Shown here: positions 1 to 47,040 of the stretch, piece by piece
Position numbering within the stretch: the first letter of the stretch is position 1
Layout of the letters: each line of letters starts with the position of its first letter
DNA from: Desulfovibrio sp.
GTDB taxonomy: Bacteria; Desulfobacterota; Desulfovibrionia; Desulfovibrionales; Desulfovibrionaceae
Direction: 5' to 3'
DNA length: 47,040 nucleotides
Assembly: GCA_031279825.1 (NCBI GenBank)
Contig: JAITHT010000082.1
Location: forward strand, 1-47,040
Notes under the pieces: generated by a model
Database searches by the model: none
Told to the model about the DNA's origin: nothing
What the model saw: only the letters and a program-made list of their open reading frames with translations
Made by a program: the position numbers and the translations under genes

Positions 1-57
1 TGCAGACACTCCTTGATGGAAAACAAATCTGGAAAGAAAAGGTCGGACAGCTCAACT
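1..57 (+). CDS. 3' end of an unidentified gene, possibly a transposase/integrase
   Basis: The third frame gives an 18-residue tail (QTLLDGKQIWKEKVGQLN) that stops at TAA 55-57. The short 'LLDGK.IW.EKV' tail resembles the C-terminus of some integrase-core (IS481/IS3-like) transposases, but that is recall only and too little sequence is present to be sure. The start lies outside the window. Confidence 0.3.
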
Positions 58-153
58 AATCGGACAGGTCGAACCAGCAAAACGGAGACGACTGTCAGAT
101 CAAGTCTGAACTACTACAGTTAATTTGAATTTTTCAGCTATATAATGTCAGGA

Positions 154-459
154 TCAGGCGTTGTTGTTTGGGACATTTTTGCTATCGAGCATTTCTCTGC
201 GTAGTATGGCGTTTATCTTAGTCTGATACCCTCTGCCGTAGCCGCGCAACCACGCCAATACATCAGTATCTATTCGCACGGTGGTCATTTCCTTGGCCGG
301 GCGATAGAGGCTTTCCTGCTGCGGAATATCCGAATAATCAATTTCACTATCCGGCATAGCTGAAAGAGCCTCAAGCGCGGCCTGTTGTTTTGCTGTCAAA
401 GGGGGCGGGTTGCTTGCATCAAGCTCAAATCTTGTAATATGCTTGTCTTTCTTGCTCAT
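154..459 (-). CDS. brnA: BrnA-family antitoxin
   Basis: A 101-residue protein. Its C-terminal half (TTVRIDTDVLAWLRGYGRGYQTKINAILRR, split here only for reference as TTVRIDTDVLAWLRG and YGRGYQTKINAIL) is the ribbon-helix-helix DNA-binding region of BrnA antitoxins, which bind and neutralise BrnT and repress the brnTA promoter. I place the start at the ATG at 459, preceded by an AGGAAA ribosome site, rather than the upstream TTG at 477. It lies downstream of brnT and overlaps the 3' end of the restored toxin frame by about 35 bases, the usual toxin-first order of brnTA. The partner toxin is frameshifted, so this antitoxin may be an orphan. Confidence 0.85.
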   Translation of the reverse strand: MSKKDKHITRFELDASNPPPLTAKQQAALEALSAMPDSEIDYSDIPQQESLYRPAKEMTTVRIDTDVLAWLRGYGRGYQTKINAILRREMLDSKNVPNNNA

Positions 460-702
460 TTGCTTTCCTCGCTGCAATAATACGGATGATTTCTCCGTTT
501 TCCCCTCGTTCAGTATACATCACGATCAAGATTGCCTGGTAAACCATGCCCGTTACTTTCCAGCGATCTTCTTTTTCCGCGTGGCCTTCATCGTATTGCT
601 CCACCCTGTTGGGATCAAGAACACACGGGCGGCAGTTTCAAAGTCAATCCTATGTTTTTGTTGGTTTATTATGGCTTTTTCTGAGTCCCATTCAAAGTGC
701 AT
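425..702 (-). pseudogene. brnT: BrnT-family toxin, frameshifted
   Basis: BrnT is a RelE-like ribonuclease toxin. The N-terminal part (MHFEWDSEKAIINQQKHRID, then FETAARVFL) starts at ATG 702 behind a GGCGG site and has the hallmark FEWD...N..KHxIDF pattern. After about position 612 the frame is lost and the ORF stops at 553. The missing part continues in another frame: EQYDEGHAEKEDRWKV, then VMYTERG and IIRIIAARKANEQER, a canonical BrnT C-terminus ending at 425. Restoring one G (minus strand, making TTGGATCCCAAC near 611-617) rejoins the halves. The toxin is therefore probably inactive, unless the lesion is a sequencing error. Confidence 0.85.
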
Positions 703-872
703 GTTACCGCCATTTGTTACTACAAATAAGTTATTACTTTCATGGATCCTAGTCAAGCCCCTCTGCCGCTTGCCCTTCTATCTGTTTCAAGACTTCTTCC
801 TTCGCCACTACGATGAGGTAACTCAATTCCATAGCCTACCGATAGGGCGAAACTCGTGTGGGGGGTGGGTTA

Positions 873-900
873 TTGACAAAAATGCAATAGTATATCATTT
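873..900 (+). promoter_or_regulatory. Candidate promoter with Zur-type operator
   Basis: TTGACA at 873-878 is a consensus -35 element. Immediately downstream, 880-900 is a 21-base inverted repeat, AAATG-CA-ATA-G-TAT-AT-CATTT, which closely matches the gammaproteobacterial Zur box pattern (AAATGTTATA-N-TATAACATTT). It ends 42 bases before the start of the first zinc-operon gene, whose last gene encodes a Zur protein. Binding would block the promoter. The operator match is seen; autoregulation is inferred. Confidence 0.7.
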
Positions 901-942
901 CTTTTTACTCGAATAACCCATCTATATTTGGAGCGCATTCCT

Positions 943-1545
943 ATGAAAAAATTTTGTAGCTTTTTTATTGTGCTTGGCGGCTTTTTTGTTTTCGGCGTAC
1001 AGACTTTCGCCAATGAGGCACACGTCCATGGGGTGACTAATATGAATGTGACTGTGGAAGGCGGAAAAGTCGAGATTGAGCTTAAATCCCCGCTCGCTAA
1101 CTTTATTTCCTTTGAACATGAACCGGAGACAGATGCGCAAAAAAAAGAAGTCCGCGCTATGGGGGAAACGCTGCGCAAAGCAGATTCCTTATTCCTGTTT
1201 CCTGTGGAAGCTGGATGCAAGTTGGAGGAAGTTAGCTTGGAGTCTGGCGTTATAGATGATCATTTGCTGAATGCCGATGCGAGCGGACATGCTCCAAAAA
1301 CACACGGGCGGCACGAAGGACGCGGCCATGCTGATCACGGTCATAGCGGTAAAGATGAACACGGACATGCCGACATTGAGGTTGAAGTATCCTTTATGTG
1401 CCGCAACCCGGAAAAATTGACGAAATTACAGGTAAATATGTTTAGCGCATTTCCTAGCCTTCACGAAATTGAAGTGCAAATGCTCACTCCTGCAGAGCAA
1501 AAAGCAGCTGAACTTACCCCAGAAGCCAATACAATTACGTGGTAA
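943..1545 (+). CDS. DUF2796 (ZrgA-like) periplasmic zinc-binding protein
   Basis: A 200-residue secreted protein. The start is ATG 943, with GGAG at 930-933. Residues 1-24 form a signal peptide ending ...QTFANEAHVHG. The mature N-terminus AHVHGVTNMNV and the ELKSPLANFISFEHEP stretch are typical of DUF2796/ZrgA proteins. A histidine-rich loop (HAPKTHGRHEGRGHADHGH and onward, roughly residues 118-145) is a probable metal-chelating segment. It heads an operon with an ABC ATPase, a permease, a DUF3299 protein and Zur, behind a Zur-like box. The likely job is capturing zinc in the periplasm for the neighbouring transporter; the related Vibrio cholerae zrg locus is described as a zinc importer. Confidence 0.85.
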   Translation: MKKFCSFFIVLGGFFVFGVQTFANEAHVHGVTNMNVTVEGGKVEIELKSPLANFISFEHEPETDAQKKEVRAMGETLRKADSLFLFPVEAGCKLEEVSLESGVIDDHLLNADASGHAPKTHGRHEGRGHADHGHSGKDEHGHADIEVEVSFMCRNPEKLTKLQVNMFSAFPSLHEIEVQMLTPAEQKAAELTPEANTITW

Positions 1546-2312
1546 TGCTGATGCAGCCTATTGTTGAGAAAAACGCAAATTCCGGGGCAGTGGGAGAGGC
1601 TCACACTGCCCCGGTGGCGAGTATGGAAAAAATTTTATTTCGTTGGCCAGGGCAACAGGAGGATACTTTAGATATCCCCTCATTTTCTCTGAGTGCATGT
1701 GAGCACGTTTTTATTTCCGGGCCCAGCGGCAGTGGCAAAAGTACGCTACTTGGCCTTATGGCTGGTATCCTCATACCGCAATCCGGTAGCATCACTGTCA
1801 ACGGTGTCCGCTTGAATGAACTTGGCACGATGCAACGTGATATATTCCGTGGCGACTACATAGGCTATATTTTTCAGCAATTCAATCTGATTCCCTACCT
1901 GTCTATTCTGGAAAACGTCCTCATACCATGTCAGTTTTCTCCTGTGCGCTATAATAGAGTTTGCCAACAGGTCGGAAGTCCCATAGCTGGAGCAAAAATG
2001 CTTCTGGAGCGTCTCGACTTGTCTGCATCGCTTTGGAGTAGGTCTGTCAAGAAGCTGTCTATTGGGCAGCAACAACGAGTGGCAGCGGCACGGGCGTTGA
2101 TAGGGCAACCCCGTGTTCTTATTGCCGACGAACCGACATCGTCCCTTGATACAGACAGGCGCAAGGCCTTCCTGTCTCTGTTGCTTGAAGAATGCCGCGA
2201 AGCAGGAACTTCCTTGCTTTTCGTCAGCCATGATCAAAATTTAGCTGAAAATTTTTCGCGAGTTGTTCATTTGCCTGAATTAAATCAGGCTGTGGGTGAG
2301 GTGGAGAGATGA
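1545..2312 (+). CDS. ABC transporter ATP-binding protein (LolD/MacB-like)
   Basis: About 255 residues from the ATG at 1545, which overlaps the previous stop as TAATG, suggesting translational coupling. An internal ATG at 1623 is an alternative start, because homology only begins near there. Walker A is GPSGSGKST, the signature is LSIGQQQR (a variant of LSGGQ), Walker B is VLIADEPT, and the switch histidine is in FVSHD. The Q-loop YIFQQFNLIPYLS is like that of LolD/MacB/FtsE ATPases, not of classical ZnuC importers. It should power the FtsX-like permease encoded next, forming the transporter of the Zur-controlled locus. Confidence 0.88.
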   Translation: MLMQPIVEKNANSGAVGEAHTAPVASMEKILFRWPGQQEDTLDIPSFSLSACEHVFISGPSGSGKSTLLGLMAGILIPQSGSITVNGVRLNELGTMQRDIFRGDYIGYIFQQFNLIPYLSILENVLIPCQFSPVRYNRVCQQVGSPIAGAKMLLERLDLSASLWSRSVKKLSIGQQQRVAAARALIGQPRVLIADEPTSSLDTDRRKAFLSLLLEECREAGTSLLFVSHDQNLAENFSRVVHLPELNQAVGEVER

Positions 2313-3580
2313 AACGAATCCGGTATCTGCTTTACCTGTCAAGCAAAAGTGCCTGGAACAGGCGCGGCACTTTAGCGTTAATTGTTTTTTGTATTGCACT
2401 TTCCACCACACTGCTGATCGGCATAGAAAAACTAAGAACACAGATTAGAGAAAACTTTGTACAGTCTGTTTCTGGTACGGATTTGGTAGTTGGGGCACGC
2501 GGAGGTAATATTCAGCTAATGCTGTATGCCATCTTTCACCTTGGTGGCGCGACAAATAACATCGGGTGGGATAGCGCACGGCAAATAGCCAAAAAGCCTG
2601 GAATCGCCTGGAGTATTCCCATCTCTTTAGGGGATTCCCATAGGGGGTATCCAGTAGTGGCGACTACCGATGATTTTTTTGAGCATTATCGCTTCAGAAG
2701 TGGGACGCACCTTGAACTGGCGCAAGGGAAAAGATTTGAAACACTTTTTGATGTTGTTCTTGGCGCGGAAACAGCCCGAAAACTGGACTATTCTATCGGG
2801 CAAAAAATTACCTTGAGCCACGGGAGCAGCGGCAATCACCTGACAGAGCACGGGGACATGCCTTTTTCTGTCACAGGTATTCTGGCCCCTACAGGTACGC
2901 CAGTGGATCGCTCCTTGTACATCGGCCTACATGCCATGGAAGCCATTCATGTGAACTGGCGGGGTGGAGCACCTGTCCCTGGTCTGCGTATCACACCGGA
3001 GCAAGTTACCCGCTTTAACCTTGAGCCTAAAAGCATCACAGCCATGTTGGTAGGTCTGCAAAAGCGCAGTCAGGTCTTCGCATTACAGCGTGATATAAAT
3101 GAATGGAAAGCTGAGCCGTTGATGGGGGTTATGCCTGGAGTTGCCATGGATCAAATATGGAGCACAATTAATACAGGCGAAAACGTTTTGTTGCTTGTCT
3201 CTGTTCTGGTCACTGTCGCTGGCTTGGCTGGTCTGGCTGCTGCAATTCTCGCAGGGCTTGGGGAAAGAAGGCGCGAGTTGGCAATCTTGCGATCAACGGG
3301 GGCGAGGCCTTTGGATATTTTGCTACTCTTGACGTTTGAAGGAGGATTGCTTGTTATTGCCGGGGCGATCAGCGGCCTTCTGGCCTTGTATGGCCTAATG
3401 CTCGCGGTAAAACCATACCTTGCCGAAAACTATGGGATGTTCATTTACCTGTCTCCTCCCTCCTCAAGCGAATGGTCACTTATGGCTGGTATTTGCCTTG
3501 CGGGTTTCTTTACCAGCTTGATCCCGGCCTTTCGTGCGTATCGTATGAGTTTGGCTGACGGCCTCACGGTGTCCATATGA
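2309..3580 (+). CDS. FtsX-like/MacB-family ABC permease
   Basis: A 423-residue inner-membrane protein starting in an ATGA overlap with the ATPase gene. It has one transmembrane helix near residues 19-40, a large periplasmic domain (about 45-285), and three C-terminal helices (about 290-410) with the FtsX-domain pattern including GLGERRRELAILRSTGARPL, the coupling-helix region. This is the topology of MacB/LolC permeases, which couple ATP hydrolysis to mechanical movement of periplasmic partners. In this operon it presumably works with the DUF2796 and DUF3299 proteins in zinc handling. The direction of transport cannot be read from the sequence. Confidence 0.87.
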   Translation: MKRIRYLLYLSSKSAWNRRGTLALIVFCIALSTTLLIGIEKLRTQIRENFVQSVSGTDLVVGARGGNIQLMLYAIFHLGGATNNIGWDSARQIAKKPGIAWSIPISLGDSHRGYPVVATTDDFFEHYRFRSGTHLELAQGKRFETLFDVVLGAETARKLDYSIGQKITLSHGSSGNHLTEHGDMPFSVTGILAPTGTPVDRSLYIGLHAMEAIHVNWRGGAPVPGLRITPEQVTRFNLEPKSITAMLVGLQKRSQVFALQRDINEWKAEPLMGVMPGVAMDQIWSTINTGENVLLLVSVLVTVAGLAGLAAAILAGLGERRRELAILRSTGARPLDILLLLTFEGGLLVIAGAISGLLALYGLMLAVKPYLAENYGMFIYLSPPSSSEWSLMAGICLAGFFTSLIPAFRAYRMSLADGLTVSI

Positions 3581-3587
3581 GAAAGAG

Positions 3588-3710
3588 ATGCCTGTATTTT
3601 CCCGGATATTCGACCATAAGAAAGCGACCGCTATTGGTGAGCCAATTTTTAAGGAAATAACATGGGAACAGTTGCTACCAGAAGAAATCACTTGTAGTAT
3701 TTTCAAATAG
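3588..3710 (+). CDS. Small ORF, possible remnant of a DUF3299-type gene
   Basis: A 40-codon ORF fills the gap between the permease and the DUF3299 gene: MPVFSRIFDHKKATAIGEPI followed by FKEITWEQLLPEE. It starts 8 bases after the permease stop with AAGAG upstream. The KEITWEQLLPEE motif resembles the start of the DUF3299 domain (compare DTQWEELVPKMW in the next gene), so this may be the 5' stub of a duplicated DUF3299 gene or a real small protein. Confidence 0.4.
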   Translation: MPVFSRIFDHKKATAIGEPIFKEITWEQLLPEEITCSIFK

Positions 3711-3719
3711 GGGATTTTA

Positions 3720-4277
3720 ATGCGTCTATATATGAACGGGGCAATATGTCTGGCACTTTTTTGTTTCTTCTGTCAATTTTCGCCTGTGACGGCAATATCT
3801 TCCCAAACTCCATATAAAGATACGCAATGGGAAGAGTTAGTGCCGAAAATGTGGCGACCAGATTTAGCATTTGATGGACTCGATTTGGAAAACTTGCCCG
3901 ACAACGACCCGCGTGTTGCAAAAGCATATGAGGCATTTATGGCCGAATGGGAGAAGGCTCCGGTCAACGAGGCAATGGATGGGCAGCAGATAAAAATCCT
4001 GGGCTTTATCGCCCCGTTGGACTGGGAGAATGACGCGGAATTAAAAGAATTTTTGCTTGTTCCATATTTTGGCGCATGTATTCATTTACCCCCGCCGCCT
4101 GCAAACCAGATTATTTATGTGAAGATGGAAAAAGCGTTAAAAGGAGTACAACTGATGGACGCCGTTTGGGCTTCCGGAATAATTTATGTTGAAAGAAATG
4201 ATTCTGGGAGTCTGGGTGCGTCTGGATACCGCATGAAAATAGAAAAAGTGGAGCCGTATACCCCCGATGACACTTAA
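3720..4277 (+). CDS. DUF3299 (ZrgE-like) secreted protein
   Basis: A 185-residue protein with an N-terminal signal peptide (MRLYMNGAICLALFCFFCQF, cleavage probably around residue 25). The core has the DUF3299 signature: IKILGFIAPLDWE, then EFLLVPYFGACIHLPPPPAN, with a conserved Cys-His pair that could bind metal or form a disulfide. GGGGATTTTA upstream supplies the ribosome site. DUF3299 genes recur beside DUF2796 and MacB-like transporters, which supports a periplasmic accessory role in zinc uptake. The 3' end overlaps the zur start by 11 bases, so the operon is translationally compact. Confidence 0.85.
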   Translation: MRLYMNGAICLALFCFFCQFSPVTAISSQTPYKDTQWEELVPKMWRPDLAFDGLDLENLPDNDPRVAKAYEAFMAEWEKAPVNEAMDGQQIKILGFIAPLDWENDAELKEFLLVPYFGACIHLPPPPANQIIYVKMEKALKGVQLMDAVWASGIIYVERNDSGSLGASGYRMKIEKVEPYTPDDT

Positions 4278-4743
4278 AAGAGCTTCTGACGTTATCACTA
4301 CGGGCTTACATGAGGCGGAAAAAGTATGCGCAAGGCACAGGGTGAGCCTCACGAAGCTCCGTCGCGCCATTTTGGAGGTTCTCCTGGCTTCGGAAGCTCC
4401 TGTAAAAGCCTACGATCTTATAGAATTAATGCGTGATAAAGGCAAACGATTGACTCCGGCCACAGTTTACCGGACTTTGGATTTTTTGTTGCAATATGGG
4501 TTGGCGCATCGGATTAACGCCCTGAATGCCTATGTGCCCTGTACGGGCCATCATAATGAACATGCGCTGCTTCTTTTTGTGTGTTCACGATGTCAACAGG
4601 CTGAGGAGTTGGATGACCCGGTACTATATGAATCCATGCGATCCCGTCTTGATGAACTAGGCATGACGCTGCATGATAATTCTATAGAAATACAGGGGGC
4701 GTGTAAAAAGTGTGCTCAATTATTGTCATATACTGGGGATTAA
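4267..4743 (+). CDS. zur: Zur, Fur-family zinc uptake regulator
   Basis: A 158-residue Fur-superfamily repressor. The winged-helix region includes AYDLIELMRDKG and the recognition-helix motif LTPATVYRTLDFLLQYGLAH (about 62-81). The C-terminal dimerisation domain carries two CxxC pairs, C106/C109 (CSRC) and C146/C149 (CKKC), for a structural zinc, and histidines at 95, 96 and 99 for the sensory site. Residues AEKVCARHRVSLTKLR and YRTLDFLLQYG match Zur better than Fur or PerR. Being last in the operon whose promoter carries a Zur-like box, it probably represses its own operon when zinc is ample. Confidence 0.88.
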   Translation: MTLKRASDVITTGLHEAEKVCARHRVSLTKLRRAILEVLLASEAPVKAYDLIELMRDKGKRLTPATVYRTLDFLLQYGLAHRINALNAYVPCTGHHNEHALLLFVCSRCQQAEELDDPVLYESMRSRLDELGMTLHDNSIEIQGACKKCAQLLSYTGD

Positions 4744-4792
4744 ATCAGCGGTTCCTTAATTCTGCATAACGGCGTGGCGGTGTTATTTTTTA

Positions 4793-4821
4793 TTGCCCCG
4801 GGAGCGGGGGCGGGCTATAAT
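4793..4821 (+). promoter_or_regulatory. Candidate sigma-70 promoter for the serine acetyltransferase gene
   Basis: TTGCCC (4793-4798), a 17-base spacer and a perfect TATAAT (4816-4821) lie about 125 bases before the start at 4947. The intervening leader is very GC-rich with several short inverted repeats. Confidence 0.55.
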
Positions 4822-4946
4822 CGCTTTATGGCCGCATGCGGCGAGGCGCGCGCCCGCGCCGCATAGGCCCTTTGTCGCGCCCTTTCCCGCTTGCGGGAGG
4901 GGCTGGCCTGTGTTTTTCACCCGCGCGTCTTGCCTCAGGAGCTTCC

Positions 4947-5948
4947 ATGCCGGTCAGCAACAAGGATGCATCACCCTTTCGCCGCGGTTTGCCGGAAATA
5001 GAGCGGATTGCCGATATGCTCTGCGCGCCCGCTCCGTACCAGACAATGAGCTATGAAGCGCCCGGGGATTCTCCCATGCCTTCGCTTGACGCTTTGGGAG
5101 AAATTATGAGCCGCCTGCGCTCGGCCCTGTTTCCCGGGTATTTCGGCAATACCCGTATTTCCTTTTCGTCATTGCGTTATCATCTCGCGGCCAATCTGGA
5201 CTCAATCTTTCGTTTATTGGCCGAGCAGATTCGGCGGGGCATATGCTTTACCTGCGCGGATACCCGGCAAACATGCCCTCAATGCGGGCGCGAGGCGGAG
5301 GAAAAGGCTCTGGCCTTTATTACCGGGTTACCCTATATCCGGGATCTTCTGGCCAGCGACGTCAAGGCCGCGTATGAGGGAGATCCGGCTGCGAAAAGTC
5401 CGGGAGAGGCTATTTTTTGTTATCCCTCCATTACGGCAATGACCAACCACCGCATCGCCCATAGTCTGCATACTCTGGCTGTGCCGCTTATTCCGCGCAT
5501 TATCAGTGAAATGGCCCACTCCCGCACCGGCATAGACATTCATCCGGGCGCCACCATCGGCGAACAATTTTTCATCGATCACGGCACGGGCGTGGTTATC
5601 GGCGAGACCTGCGTCATCGGCAAATCCTGCCGCCTCTATCAGGGGGTGACCTTGGGCGCCTTGAGTTTCATGAAAGGAGAGGACGGCGTCCTTATTAAAG
5701 GGGAAGCGCGGCATCCCATGCTTGAAGACAAGGTGACGGTCTATGCGGGTGCCACTATTCTCGGTCGCGTGACCATAGGGGAAGGTTCCGTCATAGGCGG
5801 CAACGTCTGGCTGACCCGGAGCGTTCCCGCGTATTCGCACATTGTACAGCAGCGTTCGACCCAGACAAAAGAAGCGTCGGTCGCGGAAAAAAAACGCATG
5901 CCGGAAGACGAGCCTTGCCGGAGCGACTCAGGATTGCACGGTGGGTGA
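4947..5948 (+). CDS. cysE: Serine O-acetyltransferase (long form)
   Basis: Transfers acetyl from acetyl-CoA to L-serine, giving O-acetylserine for cysteine synthesis. I chose ATG 4947 because AGGAG sits 5 bases upstream and homology starts just after; this gives 333 residues, the longer form common in Desulfovibrio and anaerobes. Residues about 130-150 hold a CFTCADTRQTCPQCG segment with four cysteines, which is unusual and could bind metal. The C-terminal left-handed beta-helix has hexapeptide repeats with the SAT motif AHSRTGIDIHPGATIGEQFF, then DHGTGVVIGETCVIG and the lid/loop GVTLGALSF. It is monocistronic behind its own promoter. Confidence 0.9.
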   Translation: MPVSNKDASPFRRGLPEIERIADMLCAPAPYQTMSYEAPGDSPMPSLDALGEIMSRLRSALFPGYFGNTRISFSSLRYHLAANLDSIFRLLAEQIRRGICFTCADTRQTCPQCGREAEEKALAFITGLPYIRDLLASDVKAAYEGDPAAKSPGEAIFCYPSITAMTNHRIAHSLHTLAVPLIPRIISEMAHSRTGIDIHPGATIGEQFFIDHGTGVVIGETCVIGKSCRLYQGVTLGALSFMKGEDGVLIKGEARHPMLEDKVTVYAGATILGRVTIGEGSVIGGNVWLTRSVPAYSHIVQQRSTQTKEASVAEKKRMPEDEPCRSDSGLHGG

Positions 5949-6582
5949 TGTACGCGCCTGCGCCCTGCCTCTCGCGTTCTTCTGTTCTTTGCGATCCTTT
6001 GCCTGCAGGGCTGCCGAGGTTCCGCATCGACCGCCGGAACGGTCGAGGGGATGTCCCGGGCGGCGGTATGCAGTGCCATGCATGCCCATAGCGCTGACAT
6101 ACGCCCCCTGGTGACCCTCCGCAGGGACGACCCCATGACCACATGAAACGACAAAGGCCAGGTATTGCTCCTGACGTTTCACAGGTATCCGGAGGCGTAT
6201 ATCGCGGGAAAGGAGTACCTTACGCGGCGCGGCGAAGTCTGGATTTTTACCGATAAGGAAATCATCGCCCGGCATGCGCGAAACAGCGCCGGGGTGACGG
6301 ATTGGAGCTTGCGCCTCAAGCAGCTTATCGGCGTTCCTCCCTACGGGGAGTATACGCATTTTTCCGCGCTGAGGGCAAATCCCGGCGATGTCATGCGCCC
6401 GGCGTATCAGCCCGATGTGCGCTTGCAGATAGCCGACGCGACGCTTCCTCAAGACGCTCATCCCGCTTTCGTGCGCTGGTTCAACAAAACTATCGTCTCA
6501 TCCTGTGCGGACGCGGCGTATCCCTGGACACGACCGGGCTACACCTTTTCGTCCTCCAGATCGGGACAGCAAGGACAGCAGC
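5949..6582 (+). pseudogene. Degenerate lipoprotein gene of unknown function
   Basis: In one frame, directly after the cysE stop, the sequence reads a lipoprotein signal (RVLLFFAILCLQGC) followed by TVEGMSRAAV and LVTLRRDDPMTT, then an in-frame TGA at 6144-6146. The same frame continues NDKGQVLLLTFHRYPEAY, GEVWIFTDKEI, LKQLIGVPPYGEYTHFSAL and AAYPWTRPGYTF, all features of one conserved hypothetical family with a YPEAY/RPAY/YPWT pattern. The TGA lies where a TGG (Trp) would be expected. No ATG or GTG is in place at the 5' end and the C-terminus fails to continue after GYTF. Nonsense mutation, damaged start and truncated end all point to a dead gene. Confidence 0.72.
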
Positions 6583-9500
6583 ATGATCCAGATCAGGCGC
6601 CGTGTATGCCTCCTCCTCTCCTCTTTGTTCTTTTTCCTCCTGTCCGCCTTCCCGCATCAGGCCCGCGCCGCTTCGCCGGACGAGTACCGCACCCCGGAAT
6701 ATGCGGCCGGCGGCGGCCTGGACTATATCCATGCCGCCGAGGCCTACGCCCTGGGATATTCCGGCAAGGGCGTGACCATCGGCATTCTGGATGATAAAGC
6801 TTTTCCGGAGCATCAGGAGTTCATCGCCAAGCGGCCTTATCCTGTCGATTACTTTGGAATCTCGCCTACCAGGGACGTATGGCACGGCGCGCATGTGGCC
6901 GGCATAGCCGCCGCTTCAAAAAATGATCTTGGCATGCACGGCGTGGCTTGGGGAGCGGATTTGGCGTCTATGAACGGAATTGGCGGCCCTATCGACGAGT
7001 TGTTCAACGATGCCGGGTCAGCACTGCGGGCCTTTTCCCGCTATCCCCATGTGTCGATTATCAACAACAGTTGGGGCGACCCCCGTTATTTTCCAGCGGA
7101 GTTTCCTTATGCGGCTACTAAACAGACTGCGGCGGATATGACGGCGGATACCTTTGCCGGCATTATCGGCCCCATGGCCAGTGAACGGGATATCCTGTTC
7201 GTTTTCGCCGCCGGCAACAACGGGAGGAGTTCTCCCAGCGTGATCCCCGCTCTGCCGACGCTTGCGCTGGGTGCGCGCTTCGCCTCCGGGAACACGCTGT
7301 CTCCCTATGCCTTTGCCGCGCTTTCCGCAAAAGAGAAACGGGCCTTATCGCTGAATATGCTGAATGTACTGGCCTTTGATCACAGGCAGCGCACAGACAG
7401 CGTGGCCTTCATCCCCCCCTTTTCCGATCTGGCGGACGGGGCGACCCAATACAGCCTGCTTGCGCCCGGCGTGCATATTTATTCTTCCGTGGGGCCGGAG
7501 GCCGACAGTTACGACTATATGCGCGGCACCTCCATGGCCGCGCCTCATATAGCCGGCGTGGCGGCGCTGACCCGGGAGGCCTTCCCCTACATGGGAGGCA
7601 AACAACTTGCGGATACGCTTCTGTCCACCGCCACGCCGCTTGTGCAGCGAGACGGGCTGCCGCCGTTCATCGTGCAAGACAAAATTCTGGGTGGTTTCGA
7701 CCGTGTGGTCATCACCGCGCCCAATTCTGTAAGCATTGGGGAGCTTAACGACCATGAAGAGGAACTGCGCGACGCTCATCGCTCCTCCTTAAACTTATAT
7801 TTTCGTCCTTTTTCAGTATTCATGACACTGGCGGAAGACGCCGTCAACTCCGCGCCGGACAGCGACCCGGGTTCCAACGCGCTGTATCACATCATTCCAC
7901 AGGCCGCCTACGAGCGGTTGTTCGGCATGGGCATAGTCAATGCCGCCCGCGCGGTGCGCGGCCCCGGCTGGTTTGACGCCAACCGGCTGGATAATGCCGA
8001 CCGGCTGAACGTCGGCGGAACCCCCTATGCCATGTATCCTGTGGACACCAAGGGCTATACCGGGGTCTGGAGCAACGATATCGGACAAATCAAGGTGGAT
8101 GCGGGCATAGGGGTCAGTGATCCGGGATACCCTTGGATCAGCGATCTGGCGGGCCTGGATGTGGGGCTGGTGAAAGCCGGCGCCGGCGCCCTGTTCCTGA
8201 GCGGGAACAACAGCTATCTCGGCCCCACCATGGTACGCGGGGGCATGCTGTCCCTTGGCGCCGCAGGGCAGGCCGACGGCGAGGCCAGGCTTGCCGGCGA
8301 TGTCGTGGTTGAAGCCGGCGGGACTTTTGGCGGCAACGGCGTCGTGTGGAATCTGCTTTCCGAAGGAGTCGTCATTCCTGGTCTGCCGGACGCGCCGTCC
8401 TCCGTGCTGCGCGTGGCCGGCGACGCCGTTATCGGCGGGACGCTGCGCTTTGTGTATCCTGGCGCCGGGGCCGGGGGGCTGAACCGGCTTGATGTGGCGG
8501 GCCTTGCCGACCTTGAGCGTATGCGGGTGGAACTCACCGGCTTGGACGGGGACGAACCCCTGCCCCATGGACGGCAGGAACTTGTCAGTACCAACCATGA
8601 GTTGACCGAGGAGATGGCCGGCGATTTGCAGGGGGCGAAAATCCTGGCGCAGCAGGGCGTGACGCTGCAGCACTCCTTCATGCTGACGCTGACGCCCGAT
8701 AATATGTATGTGGTGTATGAAGACAGCAAGGCCTCGCCCCAGGCTAAGGCCCTCTCCGAAGGCTGGACAGCGGGCGTGGCCCTGCTGAATCAGGGTGCGG
8801 ACGCGGTGGCGGGGCTTGCCGTGCCGCACGCCGGCATAGCCGCCAGAACTGCGGCCCGGGATGGCTGGGGCTTGGCCTCCTTTGCGGCGGTCATGACCGG
8901 GAAAAGCAGGTACGCGACCGGCTCGCATGCGGACATGCGTTCTTTCTCCTTCCTTGCCGGCGTAGCCGCCGGCTTTGACGCCGAACCGGGTTTTCTGACA
9001 GGGGGGGCGTTTTTCGAATACGGCAACGGTTCCTACAGCACCCACAATGCCTTTGCCAATTTCTCCTCCGTCAGCGGCGACGGCGATGCGGACTATCTGG
9101 GCGGTGGCGTGCTCGGTCGCATGGATTTTCGCGCCGCCGGACCGGGGCGCGCGTATATTGAAGCGTCGGGACGCACCGGTCGGACGAGCAACAGCTTTTA
9201 TTCCGGAGATTTAAGAGACTACAAGGGCAGGAGCGCGGAGTATGACGCCGGCACTCCCTATTACGGAATTCACGGCGGCCTGGGCTATGTCTGGGACATG
9301 ACGGATGCGGTCTCCCTGGACCTGTACGGCAAATATTTCTGGACGCGGCAGCGGAGCAATTCCGTTGCGCTCTCCACCGGTGAACACGTGGATTTCAAAG
9401 CGGTCGATTCTTACCGGATCCGGGTCGGCGGTCGCGGCGCGTATCTTCTGGACAACGGGCTGCAGCCCTATATCGGCGCGGCATGGGAACACGAGTTCGA

Positions 9501-9723
9501 CGGCGTGGCGCGCGCGTCTGTCATGGGCTACGCCATAGACGCTCCCAGCCTGCGGGGAGATACGGGCATCGCTGAAATCGGGCTGAGCTTCGCCCCCGGC
9601 CTTGCGCGTACGAAGGCCGGGAAGGAGGCGCGCCCGCCGATTTTCATGGATCTGGGCCTGCAACTGTATACGGGCAAACGCGAGGGGATAACAGGCTCTT
9701 TGCAATTCAAATACGAGTTTTAG
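6583..9723 (+). CDS. Subtilisin-like serine protease autotransporter (type V secretion)
   Basis: A 1046-residue autotransporter. ATG 6583 has AAGGA 7 bases upstream and opens a signal peptide (residues 1-29, ...FPHQARA). The S8 subtilase domain carries Asp70 (GILDD), His101 (WHGAHVAG), oxyanion Asn212 (FAAGNN) and Ser317 (RGTSMAAPH). Residues about 530-560 form an autotransporter beta-strand repeat (LVKAGAGALFLSGNNSYLG), part of the passenger beta-helix. The last ~280 residues are the translocator barrel, ending in aromatic phenylalanine (LQFKYEF). The product is expected at the cell surface as a protease or adhesin-processing enzyme. It starts right after the dead lipoprotein and has no obvious operon partner. 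Confidence 0.92.
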   Translation: MIQIRRRVCLLLSSLFFFLLSAFPHQARAASPDEYRTPEYAAGGGLDYIHAAEAYALGYSGKGVTIGILDDKAFPEHQEFIAKRPYPVDYFGISPTRDVWHGAHVAGIAAASKNDLGMHGVAWGADLASMNGIGGPIDELFNDAGSALRAFSRYPHVSIINNSWGDPRYFPAEFPYAATKQTAADMTADTFAGIIGPMASERDILFVFAAGNNGRSSPSVIPALPTLALGARFASGNTLSPYAFAALSAKEKRALSLNMLNVLAFDHRQRTDSVAFIPPFSDLADGATQYSLLAPGVHIYSSVGPEADSYDYMRGTSMAAPHIAGVAALTREAFPYMGGKQLADTLLSTATPLVQRDGLPPFIVQDKILGGFDRVVITAPNSVSIGELNDHEEELRDAHRSSLNLYFRPFSVFMTLAEDAVNSAPDSDPGSNALYHIIPQAAYERLFGMGIVNAARAVRGPGWFDANRLDNADRLNVGGTPYAMYPVDTKGYTGVWSNDIGQIKVDAGIGVSDPGYPWISDLAGLDVGLVKAGAGALFLSGNNSYLGPTMVRGGMLSLGAAGQADGEARLAGDVVVEAGGTFGGNGVVWNLLSEGVVIPGLPDAPSSVLRVAGDAVIGGTLRFVYPGAGAGGLNRLDVAGLADLERMRVELTGLDGDEPLPHGRQELVSTNHELTEEMAGDLQGAKILAQQGVTLQHSFMLTLTPDNMYVVYEDSKASPQAKALSEGWTAGVALLNQGADAVAGLAVPHAGIAARTAARDGWGLASFAAVMTGKSRYATGSHADMRSFSFLAGVAAGFDAEPGFLTGGAFFEYGNGSYSTHNAFANFSSVSGDGDADYLGGGVLGRMDFRAAGPGRAYIEASGRTGRTSNSFYSGDLRDYKGRSAEYDAGTPYYGIHGGLGYVWDMTDAVSLDLYGKYFWTRQRSNSVALSTGEHVDFKAVDSYRIRVGGRGAYLLDNGLQPYIGAAWEHEFDGVARASVMGYAIDAPSLRGDTGIAEIGLSFAPGLARTKAGKEARPPIFMDLGLQLYTGKREGITGSLQFKYEF

Positions 9724-9732
9724 AGAGTCAAT

Positions 9733-9833
9733 GTCACAAAACCGGCAGCGTGAGCGCTGACTTGCGCGCACAAAGAGCAGGCGAAATGTATTGTTCGCCG
9801 TAAACGACAAACGCAGCGTTTCAAAGATACTCC
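9733..9833 (+). repeat. Degenerate copy of the ~125-bp MITE-like element
   Basis: CCGGCAGCGTGAGCGCTGAC..., AGAGCAGGCGAAATG and GCAGCGTTTCAAAGAT align with the copies at 26755-26878 (inverted) and 45435-45560. The left terminal repeat is missing or eroded. It cuts off the relaxase remnant that follows. Confidence 0.6.
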
Positions 9834-10010
9834 ACAGCGAAAACTGATTAAAAGGTGGTAGGTCTTTTCCTTGGCGCTTTTGGTGTTCAAGTCTTGTACG
9901 GCTTCGGCTTCCACAATACCGAGGTCGTAATCGACACCTGACCAGCATCCGGCTGTCCGGTTCGCAAGGCATTTTTCGCCCTTATGGCTCGCGTCCGCGT
10001 TCCGGCAGCA
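9834..10010 (-). pseudogene. Relaxase (mobilisation protein) remnant
   Basis: On the minus strand one frame reads GVDYDLGIVEAEAVQDLNTK continuing SAKEKTYHLLISF. This matches the conserved segment of VirD2/TraI-type relaxases (E..Q..N.R...KTYH.v.SF), just before the catalytic histidines. The frame has no intact start, and at the other end it runs into the MITE-like repeat at 9733-9833, so only about 55 codons survive. It indicates that an integrative or conjugative element once occupied this site. Confidence 0.6.
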
Positions 10011-10033
10011 GCTTTACCAGAAGGGTGAACACG

Positions 10034-10930
10034 CTATCGGGACATTACGCCTGGAGGCAGAGGAAGGCCGTCGGCGCCGAAAGGGCGGGCGCTGACGCAC
10101 AGGGCCGGTGGACTCTGGCGTCGCTTGAACGTCGCGTGTGCGACCATACGGCACACCTTGCGGGTTATGTGCGGGTCATATCCCTTTTTCCGCAGGGCCG
10201 CTTCATCCATATTTCCTTCAATGTGATCGTATAATATTCGATCAAGGAGCTCGTAGGGAGGCAGTTCGTCCTGGTCTGTCTGGCCGGGGCGCAGTTCCGC
10301 CGAGGGGGCGCGGCGCAAAATGATCTCCGGGATACGGGGCCTGCCCCTGAGTTCGTTCAAGCGACGGCACAGCGCATAGACCGTTCCTTTGTATATGTCG
10401 CCGATTACAGCCAAAGCGCCGCAACTGTCGCCGTAAAGGGTGCAGTAGCCGACAGCCGCTTCGGATTTGTTGCCCGTATTCAGAAGCAGATGGCCGAATT
10501 TATTGGAAAGCGCCATCAGGAGCGTCCCGCGAATCCGGGCCTGCAGATTTTCCTCCGTCACATCCGCTTTCCGTCCGACAAAGGCGGGGGCAAGGGTTTG
10601 GGAAAAGGCGTCCATTATGGGTTCAAGGGGCAGCGTGCACTTTTGGATGCCGAGTTCCGCAATCAGGGCCGCGGCCGCGTCAAGACTTTCCCGTGTCGTG
10701 TAGGGCGAAGGCAGAAGTACGCCCAGGACCTTGTCCGCTCCCACGGCCTCCACCGCCACAGCCGCCACTAGAGCGGAATCAACGCCGCCGGAAATACCCA
10801 GCAGGACGCTTTCTTTTCCGCAGGCGCGGACAAAATCTCTGACTCCCTGCACCAGGGTATGCCACAGGGCATCTTCCGGCATTCGGGCCGAGTCGCTGGG
10901 AACTTCGCAAGGAGGCTTGCGGTTGCTCAT
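10034..10930 (-). CDS. nadE: NAD+ synthase, ammonia-type
   Basis: Converts deamido-NAD to NAD using ATP and ammonia. The start is ATG 10930 with AGGAGT 5 bases upstream, giving 298 residues. The ATP-pyrophosphatase loop is LLGISGGVDSALVA; further family motifs are LPSPYTTRESL, ARIRGTLLMALSN, LLNTGNKSEAAVGYCTLYGD and GDIYKGTVYAL. There is no N-terminal nitrilase domain, so ammonia must come from solution or another protein; the adjacent ammonium operon fits that, though it is probably coincidental. The C-terminal 25 residues (after FKRRQSPP) are poorly conserved and proline-rich. Confidence 0.9.
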   Translation of the reverse strand: MSNRKPPCEVPSDSARMPEDALWHTLVQGVRDFVRACGKESVLLGISGGVDSALVAAVAVEAVGADKVLGVLLPSPYTTRESLDAAAALIAELGIQKCTLPLEPIMDAFSQTLAPAFVGRKADVTEENLQARIRGTLLMALSNKFGHLLLNTGNKSEAAVGYCTLYGDSCGALAVIGDIYKGTVYALCRRLNELRGRPRIPEIILRRAPSAELRPGQTDQDELPPYELLDRILYDHIEGNMDEAALRKKGYDPHITRKVCRMVAHATFKRRQSPPALCVSARPFGADGLPLPPGVMSR

Positions 10931-10969
10931 GGTTACTCCTGTCGATGGGTATTGTAAGAAGCGCACGGC

Positions 10970-11000
10970 CTCGCCCCGTCCTCAGTAAGGACGGGGCGAG
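10970..11000 (-). terminator. Strong hairpin after glnB/glnK
   Basis: A perfect 13-bp stem (CTCGCCCCGTCCT / AGGACGGGGCGAG) with a 5-base loop separates the PII gene from nadE. There is no long T tract, so it may pause transcription or protect the mRNA end rather than act as a classical terminator. Confidence 0.55.
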
Positions 11001-11051
11001 TTCAGGGCGGAAAACGTGCGGACCCTGCGGAGAAGGGGCGTCTTCATGCGC

Positions 11052-11390
11052 CTACAGCGCCTCGTTACCGCGCTCTCCCGTCCGGATACGGATGACATCC
11101 TCAATGGGCAAAATGCATATCTTGCCGTCTCCCACCTCTCCCGTACGGGCTGTAGTGATAATGACGGAAAGAATCTCTTCAAGGCTTTCGTCATGCACCA
11201 TGATCTCCAGCTTGACTTTAGGCACGAATTGCACATCTCGGGAGGAGCCCCTGTATACTTCTCGGTAGCCGCGCTGACGGCCGAATCCGTTTACCTCGAT
11301 CAGCGTCATGCCGTGCACGCCGAGCGTTCCCAAGGCTGTCTTGATTTCATCAACCTTTGAGGGGCGGACAATGGCTTCTATCTTCTTCAT
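11052..11390 (-). CDS. glnK: PII nitrogen-regulatory protein (GlnB/GlnK family)
   Basis: A 112-residue PII signal protein. The start ATG 11390 gives MKKIEAIVRPSKVDEIKTAL, the classic N-terminus. The T-loop is GFGRQRGYREVYRGSSRDVQ: Tyr46 is present, but position 51, the uridylylated tyrosine in E. coli, is Arg. The C-terminal signature TGEVGDGKICILPIEDVIRI (ATP/2-oxoglutarate region) is intact. It is co-transcribed with and lies 21 bases after amtB, as usual for GlnK, so it should dock on and gate the ammonium channel in response to energy and carbon status. UMP control of the usual type seems impossible. Confidence 0.92.
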   Translation of the reverse strand: MKKIEAIVRPSKVDEIKTALGTLGVHGMTLIEVNGFGRQRGYREVYRGSSRDVQFVPKVKLEIMVHDESLEEILSVIITTARTGEVGDGKICILPIEDVIRIRTGERGNEAL

Positions 11391-11411
11391 AATTTTTTCC
11401 CTCATTCAATC

Positions 11412-12620
11412 TTAGATATGGTAGGCGCGTTCATTGTGCTCACTGATATCAAGCCCGACGCGTTCGGATTCGGGCTTGGCCCTCAGGCCGACAACGGCGT
11501 TTACCGCATACAGGAGAATACGGGCGACTGTATACGCGAAAGCCCATGTCGCCACAACCGATACAAACTGTATGAAGAGTTGATGCGGGTTGCCGTATAC
11601 GAGACCGTCTACTCCATTTACCGCCTTGCTGGCAAATAGTCCCGTGGCCAGAGCCCCCCATGTTCCGCCGACACCGTGGATGCCCACCACGTCAAGGGCA
11701 TCGTCGTAACCCAGGCGATTTTTGAGCAGTACTCCGGCATAGCACACCATACCGCCGACAAGGCCTATCAGGGTTGCCGGCAGAACTTCGACAAAACCGG
11801 CGGCCGGGGTAATCGCCACAAGGCCCGCCAAAGCGCCGGAAACCGCGCCGAGTGTCGTAGGCTTGCCCATATGTTTCCATTCTATCAGCATCCAGCCGAG
11901 TATTCCCGCTGCGGCCGCCATGTGTGTGGTAACCAGGGCGTGCGCGGAAAGCTCGCCTGCGGACAGAGCGCTGCCGGCGTTGAAACCGAACCATCCGAAC
12001 CATAAAAGTCCGCCGCCCAGTATTGTCATGGGTAAATTATGGGGCGCTATCTGCCCCTGGCGCAAATCAAGGCGGGGACCAAGCACGTGCGCGGAAGCCA
12101 GAGCCACCGCGCCTGACGTCATGTGCACCACGGCGCCTCCGGCAAAGTCAAGGGCGCCCATTTCCCCAAGCCAGCCTTTTCCCCAAACCCAATGGGCCAT
12201 GGGGCAGTATATAAAGATTAGCCAGAGAGCTGAAAAAAGCAGCATGGCCGGAAAATGGATACGCTCGGCATAGGCGCCGGAAGCGAGCGCTATGGTCAGC
12301 ACGGCGAACATGCATTGAAAGGCCATAAAAAGGACGCTTGGGATGCTTGCCGCATAGCCTGAAGCTTCAAGTCCGACATTTTTAAGGGCGACATGGGACA
12401 AATCGCCGATTATACCGCCGACGTCCGGACCAAAGGCAAGAGAATATCCGATAAGTAACCAGAGTATTGATACTATGCCAAGCAGACTGAAACTGTGCAT
12501 GGTCGTGGACAGCACGTTACGCGAACGTACAAGGCCACCATAAAATAGTGCTAAGGCGGGGGTCATCAGCATGACCAGCATCGCGCAAATAATAATAAAG
12601 CAAGTGTCAACGGCAGACAT
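11412..12620 (-). CDS. amtB: Ammonium transporter
   Basis: A 402-residue Amt/MEP/Rh channel with eleven predicted transmembrane helices. The substrate-conducting twin histidines are H166 (VVHMTSG) and H315 (GIHGVGGTWG); the phenylalanine gate and DFAGGAVVHMTSG signature are present. The start ATG 12620 has GGAGGAG 5-6 bases upstream. There is no cleavable signal of the E. coli AmtB kind: the protein begins MSAVDTCFIIICAMLVMLMT. It takes up ammonium for assimilation and is probably regulated by the PII protein encoded downstream. I saw no clear sigma-54 site upstream. Confidence 0.93.
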   Translation of the reverse strand: MSAVDTCFIIICAMLVMLMTPALALFYGGLVRSRNVLSTTMHSFSLLGIVSILWLLIGYSLAFGPDVGGIIGDLSHVALKNVGLEASGYAASIPSVLFMAFQCMFAVLTIALASGAYAERIHFPAMLLFSALWLIFIYCPMAHWVWGKGWLGEMGALDFAGGAVVHMTSGAVALASAHVLGPRLDLRQGQIAPHNLPMTILGGGLLWFGWFGFNAGSALSAGELSAHALVTTHMAAAAGILGWMLIEWKHMGKPTTLGAVSGALAGLVAITPAAGFVEVLPATLIGLVGGMVCYAGVLLKNRLGYDDALDVVGIHGVGGTWGALATGLFASKAVNGVDGLVYGNPHQLFIQFVSVVATWAFAYTVARILLYAVNAVVGLRAKPESERVGLDISEHNERAYHI

Positions 12621-13434
12621 CCAATCTCCTCCTGTTTATATCGGTGAATCAGGCAAAGCGGTGTTCATTATCGCCGCGCGCCGCCGTCCGGGACCCTTGC
12701 AGGTGAAAATGTTCTATCCCTCCGGAGGGATGCGCGGCCGTTCCACCGGGCTTTAAGCATAAAGAATGCCGTTTTACGCCGGCAGGCCGTTGTATCCTGT
12801 AACATATTACTATATAACGATTTATAATATTTTATCATTTCATTTGCCATACCTTTGCCCACAATAAAAGTACATTTATGTTGTTTTATCCGGTGGCAAC
12901 GACAAAAATGTTTTTTTTTGTCGTTGCCGTTATGATTGCAATTTTTGATACATAATTTCAGTATATATATTATATATAAATATATATAATATATATAATA
13001 AGAAAAACGTGACCGCATCGCGTGACCCTTTTTACTCCCTTCTCCTGTTTTTTCGGCTCAAACAACGCATTATTGTTCATTTGGTGCAAAAACATACACC
13101 CTCCGCGTACACCCTTTTTCTTGTTTTCTTTTTTTGCCGTCATGATATGAATATCAGATGTATTCTTTTTCCAGCCATGACGGAGAAAAATCCTGTTTCC
13201 CCCTTTCTCTGTTTCCGGCGCATGTCGAGGCAACCGGCCTTGCATGGTCCGCGGACAATGCATTGGCGCGGCCTCGTCCCAGCTTTTTTTTCTCCGGAGA
13301 ACCGCCTTGCTCCCCCGAAACCGAAGGTTTTGGGAGGGAGCGTGCGCAGTCTCCTCATTTCAAAACTGGAATTGGAATGACACTCCTGCCGCCGACAACA
13401 TCCTCTATCCGCTCCGCATTGAAAGGGGAGCCAC
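12621..13434. other. Long AT-rich intergenic region with palindromes
   Basis: No credible gene was found between amtB and the repeat at 13435. It is strikingly AT-rich at 12785-13010. A 14-bp inverted repeat (GGCAACGACAAAAA / TTTTTGTCGTTGCC) at 12895-12928 looks like a terminator, and a run of alternating TA repeats at about 12970-13001 can self-pair. The rest (13010-13430) has no recognisable coding or RNA feature. Confidence 0.6.
12895..12928 (+). terminator. Hairpin with A/T tract, terminator-like
   Basis: GGCAACGACAAAAA pairs perfectly with TTTTTGTCGTTGCC across a short T-rich loop. The A tract before and T tract after make it look like a bidirectional terminator, although no gene ends nearby; it may mark a lost gene. 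Confidence 0.4.
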
Positions 13435-13602
13435 ATCCAAATGAGGCAGCGAAGCCCTTCAGGGCTTCGCGTCTTGCGCTTGGGAGGGGTCCCAACCCCT
13501 CCCAAGCTTCCGCCCCGGAAAGAAACCCCGCCCTTCATGGCGGGGTCGGGGCGATATCCGGCATGAAGGCCGGGGTTTCAGACCACAAAGGAAGTTCTGA
13601 TG
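13435..13602 (+). repeat. Multi-hairpin repeat, copy 1
   Basis: A 168-bp element nearly identical to the inverted copies at 32592-32757 and 41795-41962. In order: ATCCAAATGAGG end; stem GCGAAGCCC-TTCA-GGGCTTCGC; an 11-bp stem CTTGGGAGGGG/CCCCTCCCAAG; stem CCCCGCCC/GGCGGGG; a GGCCGGGGTTTCAGACCACA block; and an AAAGGAAGTTCTGATG end. In this copy that last end is exactly the ribosome site and ATG of the FecR-domain gene, so the repeat forms its whole 5' leader. Confidence 0.85.
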
Positions 13603-14871
13603 AAAAATCTTGATCGCATACCTGCCGCTCTGTCTTTTCAGACTCCCGTCCGCCGGGTCTGCACGGTCTGCCTGCTTGCCGTCTGCGGCATCCTCGCCGC
13701 CACGCCGCTTTTCGCGGCGAACGGAGAAGCGGGGCGGGTGATCGCCCTGACGCCGGGGGCGTTTGTCGAGCGAGCGGGGCAGAGGATTCCTCTGGAAATG
13801 AAAAGCCCGGTGCTGGAATCGGACACCATCGTCACCGATTCCACCGGCAAGGCGCAGATTCTCTTTGCCGACGACGGCAGCGCGACCCTCGGCCCGAACA
13901 CGACCCTGGCCCTGAGGGAAGTCGCGCCGGAAGGAAGCTCCGCCTCGTTCAAAGCCCATCTGGGCCGGGGCGTGGCCCGTTTTCTTACCGGCAAAATCGT
14001 CGAAGCCAATCCCGGGGGCTTTGCCGTGAGTACGCCCGAAGGCACGGCGGGCATTCGCGGCACCATCTTCGTCCTGCAAACGGGCAACGGCCGGACCACG
14101 ATTTCCGTCGTCAACGCCTCGCGCGACGTGGTGCTGAACGGCGTTTCCGTGCCCGGCGCGCACGAGCTGACCCTGCCCGGAGGCGCTCCCGTGCCCATGA
14201 CCCCGGCGGACATGGAGCAGGCCCGGAGTTTGGCGGCGGCCCGTCCGGCATCCGGAACGGACGCCGCCCAGGCCGCCAATCTGGGCCTGGCTTCGCCCGT
14301 GGACAACGCCGGGGACGGCGATGCCGCCCTGACGCCCACAGCCCTGGCCGATCTGGGCATGGGAACGCAACGTCTGGGGGATTCGCTCCAGGTGGGGCCG
14401 AAGGGAACCATTACCGGCTCGCTGACGACATCGACACTCACGGCGGCGTACGCATGGAGCGGCAGCTTCGCCTTTGACGTGGATCTGGGCAGCGGATCCG
14501 TCAGCAACGCCTCCATGAGCCTCTCCGGCACGCTTGGGCAAGACCCGGACGGGGGAGGCCTCCTACCTCAGGCAACATCCGTGAACCTGTCTAACGGCAG
14601 CGGCAGCGTGAGCGGCAACAGTTTCAGCATCGCCGGTTTTGTCGGAACGGCCAACTGGAGAGGGACGGCATACTCGTTTCCCATACCGTATAACACGCCA
14701 ATCAATACGGATCAGTGGGCCGGACCCTATGCGGCCATGGCCGGCGTCATCTCCCGCTCCGGTTCCAATGCCTCCGTCAGCGGAACGTATACCCTCAACG
14801 CGCCCGGCAGCCATGTGGGCGCCCCCTCCGGCGATCGCGGAACATTCGCCGGCAGCGGACAGTTGCAGTAA
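13600..14871 (+). CDS. FecR-domain protein with C-terminal beta-barrel domain, probable Slam substrate
   Basis: A 423-residue secreted protein. Residues 1-40 are a signal peptide ending TPLFAAN. Residues about 70-190 form a FecR domain: SDTIVTDSTGKAQILFADDG, LGPNTTLAL, and FAVSTPEGTAGIRGTIF. A low-complexity Ala/Asp linker follows to about residue 260. The C-terminal ~160 residues are Gly/Ser-rich beta strands (WSGSFAFDVDLGSGSVSNAS, GSVSGNSFSIAGFVG, GSNASVSGTYTL) resembling the small barrel of TbpB/HphA-type Slam clients. There is no lipobox. The Slam gene lies 13 bases downstream, so this is probably its exported substrate. Start and ribosome site come from the repeat. Confidence 0.75.
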   Translation: MKNLDRIPAALSFQTPVRRVCTVCLLAVCGILAATPLFAANGEAGRVIALTPGAFVERAGQRIPLEMKSPVLESDTIVTDSTGKAQILFADDGSATLGPNTTLALREVAPEGSSASFKAHLGRGVARFLTGKIVEANPGGFAVSTPEGTAGIRGTIFVLQTGNGRTTISVVNASRDVVLNGVSVPGAHELTLPGGAPVPMTPADMEQARSLAAARPASGTDAAQAANLGLASPVDNAGDGDAALTPTALADLGMGTQRLGDSLQVGPKGTITGSLTTSTLTAAYAWSGSFAFDVDLGSGSVSNASMSLSGTLGQDPDGGGLLPQATSVNLSNGSGSVSGNSFSIAGFVGTANWRGTAYSFPIPYNTPINTDQWAGPYAAMAGVISRSGSNASVSGTYTLNAPGSHVGAPSGDRGTFAGSGQLQ

Positions 14872-14884
14872 GGAGACGCCCGTC

Positions 14885-16255
14885 GTGACACGTCATCCCG
14901 CATGCGCCACCATCCTGGTCGGCGTTTTTTTCCTGTCGTTGATGAGCGGCCCCTTTCCCGTCCCCGCTCTCGCCGATGAAACCGACCCGGCCCGGCGCAC
15001 GGCCATGGAATCCGCCAAGACCGAGGCGGCGGCGCTCCTCAAGCGGGGCCGGGCGTCCGACGCCTGCGAACTTTACCTGCGCCTGCTGCGCGAGGCGCCG
15101 GAGGACGACGACGTGAACCTCGGCCTGGCCAGGGCCGCGTCGCAGGCCGGGCGCTGGAACCAGGCGGTTATGGCCTACGAACGCCTGCTGGAAAAATATC
15201 CCCGTGAAGCGCCCCTGTACGCGGAACTGGCCCGCGCCTACATGGCCCTGAACGACAAAGCGAGCGCGGAACATGCCCTGGCCTCCCTGCGCCGTCTGGA
15301 CCCCTCCGCCACCAGGGACGTTACGGACACCCTGCTGGAAAAACTGGAAGACCGTTACGGGCTGTTCCAGGCCCACGGCAGGGCGCGCTTCGGGATGCTG
15401 TACGATTCCAACGCCAACCAGGGGCCGGAGAGCAACAGCCTGGATCTGGGCGGCTGGCGCGTGAACATGCACAACGCCAAAGCCGCGGAAAGCCTCGGCG
15501 TCTATCTGGGCGCGGATATCGACCTCGGGCTCAAATGTGAGCGGGACTCGCCCTGGTGGCTCGTGGGCGACGTGCAGACCTCTATCCGGTACAACACCAA
15601 TAATGATCTGGACAACGCCCACAGCCGGGAATCCCAATGGGGCAGGACGGCGACGGGACTGCGCCGCCTGGATTCGGACACGCTGCTGGATATACGCCTG
15701 AAGGCGGAAATTTTCGACTACGAACTGTATCAGCATGTTTCCGCTCTGGGCGGGGAAGCCGTCTGGCTCTGGGCGGCGACTCCCGCCTTGCAACTGATCA
15801 GCAGAGGCGGCATCGACAGGCGCATCTACAGCCGGGATCCGGACAGAAACGGCGCGTACTACAACGCCGGCCAATACCTGCGCTTCTTTTTCGGGGAGAG
15901 CAACCATTATTCCCTTATGCTGGGGGCGCGGTATACGGGCGCTTCCGCCAACGACAAGGACTACGGCTATGACGGATGGGAAGGCTCGGCCCGCCTGACC
16001 TTCAACCTGCCCCACAGCCTTGAATTTGCCCCTTTCGCCGCGTTCTCGCAGGAATTTTACAACGGTCCGGCCACAGCCCTGGAAATGGAAAGGCGTCGGG
16101 ACGACAAGCGGCGCATGGGAGCTTCCCTCACCTGGCGCCTTACGGAATCATGGTCCGTGGAAACGGTGTACCAGTGCGTCAAAAACGATTCGCGCAGCGC
16201 CCTGTACGACTACGCGCAGCATATGGTCAGCGCCGGAGTCGCCTGGAGTTTCTGA
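14885..16255 (+). CDS. Slam-family (DUF560) outer-membrane translocon with TPR domain
   Basis: A 456-residue protein from GTG 14885 (AAGGAG at 14870-14875). A signal peptide covers about residues 1-32 (...FPVPALADE). Residues about 40-160 contain TPR units (AALLKRGRASDACELYLRLL, AGRWNQAVMAYERLLEKYP, APLYAELARAYMALNDKASA). From about 160 the DUF560 barrel begins with ARFGMLYDSNANQGPES, the Slam signature, and ends in the aromatic AGVAWSF. Slam proteins (type XI secretion) move TbpB-like or HphA-like proteins to the cell surface. Its only neighbour in the operon is the FecR/beta-barrel protein, a likely client. Confidence 0.85.
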   Translation: MTRHPACATILVGVFFLSLMSGPFPVPALADETDPARRTAMESAKTEAAALLKRGRASDACELYLRLLREAPEDDDVNLGLARAASQAGRWNQAVMAYERLLEKYPREAPLYAELARAYMALNDKASAEHALASLRRLDPSATRDVTDTLLEKLEDRYGLFQAHGRARFGMLYDSNANQGPESNSLDLGGWRVNMHNAKAAESLGVYLGADIDLGLKCERDSPWWLVGDVQTSIRYNTNNDLDNAHSRESQWGRTATGLRRLDSDTLLDIRLKAEIFDYELYQHVSALGGEAVWLWAATPALQLISRGGIDRRIYSRDPDRNGAYYNAGQYLRFFFGESNHYSLMLGARYTGASANDKDYGYDGWEGSARLTFNLPHSLEFAPFAAFSQEFYNGPATALEMERRRDDKRRMGASLTWRLTESWSVETVYQCVKNDSRSALYDYAQHMVSAGVAWSF

Positions 16256-16452
16256 GCCTAAACCCGCGCCACCAGTCACGCGAACTGTGACGCAACCGCA
16301 AGGAGAGCCTTCTTCCACGCCGGTTCAAGCCGCTTCCGGCCGGCGTCCGCGGCAATTCGGCAATCTTTCCGCATACGATCAGGATCATGTTGGATCAGCG
16401 TCCTTCCATTTCCAGGCGGGTCGCCCCAGAATATCCCGCCAGGGTAAGACGG

Positions 16453-16502
16453 ATCCAAATGAGGTAGCGAAGCCTTTCAGGGCTTCGCTACCTCATTTGG
16501 AT
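16453..16502. repeat. Palindromic fragment of the multi-hairpin repeat, copy 4
   Basis: A perfect 22-bp inverted repeat: each arm is the ATCCAAATGAGG...GCGAAGCC end of the multi-hairpin element, separated by TTTCAG. Two element ends face each other with the middle missing. It lies 198 bases after the Slam gene and could also act as a terminator. Confidence 0.8.
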
Positions 16503-16545
16503 GGACGAACTTCTCCTGGTGTTGCAGGAATCATAAGAATATCAC

Positions 16546-16854
16546 GTGATTATGGATAACCATAGTATCCACAAGCGGCACAGTCTGTGGCTTGACGAGC
16601 ACCCAAATGTATTTTTCCACTACACGCCAACAAGTGCAAGCTGGCTGAATAATGGTGGAAATATGGTTTGGCATCCTGACTCTCTCAATTCCTTGCGTGG
16701 CGCAAGCTTTTCAAGCACGCAAGAACTTAGCGCACAGATAAAGGCCTTCCAGGAAGCATACAACAAAACAGCACAACCGTTTGCCTGGAAAAACAAAAAA
16801 TTAAAGGCGCGCAGTTGACAAATTATATTAGAAATTTTTGCAATTAAACACAAG
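16546..16854 (+). pseudogene. IS630-family transposase, 3' remnant with right end
   Basis: Encodes the C-terminal third of an IS630 transposase: MIMDNHSIHKRHSLWLDEHP, HYTPTSASWLN, then RGASFSSTQEL and YNKTAQPFAW. Between WLN and RGASF the true sequence (MVEIWFGILT) is in another frame, so two nearly compensating frameshifts are present. A third indel changes the C-terminus to NKKLKARS; the copy at the window end has the canonical KKRKIKGAQLTN. The right terminal end (ATTTTTGCAATTAAACACAAG) stops at 16854. The N-terminal two thirds and left end are missing. Confidence 0.8.
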
Positions 16855-16877
16855 GATCACCCTTCACCAAGTTCCGC

Positions 16878-16906
16878 TTGACTGAAGACAGGGTGTGGTA
16901 TATATT
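16878..16906 (+). promoter_or_regulatory. trp operon promoter
   Basis: TTGACT (16878-16883), an exact 17-base spacer and TATATT (16901-16906) give a near-consensus sigma-70 promoter 35 bases ahead of the leader peptide. It begins only 24 bases beyond the end of the IS630 remnant. Confidence 0.75.
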
Positions 16907-16940
16907 TCCGCGAACAATACGTAAACAGAAGGAACTTTTC

Positions 16941-17060
16941 ATGCGCACGCGTTCGCGACAGTTTTTCGTTTTCCGGGTCGCCGTTCTTCCGGCCGGGCTT
17001 TCCCTGCGCGCATTCTGGTGGTGGCGGGGTTTTTGTTGCGCGGTCATGGTGCATGCCTGA
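16941..17060 (+). CDS. trpL: trp operon leader peptide
   Basis: A 39-residue leader, start ATG 16941 with AAGGAA at 16929-16934. It contains three consecutive Trp codons (TGGTGGTGG at 17016-17024, residues 26-28). Its position between a strong promoter and a terminator hairpin ahead of trpE is the classic arrangement for ribosome-mediated attenuation. When charged tRNA-Trp is scarce the ribosome stalls on the Trp codons and the downstream structure changes to allow readthrough. Confidence 0.9.
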   Translation: MRTRSRQFFVFRVAVLPAGLSLRAFWWWRGFCCAVMVHA

Positions 17061-17084
17061 AAAACTTCAACTCATGTAATCAGG

Positions 17085-17119
17085 GGGCCGCAGAGGAGAG
17101 TATGCGGCCCTTTCTTTTT
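17085..17119 (+). terminator. trp attenuator terminator
   Basis: GGGCCGCA (17085-17092) pairs with TGCGGCCC (17103-17110) and is followed by TTTCTTTTT. A competing pairing is visible upstream: TTGCGCGG at 17036-17043 can pair with CGCGCA (17007-17012, just before the Trp codons) or, with one bulged base, with the CCGCA of the terminator arm, as expected for 1:2 and 2:3 structures. Confidence 0.85.
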
Positions 17120-17160
17120 GCCATATGGGCCGCTATGCGGGCTCCTATAAAGGAGACCAT

Positions 17161-18573
17161 ATGAGCATCAGGTTCACGCAACGGATCACGTCTCTTGACA
17201 GTGATTTGGAGACCCCGGTAGGTCTTTTTCTCCGACTGGCCGGAGATCTTCCCGGCATACTGTTGGAAAGCGCCGAAGTTGACGGCCGATGGGGCCGTTA
17301 CAGCATCATCGGCATGCATTTCGTCCTGTGCGCTTCCTGCAGGGAAGGGCTTTTGGACGTGCGCGTGGCGGACGGACGTCTTGCCCCGCTACGCGCCTTG
17401 TCAGGTAAGCCTTTTATTCAGGGGCTGCGTGAACTGATACGTTCGCTGCATATTGCGGACGTTTCCGGGCAGCCCCCCATTACCCGCGCGCTTTATGGTT
17501 TTTTCGGTTACGGGATGACGGGCGTGTTGGAGCCGAAAACAGCGGCCTTTCTGCCGCCGCGCGAGGCGGAGGCTTCGTTGGCGTTGCCCGGCGTTCTCAT
17601 CGTGTTCGATCATCTGTATAATCGTATAAGCCGCATTGATCTGCTTCTGCACGGCGAAGCTCCGGCGGAACTCCCGGCGGCGCGTTCCGCGAGGGAGACT
17701 CCCCGGGGAGAGCTTCCCCCCCTGGCGGAGCGGGGCGGCTATATGGCGGCGGTTGCTCGGGTGAAGGAACGTATCCGCCGGGGGGAAGCCGTTCAGGTCG
17801 TGCTTTCCGTCCCGTTCAGCGCTCCTTTGTCGGAAAGCCCCTTTAGCCTCTACCGGCGGCTGCGCCGGATAAATCCCTCTCCTTATATGTTCTATATGCG
17901 TCTGCCGGATGCCGGGGCAGGGGTGCTTTTGGGAGCATCTCCCGAAGTGCTTGTGTCCTGCACCGCCGGGGAACTGCGTCTATGCCCCATAGCCGGCACC
18001 AGACCTCGCGGCAGACATGGGGACGAAGACGCTCTTTTTGGCGATGAACTGTTGCAGGACCCTAAAGAAAAAGCGGAGCACGTCATGCTGGTGGATCTCG
18101 GCCGTAACGATTTGGGACGTATAGCCGCCGCCGGCAGCGTTCATCTTGAACGTTTCATGGAAATAGAACGCTTTTCCCACGTCATGCATTTAACATCGCG
18201 TATTCATGCGCGGCTCGCGCCGGGTCTGGACGGCCTTGACGTGCTCGCGGCCACTTTCCCTGCGGGCACGGTGAGCGGCGCGCCTAAGATACGGGCTATG
18301 GAGATAATAGCGGAAGAAGAGCGGCATCCGCGCGGCCCCTATGCCGGAGCCATAGGCTGGATTGGGCTGGACGACGACGCGGTGCACCTGGATTTCGGCA
18401 TTACCATCCGCAGTCTTTGGGTGCGCGGAGGCCGTATATGCTGGCAGGTCGGGGCAGGCATTGTGTACGATTCCCTGCCGGAAAAAGAGTGGCTGGAATG
18501 CCGCGTCAAAGCCGCCGTCATGGAAAAGGCGGCGCTGGGTGAAGACGAACCCGGCATGAACGGCGCGGAATAA
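17161..18573 (+). CDS. trpE: Anthranilate synthase component I
   Basis: 470 residues from ATG 17161 (AAGGAG upstream). It makes anthranilate from chorismate with ammonia delivered by the TrpG domain encoded next. The N-terminal feedback site LLESAE, which binds tryptophan in this family, is kept. Catalytic-core motifs are present: SPYMFYMRL, LLGASPEVLV, IAGTRPRGR, DLGRNDLGRIA, PAGTVSGAPKIRAME and GAIGWIGLDDD. It is the first structural gene after the attenuator, 10 bases before the trpGD start, whose ribosome site overlaps the trpE stop. Confidence 0.95.
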   Translation: MSIRFTQRITSLDSDLETPVGLFLRLAGDLPGILLESAEVDGRWGRYSIIGMHFVLCASCREGLLDVRVADGRLAPLRALSGKPFIQGLRELIRSLHIADVSGQPPITRALYGFFGYGMTGVLEPKTAAFLPPREAEASLALPGVLIVFDHLYNRISRIDLLLHGEAPAELPAARSARETPRGELPPLAERGGYMAAVARVKERIRRGEAVQVVLSVPFSAPLSESPFSLYRRLRRINPSPYMFYMRLPDAGAGVLLGASPEVLVSCTAGELRLCPIAGTRPRGRHGDEDALFGDELLQDPKEKAEHVMLVDLGRNDLGRIAAAGSVHLERFMEIERFSHVMHLTSRIHARLAPGLDGLDVLAATFPAGTVSGAPKIRAMEIIAEEERHPRGPYAGAIGWIGLDDDAVHLDFGITIRSLWVRGGRICWQVGAGIVYDSLPEKEWLECRVKAAVMEKAALGEDEPGMNGAE

Positions 18574-18583
18574 GGAGATCGCC

Positions 18584-20269
18584 ATGTTTCTGCTCATAGA
18601 TAATTATGATTCCTTCACGTTTAATCTGGTCCAGGCTTTCATGCAATTGGGGCACACGCCCCTGGTCCTGAAAAACGACGATCCTTCTCTGCATGCCGTG
18701 GTTAACGACCCTGCATTGTCCATGGTTTGCATATCGCCCGGACCGGGCCATCCCGTCGAGGCGCATCTTTGCCTTGAATTTCTGCGCGCCTTGCCTGCGC
18801 ATGTGCCGGTGCTCGGCGTTTGCCTCGGGCACCAGATTTTAGGGTATTTCGCCGGCGCCCGCGTCGAGGTCGGCCCGGAGATTATGCACGGCAAACAGTC
18901 GAGAATAATGCATAACGGCAGAGGTCTTTTTTCCGGTCTGCCCGACGCTATGCCGGCAGGACGCTATCATTCCCTGCTGATACGGGCCGAAGATGCGCCG
19001 GAGATCCTGGAGGTTACCGCTCGCAGCACAAGCTCCGGCGGAGAAGCGGAGGTCATGGCCATACGCTTCCGCGATCGTCCCTGGGCCGGGGTTCAATTTC
19101 ATCCTGAATCAGTTCTCACCCCGGACGGTATGCGACTGTTGGCCAATTTCCCTTCAGCACTTTTGGCGGATCAAGGAAAGGACAGCCGGCCCGTTGCGTC
19201 GCGGGGGAATCCTTCGGCGCGCCCGCCGGTGCAAATGGCTTCTGTCCTTGAACATTTGGCCCAGGGGCTGGATCTTGCGCCGGAGGAGGCTGCGGAAGCC
19301 TTTGCCAGACTTATGGACGGAGAGCTCTCCTCCGCTCAGGCCGGAGCCTTGCTGCTCGGGTTGCGAGCCAAGGGAGAAACCCCGGAAGAAATAGGCGAAG
19401 CCGTCAAGGCGGTATTGGCGCGGGCTATGCCGGTACCGGAGGTGTCCTGCCCGGCCATGGATATCGTAGGTACCGGCGGCGACGGTAAGTACTCCTTTAA
19501 CTGCTCAACGGCCACGGCCCTGACCCTCGCCGGCATGGGGCACAAGGTGCTCAAGCACGGCAACCGCTCCGTATCGTCGCGTTGCGGTAGCGCGGACGTA
19601 CTGGAACAACTCGGCGTTTCCCTCGACACTTCGCCTGAATCCGTTGCCGAAACCCTGGAAAAAGACGGTTTCGTCTTTCTCTTCGCCCCCCGTTATCATC
19701 CCGCCTTCCGTCACGTTATGCCCGTGCGGCGCGAATTGGGCGTACGCACCTTTTTCAATATCCTCGGTCCGCTGGTGAATCCCGCCCGGCCCTCGCATCA
19801 TTTTTTGGGCGTTGTCGATAAGGAGCGTCTCCGGCTTGTGGGCACGGTGCTTGCCCGATCCGGATCACAAGGCGGAGTCGTCGTGCTCGGCGCCGGCAAT
19901 TACGATGAGCTTACCCCCTTCGGCACGGCAGACATGATCTTTGTTTCAGGTCACGACACATGGCCCGCCACGCTTGATCCCGCTGAATACGGCTTTGCTC
20001 CCTGTTCGGAACAGGATTTGATGGTGGAAGGGCCGGAGGACGCCGCCGGGGTGCTGCGCCTTTTGTTACAGGGCAAAGGTCCGAAGGCCATGCTGGATAT
20101 GCTGGCGCTCAATCTCGGTCTTGCCCTGTATGTTTTTGACCTTGCGCCGCGCGGCGTGGAAAGCGCGGATCCGGATTGCGGCCACAATCGGCAGCGCATG
20201 CGCGCGGCTATGGCTTCAGCCAGAGAAGCGGTCGCCGCCGGTGCGGGAAGGAGGTTCTGCCATGCTTGA
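18584..20269 (+). CDS. trpGD: Fused glutamine amidotransferase / anthranilate phosphoribosyltransferase
   Basis: A 561-residue two-domain enzyme. Residues 1-190 are TrpG: LLIDNYDSFTFN, catalytic Cys80 (GVCLGHQ) and the His173-Glu175 pair (FHPES). A ~30-residue linker leads to TrpD from about 218: the phosphoribosyl-binding GTGGDGKYSFNCST near 295, KHGNRSVSSRCGSAD, and RRELGVRTFFNILGPLVNPA. The first half supplies ammonia to TrpE; the second converts anthranilate to phosphoribosyl-anthranilate. The fusion is as in E. coli, whereas I recall separate trpG and trpD in Desulfovibrio vulgaris. Its end overlaps trpC by 8 bases. Confidence 0.94.
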   Translation: MFLLIDNYDSFTFNLVQAFMQLGHTPLVLKNDDPSLHAVVNDPALSMVCISPGPGHPVEAHLCLEFLRALPAHVPVLGVCLGHQILGYFAGARVEVGPEIMHGKQSRIMHNGRGLFSGLPDAMPAGRYHSLLIRAEDAPEILEVTARSTSSGGEAEVMAIRFRDRPWAGVQFHPESVLTPDGMRLLANFPSALLADQGKDSRPVASRGNPSARPPVQMASVLEHLAQGLDLAPEEAAEAFARLMDGELSSAQAGALLLGLRAKGETPEEIGEAVKAVLARAMPVPEVSCPAMDIVGTGGDGKYSFNCSTATALTLAGMGHKVLKHGNRSVSSRCGSADVLEQLGVSLDTSPESVAETLEKDGFVFLFAPRYHPAFRHVMPVRRELGVRTFFNILGPLVNPARPSHHFLGVVDKERLRLVGTVLARSGSQGGVVVLGAGNYDELTPFGTADMIFVSGHDTWPATLDPAEYGFAPCSEQDLMVEGPEDAAGVLRLLLQGKGPKAMLDMLALNLGLALYVFDLAPRGVESADPDCGHNRQRMRAAMASAREAVAAGAGRRFCHA

Positions 20270-21038
20270 ACGCTTCAGACACGCAAAAGCCGCGGAAATA
20301 GCCGATCTCAAAGAACGCGCTGCCCGCGGTGCTATGCCGCCGCTTTTCACGGGCCGCCGTCTCCCCTTTGCCGCTTCTCTGGCTCAAGGGGGGGCGCCGG
20401 CGGTTATCGCTGAATACAAGCGCGCCTCGCCTTCCAAAGGAGACATCAATCTTGAGTTGAGTCCGGAAAATGCGGCTGCCGCGTACGCGAAGGGCGGCGC
20501 CAAGGCTCTTTCCGTACTCACGGAAAGCGAATATTTCAAAGGAGACATAGCCTATATCAAGCGCATGGCCGGAGCCGGTTTACCCATGCTGCGCAAGGAT
20601 TTTATCCTTCACCCGTTGCAGGTGGAATACAGCGCCTCGACCCCTGCTTCCGCCGTCTTGCTTATTGTGCGCATGCTGGATGACGCCATGTTGCGGGCAT
20701 GCCTGTTCCGTTGTCTGGATGTGGGCCTTGAAGCGGTGGTGGAGGTGTTTGACGAACGGGATCTTGAACGGGCTCAATCCGCGGGCGCCTCTATTATTCA
20801 GGTCAACAACCGGGATCTGGAGAGCCTGCTCGTGGATTTTTCGCTTTCCCGCCGTCTGGTCGCCCGCAGAACCCCTGCGGAGTTCTGGATCACCGCCAGC
20901 GGCATAAGCGGGCATAGCGAGCTTCTTTCTCTGGCGGAACTCGGTTTTGACGCCGCTCTGGTGGGTAGTTCGCTGATGGGCGGCGGTGATCCCGCACGGG
21001 CCTTGAGCGCTCTTCTGAAAGGGGGAGCCAGTGGCTGA
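20262..21038 (+). CDS. trpC: Indole-3-glycerol phosphate synthase
   Basis: 258 residues from ATG 20262, placed inside the end of trpGD behind GGAAGGAGG. A single TIM-barrel enzyme closing the ring of carboxyphenylamino-deoxyribulose phosphate. Motifs: VIAEYKRASPSKGDIN (catalytic Lys and substrate loop), ALSVLTESEYFKGD, MLRKDFILHPLQV, VEVFDERDLERA, IQVNNRDLESL and TASGISGHSEL. It is not fused to TrpF, unlike the enterobacterial protein. It overlaps trpF by 8 bases, consistent with coupling. Confidence 0.94.
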   Translation: MLERFRHAKAAEIADLKERAARGAMPPLFTGRRLPFAASLAQGGAPAVIAEYKRASPSKGDINLELSPENAAAAYAKGGAKALSVLTESEYFKGDIAYIKRMAGAGLPMLRKDFILHPLQVEYSASTPASAVLLIVRMLDDAMLRACLFRCLDVGLEAVVEVFDERDLERAQSAGASIIQVNNRDLESLLVDFSLSRRLVARRTPAEFWITASGISGHSELLSLAELGFDAALVGSSLMGGGDPARALSALLKGGASG

Positions 21039-21684
21039 ATTGCTGTGCAAAATCTGCGGGTTGACGAGAGCTGAAGATGTCGCCTTCTGTCACGGCATGG
21101 GGGCGGACTTTATCGGTTTTATTTTCGCCCGACGCAGCCCGCGTTTCGTGGAGGCGGGGCACGCGGCCCTTCTTCCCGTTGGCTCCGCCTTGCGGGTAGG
21201 CGTCTTTGTCGGGTCCGACATAGCCGAGGTGCGCGATATAGCCCGCCGCGCCCGCTTGGACATGATCCAACTGCACGGCGGGGAAGATGTCGAGTTTTGC
21301 CGCGCATTGGGGGCGGAGCGCGTTATCAAGACGATCTGGCCGGAACGTCTGTCGCCGGAAAAAGCGGCTGAAGAGATGGAACGTTTCGCTCCCGTATGCG
21401 CCTATTTTCTTCTGGACGCCGGCGGCGCCGGAGGCGGGAGCGGCAAACTTCTGGATACGGCGGCCCTGCGTCGGCTGCATCCGCCGAAACCCTGGTTTCT
21501 TGCCGGTGGGCTGGGAACGGATACCCTGCCTTCTGTTTTGTCTTCCTTTACCCCCGCATGGAGGCCCTACGCTCTGGATATGAACTCCGCCCTGGAAAGT
21601 TCGCCGGGCGTCAAGGATCATGACATGGTACGCAAGGCCCTCGGCCTTGCCGGAGCATGGCGACAAGATGCCGTTCTACGGTGA
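21031..21684 (+). CDS. trpF: Phosphoribosylanthranilate isomerase
   Basis: 217 residues from GTG 21031, overlapping trpC, with GGGGGAG upstream. A TIM-barrel isomerase acting between TrpD and TrpC. The catalytic cysteine lies in LCKICGLTRAEDV and the general acid aspartate in FLLDAGGAGGGSGK; FIGFIFARRSPRFV and LAGGLGTDTL are phosphate-binding loops. A 61-base gap separates it from trpB, the only real gap in the operon, containing a TGGAGAGG ribosome site. Confidence 0.93.
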   Translation: MAELLCKICGLTRAEDVAFCHGMGADFIGFIFARRSPRFVEAGHAALLPVGSALRVGVFVGSDIAEVRDIARRARLDMIQLHGGEDVEFCRALGAERVIKTIWPERLSPEKAAEEMERFAPVCAYFLLDAGGAGGGSGKLLDTAALRRLHPPKPWFLAGGLGTDTLPSVLSSFTPAWRPYALDMNSALESSPGVKDHDMVRKALGLAGAWRQDAVLR

Positions 21685-21745
21685 TTTTTTGTTTTTCTAA
21701 GGACGTCCCTCTACAGGGCATACTTCATTATTTGGAGAGGCATGC

Positions 21746-22942
21746 ATGAGAAAAGGCTACTTTGGCGATTTCGGCGGGCAGTTTGTGCCTGAACTGCTTA
21801 TGCCGCCGTTACGGGAACTGGAACAGGCATGCGAAGCTATATTCCCTTCGTCGGAATTTCAGCGGGATTTGGCGGAACTTCTGCATAACTTCGCGGGCCG
21901 GCCGACGCCGCTCACCCGTTGCGACGCGCTTTCGCGGGAACTCGGCTTTACCTTGTGGCTCAAACGGGAAGATCTGCTCCATACCGGAGCGCACAAGATG
22001 AATAACACCCTCGGTCAGGCTCTGCTGGCAAAACGCATGGGCAAAGACAACCTTCTGGCGGAGACCGGCGCGGGTCAGCACGGCGTGGCCACGGCGGCGG
22101 CGGCGGCCAGGCTGGGTATGGGCTGCACCATTTTTATGGGTGCCGTGGATGTGGAGCGCCAGGCGCCCAATGTAACGCGCATGAAATTGCTGGGCGCCAG
22201 GGTCGTGCCTGTGACCGGAGGCACGCGCACTCTCAAAGACGCCATTAATGAGGCCTTGCGCGCCTGGATCAGCAATCAGAAAATTACGCATTACTGCTTC
22301 GGCACCGCTGCCGGGCCGCATCCGTTTCCTGCCTTGGTGCGTGATCTGCAGGCCGTTATCGGTAAAGAGACCAGAGAGCAGAGCCTCCGGCAGATCGGGC
22401 GTCTGCCGGATGCCGTGCTGGCCTGCGTCGGCGGCGGTTCCAACGCCATCGGCATGTTTCACCCCTTTGCTTCCGATCTGGACGCGCGCGCGGTACGTCT
22501 TATCGGCATAGAGGCGGGCGGTACGGGCGAGCCTGGTTGCTATCATTCCGCGCCTCTGAATCTGGGGCGCCCCGGGGTGCTGCACGGGCAACTGAGCATG
22601 CTGCTGCAGACCGCTGACGGACAGATAGAGCCATCGCATTCCGTTTCCGCGGGGCTTGACTATCCCGGAGTGGGACCGGAACACGCCTGGCTGCAAAGCA
22701 CCGGAAGAGCCGAATACCATATCGTCACCGACAGTTCAGCCTTGCGCGCCTTTGCGCTCCTTTCCCGCAAGGAAGGCATCATTCCTGCTCTGGAATCCTC
22801 CCACGCCCTGGCTTGGGTGCTGGATAATGCTTCGGCTTTTGTCGAAGGCTCGCAGGTGGTGGTGAATCTTTCCGGCAGGGGAGACAAGGATTTGGGTATA
22901 GCGTCAGAACATCTTACCCTGCTTCAGGGAGAAGGGACATGA
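21746..22942 (+). CDS. trpB: Tryptophan synthase beta chain
   Basis: 398 residues. A PLP enzyme that joins indole and serine. The PLP lysine is K84 in HKMNNTLGQ; other motifs are [43 protein letters not shown] (phosphate loop) and a C-terminal NLSGRGDKD. This is the canonical TrpB1 type, which works with TrpA. GGAGAGG precedes the start, and the last codons overlap trpA (ATGA). Confidence 0.95.
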
Positions 22943-23721
22943 GCATGATGACGTTGCAGCACAGGATTGAAGCGGCCAACGCCCAGGGGCGAATAGCCCT
23001 CATCCCCTTTATCACAGCCGGTTTTCCGGCTCCGGAGTGTTTTATCCGGATATTGCGCGAACTTGACGAGGGAGGGGCGGATATTATTGAAATAGGCGTT
23101 CCTTTTTCCGATCCGGTAGCTGACGGAGCGGTTGTGGAAGAGGCGTCCCGCACGGCGCTGACGGCAGGCGTCTCTCTGGAATGGATACTTCGGCAGCTTG
23201 CCTCGCTTAAACCGGGGCTTAAGGCGGGAGTGACGCTCATGGGATACTATAATCCCTTTTTGCAATACGGGCTCAATCGTCTGGCACAAGAAGCGGCCGC
23301 GGCCGGCGTGCAGGGGCTCATTGTGGCGGATTTGCCCCTGGAGGAAAGCGGAGCGCTACGCGCTGTCCTTACCCCCTGCGGCATGGATCTCATCGTCCTG
23401 GTAGGACCTAATACAAGCGACGAGCGTATGCGTGACTATGCCCGAATCGCCGCCGGTTATGTATATGTGGTTTCCGTCATGGGCATTACCGGCGTGCGTA
23501 ACGGGCTTGCCGCCGAAGCGGCGGAAACTGTGCGCCGCGCGCAACTGGCCTTCAGCCTGCCTGTAGCCCTGGGTTTCGGCATTCACAGCCCGGGACAGAC
23601 GGACGCCATGCCATCGCCTCCCCACGCGGTTGTTTTCGGCAGTGCCCTGCTCCGTCATCTGGCTGAAGGGCGCACGGCCAAAGAATTCATGAACTCCTGG
23701 ACGCAGGGAGGGAAAGCATAG
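22939..23721 (+). CDS. trpA: Tryptophan synthase alpha chain
   Basis: 260 residues, starting within the trpB stop. It cleaves indole-glycerol phosphate to indole, which is channelled to TrpB. Catalytic residues are Glu51 ([11 protein letters not shown]) and Asp62 (VADG). [33 protein letters not shown] and [10 protein letters not shown] complete the TIM barrel. It ends the trp operon; a 146-base gap with small inverted repeats but no convincing terminator follows before hydF. Confidence 0.95.
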
Positions 23722-23867
23722 TACGCGGCAACAAGCGAACATTCGTATCGTACCGCGTAGCGGCCGCCGGGTTTTTCGAGCCCGGTGCGTCGTGATAAGC
23801 GGCATGGCAAGGGCGTGGTTTCTGAATATTCGCTCCGGAGCTTCTTGCCGTAAAGAGAGGAAATATC

Positions 23868-25178
23868 ATGGGACTCAACGACACCCCTTCCGCGAACAGA
23901 GTGCATATAGGTTTCTTCGGCCGCAGAAACGCGGGTAAATCAAGCATGGTGAATGCTGTGACCGGTCAGGAACTGGCGGTGGTTTCCGACGTGAAAGGCA
24001 CTACCACCGATCCGGTATACAAGGCGATGGAACTGCTCCCCTTAGGACCCGTTTTGATCATTGACACCCCCGGCATCGATGACGAGGGCCCTCTGGGAAA
24101 ACTGCGCGTCCGCCGGGCAAAACAGGTGCTGAATAAGATCGATGTGGCGGTGCTGGTGCTTGACGCCACGGAAAGCGCGGGCGCGGATTTTTTTGCCGGA
24201 GGATCCTCCACGGCGTTCTGCGCCGCCGAAAAAGAACTGATTGACATTTTTCGGGAGAAAGAGGTTCCCTATATCATTGCCGTTAATAAAATCGATTTGC
24301 TTGGAAACGTCTCCGTGGTTTCCTCCGGCATCCCCGCGTCCTTTTTCGACAAAGCATCTTCTTCTTTTCCCCTCTCTTCTGCCCTTTCAGGCGAAAGCAT
24401 CAGGGTAAGCGCGAAAACCGGCGGCAACATTCATTTGCTCAAAGAACGGATTGCTGCGCTTGTCGCCGCCGAGGATCCCAAGCTGCGCCTGGTGGCGGAC
24501 CTTATCCATCCTTCTGACTTTGTCGTGCTGGTGACGCCCATTGACAAGGCCGCTCCCAAGGGTCGTCTGATTCTTCCCCAGCAGCAAAGCATCCGCGATA
24601 TTCTGGAAGCGGATGCCGCGGCTATTGTGGTAAAGGAATACGAACTGCGGGAAACATTGGAGCATTTGGGTAAAAAACCTAGTCTGGTGATTACCGACAG
24701 CCAGGTTTTTGCCAAGGTCGCCGCCGATGTACCATCTGACGTCAGACTCACCTCGTTTTCCATTTTGTTTGCCCGGTATAAGGGCGCTCTTGAGACTTCG
24801 GTGCGCGGGGTCAGGATGTTGGATCGTCTTGCAACGGGAGACAGGGTATTGATCGCCGAAGGTTGCACTCACCATCGCCAATGTGACGACATCGGCACGG
24901 TGAAGCTTCCCCGCTGGATCAAGAATTATACCGCCAATGAGCCTGAGTTTCGTTTTTGCTCCGGCGGCGAATTTCCGGAAGATCTTTCCGTATACGCAAT
25001 GATTATCCACTGCGGCGGCTGTATGCTGAATGAGAGGGAAATGCGTTACCGGCGCCGTTGCGCCGAGGATCAGCATGTTCCTTTTACCAATTACGGCATA
25101 ACCATTGCCTATATCCAGGGGATTCTGCGACGGAGCCTTACCGTGTTCCCGCACTTACTTTCGGAGATTGAAAAATAG
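23868..25178 (+). CDS. hydF: [FeFe]-hydrogenase maturation GTPase / scaffold
   Basis: 436 residues. HydF receives the di-iron precursor made by HydE and HydG and delivers it to the hydrogenase. The N-terminal GTPase has the P-loop GRRNAGKSS (about 18-26), switch TTTD, Walker B DTPGIDD and the NKID guanine motif. The C-terminal Fe-S domain has CTHHRQCDD and IIHCGGCMLN, matching the CxH...HCxxC cluster-binding pattern. GAGAGGAAA precedes ATG 23868. It is first of the hyd cluster and lies in the same direction as the trp operon. Confidence 0.94.
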   Translation: MGLNDTPSANRVHIGFFGRRNAGKSSMVNAVTGQELAVVSDVKGTTTDPVYKAMELLPLGPVLIIDTPGIDDEGPLGKLRVRRAKQVLNKIDVAVLVLDATESAGADFFAGGSSTAFCAAEKELIDIFREKEVPYIIAVNKIDLLGNVSVVSSGIPASFFDKASSSFPLSSALSGESIRVSAKTGGNIHLLKERIAALVAAEDPKLRLVADLIHPSDFVVLVTPIDKAAPKGRLILPQQQSIRDILEADAAAIVVKEYELRETLEHLGKKPSLVITDSQVFAKVAADVPSDVRLTSFSILFARYKGALETSVRGVRMLDRLATGDRVLIAEGCTHHRQCDDIGTVKLPRWIKNYTANEPEFRFCSGGEFPEDLSVYAMIIHCGGCMLNEREMRYRRRCAEDQHVPFTNYGITIAYIQGILRRSLTVFPHLLSEIEK

Positions 25179-25306
25179 GCGGAGTATATTTTCCCGTTGC
25201 GGAAGACCTGCCTTGATCGTTTGACGGCAAGCTGTCCGTGTTACCGGAAAATAGACTTCTTCATTAAAGATGATATATATCTGATAGTTAATACCGGAGA
25301 TGCAGC

Positions 25307-26668
25307 ATGCGTGTTGAAAAAGATTTTCTGGGCGAACGAGAAATTCCGGCTGAAGCGCTTTACGGCATCCACAGCCTGCGCGCCGCTGAAAATTTTGCCC
25401 TCGGGTACAGGCCGGCACATCCCCGTCTCATTCGCGCCATGATTTTAGTCAAGAAAGCCGCGGCCCAAACCTGGGAATCCCTCGGCGTCAAGGTTGCAAC
25501 ATACCGCTTCATCATTGCCGCCTGTGACAGCCTGCTCTCCGAGCTTCCCGAGGGGGTCTTTATTGTGGACGCCCTGCAAGGCGGCGCCGGCACTTCAAGC
25601 AACATGAACATCAATGAAGTGATTGCCAACACGGCCCTGCAAATCGCTGGCAAACATCCCGGCGATTACATGTGCGTTCATCCTTTGGAAGACGTGAATC
25701 TCGGCCAGTCCACCAACGATGTGTATCCGACGGCCCTGCGGATCGCCGCGGTAGAACTTTTGCGGGAACTCAGCGGTCAATGTGGGAAGTTGCAGGATAG
25801 CCTGCAAAGAAAAGAAAACGAGTTCGCTGACGTGAAAAAACTGGGCCGCACGGAGCTCATGGACGCTGTGCCGGTCACTTTGGGAGCCGAATTCGGCGCT
25901 TACGCTCAGGCCATAGCCAGAGACCGCTGGCGACTGTATAAGATTGAGGAGCGGCTGCGGCAGGTGAATTTGGGCGGCGCGGCGGTGGGCAGAGAAGCTG
26001 TCGCGCCCGGAGGGAAACAGCGCAAGTACCGGCAGCGGGTTGTTGAAACCCTGCGTCAACTTTGCGGTATAGGCCTTGCCGCCGCGGAGTATCCCATGGA
26101 TATTACTCAGAACTGCGACGTATTTGTGGAAGTTTCAGGCCTTCTCAAAGCGTTGTCGGTAAATCTTACAAAAATCGCAAATGATTTCAGATTAATGGCT
26201 TCAGGTCCATCAGGCGGCATCGGTGAAATTTTTCTCGCGCCCCTTCAGGCGGGCAGCAGCATCATGCCCGGCAAGGTAAACCCGGTATTGCCCGAAATGG
26301 TGATGCAATGCGCCATCAAGGTGCAAGCTAACGATTACGCCATCGGCGTCGCCGCTTCCCGCGGCGAATTTGAGCTTAACGCCTTTGTCCCGCTTATAGC
26401 TGACGCCCTGTTGGAAAGTCTTTCCCTGCTTGCCCGTTCTGTACTTCTGTTCAGGGAGCGTTGCGTGGAAGTCCTTACGCCGAATCGGGATCGCTGCGCT
26501 GCCCTGTTGGCATCCTCCAGCGCTTTTGCCATGGCCTGGGTTCCCTGCCTGGGGTATGAAACGGTGGCGCGGATACTTTCGGAAAATGGCGGGGATCTCC
26601 GGCAGGCAAGACAGGCTCTGGAAGAAGCGGCAAGGAGGGGTGAGGGGGATTTTTTCCCACCCGGATAG
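25307..26668 (+). CDS. aspA: Aspartate ammonia-lyase family enzyme in the hyd cluster
   Basis: 453 residues of the fumarase/aspartase superfamily: GAGTSSNMNINEVIAN, QSTNDVYPTALRI and the signature GSSIMPGKVNPVLPEM with its catalytic loop serine. It would split aspartate into fumarate and ammonia. It is about 15-20 residues shorter than typical AspA, mostly at the C-terminus. It lies between hydF and hydG, an arrangement I recall in several hydrogenase-maturation clusters; since the nitrogen of the H-cluster azadithiolate bridge can come from ammonium, it may supply ammonia locally. Fumarase activity cannot be excluded. GGAG precedes ATG 25307. Confidence 0.85.
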   Translation: MRVEKDFLGEREIPAEALYGIHSLRAAENFALGYRPAHPRLIRAMILVKKAAAQTWESLGVKVATYRFIIAACDSLLSELPEGVFIVDALQGGAGTSSNMNINEVIANTALQIAGKHPGDYMCVHPLEDVNLGQSTNDVYPTALRIAAVELLRELSGQCGKLQDSLQRKENEFADVKKLGRTELMDAVPVTLGAEFGAYAQAIARDRWRLYKIEERLRQVNLGGAAVGREAVAPGGKQRKYRQRVVETLRQLCGIGLAAAEYPMDITQNCDVFVEVSGLLKALSVNLTKIANDFRLMASGPSGGIGEIFLAPLQAGSSIMPGKVNPVLPEMVMQCAIKVQANDYAIGVAASRGEFELNAFVPLIADALLESLSLLARSVLLFRERCVEVLTPNRDRCAALLASSSAFAMAWVPCLGYETVARILSENGGDLRQARQALEEAARRGEGDFFPPG

Positions 26669-26754
26669 CGTTCGTCGCCGTGAGATAAAGATCATGCAGG
26701 AGTGTTCCTTTATTCCTGACCTCTTGACGCGTCTCTCCCCCTACCTTACTTTAA

Positions 26755-26878
26755 GAGCAGATCGACTTTGAAACGCTGCACTCGTCGCCCTCGGCGAAAA
26801 CAAATTTCGCCCACTCCTCGTGCACGTAAGTCAACGCTTACGCTGCCGGTTGACGAGCTTTTCAAAGTGAAAATGCTC
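26755..26878 (-). repeat. ~125-bp MITE-like element (copy A)
   Basis: 124 bp with imperfect terminal inverted repeats: GAGCATTTTCACTTTGAAA at one end and GAGCAGATCGACTTTGAAA at the other (15 of 19 identical). The inside (GCAGCGTAAGCGTTGACTTA, CGTGCACGAGGAG, TTTTCGCCG) matches the copy at 45435-45560. No coding capacity. Confidence 0.7.
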
Positions 26879-27032
26879 TAGTGTTTACCTGCAAAAATAA
26901 ACACTATAAAACACTGGAGGGGTTTGCGCCGCCGAAGGCAGCGTAAGTCTGCTGAAAATCATGTTTTTCAGCCGATGCTCCTGCAAAAATATCCGAAAAA
27001 ATATACTTGAAATTTTTGCAATTAGACACTAG
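26878..27032. mobile_element. MITE derived from the IS630 element
   Basis: 155 bp bounded by CTAG on both sides. The ends CTAGTGTTTACCTGCAAAAA and (reverse complement) CTAGTGTCTAATTGCAAAAA form a terminal inverted repeat with 3 mismatches in 21 bases. The right end is the same sequence that ends the IS630 transposase remnants at 16830-16854 and 46924-46950, so this is a non-autonomous derivative. CTAG/TA is the usual IS630 target. Confidence 0.75.
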
Positions 27033-27185
27033 AAGTCATTTCATAATTTACTATGAAATGACTTCTAACGCCGGACGAAAGTCCGGCGCGCCGCCACGAG
27101 CGGCGTGAGCAAGCCGAAAACCGCGTTTTTTGGCGAAGCGATCCTTATACATAGGTCATTGGCCTATGTATGAAATCACTTGTAG
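27029..27185. mobile_element. Second small MITE-like element with internal hairpins
   Basis: 157 bp with ends CTAGAAGTCATTTCATA and (reverse complement) CTACAAGTGATTTCATA, 2 mismatches in 17. It shares CTAG 27029-27032 with the IS630 MITE. Inside are hairpins: AGAAGTCATTTCATA/TATGAAATGACTTCT (15-bp perfect stem, 27031-27066), GCCGGAC-GAAA-GTCCGGC, and ATACATAGG/CCTATGTAT. No coding capacity. Confidence 0.6.
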
Positions 27186-27273
27186 ACACGTCGCTATTAA
27201 GGAACGAAAACGGACACCCCCTGCGGGAAAGCGGAAGATCGCTTCCTGATGTGGCGGTGCGTGTTCGATTTTA

Positions 27274-27396
27274 GAGCGATTTCGAAATGAAACCGCTTTC
27301 GCGGCGATTGCTTCGTACGCCGCGCGTCCATGGGGCACAGGGAAATTCATTTTCGCCGTCAGCGACGAGTGCAGCGTTTCAGAGTTAATCTGCTCT
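27274..27396 (+). repeat. ~125-bp MITE-like element (copy D)
   Basis: 123 bp from GAGCGATTTCG to GTTAATCTGCTC. The right half (TTCGCCGTCAGCGACGAGTG, CAGCGTTTCAGAGTTAATC) matches the family closely; the left half is diverged. It ends 47 bases before the hydG start. Confidence 0.6.
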
Positions 27397-27442
27397 GGAA
27401 CGGCTCGTTTCAAAGTTACAGTCCTCTAACGTCAACATACGC

Positions 27443-28906
27443 ATGGATGAACCGGATGCGGGAGAAAAAACAGTGGCTGCGGAAAACGTTTGTGAAGAAG
27501 AGAAAAAGAACGCCGGCGAGAATTTTATCAACCGGGAATATATTGAAGGCCTGCTTAAGGAAGCCAGAAATGTTGACGACGGGACCATCGGCCGCTATCT
27601 GGATAAGGCCGAAAATTTCGAGGGACTGAATCACCGCGAAATCGCCGCGCTTTTGGTAAGTGACGCTCCGGAACATCTGCAAAGGATTTTCGACATCGCC
27701 GGCAAAATTAAGCGGCGTATTTACGGCAACCGGATTGTGATGTTCGCCCCGCTCTACGTGAGCGATTACTGTGTGAATCGCTGTCGATATTGCAGCTTTA
27801 ATAACGGGCATAGTTTTACGCGCCGCAAGCTTTCCATGGATGAAGTACGCGAAGAGGTAAAAATTCTTGAAAAAATGGGACATAAACGCCTTGCCCTGGA
27901 AGCGGGCGAGCATGACGGCGAATGTCCCATAGACTATATTCTTGACTGTATTCACAGCATTTACGGCATGAAATTCGAAAACGGCGCGATTCGCCGGGTA
28001 AACGTGAATATTGCCGCCACCACCGTTGAAAATTACCGTAAACTCAAAGAGGCGGGCATCGGCACCTACATTCTTTTTCAGGAAACATACCATGAGCCCA
28101 CCTATACCAGACTCCATCCGGCGGGGCCGAAAAAGGATTTCGTCCGGCATCTGACGGCTTTTGATCGCGCTCAGGAGGGAGGGATTGACGATGTGGGCGG
28201 CGGCGTGCTCTTCGGTCTTGCCGCTGACCCCTATTTCGAGGTTCTGGGACTTATGCTCCACAACGAGCACCTTGAGGAAAGATACAACGTGGGCTTTCAC
28301 ACCATTTCGGTCCCCCGGCTTTGTTCCGCTCCTGGGATGAACCTGGGCGAATTTCCTCATCTTGTGGACGATGCCGTCTTTACAAAAATTGTCGCCGTCA
28401 TCCGTATCGCCGTCCCCTTTACGGGCATGATCCTCTCAACCAGAGAGAATCGCGTAATGCGCAACAAACTGCTGCAATTGGGCATTTCCCAAATCAGCGC
28501 CGGTTCCAGCACCGAGGTGGGCGGCTATATGAAAGGGGAACGGCGAGAAGCCGCTAATCCCCAATTTTTGGTAAACGATGAACGGAGCGCCGTTTCCATT
28601 ATTTCGGAGCTTATGGACGATGGACACATTCCCAGTTTCTGCACCGCATGCTACCGGAGCGGGCGTACCGGTGACCGCTTTATGATTTTGGCAAAATCCG
28701 GGCAGATCCGGAACGTTTGCCTTCCCAACGCTCTGATGACGCTTTCCGAGTATTCCATGGATTACGGCGACGATGTCTTTCGAGAAAAGGTCGCCGCTAT
28801 CATTGACAGAGAAGTTCCGGAGATCGCCGATGAAAGGATTCGGCGGCGGACAATTGCGAATGTGGAAAAGATACGGGCTTCAGGAGAACGGGATTTTTTC
28901 GTATAA
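27443..28906 (+). CDS. hydG: [FeFe]-hydrogenase maturation radical SAM tyrosine lyase
   Basis: 487 residues from ATG 27443. A GTG at 27473 has a much better ribosome site (GGGAG, 8 bases away) and may be the true start, giving 477 residues. HydG cleaves tyrosine to make the CO and CN ligands and an Fe(CO)2CN unit for the H-cluster. The radical SAM triad is C110-C114-C117 (CVNRCRYC). The C-terminal CTACYRSGRTGDRF ... NVCLPNA holds the CxxC...C site of the second, dangler-iron cluster. Together with hydE, 12 bases downstream, it forms the distal part of the maturation cluster, separated from aspA by four inserted repeats. Confidence 0.94.
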   Translation: MDEPDAGEKTVAAENVCEEEKKNAGENFINREYIEGLLKEARNVDDGTIGRYLDKAENFEGLNHREIAALLVSDAPEHLQRIFDIAGKIKRRIYGNRIVMFAPLYVSDYCVNRCRYCSFNNGHSFTRRKLSMDEVREEVKILEKMGHKRLALEAGEHDGECPIDYILDCIHSIYGMKFENGAIRRVNVNIAATTVENYRKLKEAGIGTYILFQETYHEPTYTRLHPAGPKKDFVRHLTAFDRAQEGGIDDVGGGVLFGLAADPYFEVLGLMLHNEHLEERYNVGFHTISVPRLCSAPGMNLGEFPHLVDDAVFTKIVAVIRIAVPFTGMILSTRENRVMRNKLLQLGISQISAGSSTEVGGYMKGERREAANPQFLVNDERSAVSIISELMDDGHIPSFCTACYRSGRTGDRFMILAKSGQIRNVCLPNALMTLSEYSMDYGDDVFREKVAAIIDREVPEIADERIRRRTIANVEKIRASGERDFFV

Positions 28907-28918
28907 GGAGTGCGTGCA

Positions 28919-29965
28919 ATGCATGCGGGATTTTCCGGTAGAACCAGGCAAACGCCGGTTTCGCGCTTCAGTGACGGCGAGCTGTTGCGACTGATAACAT
29001 CCGAGGACGACAAGGATATCCGGAACCTCTTTGCCGAAGCCCGTCAGGCGCGGGAGAAATATTACGGGACGGGCGTCTACTTCAGAGGGCTGATAGAATT
29101 TACTAATTATTGTAAAAATGATTGCTATTACTGTGGTATACGTCGTTCGAACGCCAAACTCGATCGATACCGGCTTTCTCCTGACGAGATCCTTGCCTGT
29201 TGCCGAGCTGGAGATTCGCTTGGCTACAGGACTTTCGTGCTTCAGGGGGGAGAAGATCCCTGGTTCTCCGATGATCGGATGGTAGAAATAATCGCCGCCA
29301 TACGTCGCGAGTTTCCCGAACACGCAGTTACCCTTTCCATTGGTGAGCGGAGCAGGGAGAGTTACGAGGCATTCTTTCAGGCAGGGGCAAACCGCTATCT
29401 GCTACGCCACGAGAGCGCGTCGGAAGCCCATTACGCGAAACTCCACCCGCCTTCCATGAGTCTTGCGGAGCGTAAACGGTGTCTATGGCATCTCAAGGAA
29501 GTCGGTTTTCAAGTGGGGGCCGGATTCATGGTAGGCTCTCCCTTCCAAACCCCCGAACATTTGCTGGAAGATTTGCGTTTTATTGAGGAGTTCCAGCCGC
29601 ATATGATTGGCATCGGTCCATTTATTCCGCAACGGGACACCCCTTTTGGCGGAGAAAAAAGCGGAAGTCTCGCCCTGACCCTTAAAATGGTGGCCTTGGC
29701 CAGACTGATATTGCCCAAAGCGCTTATTCCCGCCACCACCGCCTTAGGGACCATCGCGTCTGACGGGCGGGAACAGGGGCTCAAAGCCGGCGCGAATGTG
29801 GTCATGCCTAATTTGACGCCCACAGCCGCGCGGAAACTCTATGCTCTGTACGATAACAAGATATGCACCGGCGATGCCGCCGATACATGCCGCTATTGTT
29901 TGGCCGGCAGAATAGCGAGTGCCGGTTTTAGGCCTGAAATGAGCCGGGGCGATGCCGCAGGGTAA
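28919..29965 (+). CDS. hydE: [FeFe]-hydrogenase maturation radical SAM protein
   Basis: 348 residues from ATG 28919, with AAGGAG 8 bases upstream; a GTG at 28910 is inside that site and unlikely. HydE processes the HydG-made iron-cysteine synthon toward the di-iron subcluster. The radical SAM cysteines are C65, C69 and C72 (CKNDCYYC). A C-terminal CTGDAADTCRYC motif keeps the cysteines for the optional second cluster. GGEDPW, GFMVGSPFQTPEHL and GPFIPQRDTPF are family motifs. A weak hairpin (CGGGAGAT/ATCTCCCCG, 29985-30007) follows. Confidence 0.94.
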   Translation: MHAGFSGRTRQTPVSRFSDGELLRLITSEDDKDIRNLFAEARQAREKYYGTGVYFRGLIEFTNYCKNDCYYCGIRRSNAKLDRYRLSPDEILACCRAGDSLGYRTFVLQGGEDPWFSDDRMVEIIAAIRREFPEHAVTLSIGERSRESYEAFFQAGANRYLLRHESASEAHYAKLHPPSMSLAERKRCLWHLKEVGFQVGAGFMVGSPFQTPEHLLEDLRFIEEFQPHMIGIGPFIPQRDTPFGGEKSGSLALTLKMVALARLILPKALIPATTALGTIASDGREQGLKAGANVVMPNLTPTAARKLYALYDNKICTGDAADTCRYCLAGRIASAGFRPEMSRGDAAG

Positions 29966-30054
29966 ATTCCGGGTATCGACAAGTCGGGAGATGTTCCAAT
30001 CTCCCCGTATATAGGGCGGCAGCTAAAAGTAGAGCCTATGCCGCCCGCACGCGC

Positions 30055-30256
30055 CGAAACACAAATTCCGCTTCAAGTCCAAGCTGTTCAGCCTGGATGC
30101 CACCACCATCAAGTTGTGCCTGTCACTTTTTTCCTGGGCCTCGTTCCGCCAAAGAAAGGGCGGCGTCAAAATGCATATGTTGCTGGACCATGACAGCCAT
30201 ATCCCGGCCTTTCTCGCCGTCAACGACGAGTGCAACGTTTCAAAGTTAATCTGCTC
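30055..30256 (+). pseudogene. IS4-family transposase fragment joined to a MITE end
   Basis: One frame reads KHKFRFKSKLFSLDATTIKL, then CLSLFSWASFRQRKGGVKMH and MLLDHDSHIPAF, the segment around the first catalytic aspartate (LDATTI) of IS4-type DDE transposases. From about 30208 the sequence switches to the right end of the ~125-bp repeat family (TCGCCGTCAACGACGAGTGC ... GTTAATCTGCTC). No start or remaining catalytic residues are present. It may show that the 125-bp elements descend from an IS4-like parent. Confidence 0.65.
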
Positions 30257-30462
30257 CCAGTCGGACAGCAATGATCTGTTTTAGAGTCTCTCAAGTGCGC
30301 CATGCTCTGAACGATGTGGAGAAACGCATATTGTATGGCGTGTTTTTTGCATATTTTTTGATATTGCTTCCCGTGAAGAACGGCTAAAGGGAAATGTTTT
30401 CCGTCGTTTTATGACCGTCCGGAAATGCGCCGTCTGGGCAATGCATGGCGTGACCGTCGAGC

Positions 30463-30490
30463 TAATCTCCAGGGGCGCGCGTGCCGATAA
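30463..30490 (+). promoter_or_regulatory. Candidate sigma-28 (FliA) promoter
   Basis: GCCGATAA (30483-30490) is an exact match to the flagellar sigma-28 -10 element, with TAATCTCC (TAA-type -35) 12 bases upstream. It lies 85 bases before a FlgO-like lipoprotein gene, consistent with flagellar control. Confidence 0.5.
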
Positions 30491-30575
30491 GGGACGCATC
30501 GGCCTTTAACTGCGCCGCTTCGGCGCCATCTGCCGTTTACTGTGCGCGAAGCGCCGCGCGGCAAGGAGACTGTCA

Positions 30576-31439
30576 ATGCGAATATCTTCCTTACGTTGTC
30601 TGGCCTGTCTGACGGCGCTGTCGTTGCTTCTCGGGGCGTGCGGGTCAGGGAAGAATGCGAGCCGCATGCCTGCCATGCCGCCGAGCATGGAGCAGAAGCC
30701 GGAAAAAATTTCTCATTCCGCCATTGCGGGTAAATTTGGCCCGCGTGCCTACTACGAAGGGAAGAATGTTTCCACGGTGAAGGGAGAGATTGAGAGCGGA
30801 ATCGTCCTGCCTGACGGCAGGGGAGGCGTGGTAATGATTCCCGGCGAAAAATCCGAACCGCAAAGTCGCGGCTATGTTGACGCCCGTGAGTTAAAGCTGA
30901 AAATACGCGAACTGGCGGAACAGCTTATCGCCGATATCCGTGATTGTTCGTTGCAAGGCGCGGTGGCCCTGCCCACAGCCTTTGTGAATTTGGATAACTT
31001 CAAGGAAACCTCGTCTCTCGGCCGTCTTATTTCCGAGCAGTTGTTTCATGAATTCACGCAACGCGGTTTTCCTATCCGTGAATATCGCATACCGGGCAGC
31101 ATAAAGGTGCATCCTGGGGAAGGCGAATTCTACCTTTCGCGTGAACTCGGCAATGTGGCGCCCTCTTCTCGTTCGGCGGTGATAGTGGGCACCTACTCCG
31201 GCGACAAACGGGTTTTGTTCATTAATGCCCGCTTGGTCAGACCCGGTGATGGCCGGGTGCTGCGCACCGCCAATCTGGTGCTGGAGGGCAATGCCTTGAC
31301 CGGTCGTTTGATGCGGGCATCCGGCAGGTCGCTTGAAAGTGGCGAGATGCGTATTCGTGATTACAAAGAAGCGGTACGGCCTGCGGGTAGCGCCGCTACC
31401 GGTGAGAATCCTTTTGATCGGGGCGAGGACATCCACTAA
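30576..31439 (+). CDS. FlgO-family lipoprotein
   Basis: 287 residues, with AAGGAG before ATG 30576. The lipoprotein signal is LTALSLLLGAC, with acylated Cys22, so the protein should be outer-membrane anchored. The FlgO domain lies at about 110-260: LAEQLIADIRDC, AVALPTAFVNLDNFKETSSL, GRLISEQLFHEFTQRGFPI, and a second half with SAVIVGTYSGDKRVLFINAR. FlgO proteins belong to the flagellar H/T-ring-associated outer-membrane set. A ~125-bp repeat follows the stop directly, then a small lipoprotein and a second FlgO-like gene. Confidence 0.82.
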   Translation: MRISSLRCLACLTALSLLLGACGSGKNASRMPAMPPSMEQKPEKISHSAIAGKFGPRAYYEGKNVSTVKGEIESGIVLPDGRGGVVMIPGEKSEPQSRGYVDARELKLKIRELAEQLIADIRDCSLQGAVALPTAFVNLDNFKETSSLGRLISEQLFHEFTQRGFPIREYRIPGSIKVHPGEGEFYLSRELGNVAPSSRSAVIVGTYSGDKRVLFINARLVRPGDGRVLRTANLVLEGNALTGRLMRASGRSLESGEMRIRDYKEAVRPAGSAATGENPFDRGEDIH

Positions 31440-31563
31440 GCATTTTCACTTCGAAAATGCTCTCGCGGCGATAGCGCGAGGCGCCGCCGATACGCTTGCC
31501 CTGCTTTGGCGAAAATCCTTTTCGCCGTGGCCTTGGGCGCAATGTCTCACGGTGACGATGCTC
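31439..31563 (+). repeat. ~125-bp MITE-like element (copy F)
   Basis: 125 bp, the family length, beginning AGCATTTTCACTTCGAAAATG and ending ACGGTGACGATGCTC. The middle keeps CTTGCCCTGCTTTGGCGAAAA and TTTTCGCCGTGG but is diverged. It starts at the last base of the preceding gene and lies between cotranscribed genes. Confidence 0.6.
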
Positions 31564-31596
31564 AAACGACATTTGCACAAAATAAGGATAACGGGA

Positions 31597-31878
31597 ATGA
31601 AACGAATTGCTGTACTCGTTGTGCCATGCCTGCTTGCGTTGGCTGGAGGGTGTGGAGTCACCTCATATGTCTCCAATGAGCGCGTAGTGGTTGCTCCCCA
31701 GAATCCCAACTGCCTCCGGCAGATAAAACAGGCCCGCGACTATATGGCGCGGGGCAGGTATGAATTGGCCAAAGAGCATTACCTCATGGCTTTGGTCGCC
31801 TGTGATGACGGCGAAAGCAGGGATGTGGCGACCAGAGAGTTGCAAGCGGCGGATATGATGATTCAAACCCAGCGCTGA
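31597..31878 (+). CDS. Small lipoprotein of unknown function
   Basis: 93 residues from ATG 31597 with AAGGATAACGGGA upstream. The signal VPCLLALAGGC is a clear lipobox. The mature part (CLRQIKQARDYMARGRYELA, KEHYLMALVACDDGESRDVA) looks like one TPR-type helical hairpin. It lies between two FlgO-family genes and ends 8 bases before the next start, so it probably belongs to the same envelope or flagellar complex. I do not recognise a named family. Confidence 0.7.
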   Translation: MKRIAVLVVPCLLALAGGCGVTSYVSNERVVVAPQNPNCLRQIKQARDYMARGRYELAKEHYLMALVACDDGESRDVATRELQAADMMIQTQR

Positions 31879-31886
31879 GGTGGAGA

Positions 31887-32510
31887 ATGCACCGGAAAAT
31901 ATCAGGTATACGTGGAATAGGCCGTTATCTCGCGAGCGCGTTTATTACGGGGAGTGTTTTCCTGCTGTTCTCGCAGTTTTCTTTGGCTGCCGTCGTGCCT
32001 CAGGCGGCTTCCGCCATAGGACGGGAGCTCGACCGGCAGATTGTGGAACGCCTGGGTATGGGGGATTCGCCGGCTCAGGGGGTGTCGCTATGCATTACCA
32101 CGCCTGTGGACAGCACCAATCTTGAGACGTCCAATACCCTTGCCCGTCAGATGCAGGAAGAAGTGGCCCGCTGGTTTGTTCAGGCCGGCTACAACGTTCA
32201 GGAGATCCGTAAGGGCGCCGATTTGCTTTTTGAACCGGCGACGGGTGAAATGCTCCTTACCCGCAAGGAATCAATGCTCGGCTCCACCGTCGTGGGCAGC
32301 GCCGCTATTATCGCCGGCACCTATACCGTCACGCCCAGAAATGTGCGTTTTAACATCCGCATGCTGCGCGTATCGAATCGCGAAGTGATCGCCATGTCCA
32401 CAATGACCGTGCCCATTAACGGCGAAGTGGCCGCGCTTTTGCGCGGCGGCGTCGGAGGCATGTACGGAGGGCTCCCCATTGAACCCACGGTGGTGACGCT
32501 TTTGCCGTGA
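31887..32510 (+). CDS. Second FlgO-like secreted protein
   Basis: 207 residues from ATG 31887 (GAGGTGGAG upstream). The N-terminus has a signal-type helix (YLASAFITGSVFLLFSQFSL) without a lipobox. The body contains ELDRQIVERLG, SLCITTPVDSTNLETSNTLA, RQMQEEVARWFVQAGYNVQE and a beta half with GSAAIIAGTYTVTPRNVRFN, the same plan as the upstream FlgO lipoprotein. The two probably arose by duplication and act together. It is the last gene of the three and converges on the PilZ-like gene across a multi-hairpin repeat. Confidence 0.72.
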   Translation: MHRKISGIRGIGRYLASAFITGSVFLLFSQFSLAAVVPQAASAIGRELDRQIVERLGMGDSPAQGVSLCITTPVDSTNLETSNTLARQMQEEVARWFVQAGYNVQEIRKGADLLFEPATGEMLLTRKESMLGSTVVGSAAIIAGTYTVTPRNVRFNIRMLRVSNREVIAMSTMTVPINGEVAALLRGGVGGMYGGLPIEPTVVTLLP

Positions 32511-32591
32511 CAGGGAGGATTCCGGGCGAGAGTCTCATTCGGTTTCCGCTCTCTGAATACAGGCAAGTTGTATTTGGAACCGAAATTACAT

Positions 32592-32757
32592 CATCAGAAG
32601 TTCCTTTGTGGTCTGAAACCCCGGCCGAAAGGCCATATAGCCCCGACCCCGCCCTGAAGGGCGGGGTTTCTTTCCGGGGAGGAAGCTTGGGAGGGGTTGG
32701 GACCCCTCCCAAGCGCGAGACGCGAAGCCCTGAAGGGCTTCGCTACCTCATTTGGAT
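32592..32757 (-). repeat. Multi-hairpin repeat, copy 2
   Basis: 166 bp, over 90% identical by eye to copy 1 in inverted orientation, with all hairpins intact. It fills most of the 232-base gap between two convergent genes. Its ATCCAAATGAGGTAG end supplies the last codons and the TAG stop of the PilZ-like gene (DDIQMR-stop). Confidence 0.85.
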
Positions 32758-33303
32758 ATCGTCGCCGCTGCTTTTTCGCTGGCGGATGCGCTTGCGCTGT
32801 TCACTGAAAACAAAGCGGATAAGCTTTTCCCGGTTTTCGTCCTCCATACCGCCGTAGGTCATGATATAGGCTTTGTTGGACTCTCCGGTGATCGGCGCGT
32901 CCGGCCGTACGTCATCCACGCGGGCGATAACGGACAAAAGGCGCAGGGGAATCTCTTCCAGCGAGAGCAGTAGTTCCATATAGTCGTCTTTCTTCAGAGG
33001 GTAGCGGCATTCGAGTACCAGCCCAGAGCCGCCGATTTGGACGACGTGCCCCTCATCGGGAAAGTCCGCCACAAGTCTATCGCGTTGCAACAAACCCATG
33101 ATGGCGTCCAGTTTCCTATCCATTTCCGCAAGTAAACGCACCATGGCCAGGGTCTCATTCTGGCGCGCGGCGGGCATTTCTTCCAATAAAGCCGCGTTGC
33201 CGGAGTGCGGGCATCCGGCGTAGAGCCGGGGTGCGTCGGCGCTTTGCACCATGCGGAACCTGCTCTTGATCATCGTGGAGATGGAAATAAATTGATCAGA
33301 CAT
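32743..33303 (-). CDS. PilZ-domain-like protein
   Basis: 186 residues. The N-terminal ~85 residues are helical, with a possible coiled coil (RQNETLAMVRLLAEMDRKLD). The C-terminal part has a PilZ-like beta pattern (VVQIGGSGLVLECRYPLKKD, YMELLLSLEEIPLRLLSVIA, RVDDV), but the N-terminal RxxxR and D/NxSxxG c-di-GMP motifs are not clear; only GGSG is seen, so nucleotide binding is doubtful. The last residues DDIQMR and the stop come from repeat copy 2. It begins 33 bases upstream of the end of proA in the same direction. Confidence 0.62.
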   Translation of the reverse strand: MSDQFISISTMIKSRFRMVQSADAPRLYAGCPHSGNAALLEEMPAARQNETLAMVRLLAEMDRKLDAIMGLLQRDRLVADFPDEGHVVQIGGSGLVLECRYPLKKDDYMELLLSLEEIPLRLLSVIARVDDVRPDAPITGESNKAYIMTYGGMEDENREKLIRFVFSEQRKRIRQRKSSGDDIQMR

Positions 33304-33336
33304 GACGCCTCCTGAATATGCCGGAACCGTATTCCG

Positions 33337-34629
33337 TTATTCGCGTATGGTATAGTCGCCTGTGGCGATCCATTTATAGGTGGTCAGAGCGTCCAGTCCC
33401 ATCGGACCCCGCGCATGAAGCTTCTGGGTGCTTATGGCCACCTCGGCGCCGAGGCCGAACTGTCCGCCGTCGGTAAAGCGTGTGCTGGCGTTTATATATA
33501 TGCTGGAGGCATCCACCTCGCGCGCAAAGCGTTCCGCCGCAGTCATGCTCTCGGTCAGAATGGCTTCGGAGTGGGTGGTGCCGTGCAGGCGAATATGCTC
33601 CAAGGCATCTGTCAGAGAGTCAATCACATGTACGTTCATATCCAGGGTAAGCCATTCCTTGTCATAATCTCCCGGAGCAAGAGGCGTCACCGCAAGTGAG
33701 GGGAATGACTGCCTTGCAAGATACGGCATGGCCTTGTCGCTGGCATGCAGGGTAACGCCGAGCGCGCCGAGATGCTTTGCCAGACGAGGCAGAAAAACGG
33801 CGGCGATGTCTCTGTGAACAAGTACGGTTTCCACGGCGTTGCAGGCGCTGGGTCGCTGTATTTTGGCATTTTCGATCACCCGCAGGGCTTTATCCTGTTC
33901 GGCGCTTGCGTCAACCACAATATGGCATACGCCTATGCCGCCGGTAATGACCGGAATGCGCGACTGTTCCCGGCACAGGCGGTGCAGGCCGCTTCCGCCG
34001 CGTGGAATGAGCATGTCCACATAGGCGTCCAGATGCAGGAGGGCGGAGACCAACGCCCTGTCCGGCGAAGTGACGGCCTGCACCGCTGCTGGCGGCAGGC
34101 CGAGCCTTTGCAGACAATTTTGGATAACATTGACTATGGCCTTGTTGGATCGGGCGGTTTCCTTGCCGCCGCGCAGAATGACGGCGTTGCCGGTTTTCAG
34201 ACACAGGGCCGTGACATCCACGGTGACATTAGGCCGGGCTTCATATATGGCGGCCACGACGCCGAGGGGAACGCGCCGGCGTAGCAACGAAAGACCGCTG
34301 TCTAAAATGCGGCCGTCCAGCACCTCGCCCACAGGATCAGGCAGAGCGCTTACCGCGCGCACATCAAAGGCAATGGCGGCCAGACGTTGCGGATTCAGCA
34401 GCAGCCTGTCGTGCAGGCTTTCGTTTACGTCTGCGGCTTTGGCCTCCCGGCAATCTTCCGCGTTGGCCTGCAGGATTTCCGGGGCGTTTGCCTCAAGGGC
34501 GTCGGCAAGGGCAAGGAGCATGGCTTTTTTTTCCGCGCTGTGCAGGCTTGCCAGGGAGTAAGAGGCTTCTTTGGCGGCTTTGCCGACAGGCTCAAGGATA
34601 TTGCTCGTATTGTTTTCAAGATGCGTCAT
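33337..34629 (-). CDS. proA: Gamma-glutamyl phosphate reductase
   Basis: 430 residues from ATG 34629 behind GGGAGGAT. Second step of proline synthesis: reduces gamma-glutamyl phosphate with NADPH to the semialdehyde. Motifs: [46 protein letters not shown], the catalytic cysteine region [13 protein letters not shown], and [20 protein letters not shown]. The start overlaps the end of proB by 14 bases, so the two are translationally coupled. Confidence 0.94.
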
Positions 34630-35737
34630 CAGATCCTCCCAATATAATAAGGTCATCCCTGTGCACTGCAACCGGACCGTGAGCGTAGCCCAGGATGCCT
34701 TCGATCTCGTCGGAATGTCTGCCTTTAATCTGCATGAGAGCGTCGCTGTTGTAGCGGGAAACACCATGAGCCAGATCATGCCCGCCCGGCTCGATGACGC
34801 GCACCACTTCTCCGCGTGAAAAGGCGCCGTGTATGGCGGTAATGCCCTTGGGCAAAAGAGATCGTTTTCCCTGATTAAGGGCTTTGGCCGCTCCTTGATC
34901 AATGTGGATCTCGCCGGCTGGAGGAGCGCCGAAAATCCAACGTTTGCGCGATTCCAGCGGGCTTTGGCTGGGAAGAAAGAGCGTGCCCACGGCTTCGCCG
35001 CCAAGAATGCGGCCGATGATTCGCGGACAGTTTCCCGCGGCGATAATTACGCGTATACCTGCTCTGGCGGCAATTTCCGCGGCTTGAATTTTTGTGCTCA
35101 TGCCGCCGGTGCCGAGTCCGGAGACGCTGCCGCCGCCTAATGCGCGCACCTTGCCGGTGACGCGTTCGATGCGGGGAATAAGCCGGGCGTCGGGATTATT
35201 GCGGGGATCCGCCGTGTACAGCCCGTCCTGATCCGTGAGCAGCAGCAGCATATCCGCCTCGGCCAGGATGGCGACCAGGGCGGAGAGATTGTCGTTATCC
35301 CCGACTTTGATTTCCGCGATGGCCACAGCGTCATTTTCGTTGATCACCGGCACAATGCTGTTATCCATCAGGGCGCGCAACATGTCTCTGGCATTGAGGA
35401 AGCGTTCGCGGTCTTCCAAGTCGGCCCGTGTGAGCAACATTTGGCCGATGTACACGCCATAGATGGAGAACAGTTCTTCCCAAATCCGGATAAGTCTGCT
35501 TTGGCCCACCGCGGCGAGAAGCTGCTTGGAGGCGATATTTTTCGGCAGATCCGGATACCCCAGATGTTCGCGCCCTGCGGCCATCGCGCCGGAAGATACT
35601 ATGATCACCCGCCAGCCGGCACTATGCGCTTTGACGCATTGGCGCACAATCTCCACCATGTGGGCGCGATTGAGAGCTTTGCTGCCCTGGGTCAGAACGC
35701 TGGTTCCCAGTTTAATCACCAGTATTTTGCCTGTCAT
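34616..35737 (-). CDS. proB: Glutamate 5-kinase
   Basis: 373 residues from ATG 35737 (GGAGA about 10 bases upstream). First step of proline synthesis. The amino-acid kinase domain has [59 protein letters not shown]-type motifs and [15 protein letters not shown]. The C-terminal ~90 residues form a PUA domain ([20 protein letters not shown]), as in most full-length ProB. Feedback inhibition by proline is expected from the family. Confidence 0.94.
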
Positions 35738-36069
35738 AGGCGTGTTGTCTCCGCTCTCACTTTGACGGCATAATGCGTACACCCGAAGCATAAAAGAGCA
35801 AATCTATTTTTTTGACTCCAGGACGGGCCATATCTGTTTTATATGTAGAGTGTCAACGCGTTGTGTCCGTATTACACGGCTGGAAAAAGAATGAAAATTT
35901 CATGCCGGCGTTTTGGAGTGGAGCGTGTTATGAAAGAAAGTACCGTTGCGGATATCGTATTGTCGTTGTCCGGAAGCGGGATTTGAGCAATCGTCGTACA
36001 CTGGGATTTCTTGAAACGTTTGCGGAAGCTGCGCGGCGCACATTTCCGCATTTGCCGCCGCAGGCGGGC
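35738..36069. other. Intergenic region between proB and cpoB
   Basis: 332 bases. On the minus strand TTGACA at 35856-35851 is a consensus -35 for proBA with a weak -10 17 bases on. On the plus strand a ribosome site (GGAGTGGAG) precedes an 18-codon ORF at 35930-35986 (MKESTVADIVLSLSGSGI). I see no recognisable gene. Confidence 0.4.
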
Positions 36070-36912
36070 TTATTTGTTGCTTGCAAGAAATTGCTTGGCG
36101 CGAGAAGCCTCCGGACTGCTGGGGTAGCGTTTGATAAGTTCCTGCAGGCGTTCCTGAGCGGCGGGTTTTTTACCGGCATTGTACAGGGCGATGCCCTGTT
36201 TAAGCATGGCGGACTGTATTTTGCCGCTGCCGGGAAATTTCGCGATAACTTCCTGATAGGCAAGGGCGGCGCGCGCATAATCCTGCATTTGAAAATAGGA
36301 TTCGCCTTCCCAGAAATGGGCGTTACTGGCCAGGTTATGTTTGGGAAACGTAGCTGAAAAATTCTTGAAGGCCACCACGGCATCCTTGTAGCGGCGCTGA
36401 TCGAAAGCTTTGATGCCCGCATCATACAAAGCCGCAGCCGTATTGGTAGGCCCGCCGGCACTTGTGGAGACGGCGGGTGTTCGCGCCTCAGATGGGGGTG
36501 AAGCGGAGTGAGTAGAACCCGGAATTGGCGCGTACGCGCCGCTGTCCGACAGAGTGTCTACGTTAATGGCCAATTGCGAAGCCATTTGGCGCACTATCGC
36601 TTCCAGGCGGGTCACTCTGTCGCGCAGGCGGGTCAATTCTTCCGCGTTTTCACCGGAACCCTGGCGTTGCAAATCGTCAATTTTACCGTTGAGCATGTTG
36701 AGTTCCTGGCGCATATTCTGCATTTGCGCCCACATCTCCGCTTGGCCCGGCAGTACCTGTTCCACATGCCCCACTTGAGAGAGTATCTGCTGAATCTGCT
36801 GATCATGGCGATCAACTCGGGCGCTCAGGTTGCCGCCGCCGCCTTCAAGGGCGGCGCAGCCGTTCAAGGCGATGAGCGCGATGCCGGCAAAAAGAAAGAG
36901 TATTCGTTTCAT
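36070..36912 (-). CDS. cpoB: Tol-Pal system protein CpoB (YbgF)
   Basis: 280 residues from ATG 36912 (GGAG upstream). The signal ends with LIALNGC, a lipobox-like site, so it may be a lipoprotein unlike E. coli CpoB. Residues about 30-115 form a coiled coil (RVDRHDQQIQQILSQVGHVE, ELTRLRDRVTRLEAIVRQM). After a Ser/Thr/Pro linker, three TPR-like repeats follow: AALYDAGIKAFDQRRYKDAV, AHFWEGESYFQMQDYARAAL and MLKQGIALYNAGKKPAAQE. CpoB links outer-membrane constriction to peptidoglycan synthesis. No tol genes lie nearby. Confidence 0.85.
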   Translation of the reverse strand: MKRILFLFAGIALIALNGCAALEGGGGNLSARVDRHDQQIQQILSQVGHVEQVLPGQAEMWAQMQNMRQELNMLNGKIDDLQRQGSGENAEELTRLRDRVTRLEAIVRQMASQLAINVDTLSDSGAYAPIPGSTHSASPPSEARTPAVSTSAGGPTNTAAALYDAGIKAFDQRRYKDAVVAFKNFSATFPKHNLASNAHFWEGESYFQMQDYARAALAYQEVIAKFPGSGKIQSAMLKQGIALYNAGKKPAAQERLQELIKRYPSSPEASRAKQFLASNK

Positions 36913-37095
36913 GGCGTAGCTCCTTCGTGACTCCTTTATGACACATACAGGGTAACGCGTACGCTGTTCGCCCGGCAGGGGCGGCCCCCTCCGAAGCATC
37001 CGTACGTTTGTTTGAGATAAACCCAAAGGCGGAAATTTGTCTACAGCGTACCGTATTGAACATGGCGCCATGCGGATCGTTGCCTTTCGACAGGT

Positions 37096-37305
37096 TCAGC
37101 GGGAAGAGTTTTCCCGAAATTCTTTGCTTCGGCGAAAACCGAAGAGCATATAAGCAAGGCCGCCGATTACGGGCACGAAGATACAGACGCCCATCCAGAT
37201 GAGGCGTTCGTGCGGCGCGGGAAAGTCGTGATAAAAGGCATGCCGGATACCCCACAGGTTGGGTATGGGTAAGGCCGCAAGCAGGACAATCTGCCAGAGT
37301 TCCAT
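37096..37305 (-). CDS. Small membrane protein, PLDc_N-type
   Basis: 69 residues with AAAGGAGG upstream. Two transmembrane helices flank a short loop (IWMGVCIFVPVIGGLAYMLF), followed by a basic tail (GFRRSKEFRENSSR). The WMGVCIFVPVIGGLAYMLFG pattern fits the phospholipase D/cardiolipin synthase N-terminal (PLDc_N) family of stand-alone small proteins. It lies 21 bases after lspA in the ileS operon; its role is unknown. Confidence 0.7.
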   Translation of the reverse strand: MELWQIVLLAALPIPNLWGIRHAFYHDFPAPHERLIWMGVCIFVPVIGGLAYMLFGFRRSKEFRENSSR

Positions 37306-37326
37306 GCGGGAGCCTCCTTTACGATG

Positions 37327-37815
37327 CTACAGGCGGTTTGCCGTTTCCGCCCGAGAGGGACGCAGCATAAGCAGGGCGATGGCGAAAGCGCCTGTGCAGA
37401 TGCAGATATCCGCCACGTTAAAGGCGGGCCAGTGATAGTCCGCGATGTGAAAATCCAGAAAATCCGTCACGGACCGGTTACGGAGCCGATCGATAAAGTT
37501 GCCGAGGGCTCCGCCGGAAAGGCCCCCCAGGGAGCAAAACAGCAGACGATCTTTCGCCGCCGCCTGCTTTGCCAGGTAGACGACCACAATAAGAGCCAGG
37601 GTGGTAGAGACGAAAAAAAGCAAGAAATTCCATGTGTTTGAAGGGTCGTTGAGCAGCCCGAAGGCGGCTCCGTAGTTCCGCACGTTGACCAGATTGAAAA
37701 AAGAAGTAAGCCTGACGATTTCGTTAGCCGCGAGATGCTTGTCAAGAAGCCATTTGCTGGCCTGATCCAGGGTGGCCAGCAGGGCGGTAAGGCTGATGAT
37801 TATACAATATCGCAT
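37327..37815 (-). CDS. lspA: Lipoprotein signal peptidase
   Basis: 162 residues from ATG 37815; a TTG at 37830 is possible and neither has a strong ribosome site. Four transmembrane helices. The catalytic aspartates are D118 (VTDFLDFH) and D136 (AFNVADICI), with conserved DQASKW, NYGAAFGLL and GNFIDRL. It removes signal peptides from prolipoproteins, several of which are encoded in this window. The ileS-lspA order, 80 bases apart, is common in bacteria. Confidence 0.93.
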   Translation of the reverse strand: MRYCIIISLTALLATLDQASKWLLDKHLAANEIVRLTSFFNLVNVRNYGAAFGLLNDPSNTWNFLLFFVSTTLALIVVVYLAKQAAAKDRLLFCSLGGLSGGALGNFIDRLRNRSVTDFLDFHIADYHWPAFNVADICICTGAFAIALLMLRPSRAETANRL

Positions 37816-37895
37816 AGTTGTCCGTTGCAAGAAGGAGGCCGTTTATAGTGGAAAAAAGAATATGCCTTATAGGCGGAGCGTTCAAAAAATTGTTT

Positions 37896-40742
37896 TCACC
37901 CCTTGTCTGCCGCATTTTTCAAGCGGCGCAGCACGTCGGCGCATCGGGGGCAGGCATCGGGCCAGGCCGGGTCTGAGCCGAGTTCCGTGCTGTATATCCA
38001 GCAGCGGGCGCATTTTTCTCCGTCGGCTTTGGCGACGCTGATGCGCAAGGCGTCCATATCTTGCGCTGCAAGGCTGTCCGTCGATGCTTCGTTAATGCTT
38101 TTCAGCGTGAATCGGGAGACGATGAACAGCGAGCGCAAATCCGTGCCGAGAGCGAGAAGATCTCGGGCAAGGGTTTCTCCCGCGTAAAATGTGACGGCGG
38201 TATCAAGGGAATGGCCGATGGCGCCCGCCTTGCGCAACGGTTCGATGGCGCGGGTAAGCTCCGCGCGGGTCTGAAGCAGCGTATTCCAGCAGGCAAGCTC
38301 CGTATCCCGGAGCGTGAGGAGGGATAGGTGTTCTTCCCGCAGAGCGAAGACGGTTTCAATTTGCGGACGTAGGAGAGGATCAAGATGCCCCAGGGCTTCT
38401 TCGGCGGTGAACGAGAGAACCGGCGCCATATCGGCAAGAAGAATGAGCAGGATGCGCCAGAGCGCCGTCTGAGCGGAACGACGCTCCGATCCGTCGGGAA
38501 GCGAGGTGTAGAGACGATCCTTGAGCACATCCAGGTAGAAGGCCGAAAGATCGGTAACGCACAAGTTATGGATGGTGTGAAAAACTTTGTGGAATTCATA
38601 GCTGGCATAGGCCGCCTGCACCTCGGTGTGGAAGCGGGAGATCACATGCAGGGCGTAGCGGTCCAGAGGGTCAAGGGCCGCGTCGGGCGGGGCGTTCGCC
38701 GGAGAGAAGCCGCCGAGATTGCCGAGAATATAACGGCAGGTATTGCGAATACGACGATACGCATCCACCTGGCGGTTAAGGATTTCGTCCGACATGCGGA
38801 TATCTTCGCGATAATCGACGGAAGCGACCCACATGCGCAGTATTTCAGCTCCATATCGAGAGATGACCTCATCGGGCGCAACAACATTGCCGACGGACTT
38901 GGACATTTTTTTGCCTTCGCCGTCCACCACATAGCCGTGGGTCAGCACTTCCCTGTAAGGAGGCGCGCCGCGCGTACCCATGGAGGCGAGCAGGGAACTG
39001 TGAAACCAGCCGCGATGCTGGTCCGAGCCTTCCAGATACATGTCGGCGGGAAAGCGGCATTCCGGCCGACGTTCCACCACGGCGGCGAAACTGGTGCCCG
39101 AATCAAACCAGACATCAAGGATATCACGTTCCCGGTGCCAGCGGGCGGCGCCGCAGTCGGGGCAAACCAGCCCGGCAGGCACGATATCTTCAGGGGGTGC
39201 TTCAAACCAGTAGTCGCAGCCGGTCGGATGCCCGGCAAAACGTTCAGCCATGTTCATATTCCATTCATGATTGTGCCAAGCCGCGCCGCAGCTTTCGCAG
39301 AGCAGAGCCACTATGGGCACGCCCCAGATGCGCTGACGGGAAATGCACCAGTCAGGCCGGTTTTCAATCATGGCGTAAATGCGTTCTTCTCCCCAGGCGG
39401 GTATCCAGCGCACCCGGCTGCCGATGGCTTCAAGCGTGCGTTTTCGCAAGTCGTTGGCTTCCATGGAAATGAACCACTGGGTGGTGGCCCGGAAGATAAC
39501 GGGCTCTTTACAGCGCCAGCAGTGAGGATAGGAGTGTCTGACGGTATCTTGTAAGAGCAGATTGCCCGTTTGCTTGAGCTTGTCGATTACCAGAGGATTG
39601 GCTTCAAAAACGGTTTTTCCGGCGAAAAATTCCACGCTGTCCAGAAAGCGACCGCAATCATCAAGGGGGGAGAGGATATCCAGACCGTATTCCATGCCTG
39701 TTTCATAGTCTTCGCGTCCATGGCCGGGAGCGGTGTGTACGGCTCCCGTGCCGGCGTCCAGGGTGACATGCCTGCCGAGCACGATTGGGGACGGCCGGTG
39801 ATAAAACGGGTGGCCGCAGATCAGCCCGGCGAGTTTTTCTCCCTTGAGACGTTTGACAATTACGGCGTCAAGCCAGCCAAAGGCCGTACGACAGGCGTCC
39901 AGGCGCTCTTCGGCCAGGATATAGCATTCGTCCTCCTGGCGCACCAAGGCGTAGTCAAAGTCCGGGTGAAGGGCCACAGCCATATTGTCAGGCAAGGTCC
40001 AGGGCGTTGTCGTCCAGATAATCAGCCAGACGCGTCTGCCCGCCGCTTCGGGAAACATTCCGGGCAGGCGCGGATCCGTGACCGGAAAGCGCACATAAAC
40101 GGAAGGCGATGTGCGGTCATAATACTCCACCTCGGCTTCGGCCAGGGCGGTACGGCAGGAACAGCACCAGTGGATGGGTTTCTTGCTGCGCGCCACACAG
40201 CCTGCGGCCATAAAATTGCCCAGTTCCCGCGCGGTCGCGGCTTCATATTCCGGCGACATGGAAAGATAGGGGGTGTCCCATGCGCCGAGAACCCCCAGGC
40301 GTTTAAATTCCTCGCGTTGGACATTCAGCCATTTGCGGGCGTACTCCCTGCAGATTTTGCGTACCACGTGCGCGGGCAGGGTATGCTTTTTTTCACCCAA
40401 TTCCTGCTCGACCTTGAGTTCGATGGGCAGACCATGGCAGTCCCAGCCGGGGACATATTCGGACTTGTAACCTTGCATATTGCGGGACTTGACGATGATG
40501 TCCTTGAGGATTTTATTGAGGGCGGTACCAAGGTGGATGTGCCCGTTGGCGTAAGGAGGACCGTCATGGAGCACAAAACGGCCTTTTTCGCCGCCTGAGG
40601 CAACCATATGCCGATAGGCGTCCCTTTTTCCCCATTCCTGCAATATTTCCGGTTCGCGCCGGGCGAGGTCGGCTTTCATGGGAAAAGACGTCTGAGGCAG
40701 GTTCAGGGTTTTTTTGTAGTCGTTTTTTTCGTCACCGTTCAT
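37896..40742 (-). CDS. ileS: Isoleucyl-tRNA synthetase
   Basis: 948 residues from ATG 40742, with GGAGCATCC upstream. Class I synthetase: HIGH motif in [19 protein letters not shown] in [12 protein letters not shown], editing-domain motifs [12 protein letters not shown] and [19 protein letters not shown], and [13 protein letters not shown]. The C-terminal zinc finger is CARCWIYS ... CPRCADVL. The length is normal for the bacterial type. It is the first gene of the ileS-lspA-PLDc_N-cpoB run; no T-box leader is visible. Confidence 0.95.
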
Positions 40743-40883
40743 GGATGCTCCGTATAAGCTCGGCATGGCGTCAGGAAAGCGCGCGCGGAAAGCGGTGCGC
40801 CTGAACAAGGAACATTGTGCCAAGTAAGGGTGGAAGTCAAGGCCCGGTCGGCGAGGCGAGGGAGCGTTCCTGCCGGATCGGCG

Positions 40884-41747
40884 CTACGAACGTTGCCGGT
40901 GATCTGTTATTTTCCGGATGAGTTCCTGCAACTCCTGTATGGCGATATCAGCCACGCCCGGACAAAAAAGCATGGCGATATGCCCGAGGCTATGCGTGAC
41001 GCGCACGGACCAGCCTTGCGGCGGCAACAGGGATGAGGCGGGTAGCACGGCTTCATCCGTCGTGCTGATAACGGACGTGCAGGGAACTTCCTCCGGCAGG
41101 GCATCGTGCAAGACGCGGATGAAGGCAGCGCCCGGCAGAAGATGTTTTACCAGTTTCCCGGGTGCCAGGGCGGCGATTTTGCTTCCTCCGTGTGGTGTGC
41201 CCAGCGTAAGGACGCCGCCGGCACGTCGCCTGTTTTTGTGTTCAAGCAGCCAATGGCGGACAATAAGACCCCCCATGCTGTGGCAGACGAACAATGGCTT
41301 GTGTCCGGGAAAGGCCGCTTCAATTGTCTCCACATAGTCGTCAAGACTCCGGACGGCGGCTTGAGGGGAGGTCAAAAAACTGCTGTAGGAAAAGGCACGG
41401 CAGGCAAAACCGGCCTTGCGCAGACGCCTGTTGAAATACAGCCATACGGCGGCGCTGTTGTAAATGCCGTGGATGAAAATAAGCGGCGGCGCTGTTGAGG
41501 CGCGCTTGTTCACTGCTGCAATCCGGAGACGACACAGAGGGCTGAAGATCAGGGTAAGCAAGCAGAGGATATAGCTGCCCAGGATAGTGCCGTAGAGGAA
41601 CAGACAGGGAAAAATACCTGTACGCGGTTGGGGAATGTGCGCTTCAGGAGCGTTGAGACGCTCGTACCAATACAAAAGGCTGCCGCACAGAGCAAGTATC
41701 ATGCAGACGGACAAAAGGGCAAGCGCGGCAATAATGAGAATGGACAT
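40884..41747 (-). CDS. Membrane-anchored alpha/beta hydrolase (lipase/esterase-like)
   Basis: 287 residues from ATG 41747 (AAGGA 5 bases upstream; the in-frame ATG at 41753 is too close to it). Two N-terminal transmembrane helices (SILIIAALALLSVCMILALC; GTILGSYILCLLTLIFSPL) anchor a catalytic domain. The oxyanion motif is FIHGIYNSAAVW; the nucleophile elbow is VCHSMGGLIVRHW, with Cys in place of the usual Gly before His. LTLGTPHGGSKIA is the triacylglycerol lipase pattern, and HSLGHIAML holds the catalytic His. Substrate unknown. Confidence 0.82.
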   Translation of the reverse strand: MSILIIAALALLSVCMILALCGSLLYWYERLNAPEAHIPQPRTGIFPCLFLYGTILGSYILCLLTLIFSPLCRLRIAAVNKRASTAPPLIFIHGIYNSAAVWLYFNRRLRKAGFACRAFSYSSFLTSPQAAVRSLDDYVETIEAAFPGHKPLFVCHSMGGLIVRHWLLEHKNRRRAGGVLTLGTPHGGSKIAALAPGKLVKHLLPGAAFIRVLHDALPEEVPCTSVISTTDEAVLPASSLLPPQGWSVRVTHSLGHIAMLFCPGVADIAIQELQELIRKITDHRQRS

Positions 41748-41794
41748 ATACATATCCTTAATCTTTTATCCGGTTGAAGGGGGAGAGCCCTCGT

Positions 41795-41962
41795 CATCAG
41801 AACTTCCTTTGTGGTATGAAACCCCGGCCGCAAGGGCATATAGCCCCGACCCCGCCCTGAAGGGCGGGGTCTCTTTCCGGGGCGGAAGGCTCGGGGAGGG
41901 GTAAAAACCCCTCCCAAGCGCGAGACGCGAAGCCCTGAAGGGCTTCGCTACCTCATTTGGAT
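41795..41962 (-). repeat. Multi-hairpin repeat, copy 3
   Basis: 168 bp, same orientation as copy 2. The stems are intact, but the third hairpin loop differs (GGGGTTTTTACCCC instead of GGGGTCCCAACCCC) and GCTTCC reads GCCTTCC. It lies between divergent genes, with its AAAGGAAGTTCTGATG end toward the hydrolase gene but 48 bases from it. Confidence 0.85.
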
Positions 41963-42100
41963 GCCCCCCCAAAAGACCAAAACACCCGGGCCGTATTGAA
42001 AAAGCCATATGAACGCGATACAAAGGAAACGCTTGTGCCGCGATTATGCGTTTTTTGCGTTCAGTCTCTTTTTTGTTTTTTTCTCTACATGGAGTGTCCC

Positions 42101-43078
42101 ATGCCTACCTTTTCATATAACGGCGCGTTTGTTTTACCAGTCTGTTTCAGACGCCGCGGAGCTTTTGCGACGGTTTTGCCGTCAGTCTCCTCTTGTTTCC
42201 GCCTGTTTGCCTTTTTGTTGTTTTTCGGTCAAGTCCCGCTTGTCGAAGCGGCGGAGGCGGGTGATGTCGTTCCGCAAACATTCCGAATCGGCGCCATCAC
42301 GGTGACGGCGTTACTGGATCGGCATATCAACATGGATATAGGGCTATTCAGCGGTCCGGCGACGCCTGAGGAGCGGCAAAAATACATGCCGGAAGGCAAG
42401 GCGCCCGCGTCGATCAACGTTTTTCTGATTCAGGCCGAGGGGAAGAACATCCTTGTGGATACCGGTTCCGGCACAGTGTTCCCGGGATCTTCCCAGTTGG
42501 ACAGGTGCCTGTCGCAGCTGGGCCTTGCTCCGGATAACATCGATCTTGTGCTCTTGACCCATATGCACAGCGATCATATCGGTGGTCTTCTGAAGCACAA
42601 AAAACGCGTTTTCCCCAAAGCGCAGGTCATGGTTTCCAAGCCGGAACTGGACTATTGGACAAGTCTGCCGAAAAAGGACGCCGGCAGCGCCAATGCCGCT
42701 TTGGTGAAGGTCGTGCTCGCGGAGTACGGCCGGGATATTTTGCCTCCTTTTGCTTTAGGCGCCGCCTTGTTGCCCGGCATCTCCTCTGTGGACGCATCCG
42801 GACATACACCCGGTCACAGCGTTTTTCTTGTGGAGTCGGAAGGCAGGAGGCTTTTGATATTGGGGGATCTTCTCCACGCCGCCGCCCTGCAGTTTCCTTT
42901 GCCGGATGAATGCGCCGACTTCGATATGGATGCGCAGGCAGCCATCAAGGCCCGCAAGGACGTTCTGGCGGTGGCCGCGGCTAAGGACATCCCGGTGGCC
43001 GGCATGCATATTCCTTTCTCCGGCGTGGGCAAGGTAATGGTTAAGGATAAGGGTTTTGATTTCACTCCCCTGCCTTGA
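42101..43078 (+). CDS. Secreted metallo-beta-lactamase-fold hydrolase
   Basis: 325 residues from ATG 42101 (GGAG 6 bases upstream; ATG 42089 is possible). A long signal peptide region (to about residue 50, ...GQVPLVEAAEAG) suggests export. Metal ligands are complete: THMHSDHIGG, HTPGHSVFL, LILGDLLH and a final GMHIPFSG. The layout is like N-acyl homoserine lactonase and other quorum-quenching or general MBL-fold enzymes, but substrate cannot be deduced. It stands alone, converging on the antiporter gene. Confidence 0.85.
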   Translation: MPTFSYNGAFVLPVCFRRRGAFATVLPSVSSCFRLFAFLLFFGQVPLVEAAEAGDVVPQTFRIGAITVTALLDRHINMDIGLFSGPATPEERQKYMPEGKAPASINVFLIQAEGKNILVDTGSGTVFPGSSQLDRCLSQLGLAPDNIDLVLLTHMHSDHIGGLLKHKKRVFPKAQVMVSKPELDYWTSLPKKDAGSANAALVKVVLAEYGRDILPPFALGAALLPGISSVDASGHTPGHSVFLVESEGRRLLILGDLLHAAALQFPLPDECADFDMDAQAAIKARKDVLAVAAAKDIPVAGMHIPFSGVGKVMVKDKGFDFTPLP

Positions 43079-43130
43079 AGCCGCCGCATCGTCGGCAGCC
43101 ACCCACTCTGCGTTGATGTGTTACAAAGGT

Positions 43131-43168
43131 ATACGGCTTTTCATCCGCAAAGGGATGAAAAGCCGTAT
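43131..43168. terminator. Bidirectional hairpin between convergent genes
   Basis: A perfect 16-bp stem (ATACGGCTTTTCATCC / GGATGAAAAGCCGTAT) with a 6-base loop lies in the 126-base gap between convergent genes. A/T-rich runs inside the stem can act as U tracts in either direction. Confidence 0.7.
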
Positions 43169-43204
43169 GGGGTGAGGGCGGCCCGTTCCGCTGTGTGCTG
43201 TAAC

Positions 43205-44674
43205 TTACGACGGAAAAAAGATGAAGGTCAGGATGACGAACAGCGGCACCAGGATGCCGCAGGACCAGAGCATATAGCCGAAAAAGCTCGGCATTTTCAC
43301 GTTCATCTCTTCCGCGATGGAGCGCACCATAAAGTTGGGCGCGTTGCCTATATAGGTATTGGCTCCCATAAACACCGCCCCGGCTGAAATAGCCGTCAGG
43401 GTCGGGGCCATGGTCGTCATCAGATGCTCGGCCACGGCTTTGCCTTCCAGAGGGGGAAGGGAAATGCCGCCGGCGGCGTTGAAAAATACCAGATAGGTGG
43501 GCGCGTTATCAAGAAAGCTTGACAGCGCGCCGGTGATCCAGAAGAATACGGGATTGTGCGGCACGCCGTTGGTGCTGACCAGATTGACGACGCCGGCCAG
43601 AGAGCCGTCGGCGCCCGCCTTGAGAATGGCCAGAGTCGGAATCATGCTGATAAAGATGCCGAGAAAAAGTTTGGCGACCTCTTTAATCGGTTCCCAGGTA
43701 AAATCGTTGCGTTTGCGGCATTCGTCGTCGGTAAGTTTGAGGGAAAGGCCGGCAATCGCCAGGAGCAGGCCGTCGCGGAGCATGTTTTGCAGTTCGAGTT
43801 CTATTCCATAAACAGGGAAGGTCGTGCCCGGCTGCCATATGCCGCTCATGAGCACGCTCCCCACAATGCAGCCCAGCAGGGGGATATTGATCAGGCCTTC
43901 CAGTCCCAGGGCTTCCCCGCCGCTCTCATTCTCTGGCGACGGTTTGCCCTCCTTGCGGAAGAGGATGCTGTCCAGCGCGAAGTACAGGCAGAGAAGCGCC
44001 GCCGTCATAAAGAGCATGGGTTGCATCAGGTGCGTGGAGGTCCAGAAAAAGCTTACGCCCTGCAAAAAGCCGAGAAACAAAGGGGGATCGCCTAAGGGAG
44101 TGAGCGCCCCGCCTATATTGGCCACTAAAAAAATAAAGAAGACGACGGAATGCACTTGGTACTTGCGGTGGGCATTGGCGCGCAGCAAAGGGCGGATCAG
44201 CAACATGGCCGCGCCGGTGGTTCCCAACCAACTCGCCAGCAGCGTGCCTACCAGCAGTACGCCCGAATTCACCATAGGCGTGCCGGCGAGGCGGCCTTTC
44301 AGGCGGATGCCGCCGGCGACGGTAAAGAGGGCAAAAAGCAGGATGATGAAGGGAATATATTCCAGCAGCATGGCGTGGAGCAGTTCGTAACATGCCAGGG
44401 GCAGGCCGTATGCCAGAGCGAAGGGCACAAGAAAGGCGAGCCCCCAGAAGACGGCCGTCTTGCCGAAATGGTGATGCCAGAAATGGGGCACCGCCAGGGG
44501 ACAAAGAGCGATGGACAACAGCATGCATACAAAAGGCGTTATCCAGATGACGCCGAGTTCTTTGCCCAGATTCGCGCCCATCGCGTGCAGGTCAGAGCAC
44601 AGACCTTCCTGGGGGAACAAGAATATCAGGCTGAACAGCGTAAGCGCCAGCCAGTGATAAGGGGAGGGTTTCAC
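43205..44674 (-). CDS. NhaD/ArsB-type ion transporter (probable Na+/H+ antiporter)
   Basis: 489 residues from GTG 44674, with AAGGAG 7 bases upstream; the longer upstream frame is not coding. About twelve transmembrane helices. IT-superfamily motifs: LGTTGAAMLLIRPLL, ANIGGALTPLGDPPLFLGFL, and a second half with GALSSFLDNAPTYLVFFN and GANTYIGNAPNFMVRSIAE. The repeated TPxGDP/NAP signatures fit NhaD-like sodium:proton antiporters and relatives. An initial helix (ALTLFSLIFLFPQEGLCSD) may be a signal. It is divergent from trmH. Confidence 0.85.
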   Translation of the reverse strand: MKPSPYHWLALTLFSLIFLFPQEGLCSDLHAMGANLGKELGVIWITPFVCMLLSIALCPLAVPHFWHHHFGKTAVFWGLAFLVPFALAYGLPLACYELLHAMLLEYIPFIILLFALFTVAGGIRLKGRLAGTPMVNSGVLLVGTLLASWLGTTGAAMLLIRPLLRANAHRKYQVHSVVFFIFLVANIGGALTPLGDPPLFLGFLQGVSFFWTSTHLMQPMLFMTAALLCLYFALDSILFRKEGKPSPENESGGEALGLEGLINIPLLGCIVGSVLMSGIWQPGTTFPVYGIELELQNMLRDGLLLAIAGLSLKLTDDECRKRNDFTWEPIKEVAKLFLGIFISMIPTLAILKAGADGSLAGVVNLVSTNGVPHNPVFFWITGALSSFLDNAPTYLVFFNAAGGISLPPLEGKAVAEHLMTTMAPTLTAISAGAVFMGANTYIGNAPNFMVRSIAEEMNVKMPSFFGYMLWSCGILVPLFVILTFIFFPS

Positions 44675-44821
44675 GCCGGGTCTCCTTGTTGATAAAAAAA
44701 TGAAACCGCGCAGCAACGCTGCATTGCTTTGCTGCGGGCGGGCATGTTGTTTGCAACGTTTCCTGTGGGCACCATAAGTTTTTTGTCCTTTGCCTGTCAA
44801 GCGGGGGAGTTTCCTGATACC

Positions 44822-45415
44822 ATGAGCGCCAAATGCATCACCGCGGAGCGCGCGGCCAGGATCCGCCTCGTTCTCTCCCGGCGGCAGAAGGGGCTGACCC
44901 TTGTGCTTGCCAATATCCACGATCCGCACAACGTTTCGGCTATTTACCGCAGTTGCGACGCCTTCGGCGTGCCGAACGTGCATCTTTACTATACGGATAC
45001 CCCTTTTCCCGTCCTCGGGGAGAAAAGTTCCGCTTCGGCTAAAAAATGGGTACGCACCGTGCGCCATAAGGATATGGATGCTCTCATGAATGCCCTCAAG
45101 GCGGAAGGCATGCGCGTTTACGTCACGAGTTGCAGCTCGCTTTCCCGGCCTGTGGGAGATTTGGATTTGACTCTGCCCACGGCCTTCATTCTGGGTAACG
45201 AACACAGGGGCGTGGATGCGCAACTTGTGTCCAGGGCGGACGGTGAAGTGCACATTCCCATGTACGGCATGATTCAGAGCTTTAATGTCTCTGTGGCCGC
45301 TGCCGTACTCCTTGCCGAAGCTTCGCGGCAACGCCGGGAGGTGCGGATGTACGACAGTCCTTCTTTCTCCGACGAAGAGATTGCCCTCCTGTATGCCGAA
45401 TGGGCGGCAAAATGA
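44822..45415 (+). CDS. trmH: SpoU/TrmH-family tRNA (Gm18) methyltransferase
   Basis: 197 residues from ATG 44822; GGGGGAG lies about 13 bases upstream, rather far. Transfers methyl from SAM to a ribose 2'-O, by homology guanosine 18 of tRNA. Three SPOUT motifs are visible: NIHDPHNVSAIYRSCDAFGV, TAFILGNEHRGVD, and PMYGMIQSFNVSVAAAVLLA. The C-terminal extension is short. The family assignment is firm; the exact target is inferred. Confidence 0.87.
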   Translation: MSAKCITAERAARIRLVLSRRQKGLTLVLANIHDPHNVSAIYRSCDAFGVPNVHLYYTDTPFPVLGEKSSASAKKWVRTVRHKDMDALMNALKAEGMRVYVTSCSSLSRPVGDLDLTLPTAFILGNEHRGVDAQLVSRADGEVHIPMYGMIQSFNVSVAAAVLLAEASRQRREVRMYDSPSFSDEEIALLYAEWAAK

Positions 45416-45434
45416 CGGGCGGCGCAGGAGATGA

Positions 45435-45560
45435 GAGCCTTTTCACTCTGAAAATGCTCCAAGGCAGGCAGCGTAAGCGCTGACTTACGTGCACGAGGAG
45501 CAGGCGAAACGTGTTTTCGCCGTGAACGACGAGTGCAGCGTCTCAACGTTGATCTGCTTT
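45435..45560 (+). repeat. ~125-bp MITE-like element (copy B)
   Basis: 126 bp from GAGCCTTTTCACTCTGAAAA to GTTGATCTGCTTT; best match to copy A (26755-26878, inverted): GCAGCGTAAGCGCTGACTTA, CGTGCACGAGGAG, TTTTCGCCGTGAACGACGAG. It lies 19 bases after trmH. Confidence 0.7.
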
Positions 45561-45604
45561 AGGGGAGGCGCAGGCGGCAGCCGCTTTCCGCAGGATGGCG
45601 GAAT

Positions 45605-45634
45605 GGGGCGTGAAAGCAAATGCTTCCACGCCCC
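45605..45634. terminator. Hairpin between trmH and the convergent gene
   Basis: GGGGCGTGAAAGC pairs with GCTTCCACGCCCC (one mismatch) across a 4-base loop, in the gap between convergent genes. Confidence 0.5.
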
Positions 45635-45732
45635 AAGGGGCGAGGGCAAGATGGCCCAATCCGGTTCCATTGTCGCCGCTGCTGCCGAATGGAGCGGTTC
45701 AGTTACAATGCTCCAGCCCAACCTCTCATTCT

Positions 45733-46497
45733 CTATTGTTCCACCATGGTCAAAGATTCAAGCGCGTTGGCAAAAGGATGTATGGAGCCCGGGGCAACGC
45801 CCAGTTCAGCGCTGATAAGGGAATCCAACTCTTTTTCCTGAACGCCTGACGGAGATTGATAATCCCTGTAATACCTAGCCCATAATTGCAGATACTTCAG
45901 CTCGGAAAGAGAAAAACCCCGTTTTGCGGCGCGCAACGTTTCCCAGGGCGAAGTCAGCGTGGACGCGCCGTCAAAGCCTTTTCCATCGGGAATATACACC
46001 ACCTGGGCCAATTGCCTCTCTCCCAAGGCGTTAACCGCCTTTTGACAGACAAGATTCACCATCACCACAGGAAGCCCGCTTGCTTTATGATATTTGACTG
46101 CCTCCCGGGCAGCTATGGACAACAGTTCCTTTTGTGTCGCTTCGTCCTGTTTTTCTCTCATGCCGAGAGTTACCTGCAAACGATTCCGCCCTGTCGCGGG
46201 TATGAGAATTTCTTCTTTTGCCAGAACGGTCACGCCCATGCCGTCCCCGACAGCGGAATCTCCGACGTCATCAAGAGCCGTGGGCGAAAACTCTCCTAGC
46301 TTTGAGTCTCCGGAGTCAACAAAACAGGAAAGCGCAAAAAAGACGAGAGATACCGTCAGGTAAAAAACCATGGATTTCAGTCTTGTCGGATTTTTTACGG
46401 GACAGAAACGGGGTTTCCATAAGGCGACGACAAGACAAGCCAAGGTGAGGTAAGCAAGAAAACTGAATATCGCGTACACAGCGTTCTCCTTCATCAT
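45733..46497 (-). CDS. Membrane-anchored protein of unknown function
   Basis: 254 residues. Two N-terminal transmembrane helices (YAIFSFLAYLTLACLVVALW; SMVFYLTVSLVFFALSCFV) are followed by a soluble domain of about 190 residues: RNRLQVTLGMREKQDEATQK, AAREAVKYHKASGLPVVMVN, LVCQKAVNALGERQLAQVVY, then KRGFSLSELKYLQLWARYYR. The layout recalls DUF4875-type hypothetical proteins, but I am not certain. There is no clear ribosome site at ATG 46497 or 46494. It stands alone between repeats and gives no hint of function. Confidence 0.65.
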   Translation of the reverse strand: MMKENAVYAIFSFLAYLTLACLVVALWKPRFCPVKNPTRLKSMVFYLTVSLVFFALSCFVDSGDSKLGEFSPTALDDVGDSAVGDGMGVTVLAKEEILIPATGRNRLQVTLGMREKQDEATQKELLSIAAREAVKYHKASGLPVVMVNLVCQKAVNALGERQLAQVVYIPDGKGFDGASTLTSPWETLRAAKRGFSLSELKYLQLWARYYRDYQSPSGVQEKELDSLISAELGVAPGSIHPFANALESLTMVEQ

Positions 46498-46873
46498 CTG
46501 AGGTCAATGCGTGGGGCCTACTGACAATAGGCGAAAAACTACACGTTTTTAACGCTTTTTATTCGATTTTTATATATAAAAATTGCGTCCTGCGATAGTT
46601 GTGCGCCGGCTTCCGGCGAAGCGCCGCCAAAACAATCAATAGATGTGCCGCTCTGGTAGCGGCGGCGGATATCCGCGAACCGGAGCGGGCGTTTCGGGAA
46701 ATATTCTTGTATGAAAGGCATTCCGGCGACGGTTCGAAAGCATCCGCGCACCTTGCAGTACGAGGTTTTGCAAGCGGATTTCCGCCGAACAGTCCAATTT
46801 TTGTGATACGGCTGTCCTGAGAAATCAGATGAACACATTCCCGTTACATTTTTTGTTACCGCATTGATTCCAC
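46498..46873. other. Non-coding gap
   Basis: About 375 bases with an AT-rich start (46540-46590) and several short GC-rich inverted repeats (for example near 46600-46630 and 46650-46680). No supported gene, RNA or promoter. Confidence 0.4.
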
Positions 46874-47040
46874 TTAGGCAAGAGTCTCCCCCTGCCGGAG
46901 CAGAACAACTGTGAAACGCTGCACTAGCGTATAATTGTAAAAATTTCTAATAGAATTTGTCAACTGCGCGCCTTTAATTTTTCGTTTTTTCCAGACAAAC
47001 GGTTGTGCTGTTTTGTTGTATGCTTCCTGGAAGGCCTTTA
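46874..47040 (-). mobile_element. IS630-family element, 3' end with partial transposase
   Basis: The minus strand encodes KAFQEAYNKTAQPFVWKKRK and IKGAQLTNSIRNFYN, the canonical C-terminus of an IS630 transposase. The element end lies at CTAG 46924-46927. It closely matches the remnant at 16720-16854 but has better reading frames. The expected stop (AAT-TAA in the other copy) is AAT-TAT here, so the frame runs through the element end and the repeat to TAA at 46876-46874. The rest lies outside the window. Confidence 0.8.
46898..46927 (-). repeat. Truncated end of the ~125-bp repeat (copy G)
   Basis: GAGCAGAACAACTGTGAAAC followed by GCTGCACTAG is the right end of the repeat family, cut at CTAG (46924-46927), where the IS630 element begins. 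Confidence 0.6.

Follow-up and report, generated by a model that had tools for sequence, protein, structure and literature searches.

A palindrome-rich, probably mobile element of Desulfovibrionaceae that lies directly 5′ of ATGA and carries its own Shine-Dalgarno sequence

The window, by which we mean the whole 47,040-nucleotide (nt) stretch of Desulfovibrio sp. DNA that was analyzed, contains three copies of a structured repeat. Our analysis indicates that it is very probably a non-autonomous, palindrome-rich mobile element of the PATE/MITE type, which inserts 5′ of ATGA(A), has a built-in Shine-Dalgarno sequence, and leaves an edge that is kept as a ribosome site. In the proposed course of events, the element (about 90, 165 or 235 nts in the genome of the window, hereafter G000) would insert directly 5′ of ATGA(A) without target duplication, which for the same target on the other strand means directly 3′ of TTCAT. 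The native Shine-Dalgarno would be displaced upstream by one element length, and the AAAGGAA of the right edge would stand in for it when the ATGA is a start codon; because the Shine-Dalgarno is built in, insertion at start codons would be survivable. Copies within genes would be purged by selection and those before start codons would persist, selection being the putative cause of this survival pattern, and at start codons the last 27 nts would be kept as a ribosome site, with initiation presumed to occur at the Shine-Dalgarno of the element, while the hairpin body decays. Transposition would be performed in trans by an HUH (IS200/IS605-like) enzyme. The chance that an HUH transposase mobilizes the element is, in our estimation, about even or a little better; the consequences of insertion for a gene stand on much firmer ground than the mobilizing mechanism. 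The features of the window are as follows.

13422..13430, plus strand: relic native Shine-Dalgarno (aaaggggag), 4 nts 5′ of element copy 1, recognized from the sequence and counted among the relics in the Shine-Dalgarno statistics below
13435..13599, plus strand: element copy 1 (l2 family), ATCC...TTCTG, edges taken from the other copies and the tusA empty site
13587..13593, plus strand: element-borne Shine-Dalgarno AAAGGAA of copy 1, 6 nts before the ATG
13600..13603, plus strand: target ATGA of copy 1, including the start codon of the downstream ORF
13600..14871, plus strand: FecR-domain ORF (423 aa, PF04773), beginning at the edge of copy 1
16453..16502, no strand: perfect 50-nt palindrome consisting of two inverted left ends, with a 23-bp stem
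32595..32757, minus strand: element copy 2, target ATGA on the minus strand at 32591-32594
41798..41962, minus strand: element copy 3, target ATGA on the minus strand at 41794-41797

The original prediction described an element of about 167 bp at three places in the window, and all three are present, copy 1 on the plus strand and copies 2 and 3 on the minus strand, with the common end AAAGGAAnTTCTGATG kept in all three. The 5′ edge of copy 1 is ATCC at 13435. The 27-nt end has three matches in the window with up to 3 mismatches, compared with a mean of 0 in 100 shuffles, and the folding energy of copy 1 is -98.1 kcal/mol compared with a shuffle mean of -65.5 (z = -7.5). The end of copy 1 was correctly recognized as the Shine-Dalgarno and ATG of an ORF with a FecR-domain (PF04773) match. 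Placement at a start codon holds for this copy and fails for the other two (1/3): the frame read from the edge of copy 2 has only two codons, and copy 3 ends approximately 40 nts upstream of a hydrolase-fold ORF at 40884-41753 of the minus strand (PF00561; listed start 41753). The element was also supposed to bring both a ribosome site and a start codon. The ribosome site is indeed aboard, as AAAGGAA at the right edge, but the ATG at 13600 is best read as part of the insertion target, the ATGA lying outside the element. The palindrome of two left ends at 16453-16502 was absent from the original prediction.

Other repeats were observed in the window as well. A second dispersed family, GTGCAGCGTTTCAAAGTTAATCTGCT-like, is located at 26756-26862, 27350-27394, 30211-30255 and 45452-45558, and its two 107-nt copies are 83% complementary. 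In addition, 16739-16854 and, inverted, 46924-47040 are 91% complementary stretches with an AT-rich tail, found also at 26995-27032; their end (...PFAWKNKKLKARS*) is presumably the C-terminus of a transposase, and they are possibly IS remnants.

G000 is a 2.2 Mb assembly that is 83% complete. A DNA search with the element of approximately 165 nts gave 55 matches there, 40 of them 118-170 nts long; contig ends truncate five of the 40, two of which could thus be halves of one copy, and 40 of the 108 candidates were scored, so that further copies may be missed. The last 27 nts of the element, TTTCARACCAYAAAGGAANTTYTGATG, occur 72 times in G000 with up to 3 mismatches, compared with 0 for the reversed control. 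Contigs of G000, G009 and G010 begin or end inside the element (e.g. C93, C42 and C35 of G000), indicating assembly breaks and making copy numbers uncertain. For the edges, we used a pool of 166 copies for which the left and the right edge could be located (54 l2 and 112 l1), which were sampled from fetched loci and not from whole genomes. Their sizes with the ATG range from 55 to 294 nts, and the 54 copies of G000 with both edges placed form clusters of about 90, 165-169 and 232-237 nts with the same edges. Conservation among 37 aligned copies reaches ATGA and falls off directly after it.

The copies belong to two families, l1 and l2, which have unlike bodies and the same right end. l1, with left end ATGTTTCAATCCAC and a hairpin body different from that of l2, makes up the majority of the edge-placed copies of the relatives, which also contain diverged relatives of the l2 family of the window. 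Apart from the own genome, 13 of 98 relatives were matched in the search with full copies, in some cases by the end module alone; all of these belong to the same family, Desulfovibrionaceae, and 0 of 40 genomes from other families of the order matched. The end module is present in 10 of the 15 genomes of the genus, the own genome included, and, allowing up to 2 mismatches, in 26 of 247 genomes and 9 of 44 genera of the family, at up to 94 places per genome. This patchy spread was counted in favor of a mobile element. The matches listed in the named scan include Desulfovibrio MAGs, Mailhella, other Desulfovibrionaceae and Desulfovibrio piger. The MAG Pc512_bin104 carries both families (L218, L254 and L261 versus L201 and L256) and is either a double carrier or a mixed bin. 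No exact match to one element pattern was found in phages (viral_contigs), and the plasmid matches listed for a 701-nt D. piger query (20/34) cover only query part 393-697, which is ppiA where annotated.

Mobility, which the original prediction had suggested, is supported by two-sided empty sites at three orthologous loci, where the element separates the native Shine-Dalgarno from the native ATG exactly and, apart from 2-3 ambiguous bases, no sequence is duplicated. The three genes queried were picked for their relic Shine-Dalgarno. At the tusA-like gene, G000 has aaggagagcgcc-ATCC...TTCTG-ATGAGC (168 nts with the ATG) and G008 has aaggagagcgctt-ATGAGC; tusA was matched in 5 of 16 genomes, two loci were tried, and G008 was the only readable one. 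At the pal-like gene, G003 has ggaggaatt-element-ATGAACAAAATA (ATGAAC), compared with ggaggagtt-ATGAACAAAATA in G014; the gene was matched in 10 of 11 genomes, and among the nine loci read the module is present in G003 only. At panB, G003 has ggagatgcggac-element-ATGAAAAATACC (ATGAAA), compared with ggagatgcggac-ATGAAAAATACC in G014; the gene was matched in 9 of 11 genomes, and among the seven starts read the module is present in G003 and, in degenerate form, in G002. Inside an IS200 transposase gene, the right junction at ATGAACAG is the point where similarity to the intact copy of the same genome starts, and the left part of the gene is missing. At this locus, L415:1340-1510, an l2-like element lies directly before what is left of the IS200 gene, its 3′ part, and a membrane-protein frame, which we take to be DUF554-like, ends upstream; judged from this arrangement, the element can be read as an insertion into the IS200 gene.

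The right edge is followed by ATGA, in l1 mostly by ATGAA. This target is found also away from genes, with counts of A39 T38 G36 A36 for the 39 non-gene l2 copies and A41 T47 G40 A46 for the 48 non-gene l1 copies. The target matches 2-3 bases of the left edge (AT or ATG), which makes a very short duplication conceivable. The left ATG of l1 is not a mirror of the target, as 18 of the 112 l1 copies have a non-ATG right codon, and 13 of these 18 keep the left ATG while one has identical codons at both edges. Nested insertion into older modules was found for 1 of 172 copies, with 6 errors, and was not used as proof. A scan of joined flanks for disrupted genes was too noisy and was discarded.

For relic Shine-Dalgarnos at the left edge, we compared gene-start copies, with an ORF of at least 90 aa from the edge, with copies followed by ORFs of less than 60 aa. 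A Shine-Dalgarno core ending 3-10 nts before the left edge was found for 28 of 67 gene-start copies and 9 of 87 others (p = 6 × 10-6), and no excess was observed at the control distances of 11-18 nts (4/67 versus 10/87) and 19-26 nts (4/67 versus 11/87). The excess stems from l1 (25/55 versus 5/48); in l2 alone, the family of the window, the difference is not significant (3/12 versus 4/39, p = 0.20). Pairing of the left flank with the anti-Shine-Dalgarno agrees with the relic statistics (mean -5.38 versus -3.89, p = 8 × 10-4).

An ORF of at least 90 aa begins at the edge of 18 of 70 copies in G000, 29 of 50 in G003, 19 of 40 in G013 and 23 of 36 in G014; accordingly, 52 of the 70 G000 copies start no such ORF. 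Since all ATG triplets in the loci of these four genomes pass a like test at 27% (3502/12885), a stricter control was adopted, in which an ATGA site from these loci counted if an in-frame stop precedes it by no more than 60 codons. With this control, the coincidence with starts was 15/46 compared with 138/820 in G000 (p = 0.009), 22/32 compared with 43/274 in G003, 18/31 compared with 22/187 in G013 and 20/27 compared with 25/118 in G014 (each p < 10-6). For G000 the long-ORF share is thus no higher than that of ATG triplets in general and is separated by the stricter control only. These controls bear out that the element ends precisely at the start codon of many genes and, together with the relic Shine-Dalgarnos, indicate that its placement relative to genes is non-random. 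Given that the ATGA sites of the window comprise 7 at crude ORF starts, 51 in intergenic regions and 302 within ORFs, gene-start sites need not be sought out by the element.

Outside G000, copies without a detectable left end are located at starts more frequently (70/94) than those with a left end (55/109, p = 3.5 × 10-4). Homologous genes bearing the module in different genomes form 31 protein pairs among 170 proteins, HU and ilvC for example; some of the pairs are only paralogues. Both results fit insertion followed by retention of the edge as a ribosome site. Identity of the 27-nt end at orthologous sites is 0.89, compared with 0.49-0.64 upstream (15 pairs), a comparison that is biased because the copies were found by that very motif.

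For the genes behind the element, 20 frames of G000 were scanned from the edge (18 of at least 90 aa and two short ones; first 330 residues at most). Profile matches start close to the N-terminus in the case of DNA polymerase III alpha (DnaE, residue 2), IspG (residue 3), ArgJ (residues 3-5), a HisC-like protein (residue 2), cystathionine lyase (residue 1), a PhoB-like regulator (residue 5) and CstA (residue 2, profile position 33), and at residue 29 for ArgB. Other products named behind edges are TusA, DegT aminotransferase, a prephenate dehydrogenase-like protein and polysaccharide deacetylase. For LysS (match from residues 54-55) and a radical-enzyme activase (about 40-46), the N-terminal extensions mean that the edges of those copies may not be real starts. 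Several genes behind element edges are essential in other bacteria. A conserved leader peptide of l1 was considered and rejected, as the frames from the left ATG, GTG or TTG range from 11 to 81 codons and the element lengths fall in all three phases; an 11-codon frame is common to 16 of the listed MAG and D. piger l1 copies.

The hairpins were analyzed in an alignment of 14 hand-picked copies from six genomes, in which 94.7% of the cells are paired. Compensatory changes, the absence of which, like random placement, would have counted against the original prediction, were found: 8 of 45 pairs changed on both sides, and the covariation score was higher than in all 500 shuffles and all slid versions, although two weaker measures were equalled by 14 and 92 of the 500 shuffles. 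Such covariation would equally be expected if the element were recognized as DNA, by its single-strand hairpins. Pairing of the Shine-Dalgarno with an upstream TTCC never covaries and so gives no verdict. Whether or not the hairpin body is included, the Shine-Dalgarno of gene-start copies is predicted to be equally accessible (l1, 0.58 with and 0.59 without the body, 55 copies; l2, 0.64 with and 0.65 without, 12 copies). The suggested role as an attenuator of translation or transcription is left unsupported by the analysis. No Rfam family reached the gathering score in the window, and at the element loci the matches over elements (scr5239, sot0042, rnk_pseudo and CRISPR-DR9) were far below it. 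The l1 left end GTTTCAATCCAC...GTGGATTG at L092:1351-1413 resembles a CRISPR repeat (CRISPR-DR9, 26.2 bits; gathering score 45).

Three other explanations were weighed against this evidence. A family of cis-regulatory RNA, that is, an attenuator or riboswitch-like leader controlling a regulon through stems that act as sensors and gate the Shine-Dalgarno of the start codon, would account for the covarying stems, for the Shine-Dalgarno adjoining them, and for the homologous genes that carry the element in different genomes. We consider it very unlikely, since most G000 copies start no long ORF, the downstream genes have unrelated functions, orthologous genes have clean empty sites, the l1 and l2 bodies are unlike in sequence, and the body is without effect on the predicted accessibility; the Rfam results also speak against it. 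Even less credence is due to an inert REP/MITE-like repeat that meets start codons by chance. The G000 long-ORF share would allow it, and the GTAG at the base of the first hairpin is reminiscent of REP heads, but the explanation conflicts with the empty sites and the relic statistics and is contradicted by the stricter controls in G003, G013 and G014.

The third explanation keeps the mobile element and changes the enzyme, to one that makes a 2-3 bp duplication or to a recombinase with a 2-bp core AT. In its favor, AT or ATG is common to both edges and the target, and a Y1 transposase with matching ends was not found among the loci examined. Left and right codons vary independently in the l1 copies described above, however, and near-terminal palindromes with a one-sided target of 4-5 nts fit IS200/IS605 elements and PATEs, so that we regard a different enzyme as a possibility of lesser probability. 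The preferred reading thus remains a mobile element of the PATE/MITE type, with HUH mobilization as its less certain part.

The search for the mobilizing enzyme covered the Y1 family. Y1_Tnp (PF01797) gave 23 matches in 10 of the 15 genomes of the genus and 61 matches in 9 of the 12 genomes of other genera that bear the element; when 53 fetched Y1 loci were compared with three elements, in none was the gene flanked by element edges on both sides. No Y1 match was obtained in seven of the element-bearing genomes (G001, G002, G009, G010, G048, G115 and G135), several of which are incomplete. As no enzyme with matching ends is present among the Y1 loci examined, HUH mobilization is what we infer from the form of the element. 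The Y1 gene of the own genome has terminal inverted repeats of its own and was rejected as the source. The RAYT-like Y1 gene at L042 (G000:C53; 220-codon frame) and its internally deleted copy L043 (G000:C80) have common GGGGACATAATACTAATTATCA-type ends, and this pair resembles the inverted-repeat subclass of PMC6006769. Among long copies, which were read as DNA only, two edge-to-edge spans exceed 320 nts, L198 with 1188 nts and L269 with 423 nts, and the former contains a second left end at the normal distance. The guide-tetranucleotide rule of HUH elements is not apparent on inspection by eye; TTTGAA/TCTGAA near the target-side hairpin could pair with TTCA, although it does not lie directly at the foot. 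In G015:C45 (L401:1930-1980, and at the same place in L414), a palindromic left-end doublet, ATGAGGCAGCAAAGCCCTTCAGGGCTTTGCTGCCTCAT, is located just upstream of a Y1 transposase frame, which is a possible lead to the mobilizing enzyme.

PATEs, the palindrome-associated transposable elements of Haloquadratum, are related to IS605-type transposons (PMC3119063). The present element shares with them a length (here 55-294 nts) too short for a transposase, near-terminal palindromes, insertion without target duplication (apart from the ambiguous left-edge bases) beside a short one-sided targeting sequence, here a fixed one of 4-5 nts, a palindrome that lies farther from the edge on the target side, and forms in which the core between repeated palindromes is deleted. 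The one-sided target, the lack of duplication and the near-terminal palindromes likewise match IS200/IS605 biology as set out in PMC6006769 and PMC3119063. The present element differs in being bacterial, in a target-facing edge that carries a Shine-Dalgarno, so that start codons become a niche, and in that an IS605-type partner with similar ends was not found among the 53 Y1 loci compared. Since this partner was not found and the genome of the window is 83% complete, we call the element PATE-like and not a member.

High copy number and hairpins are shared with REP, REPIN and BIME sequences and their RAYT (PMC2817692 and PMC6006769). GTAG at the foot of the first hairpin, found in most l2 copies (GCAG in copy 1) and lacking in l1, and the inverted doublet at 16453-16502 resemble REP and REPIN forms, whereas the length, the defined edges and the ATGA target set the element apart. 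The one long RAYT-like frame of G000 (C53) has its own GGGGACA ends, with no element edge in the locus. We found no description of the element in the open-licence literature searched, and PMC3733652 mentions neither Desulfovibrio nor start codons. Short palindromic mobile repeats are a known kind, and it is the translation signal at the edge and the start-codon niche that were not found described in the literature searched.

HEARO/IscB elements are also structured and inserted next to ATGA or GTGA. The present element differs from them in having no room for an IscB gene, and no HEARO match was obtained from Rfam in the window or the element loci.

Short mobile repeats are usually viewed as tolerated between genes. 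Here, the element fills the gap between ribosome site and start codon, which by the usual reasoning is the worst place, and carries what survival there needs. We tentatively suggest, as a reading with somewhat less than an even chance, that selection for translational transparency has shaped the edges of a transposable element, and that start codons have in this way become a safe place for it to land. One edge would supply the displaced start codon with a new Shine-Dalgarno, and in l1 the other edge would supply the displaced Shine-Dalgarno with a new ATG, giving a short upstream ORF (MFQST...). If this is true, translation initiation of dozens of host genes in each genome, including genes essential in other bacteria, depends on the element, and these genes have a hairpin leader in common. 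The element also offers a way for ribosome sites to spread from gene to gene, and it has a bearing on how start sites are annotated in these genomes. For work on 5′ leaders it amounts to natural replicated experiments, one and the same 27-nt ribosome site preceding many genes in several genera (the gut species Desulfovibrio piger included), and it allows a concrete test of whether the ends of transposons evolve so as to leave host translation intact.
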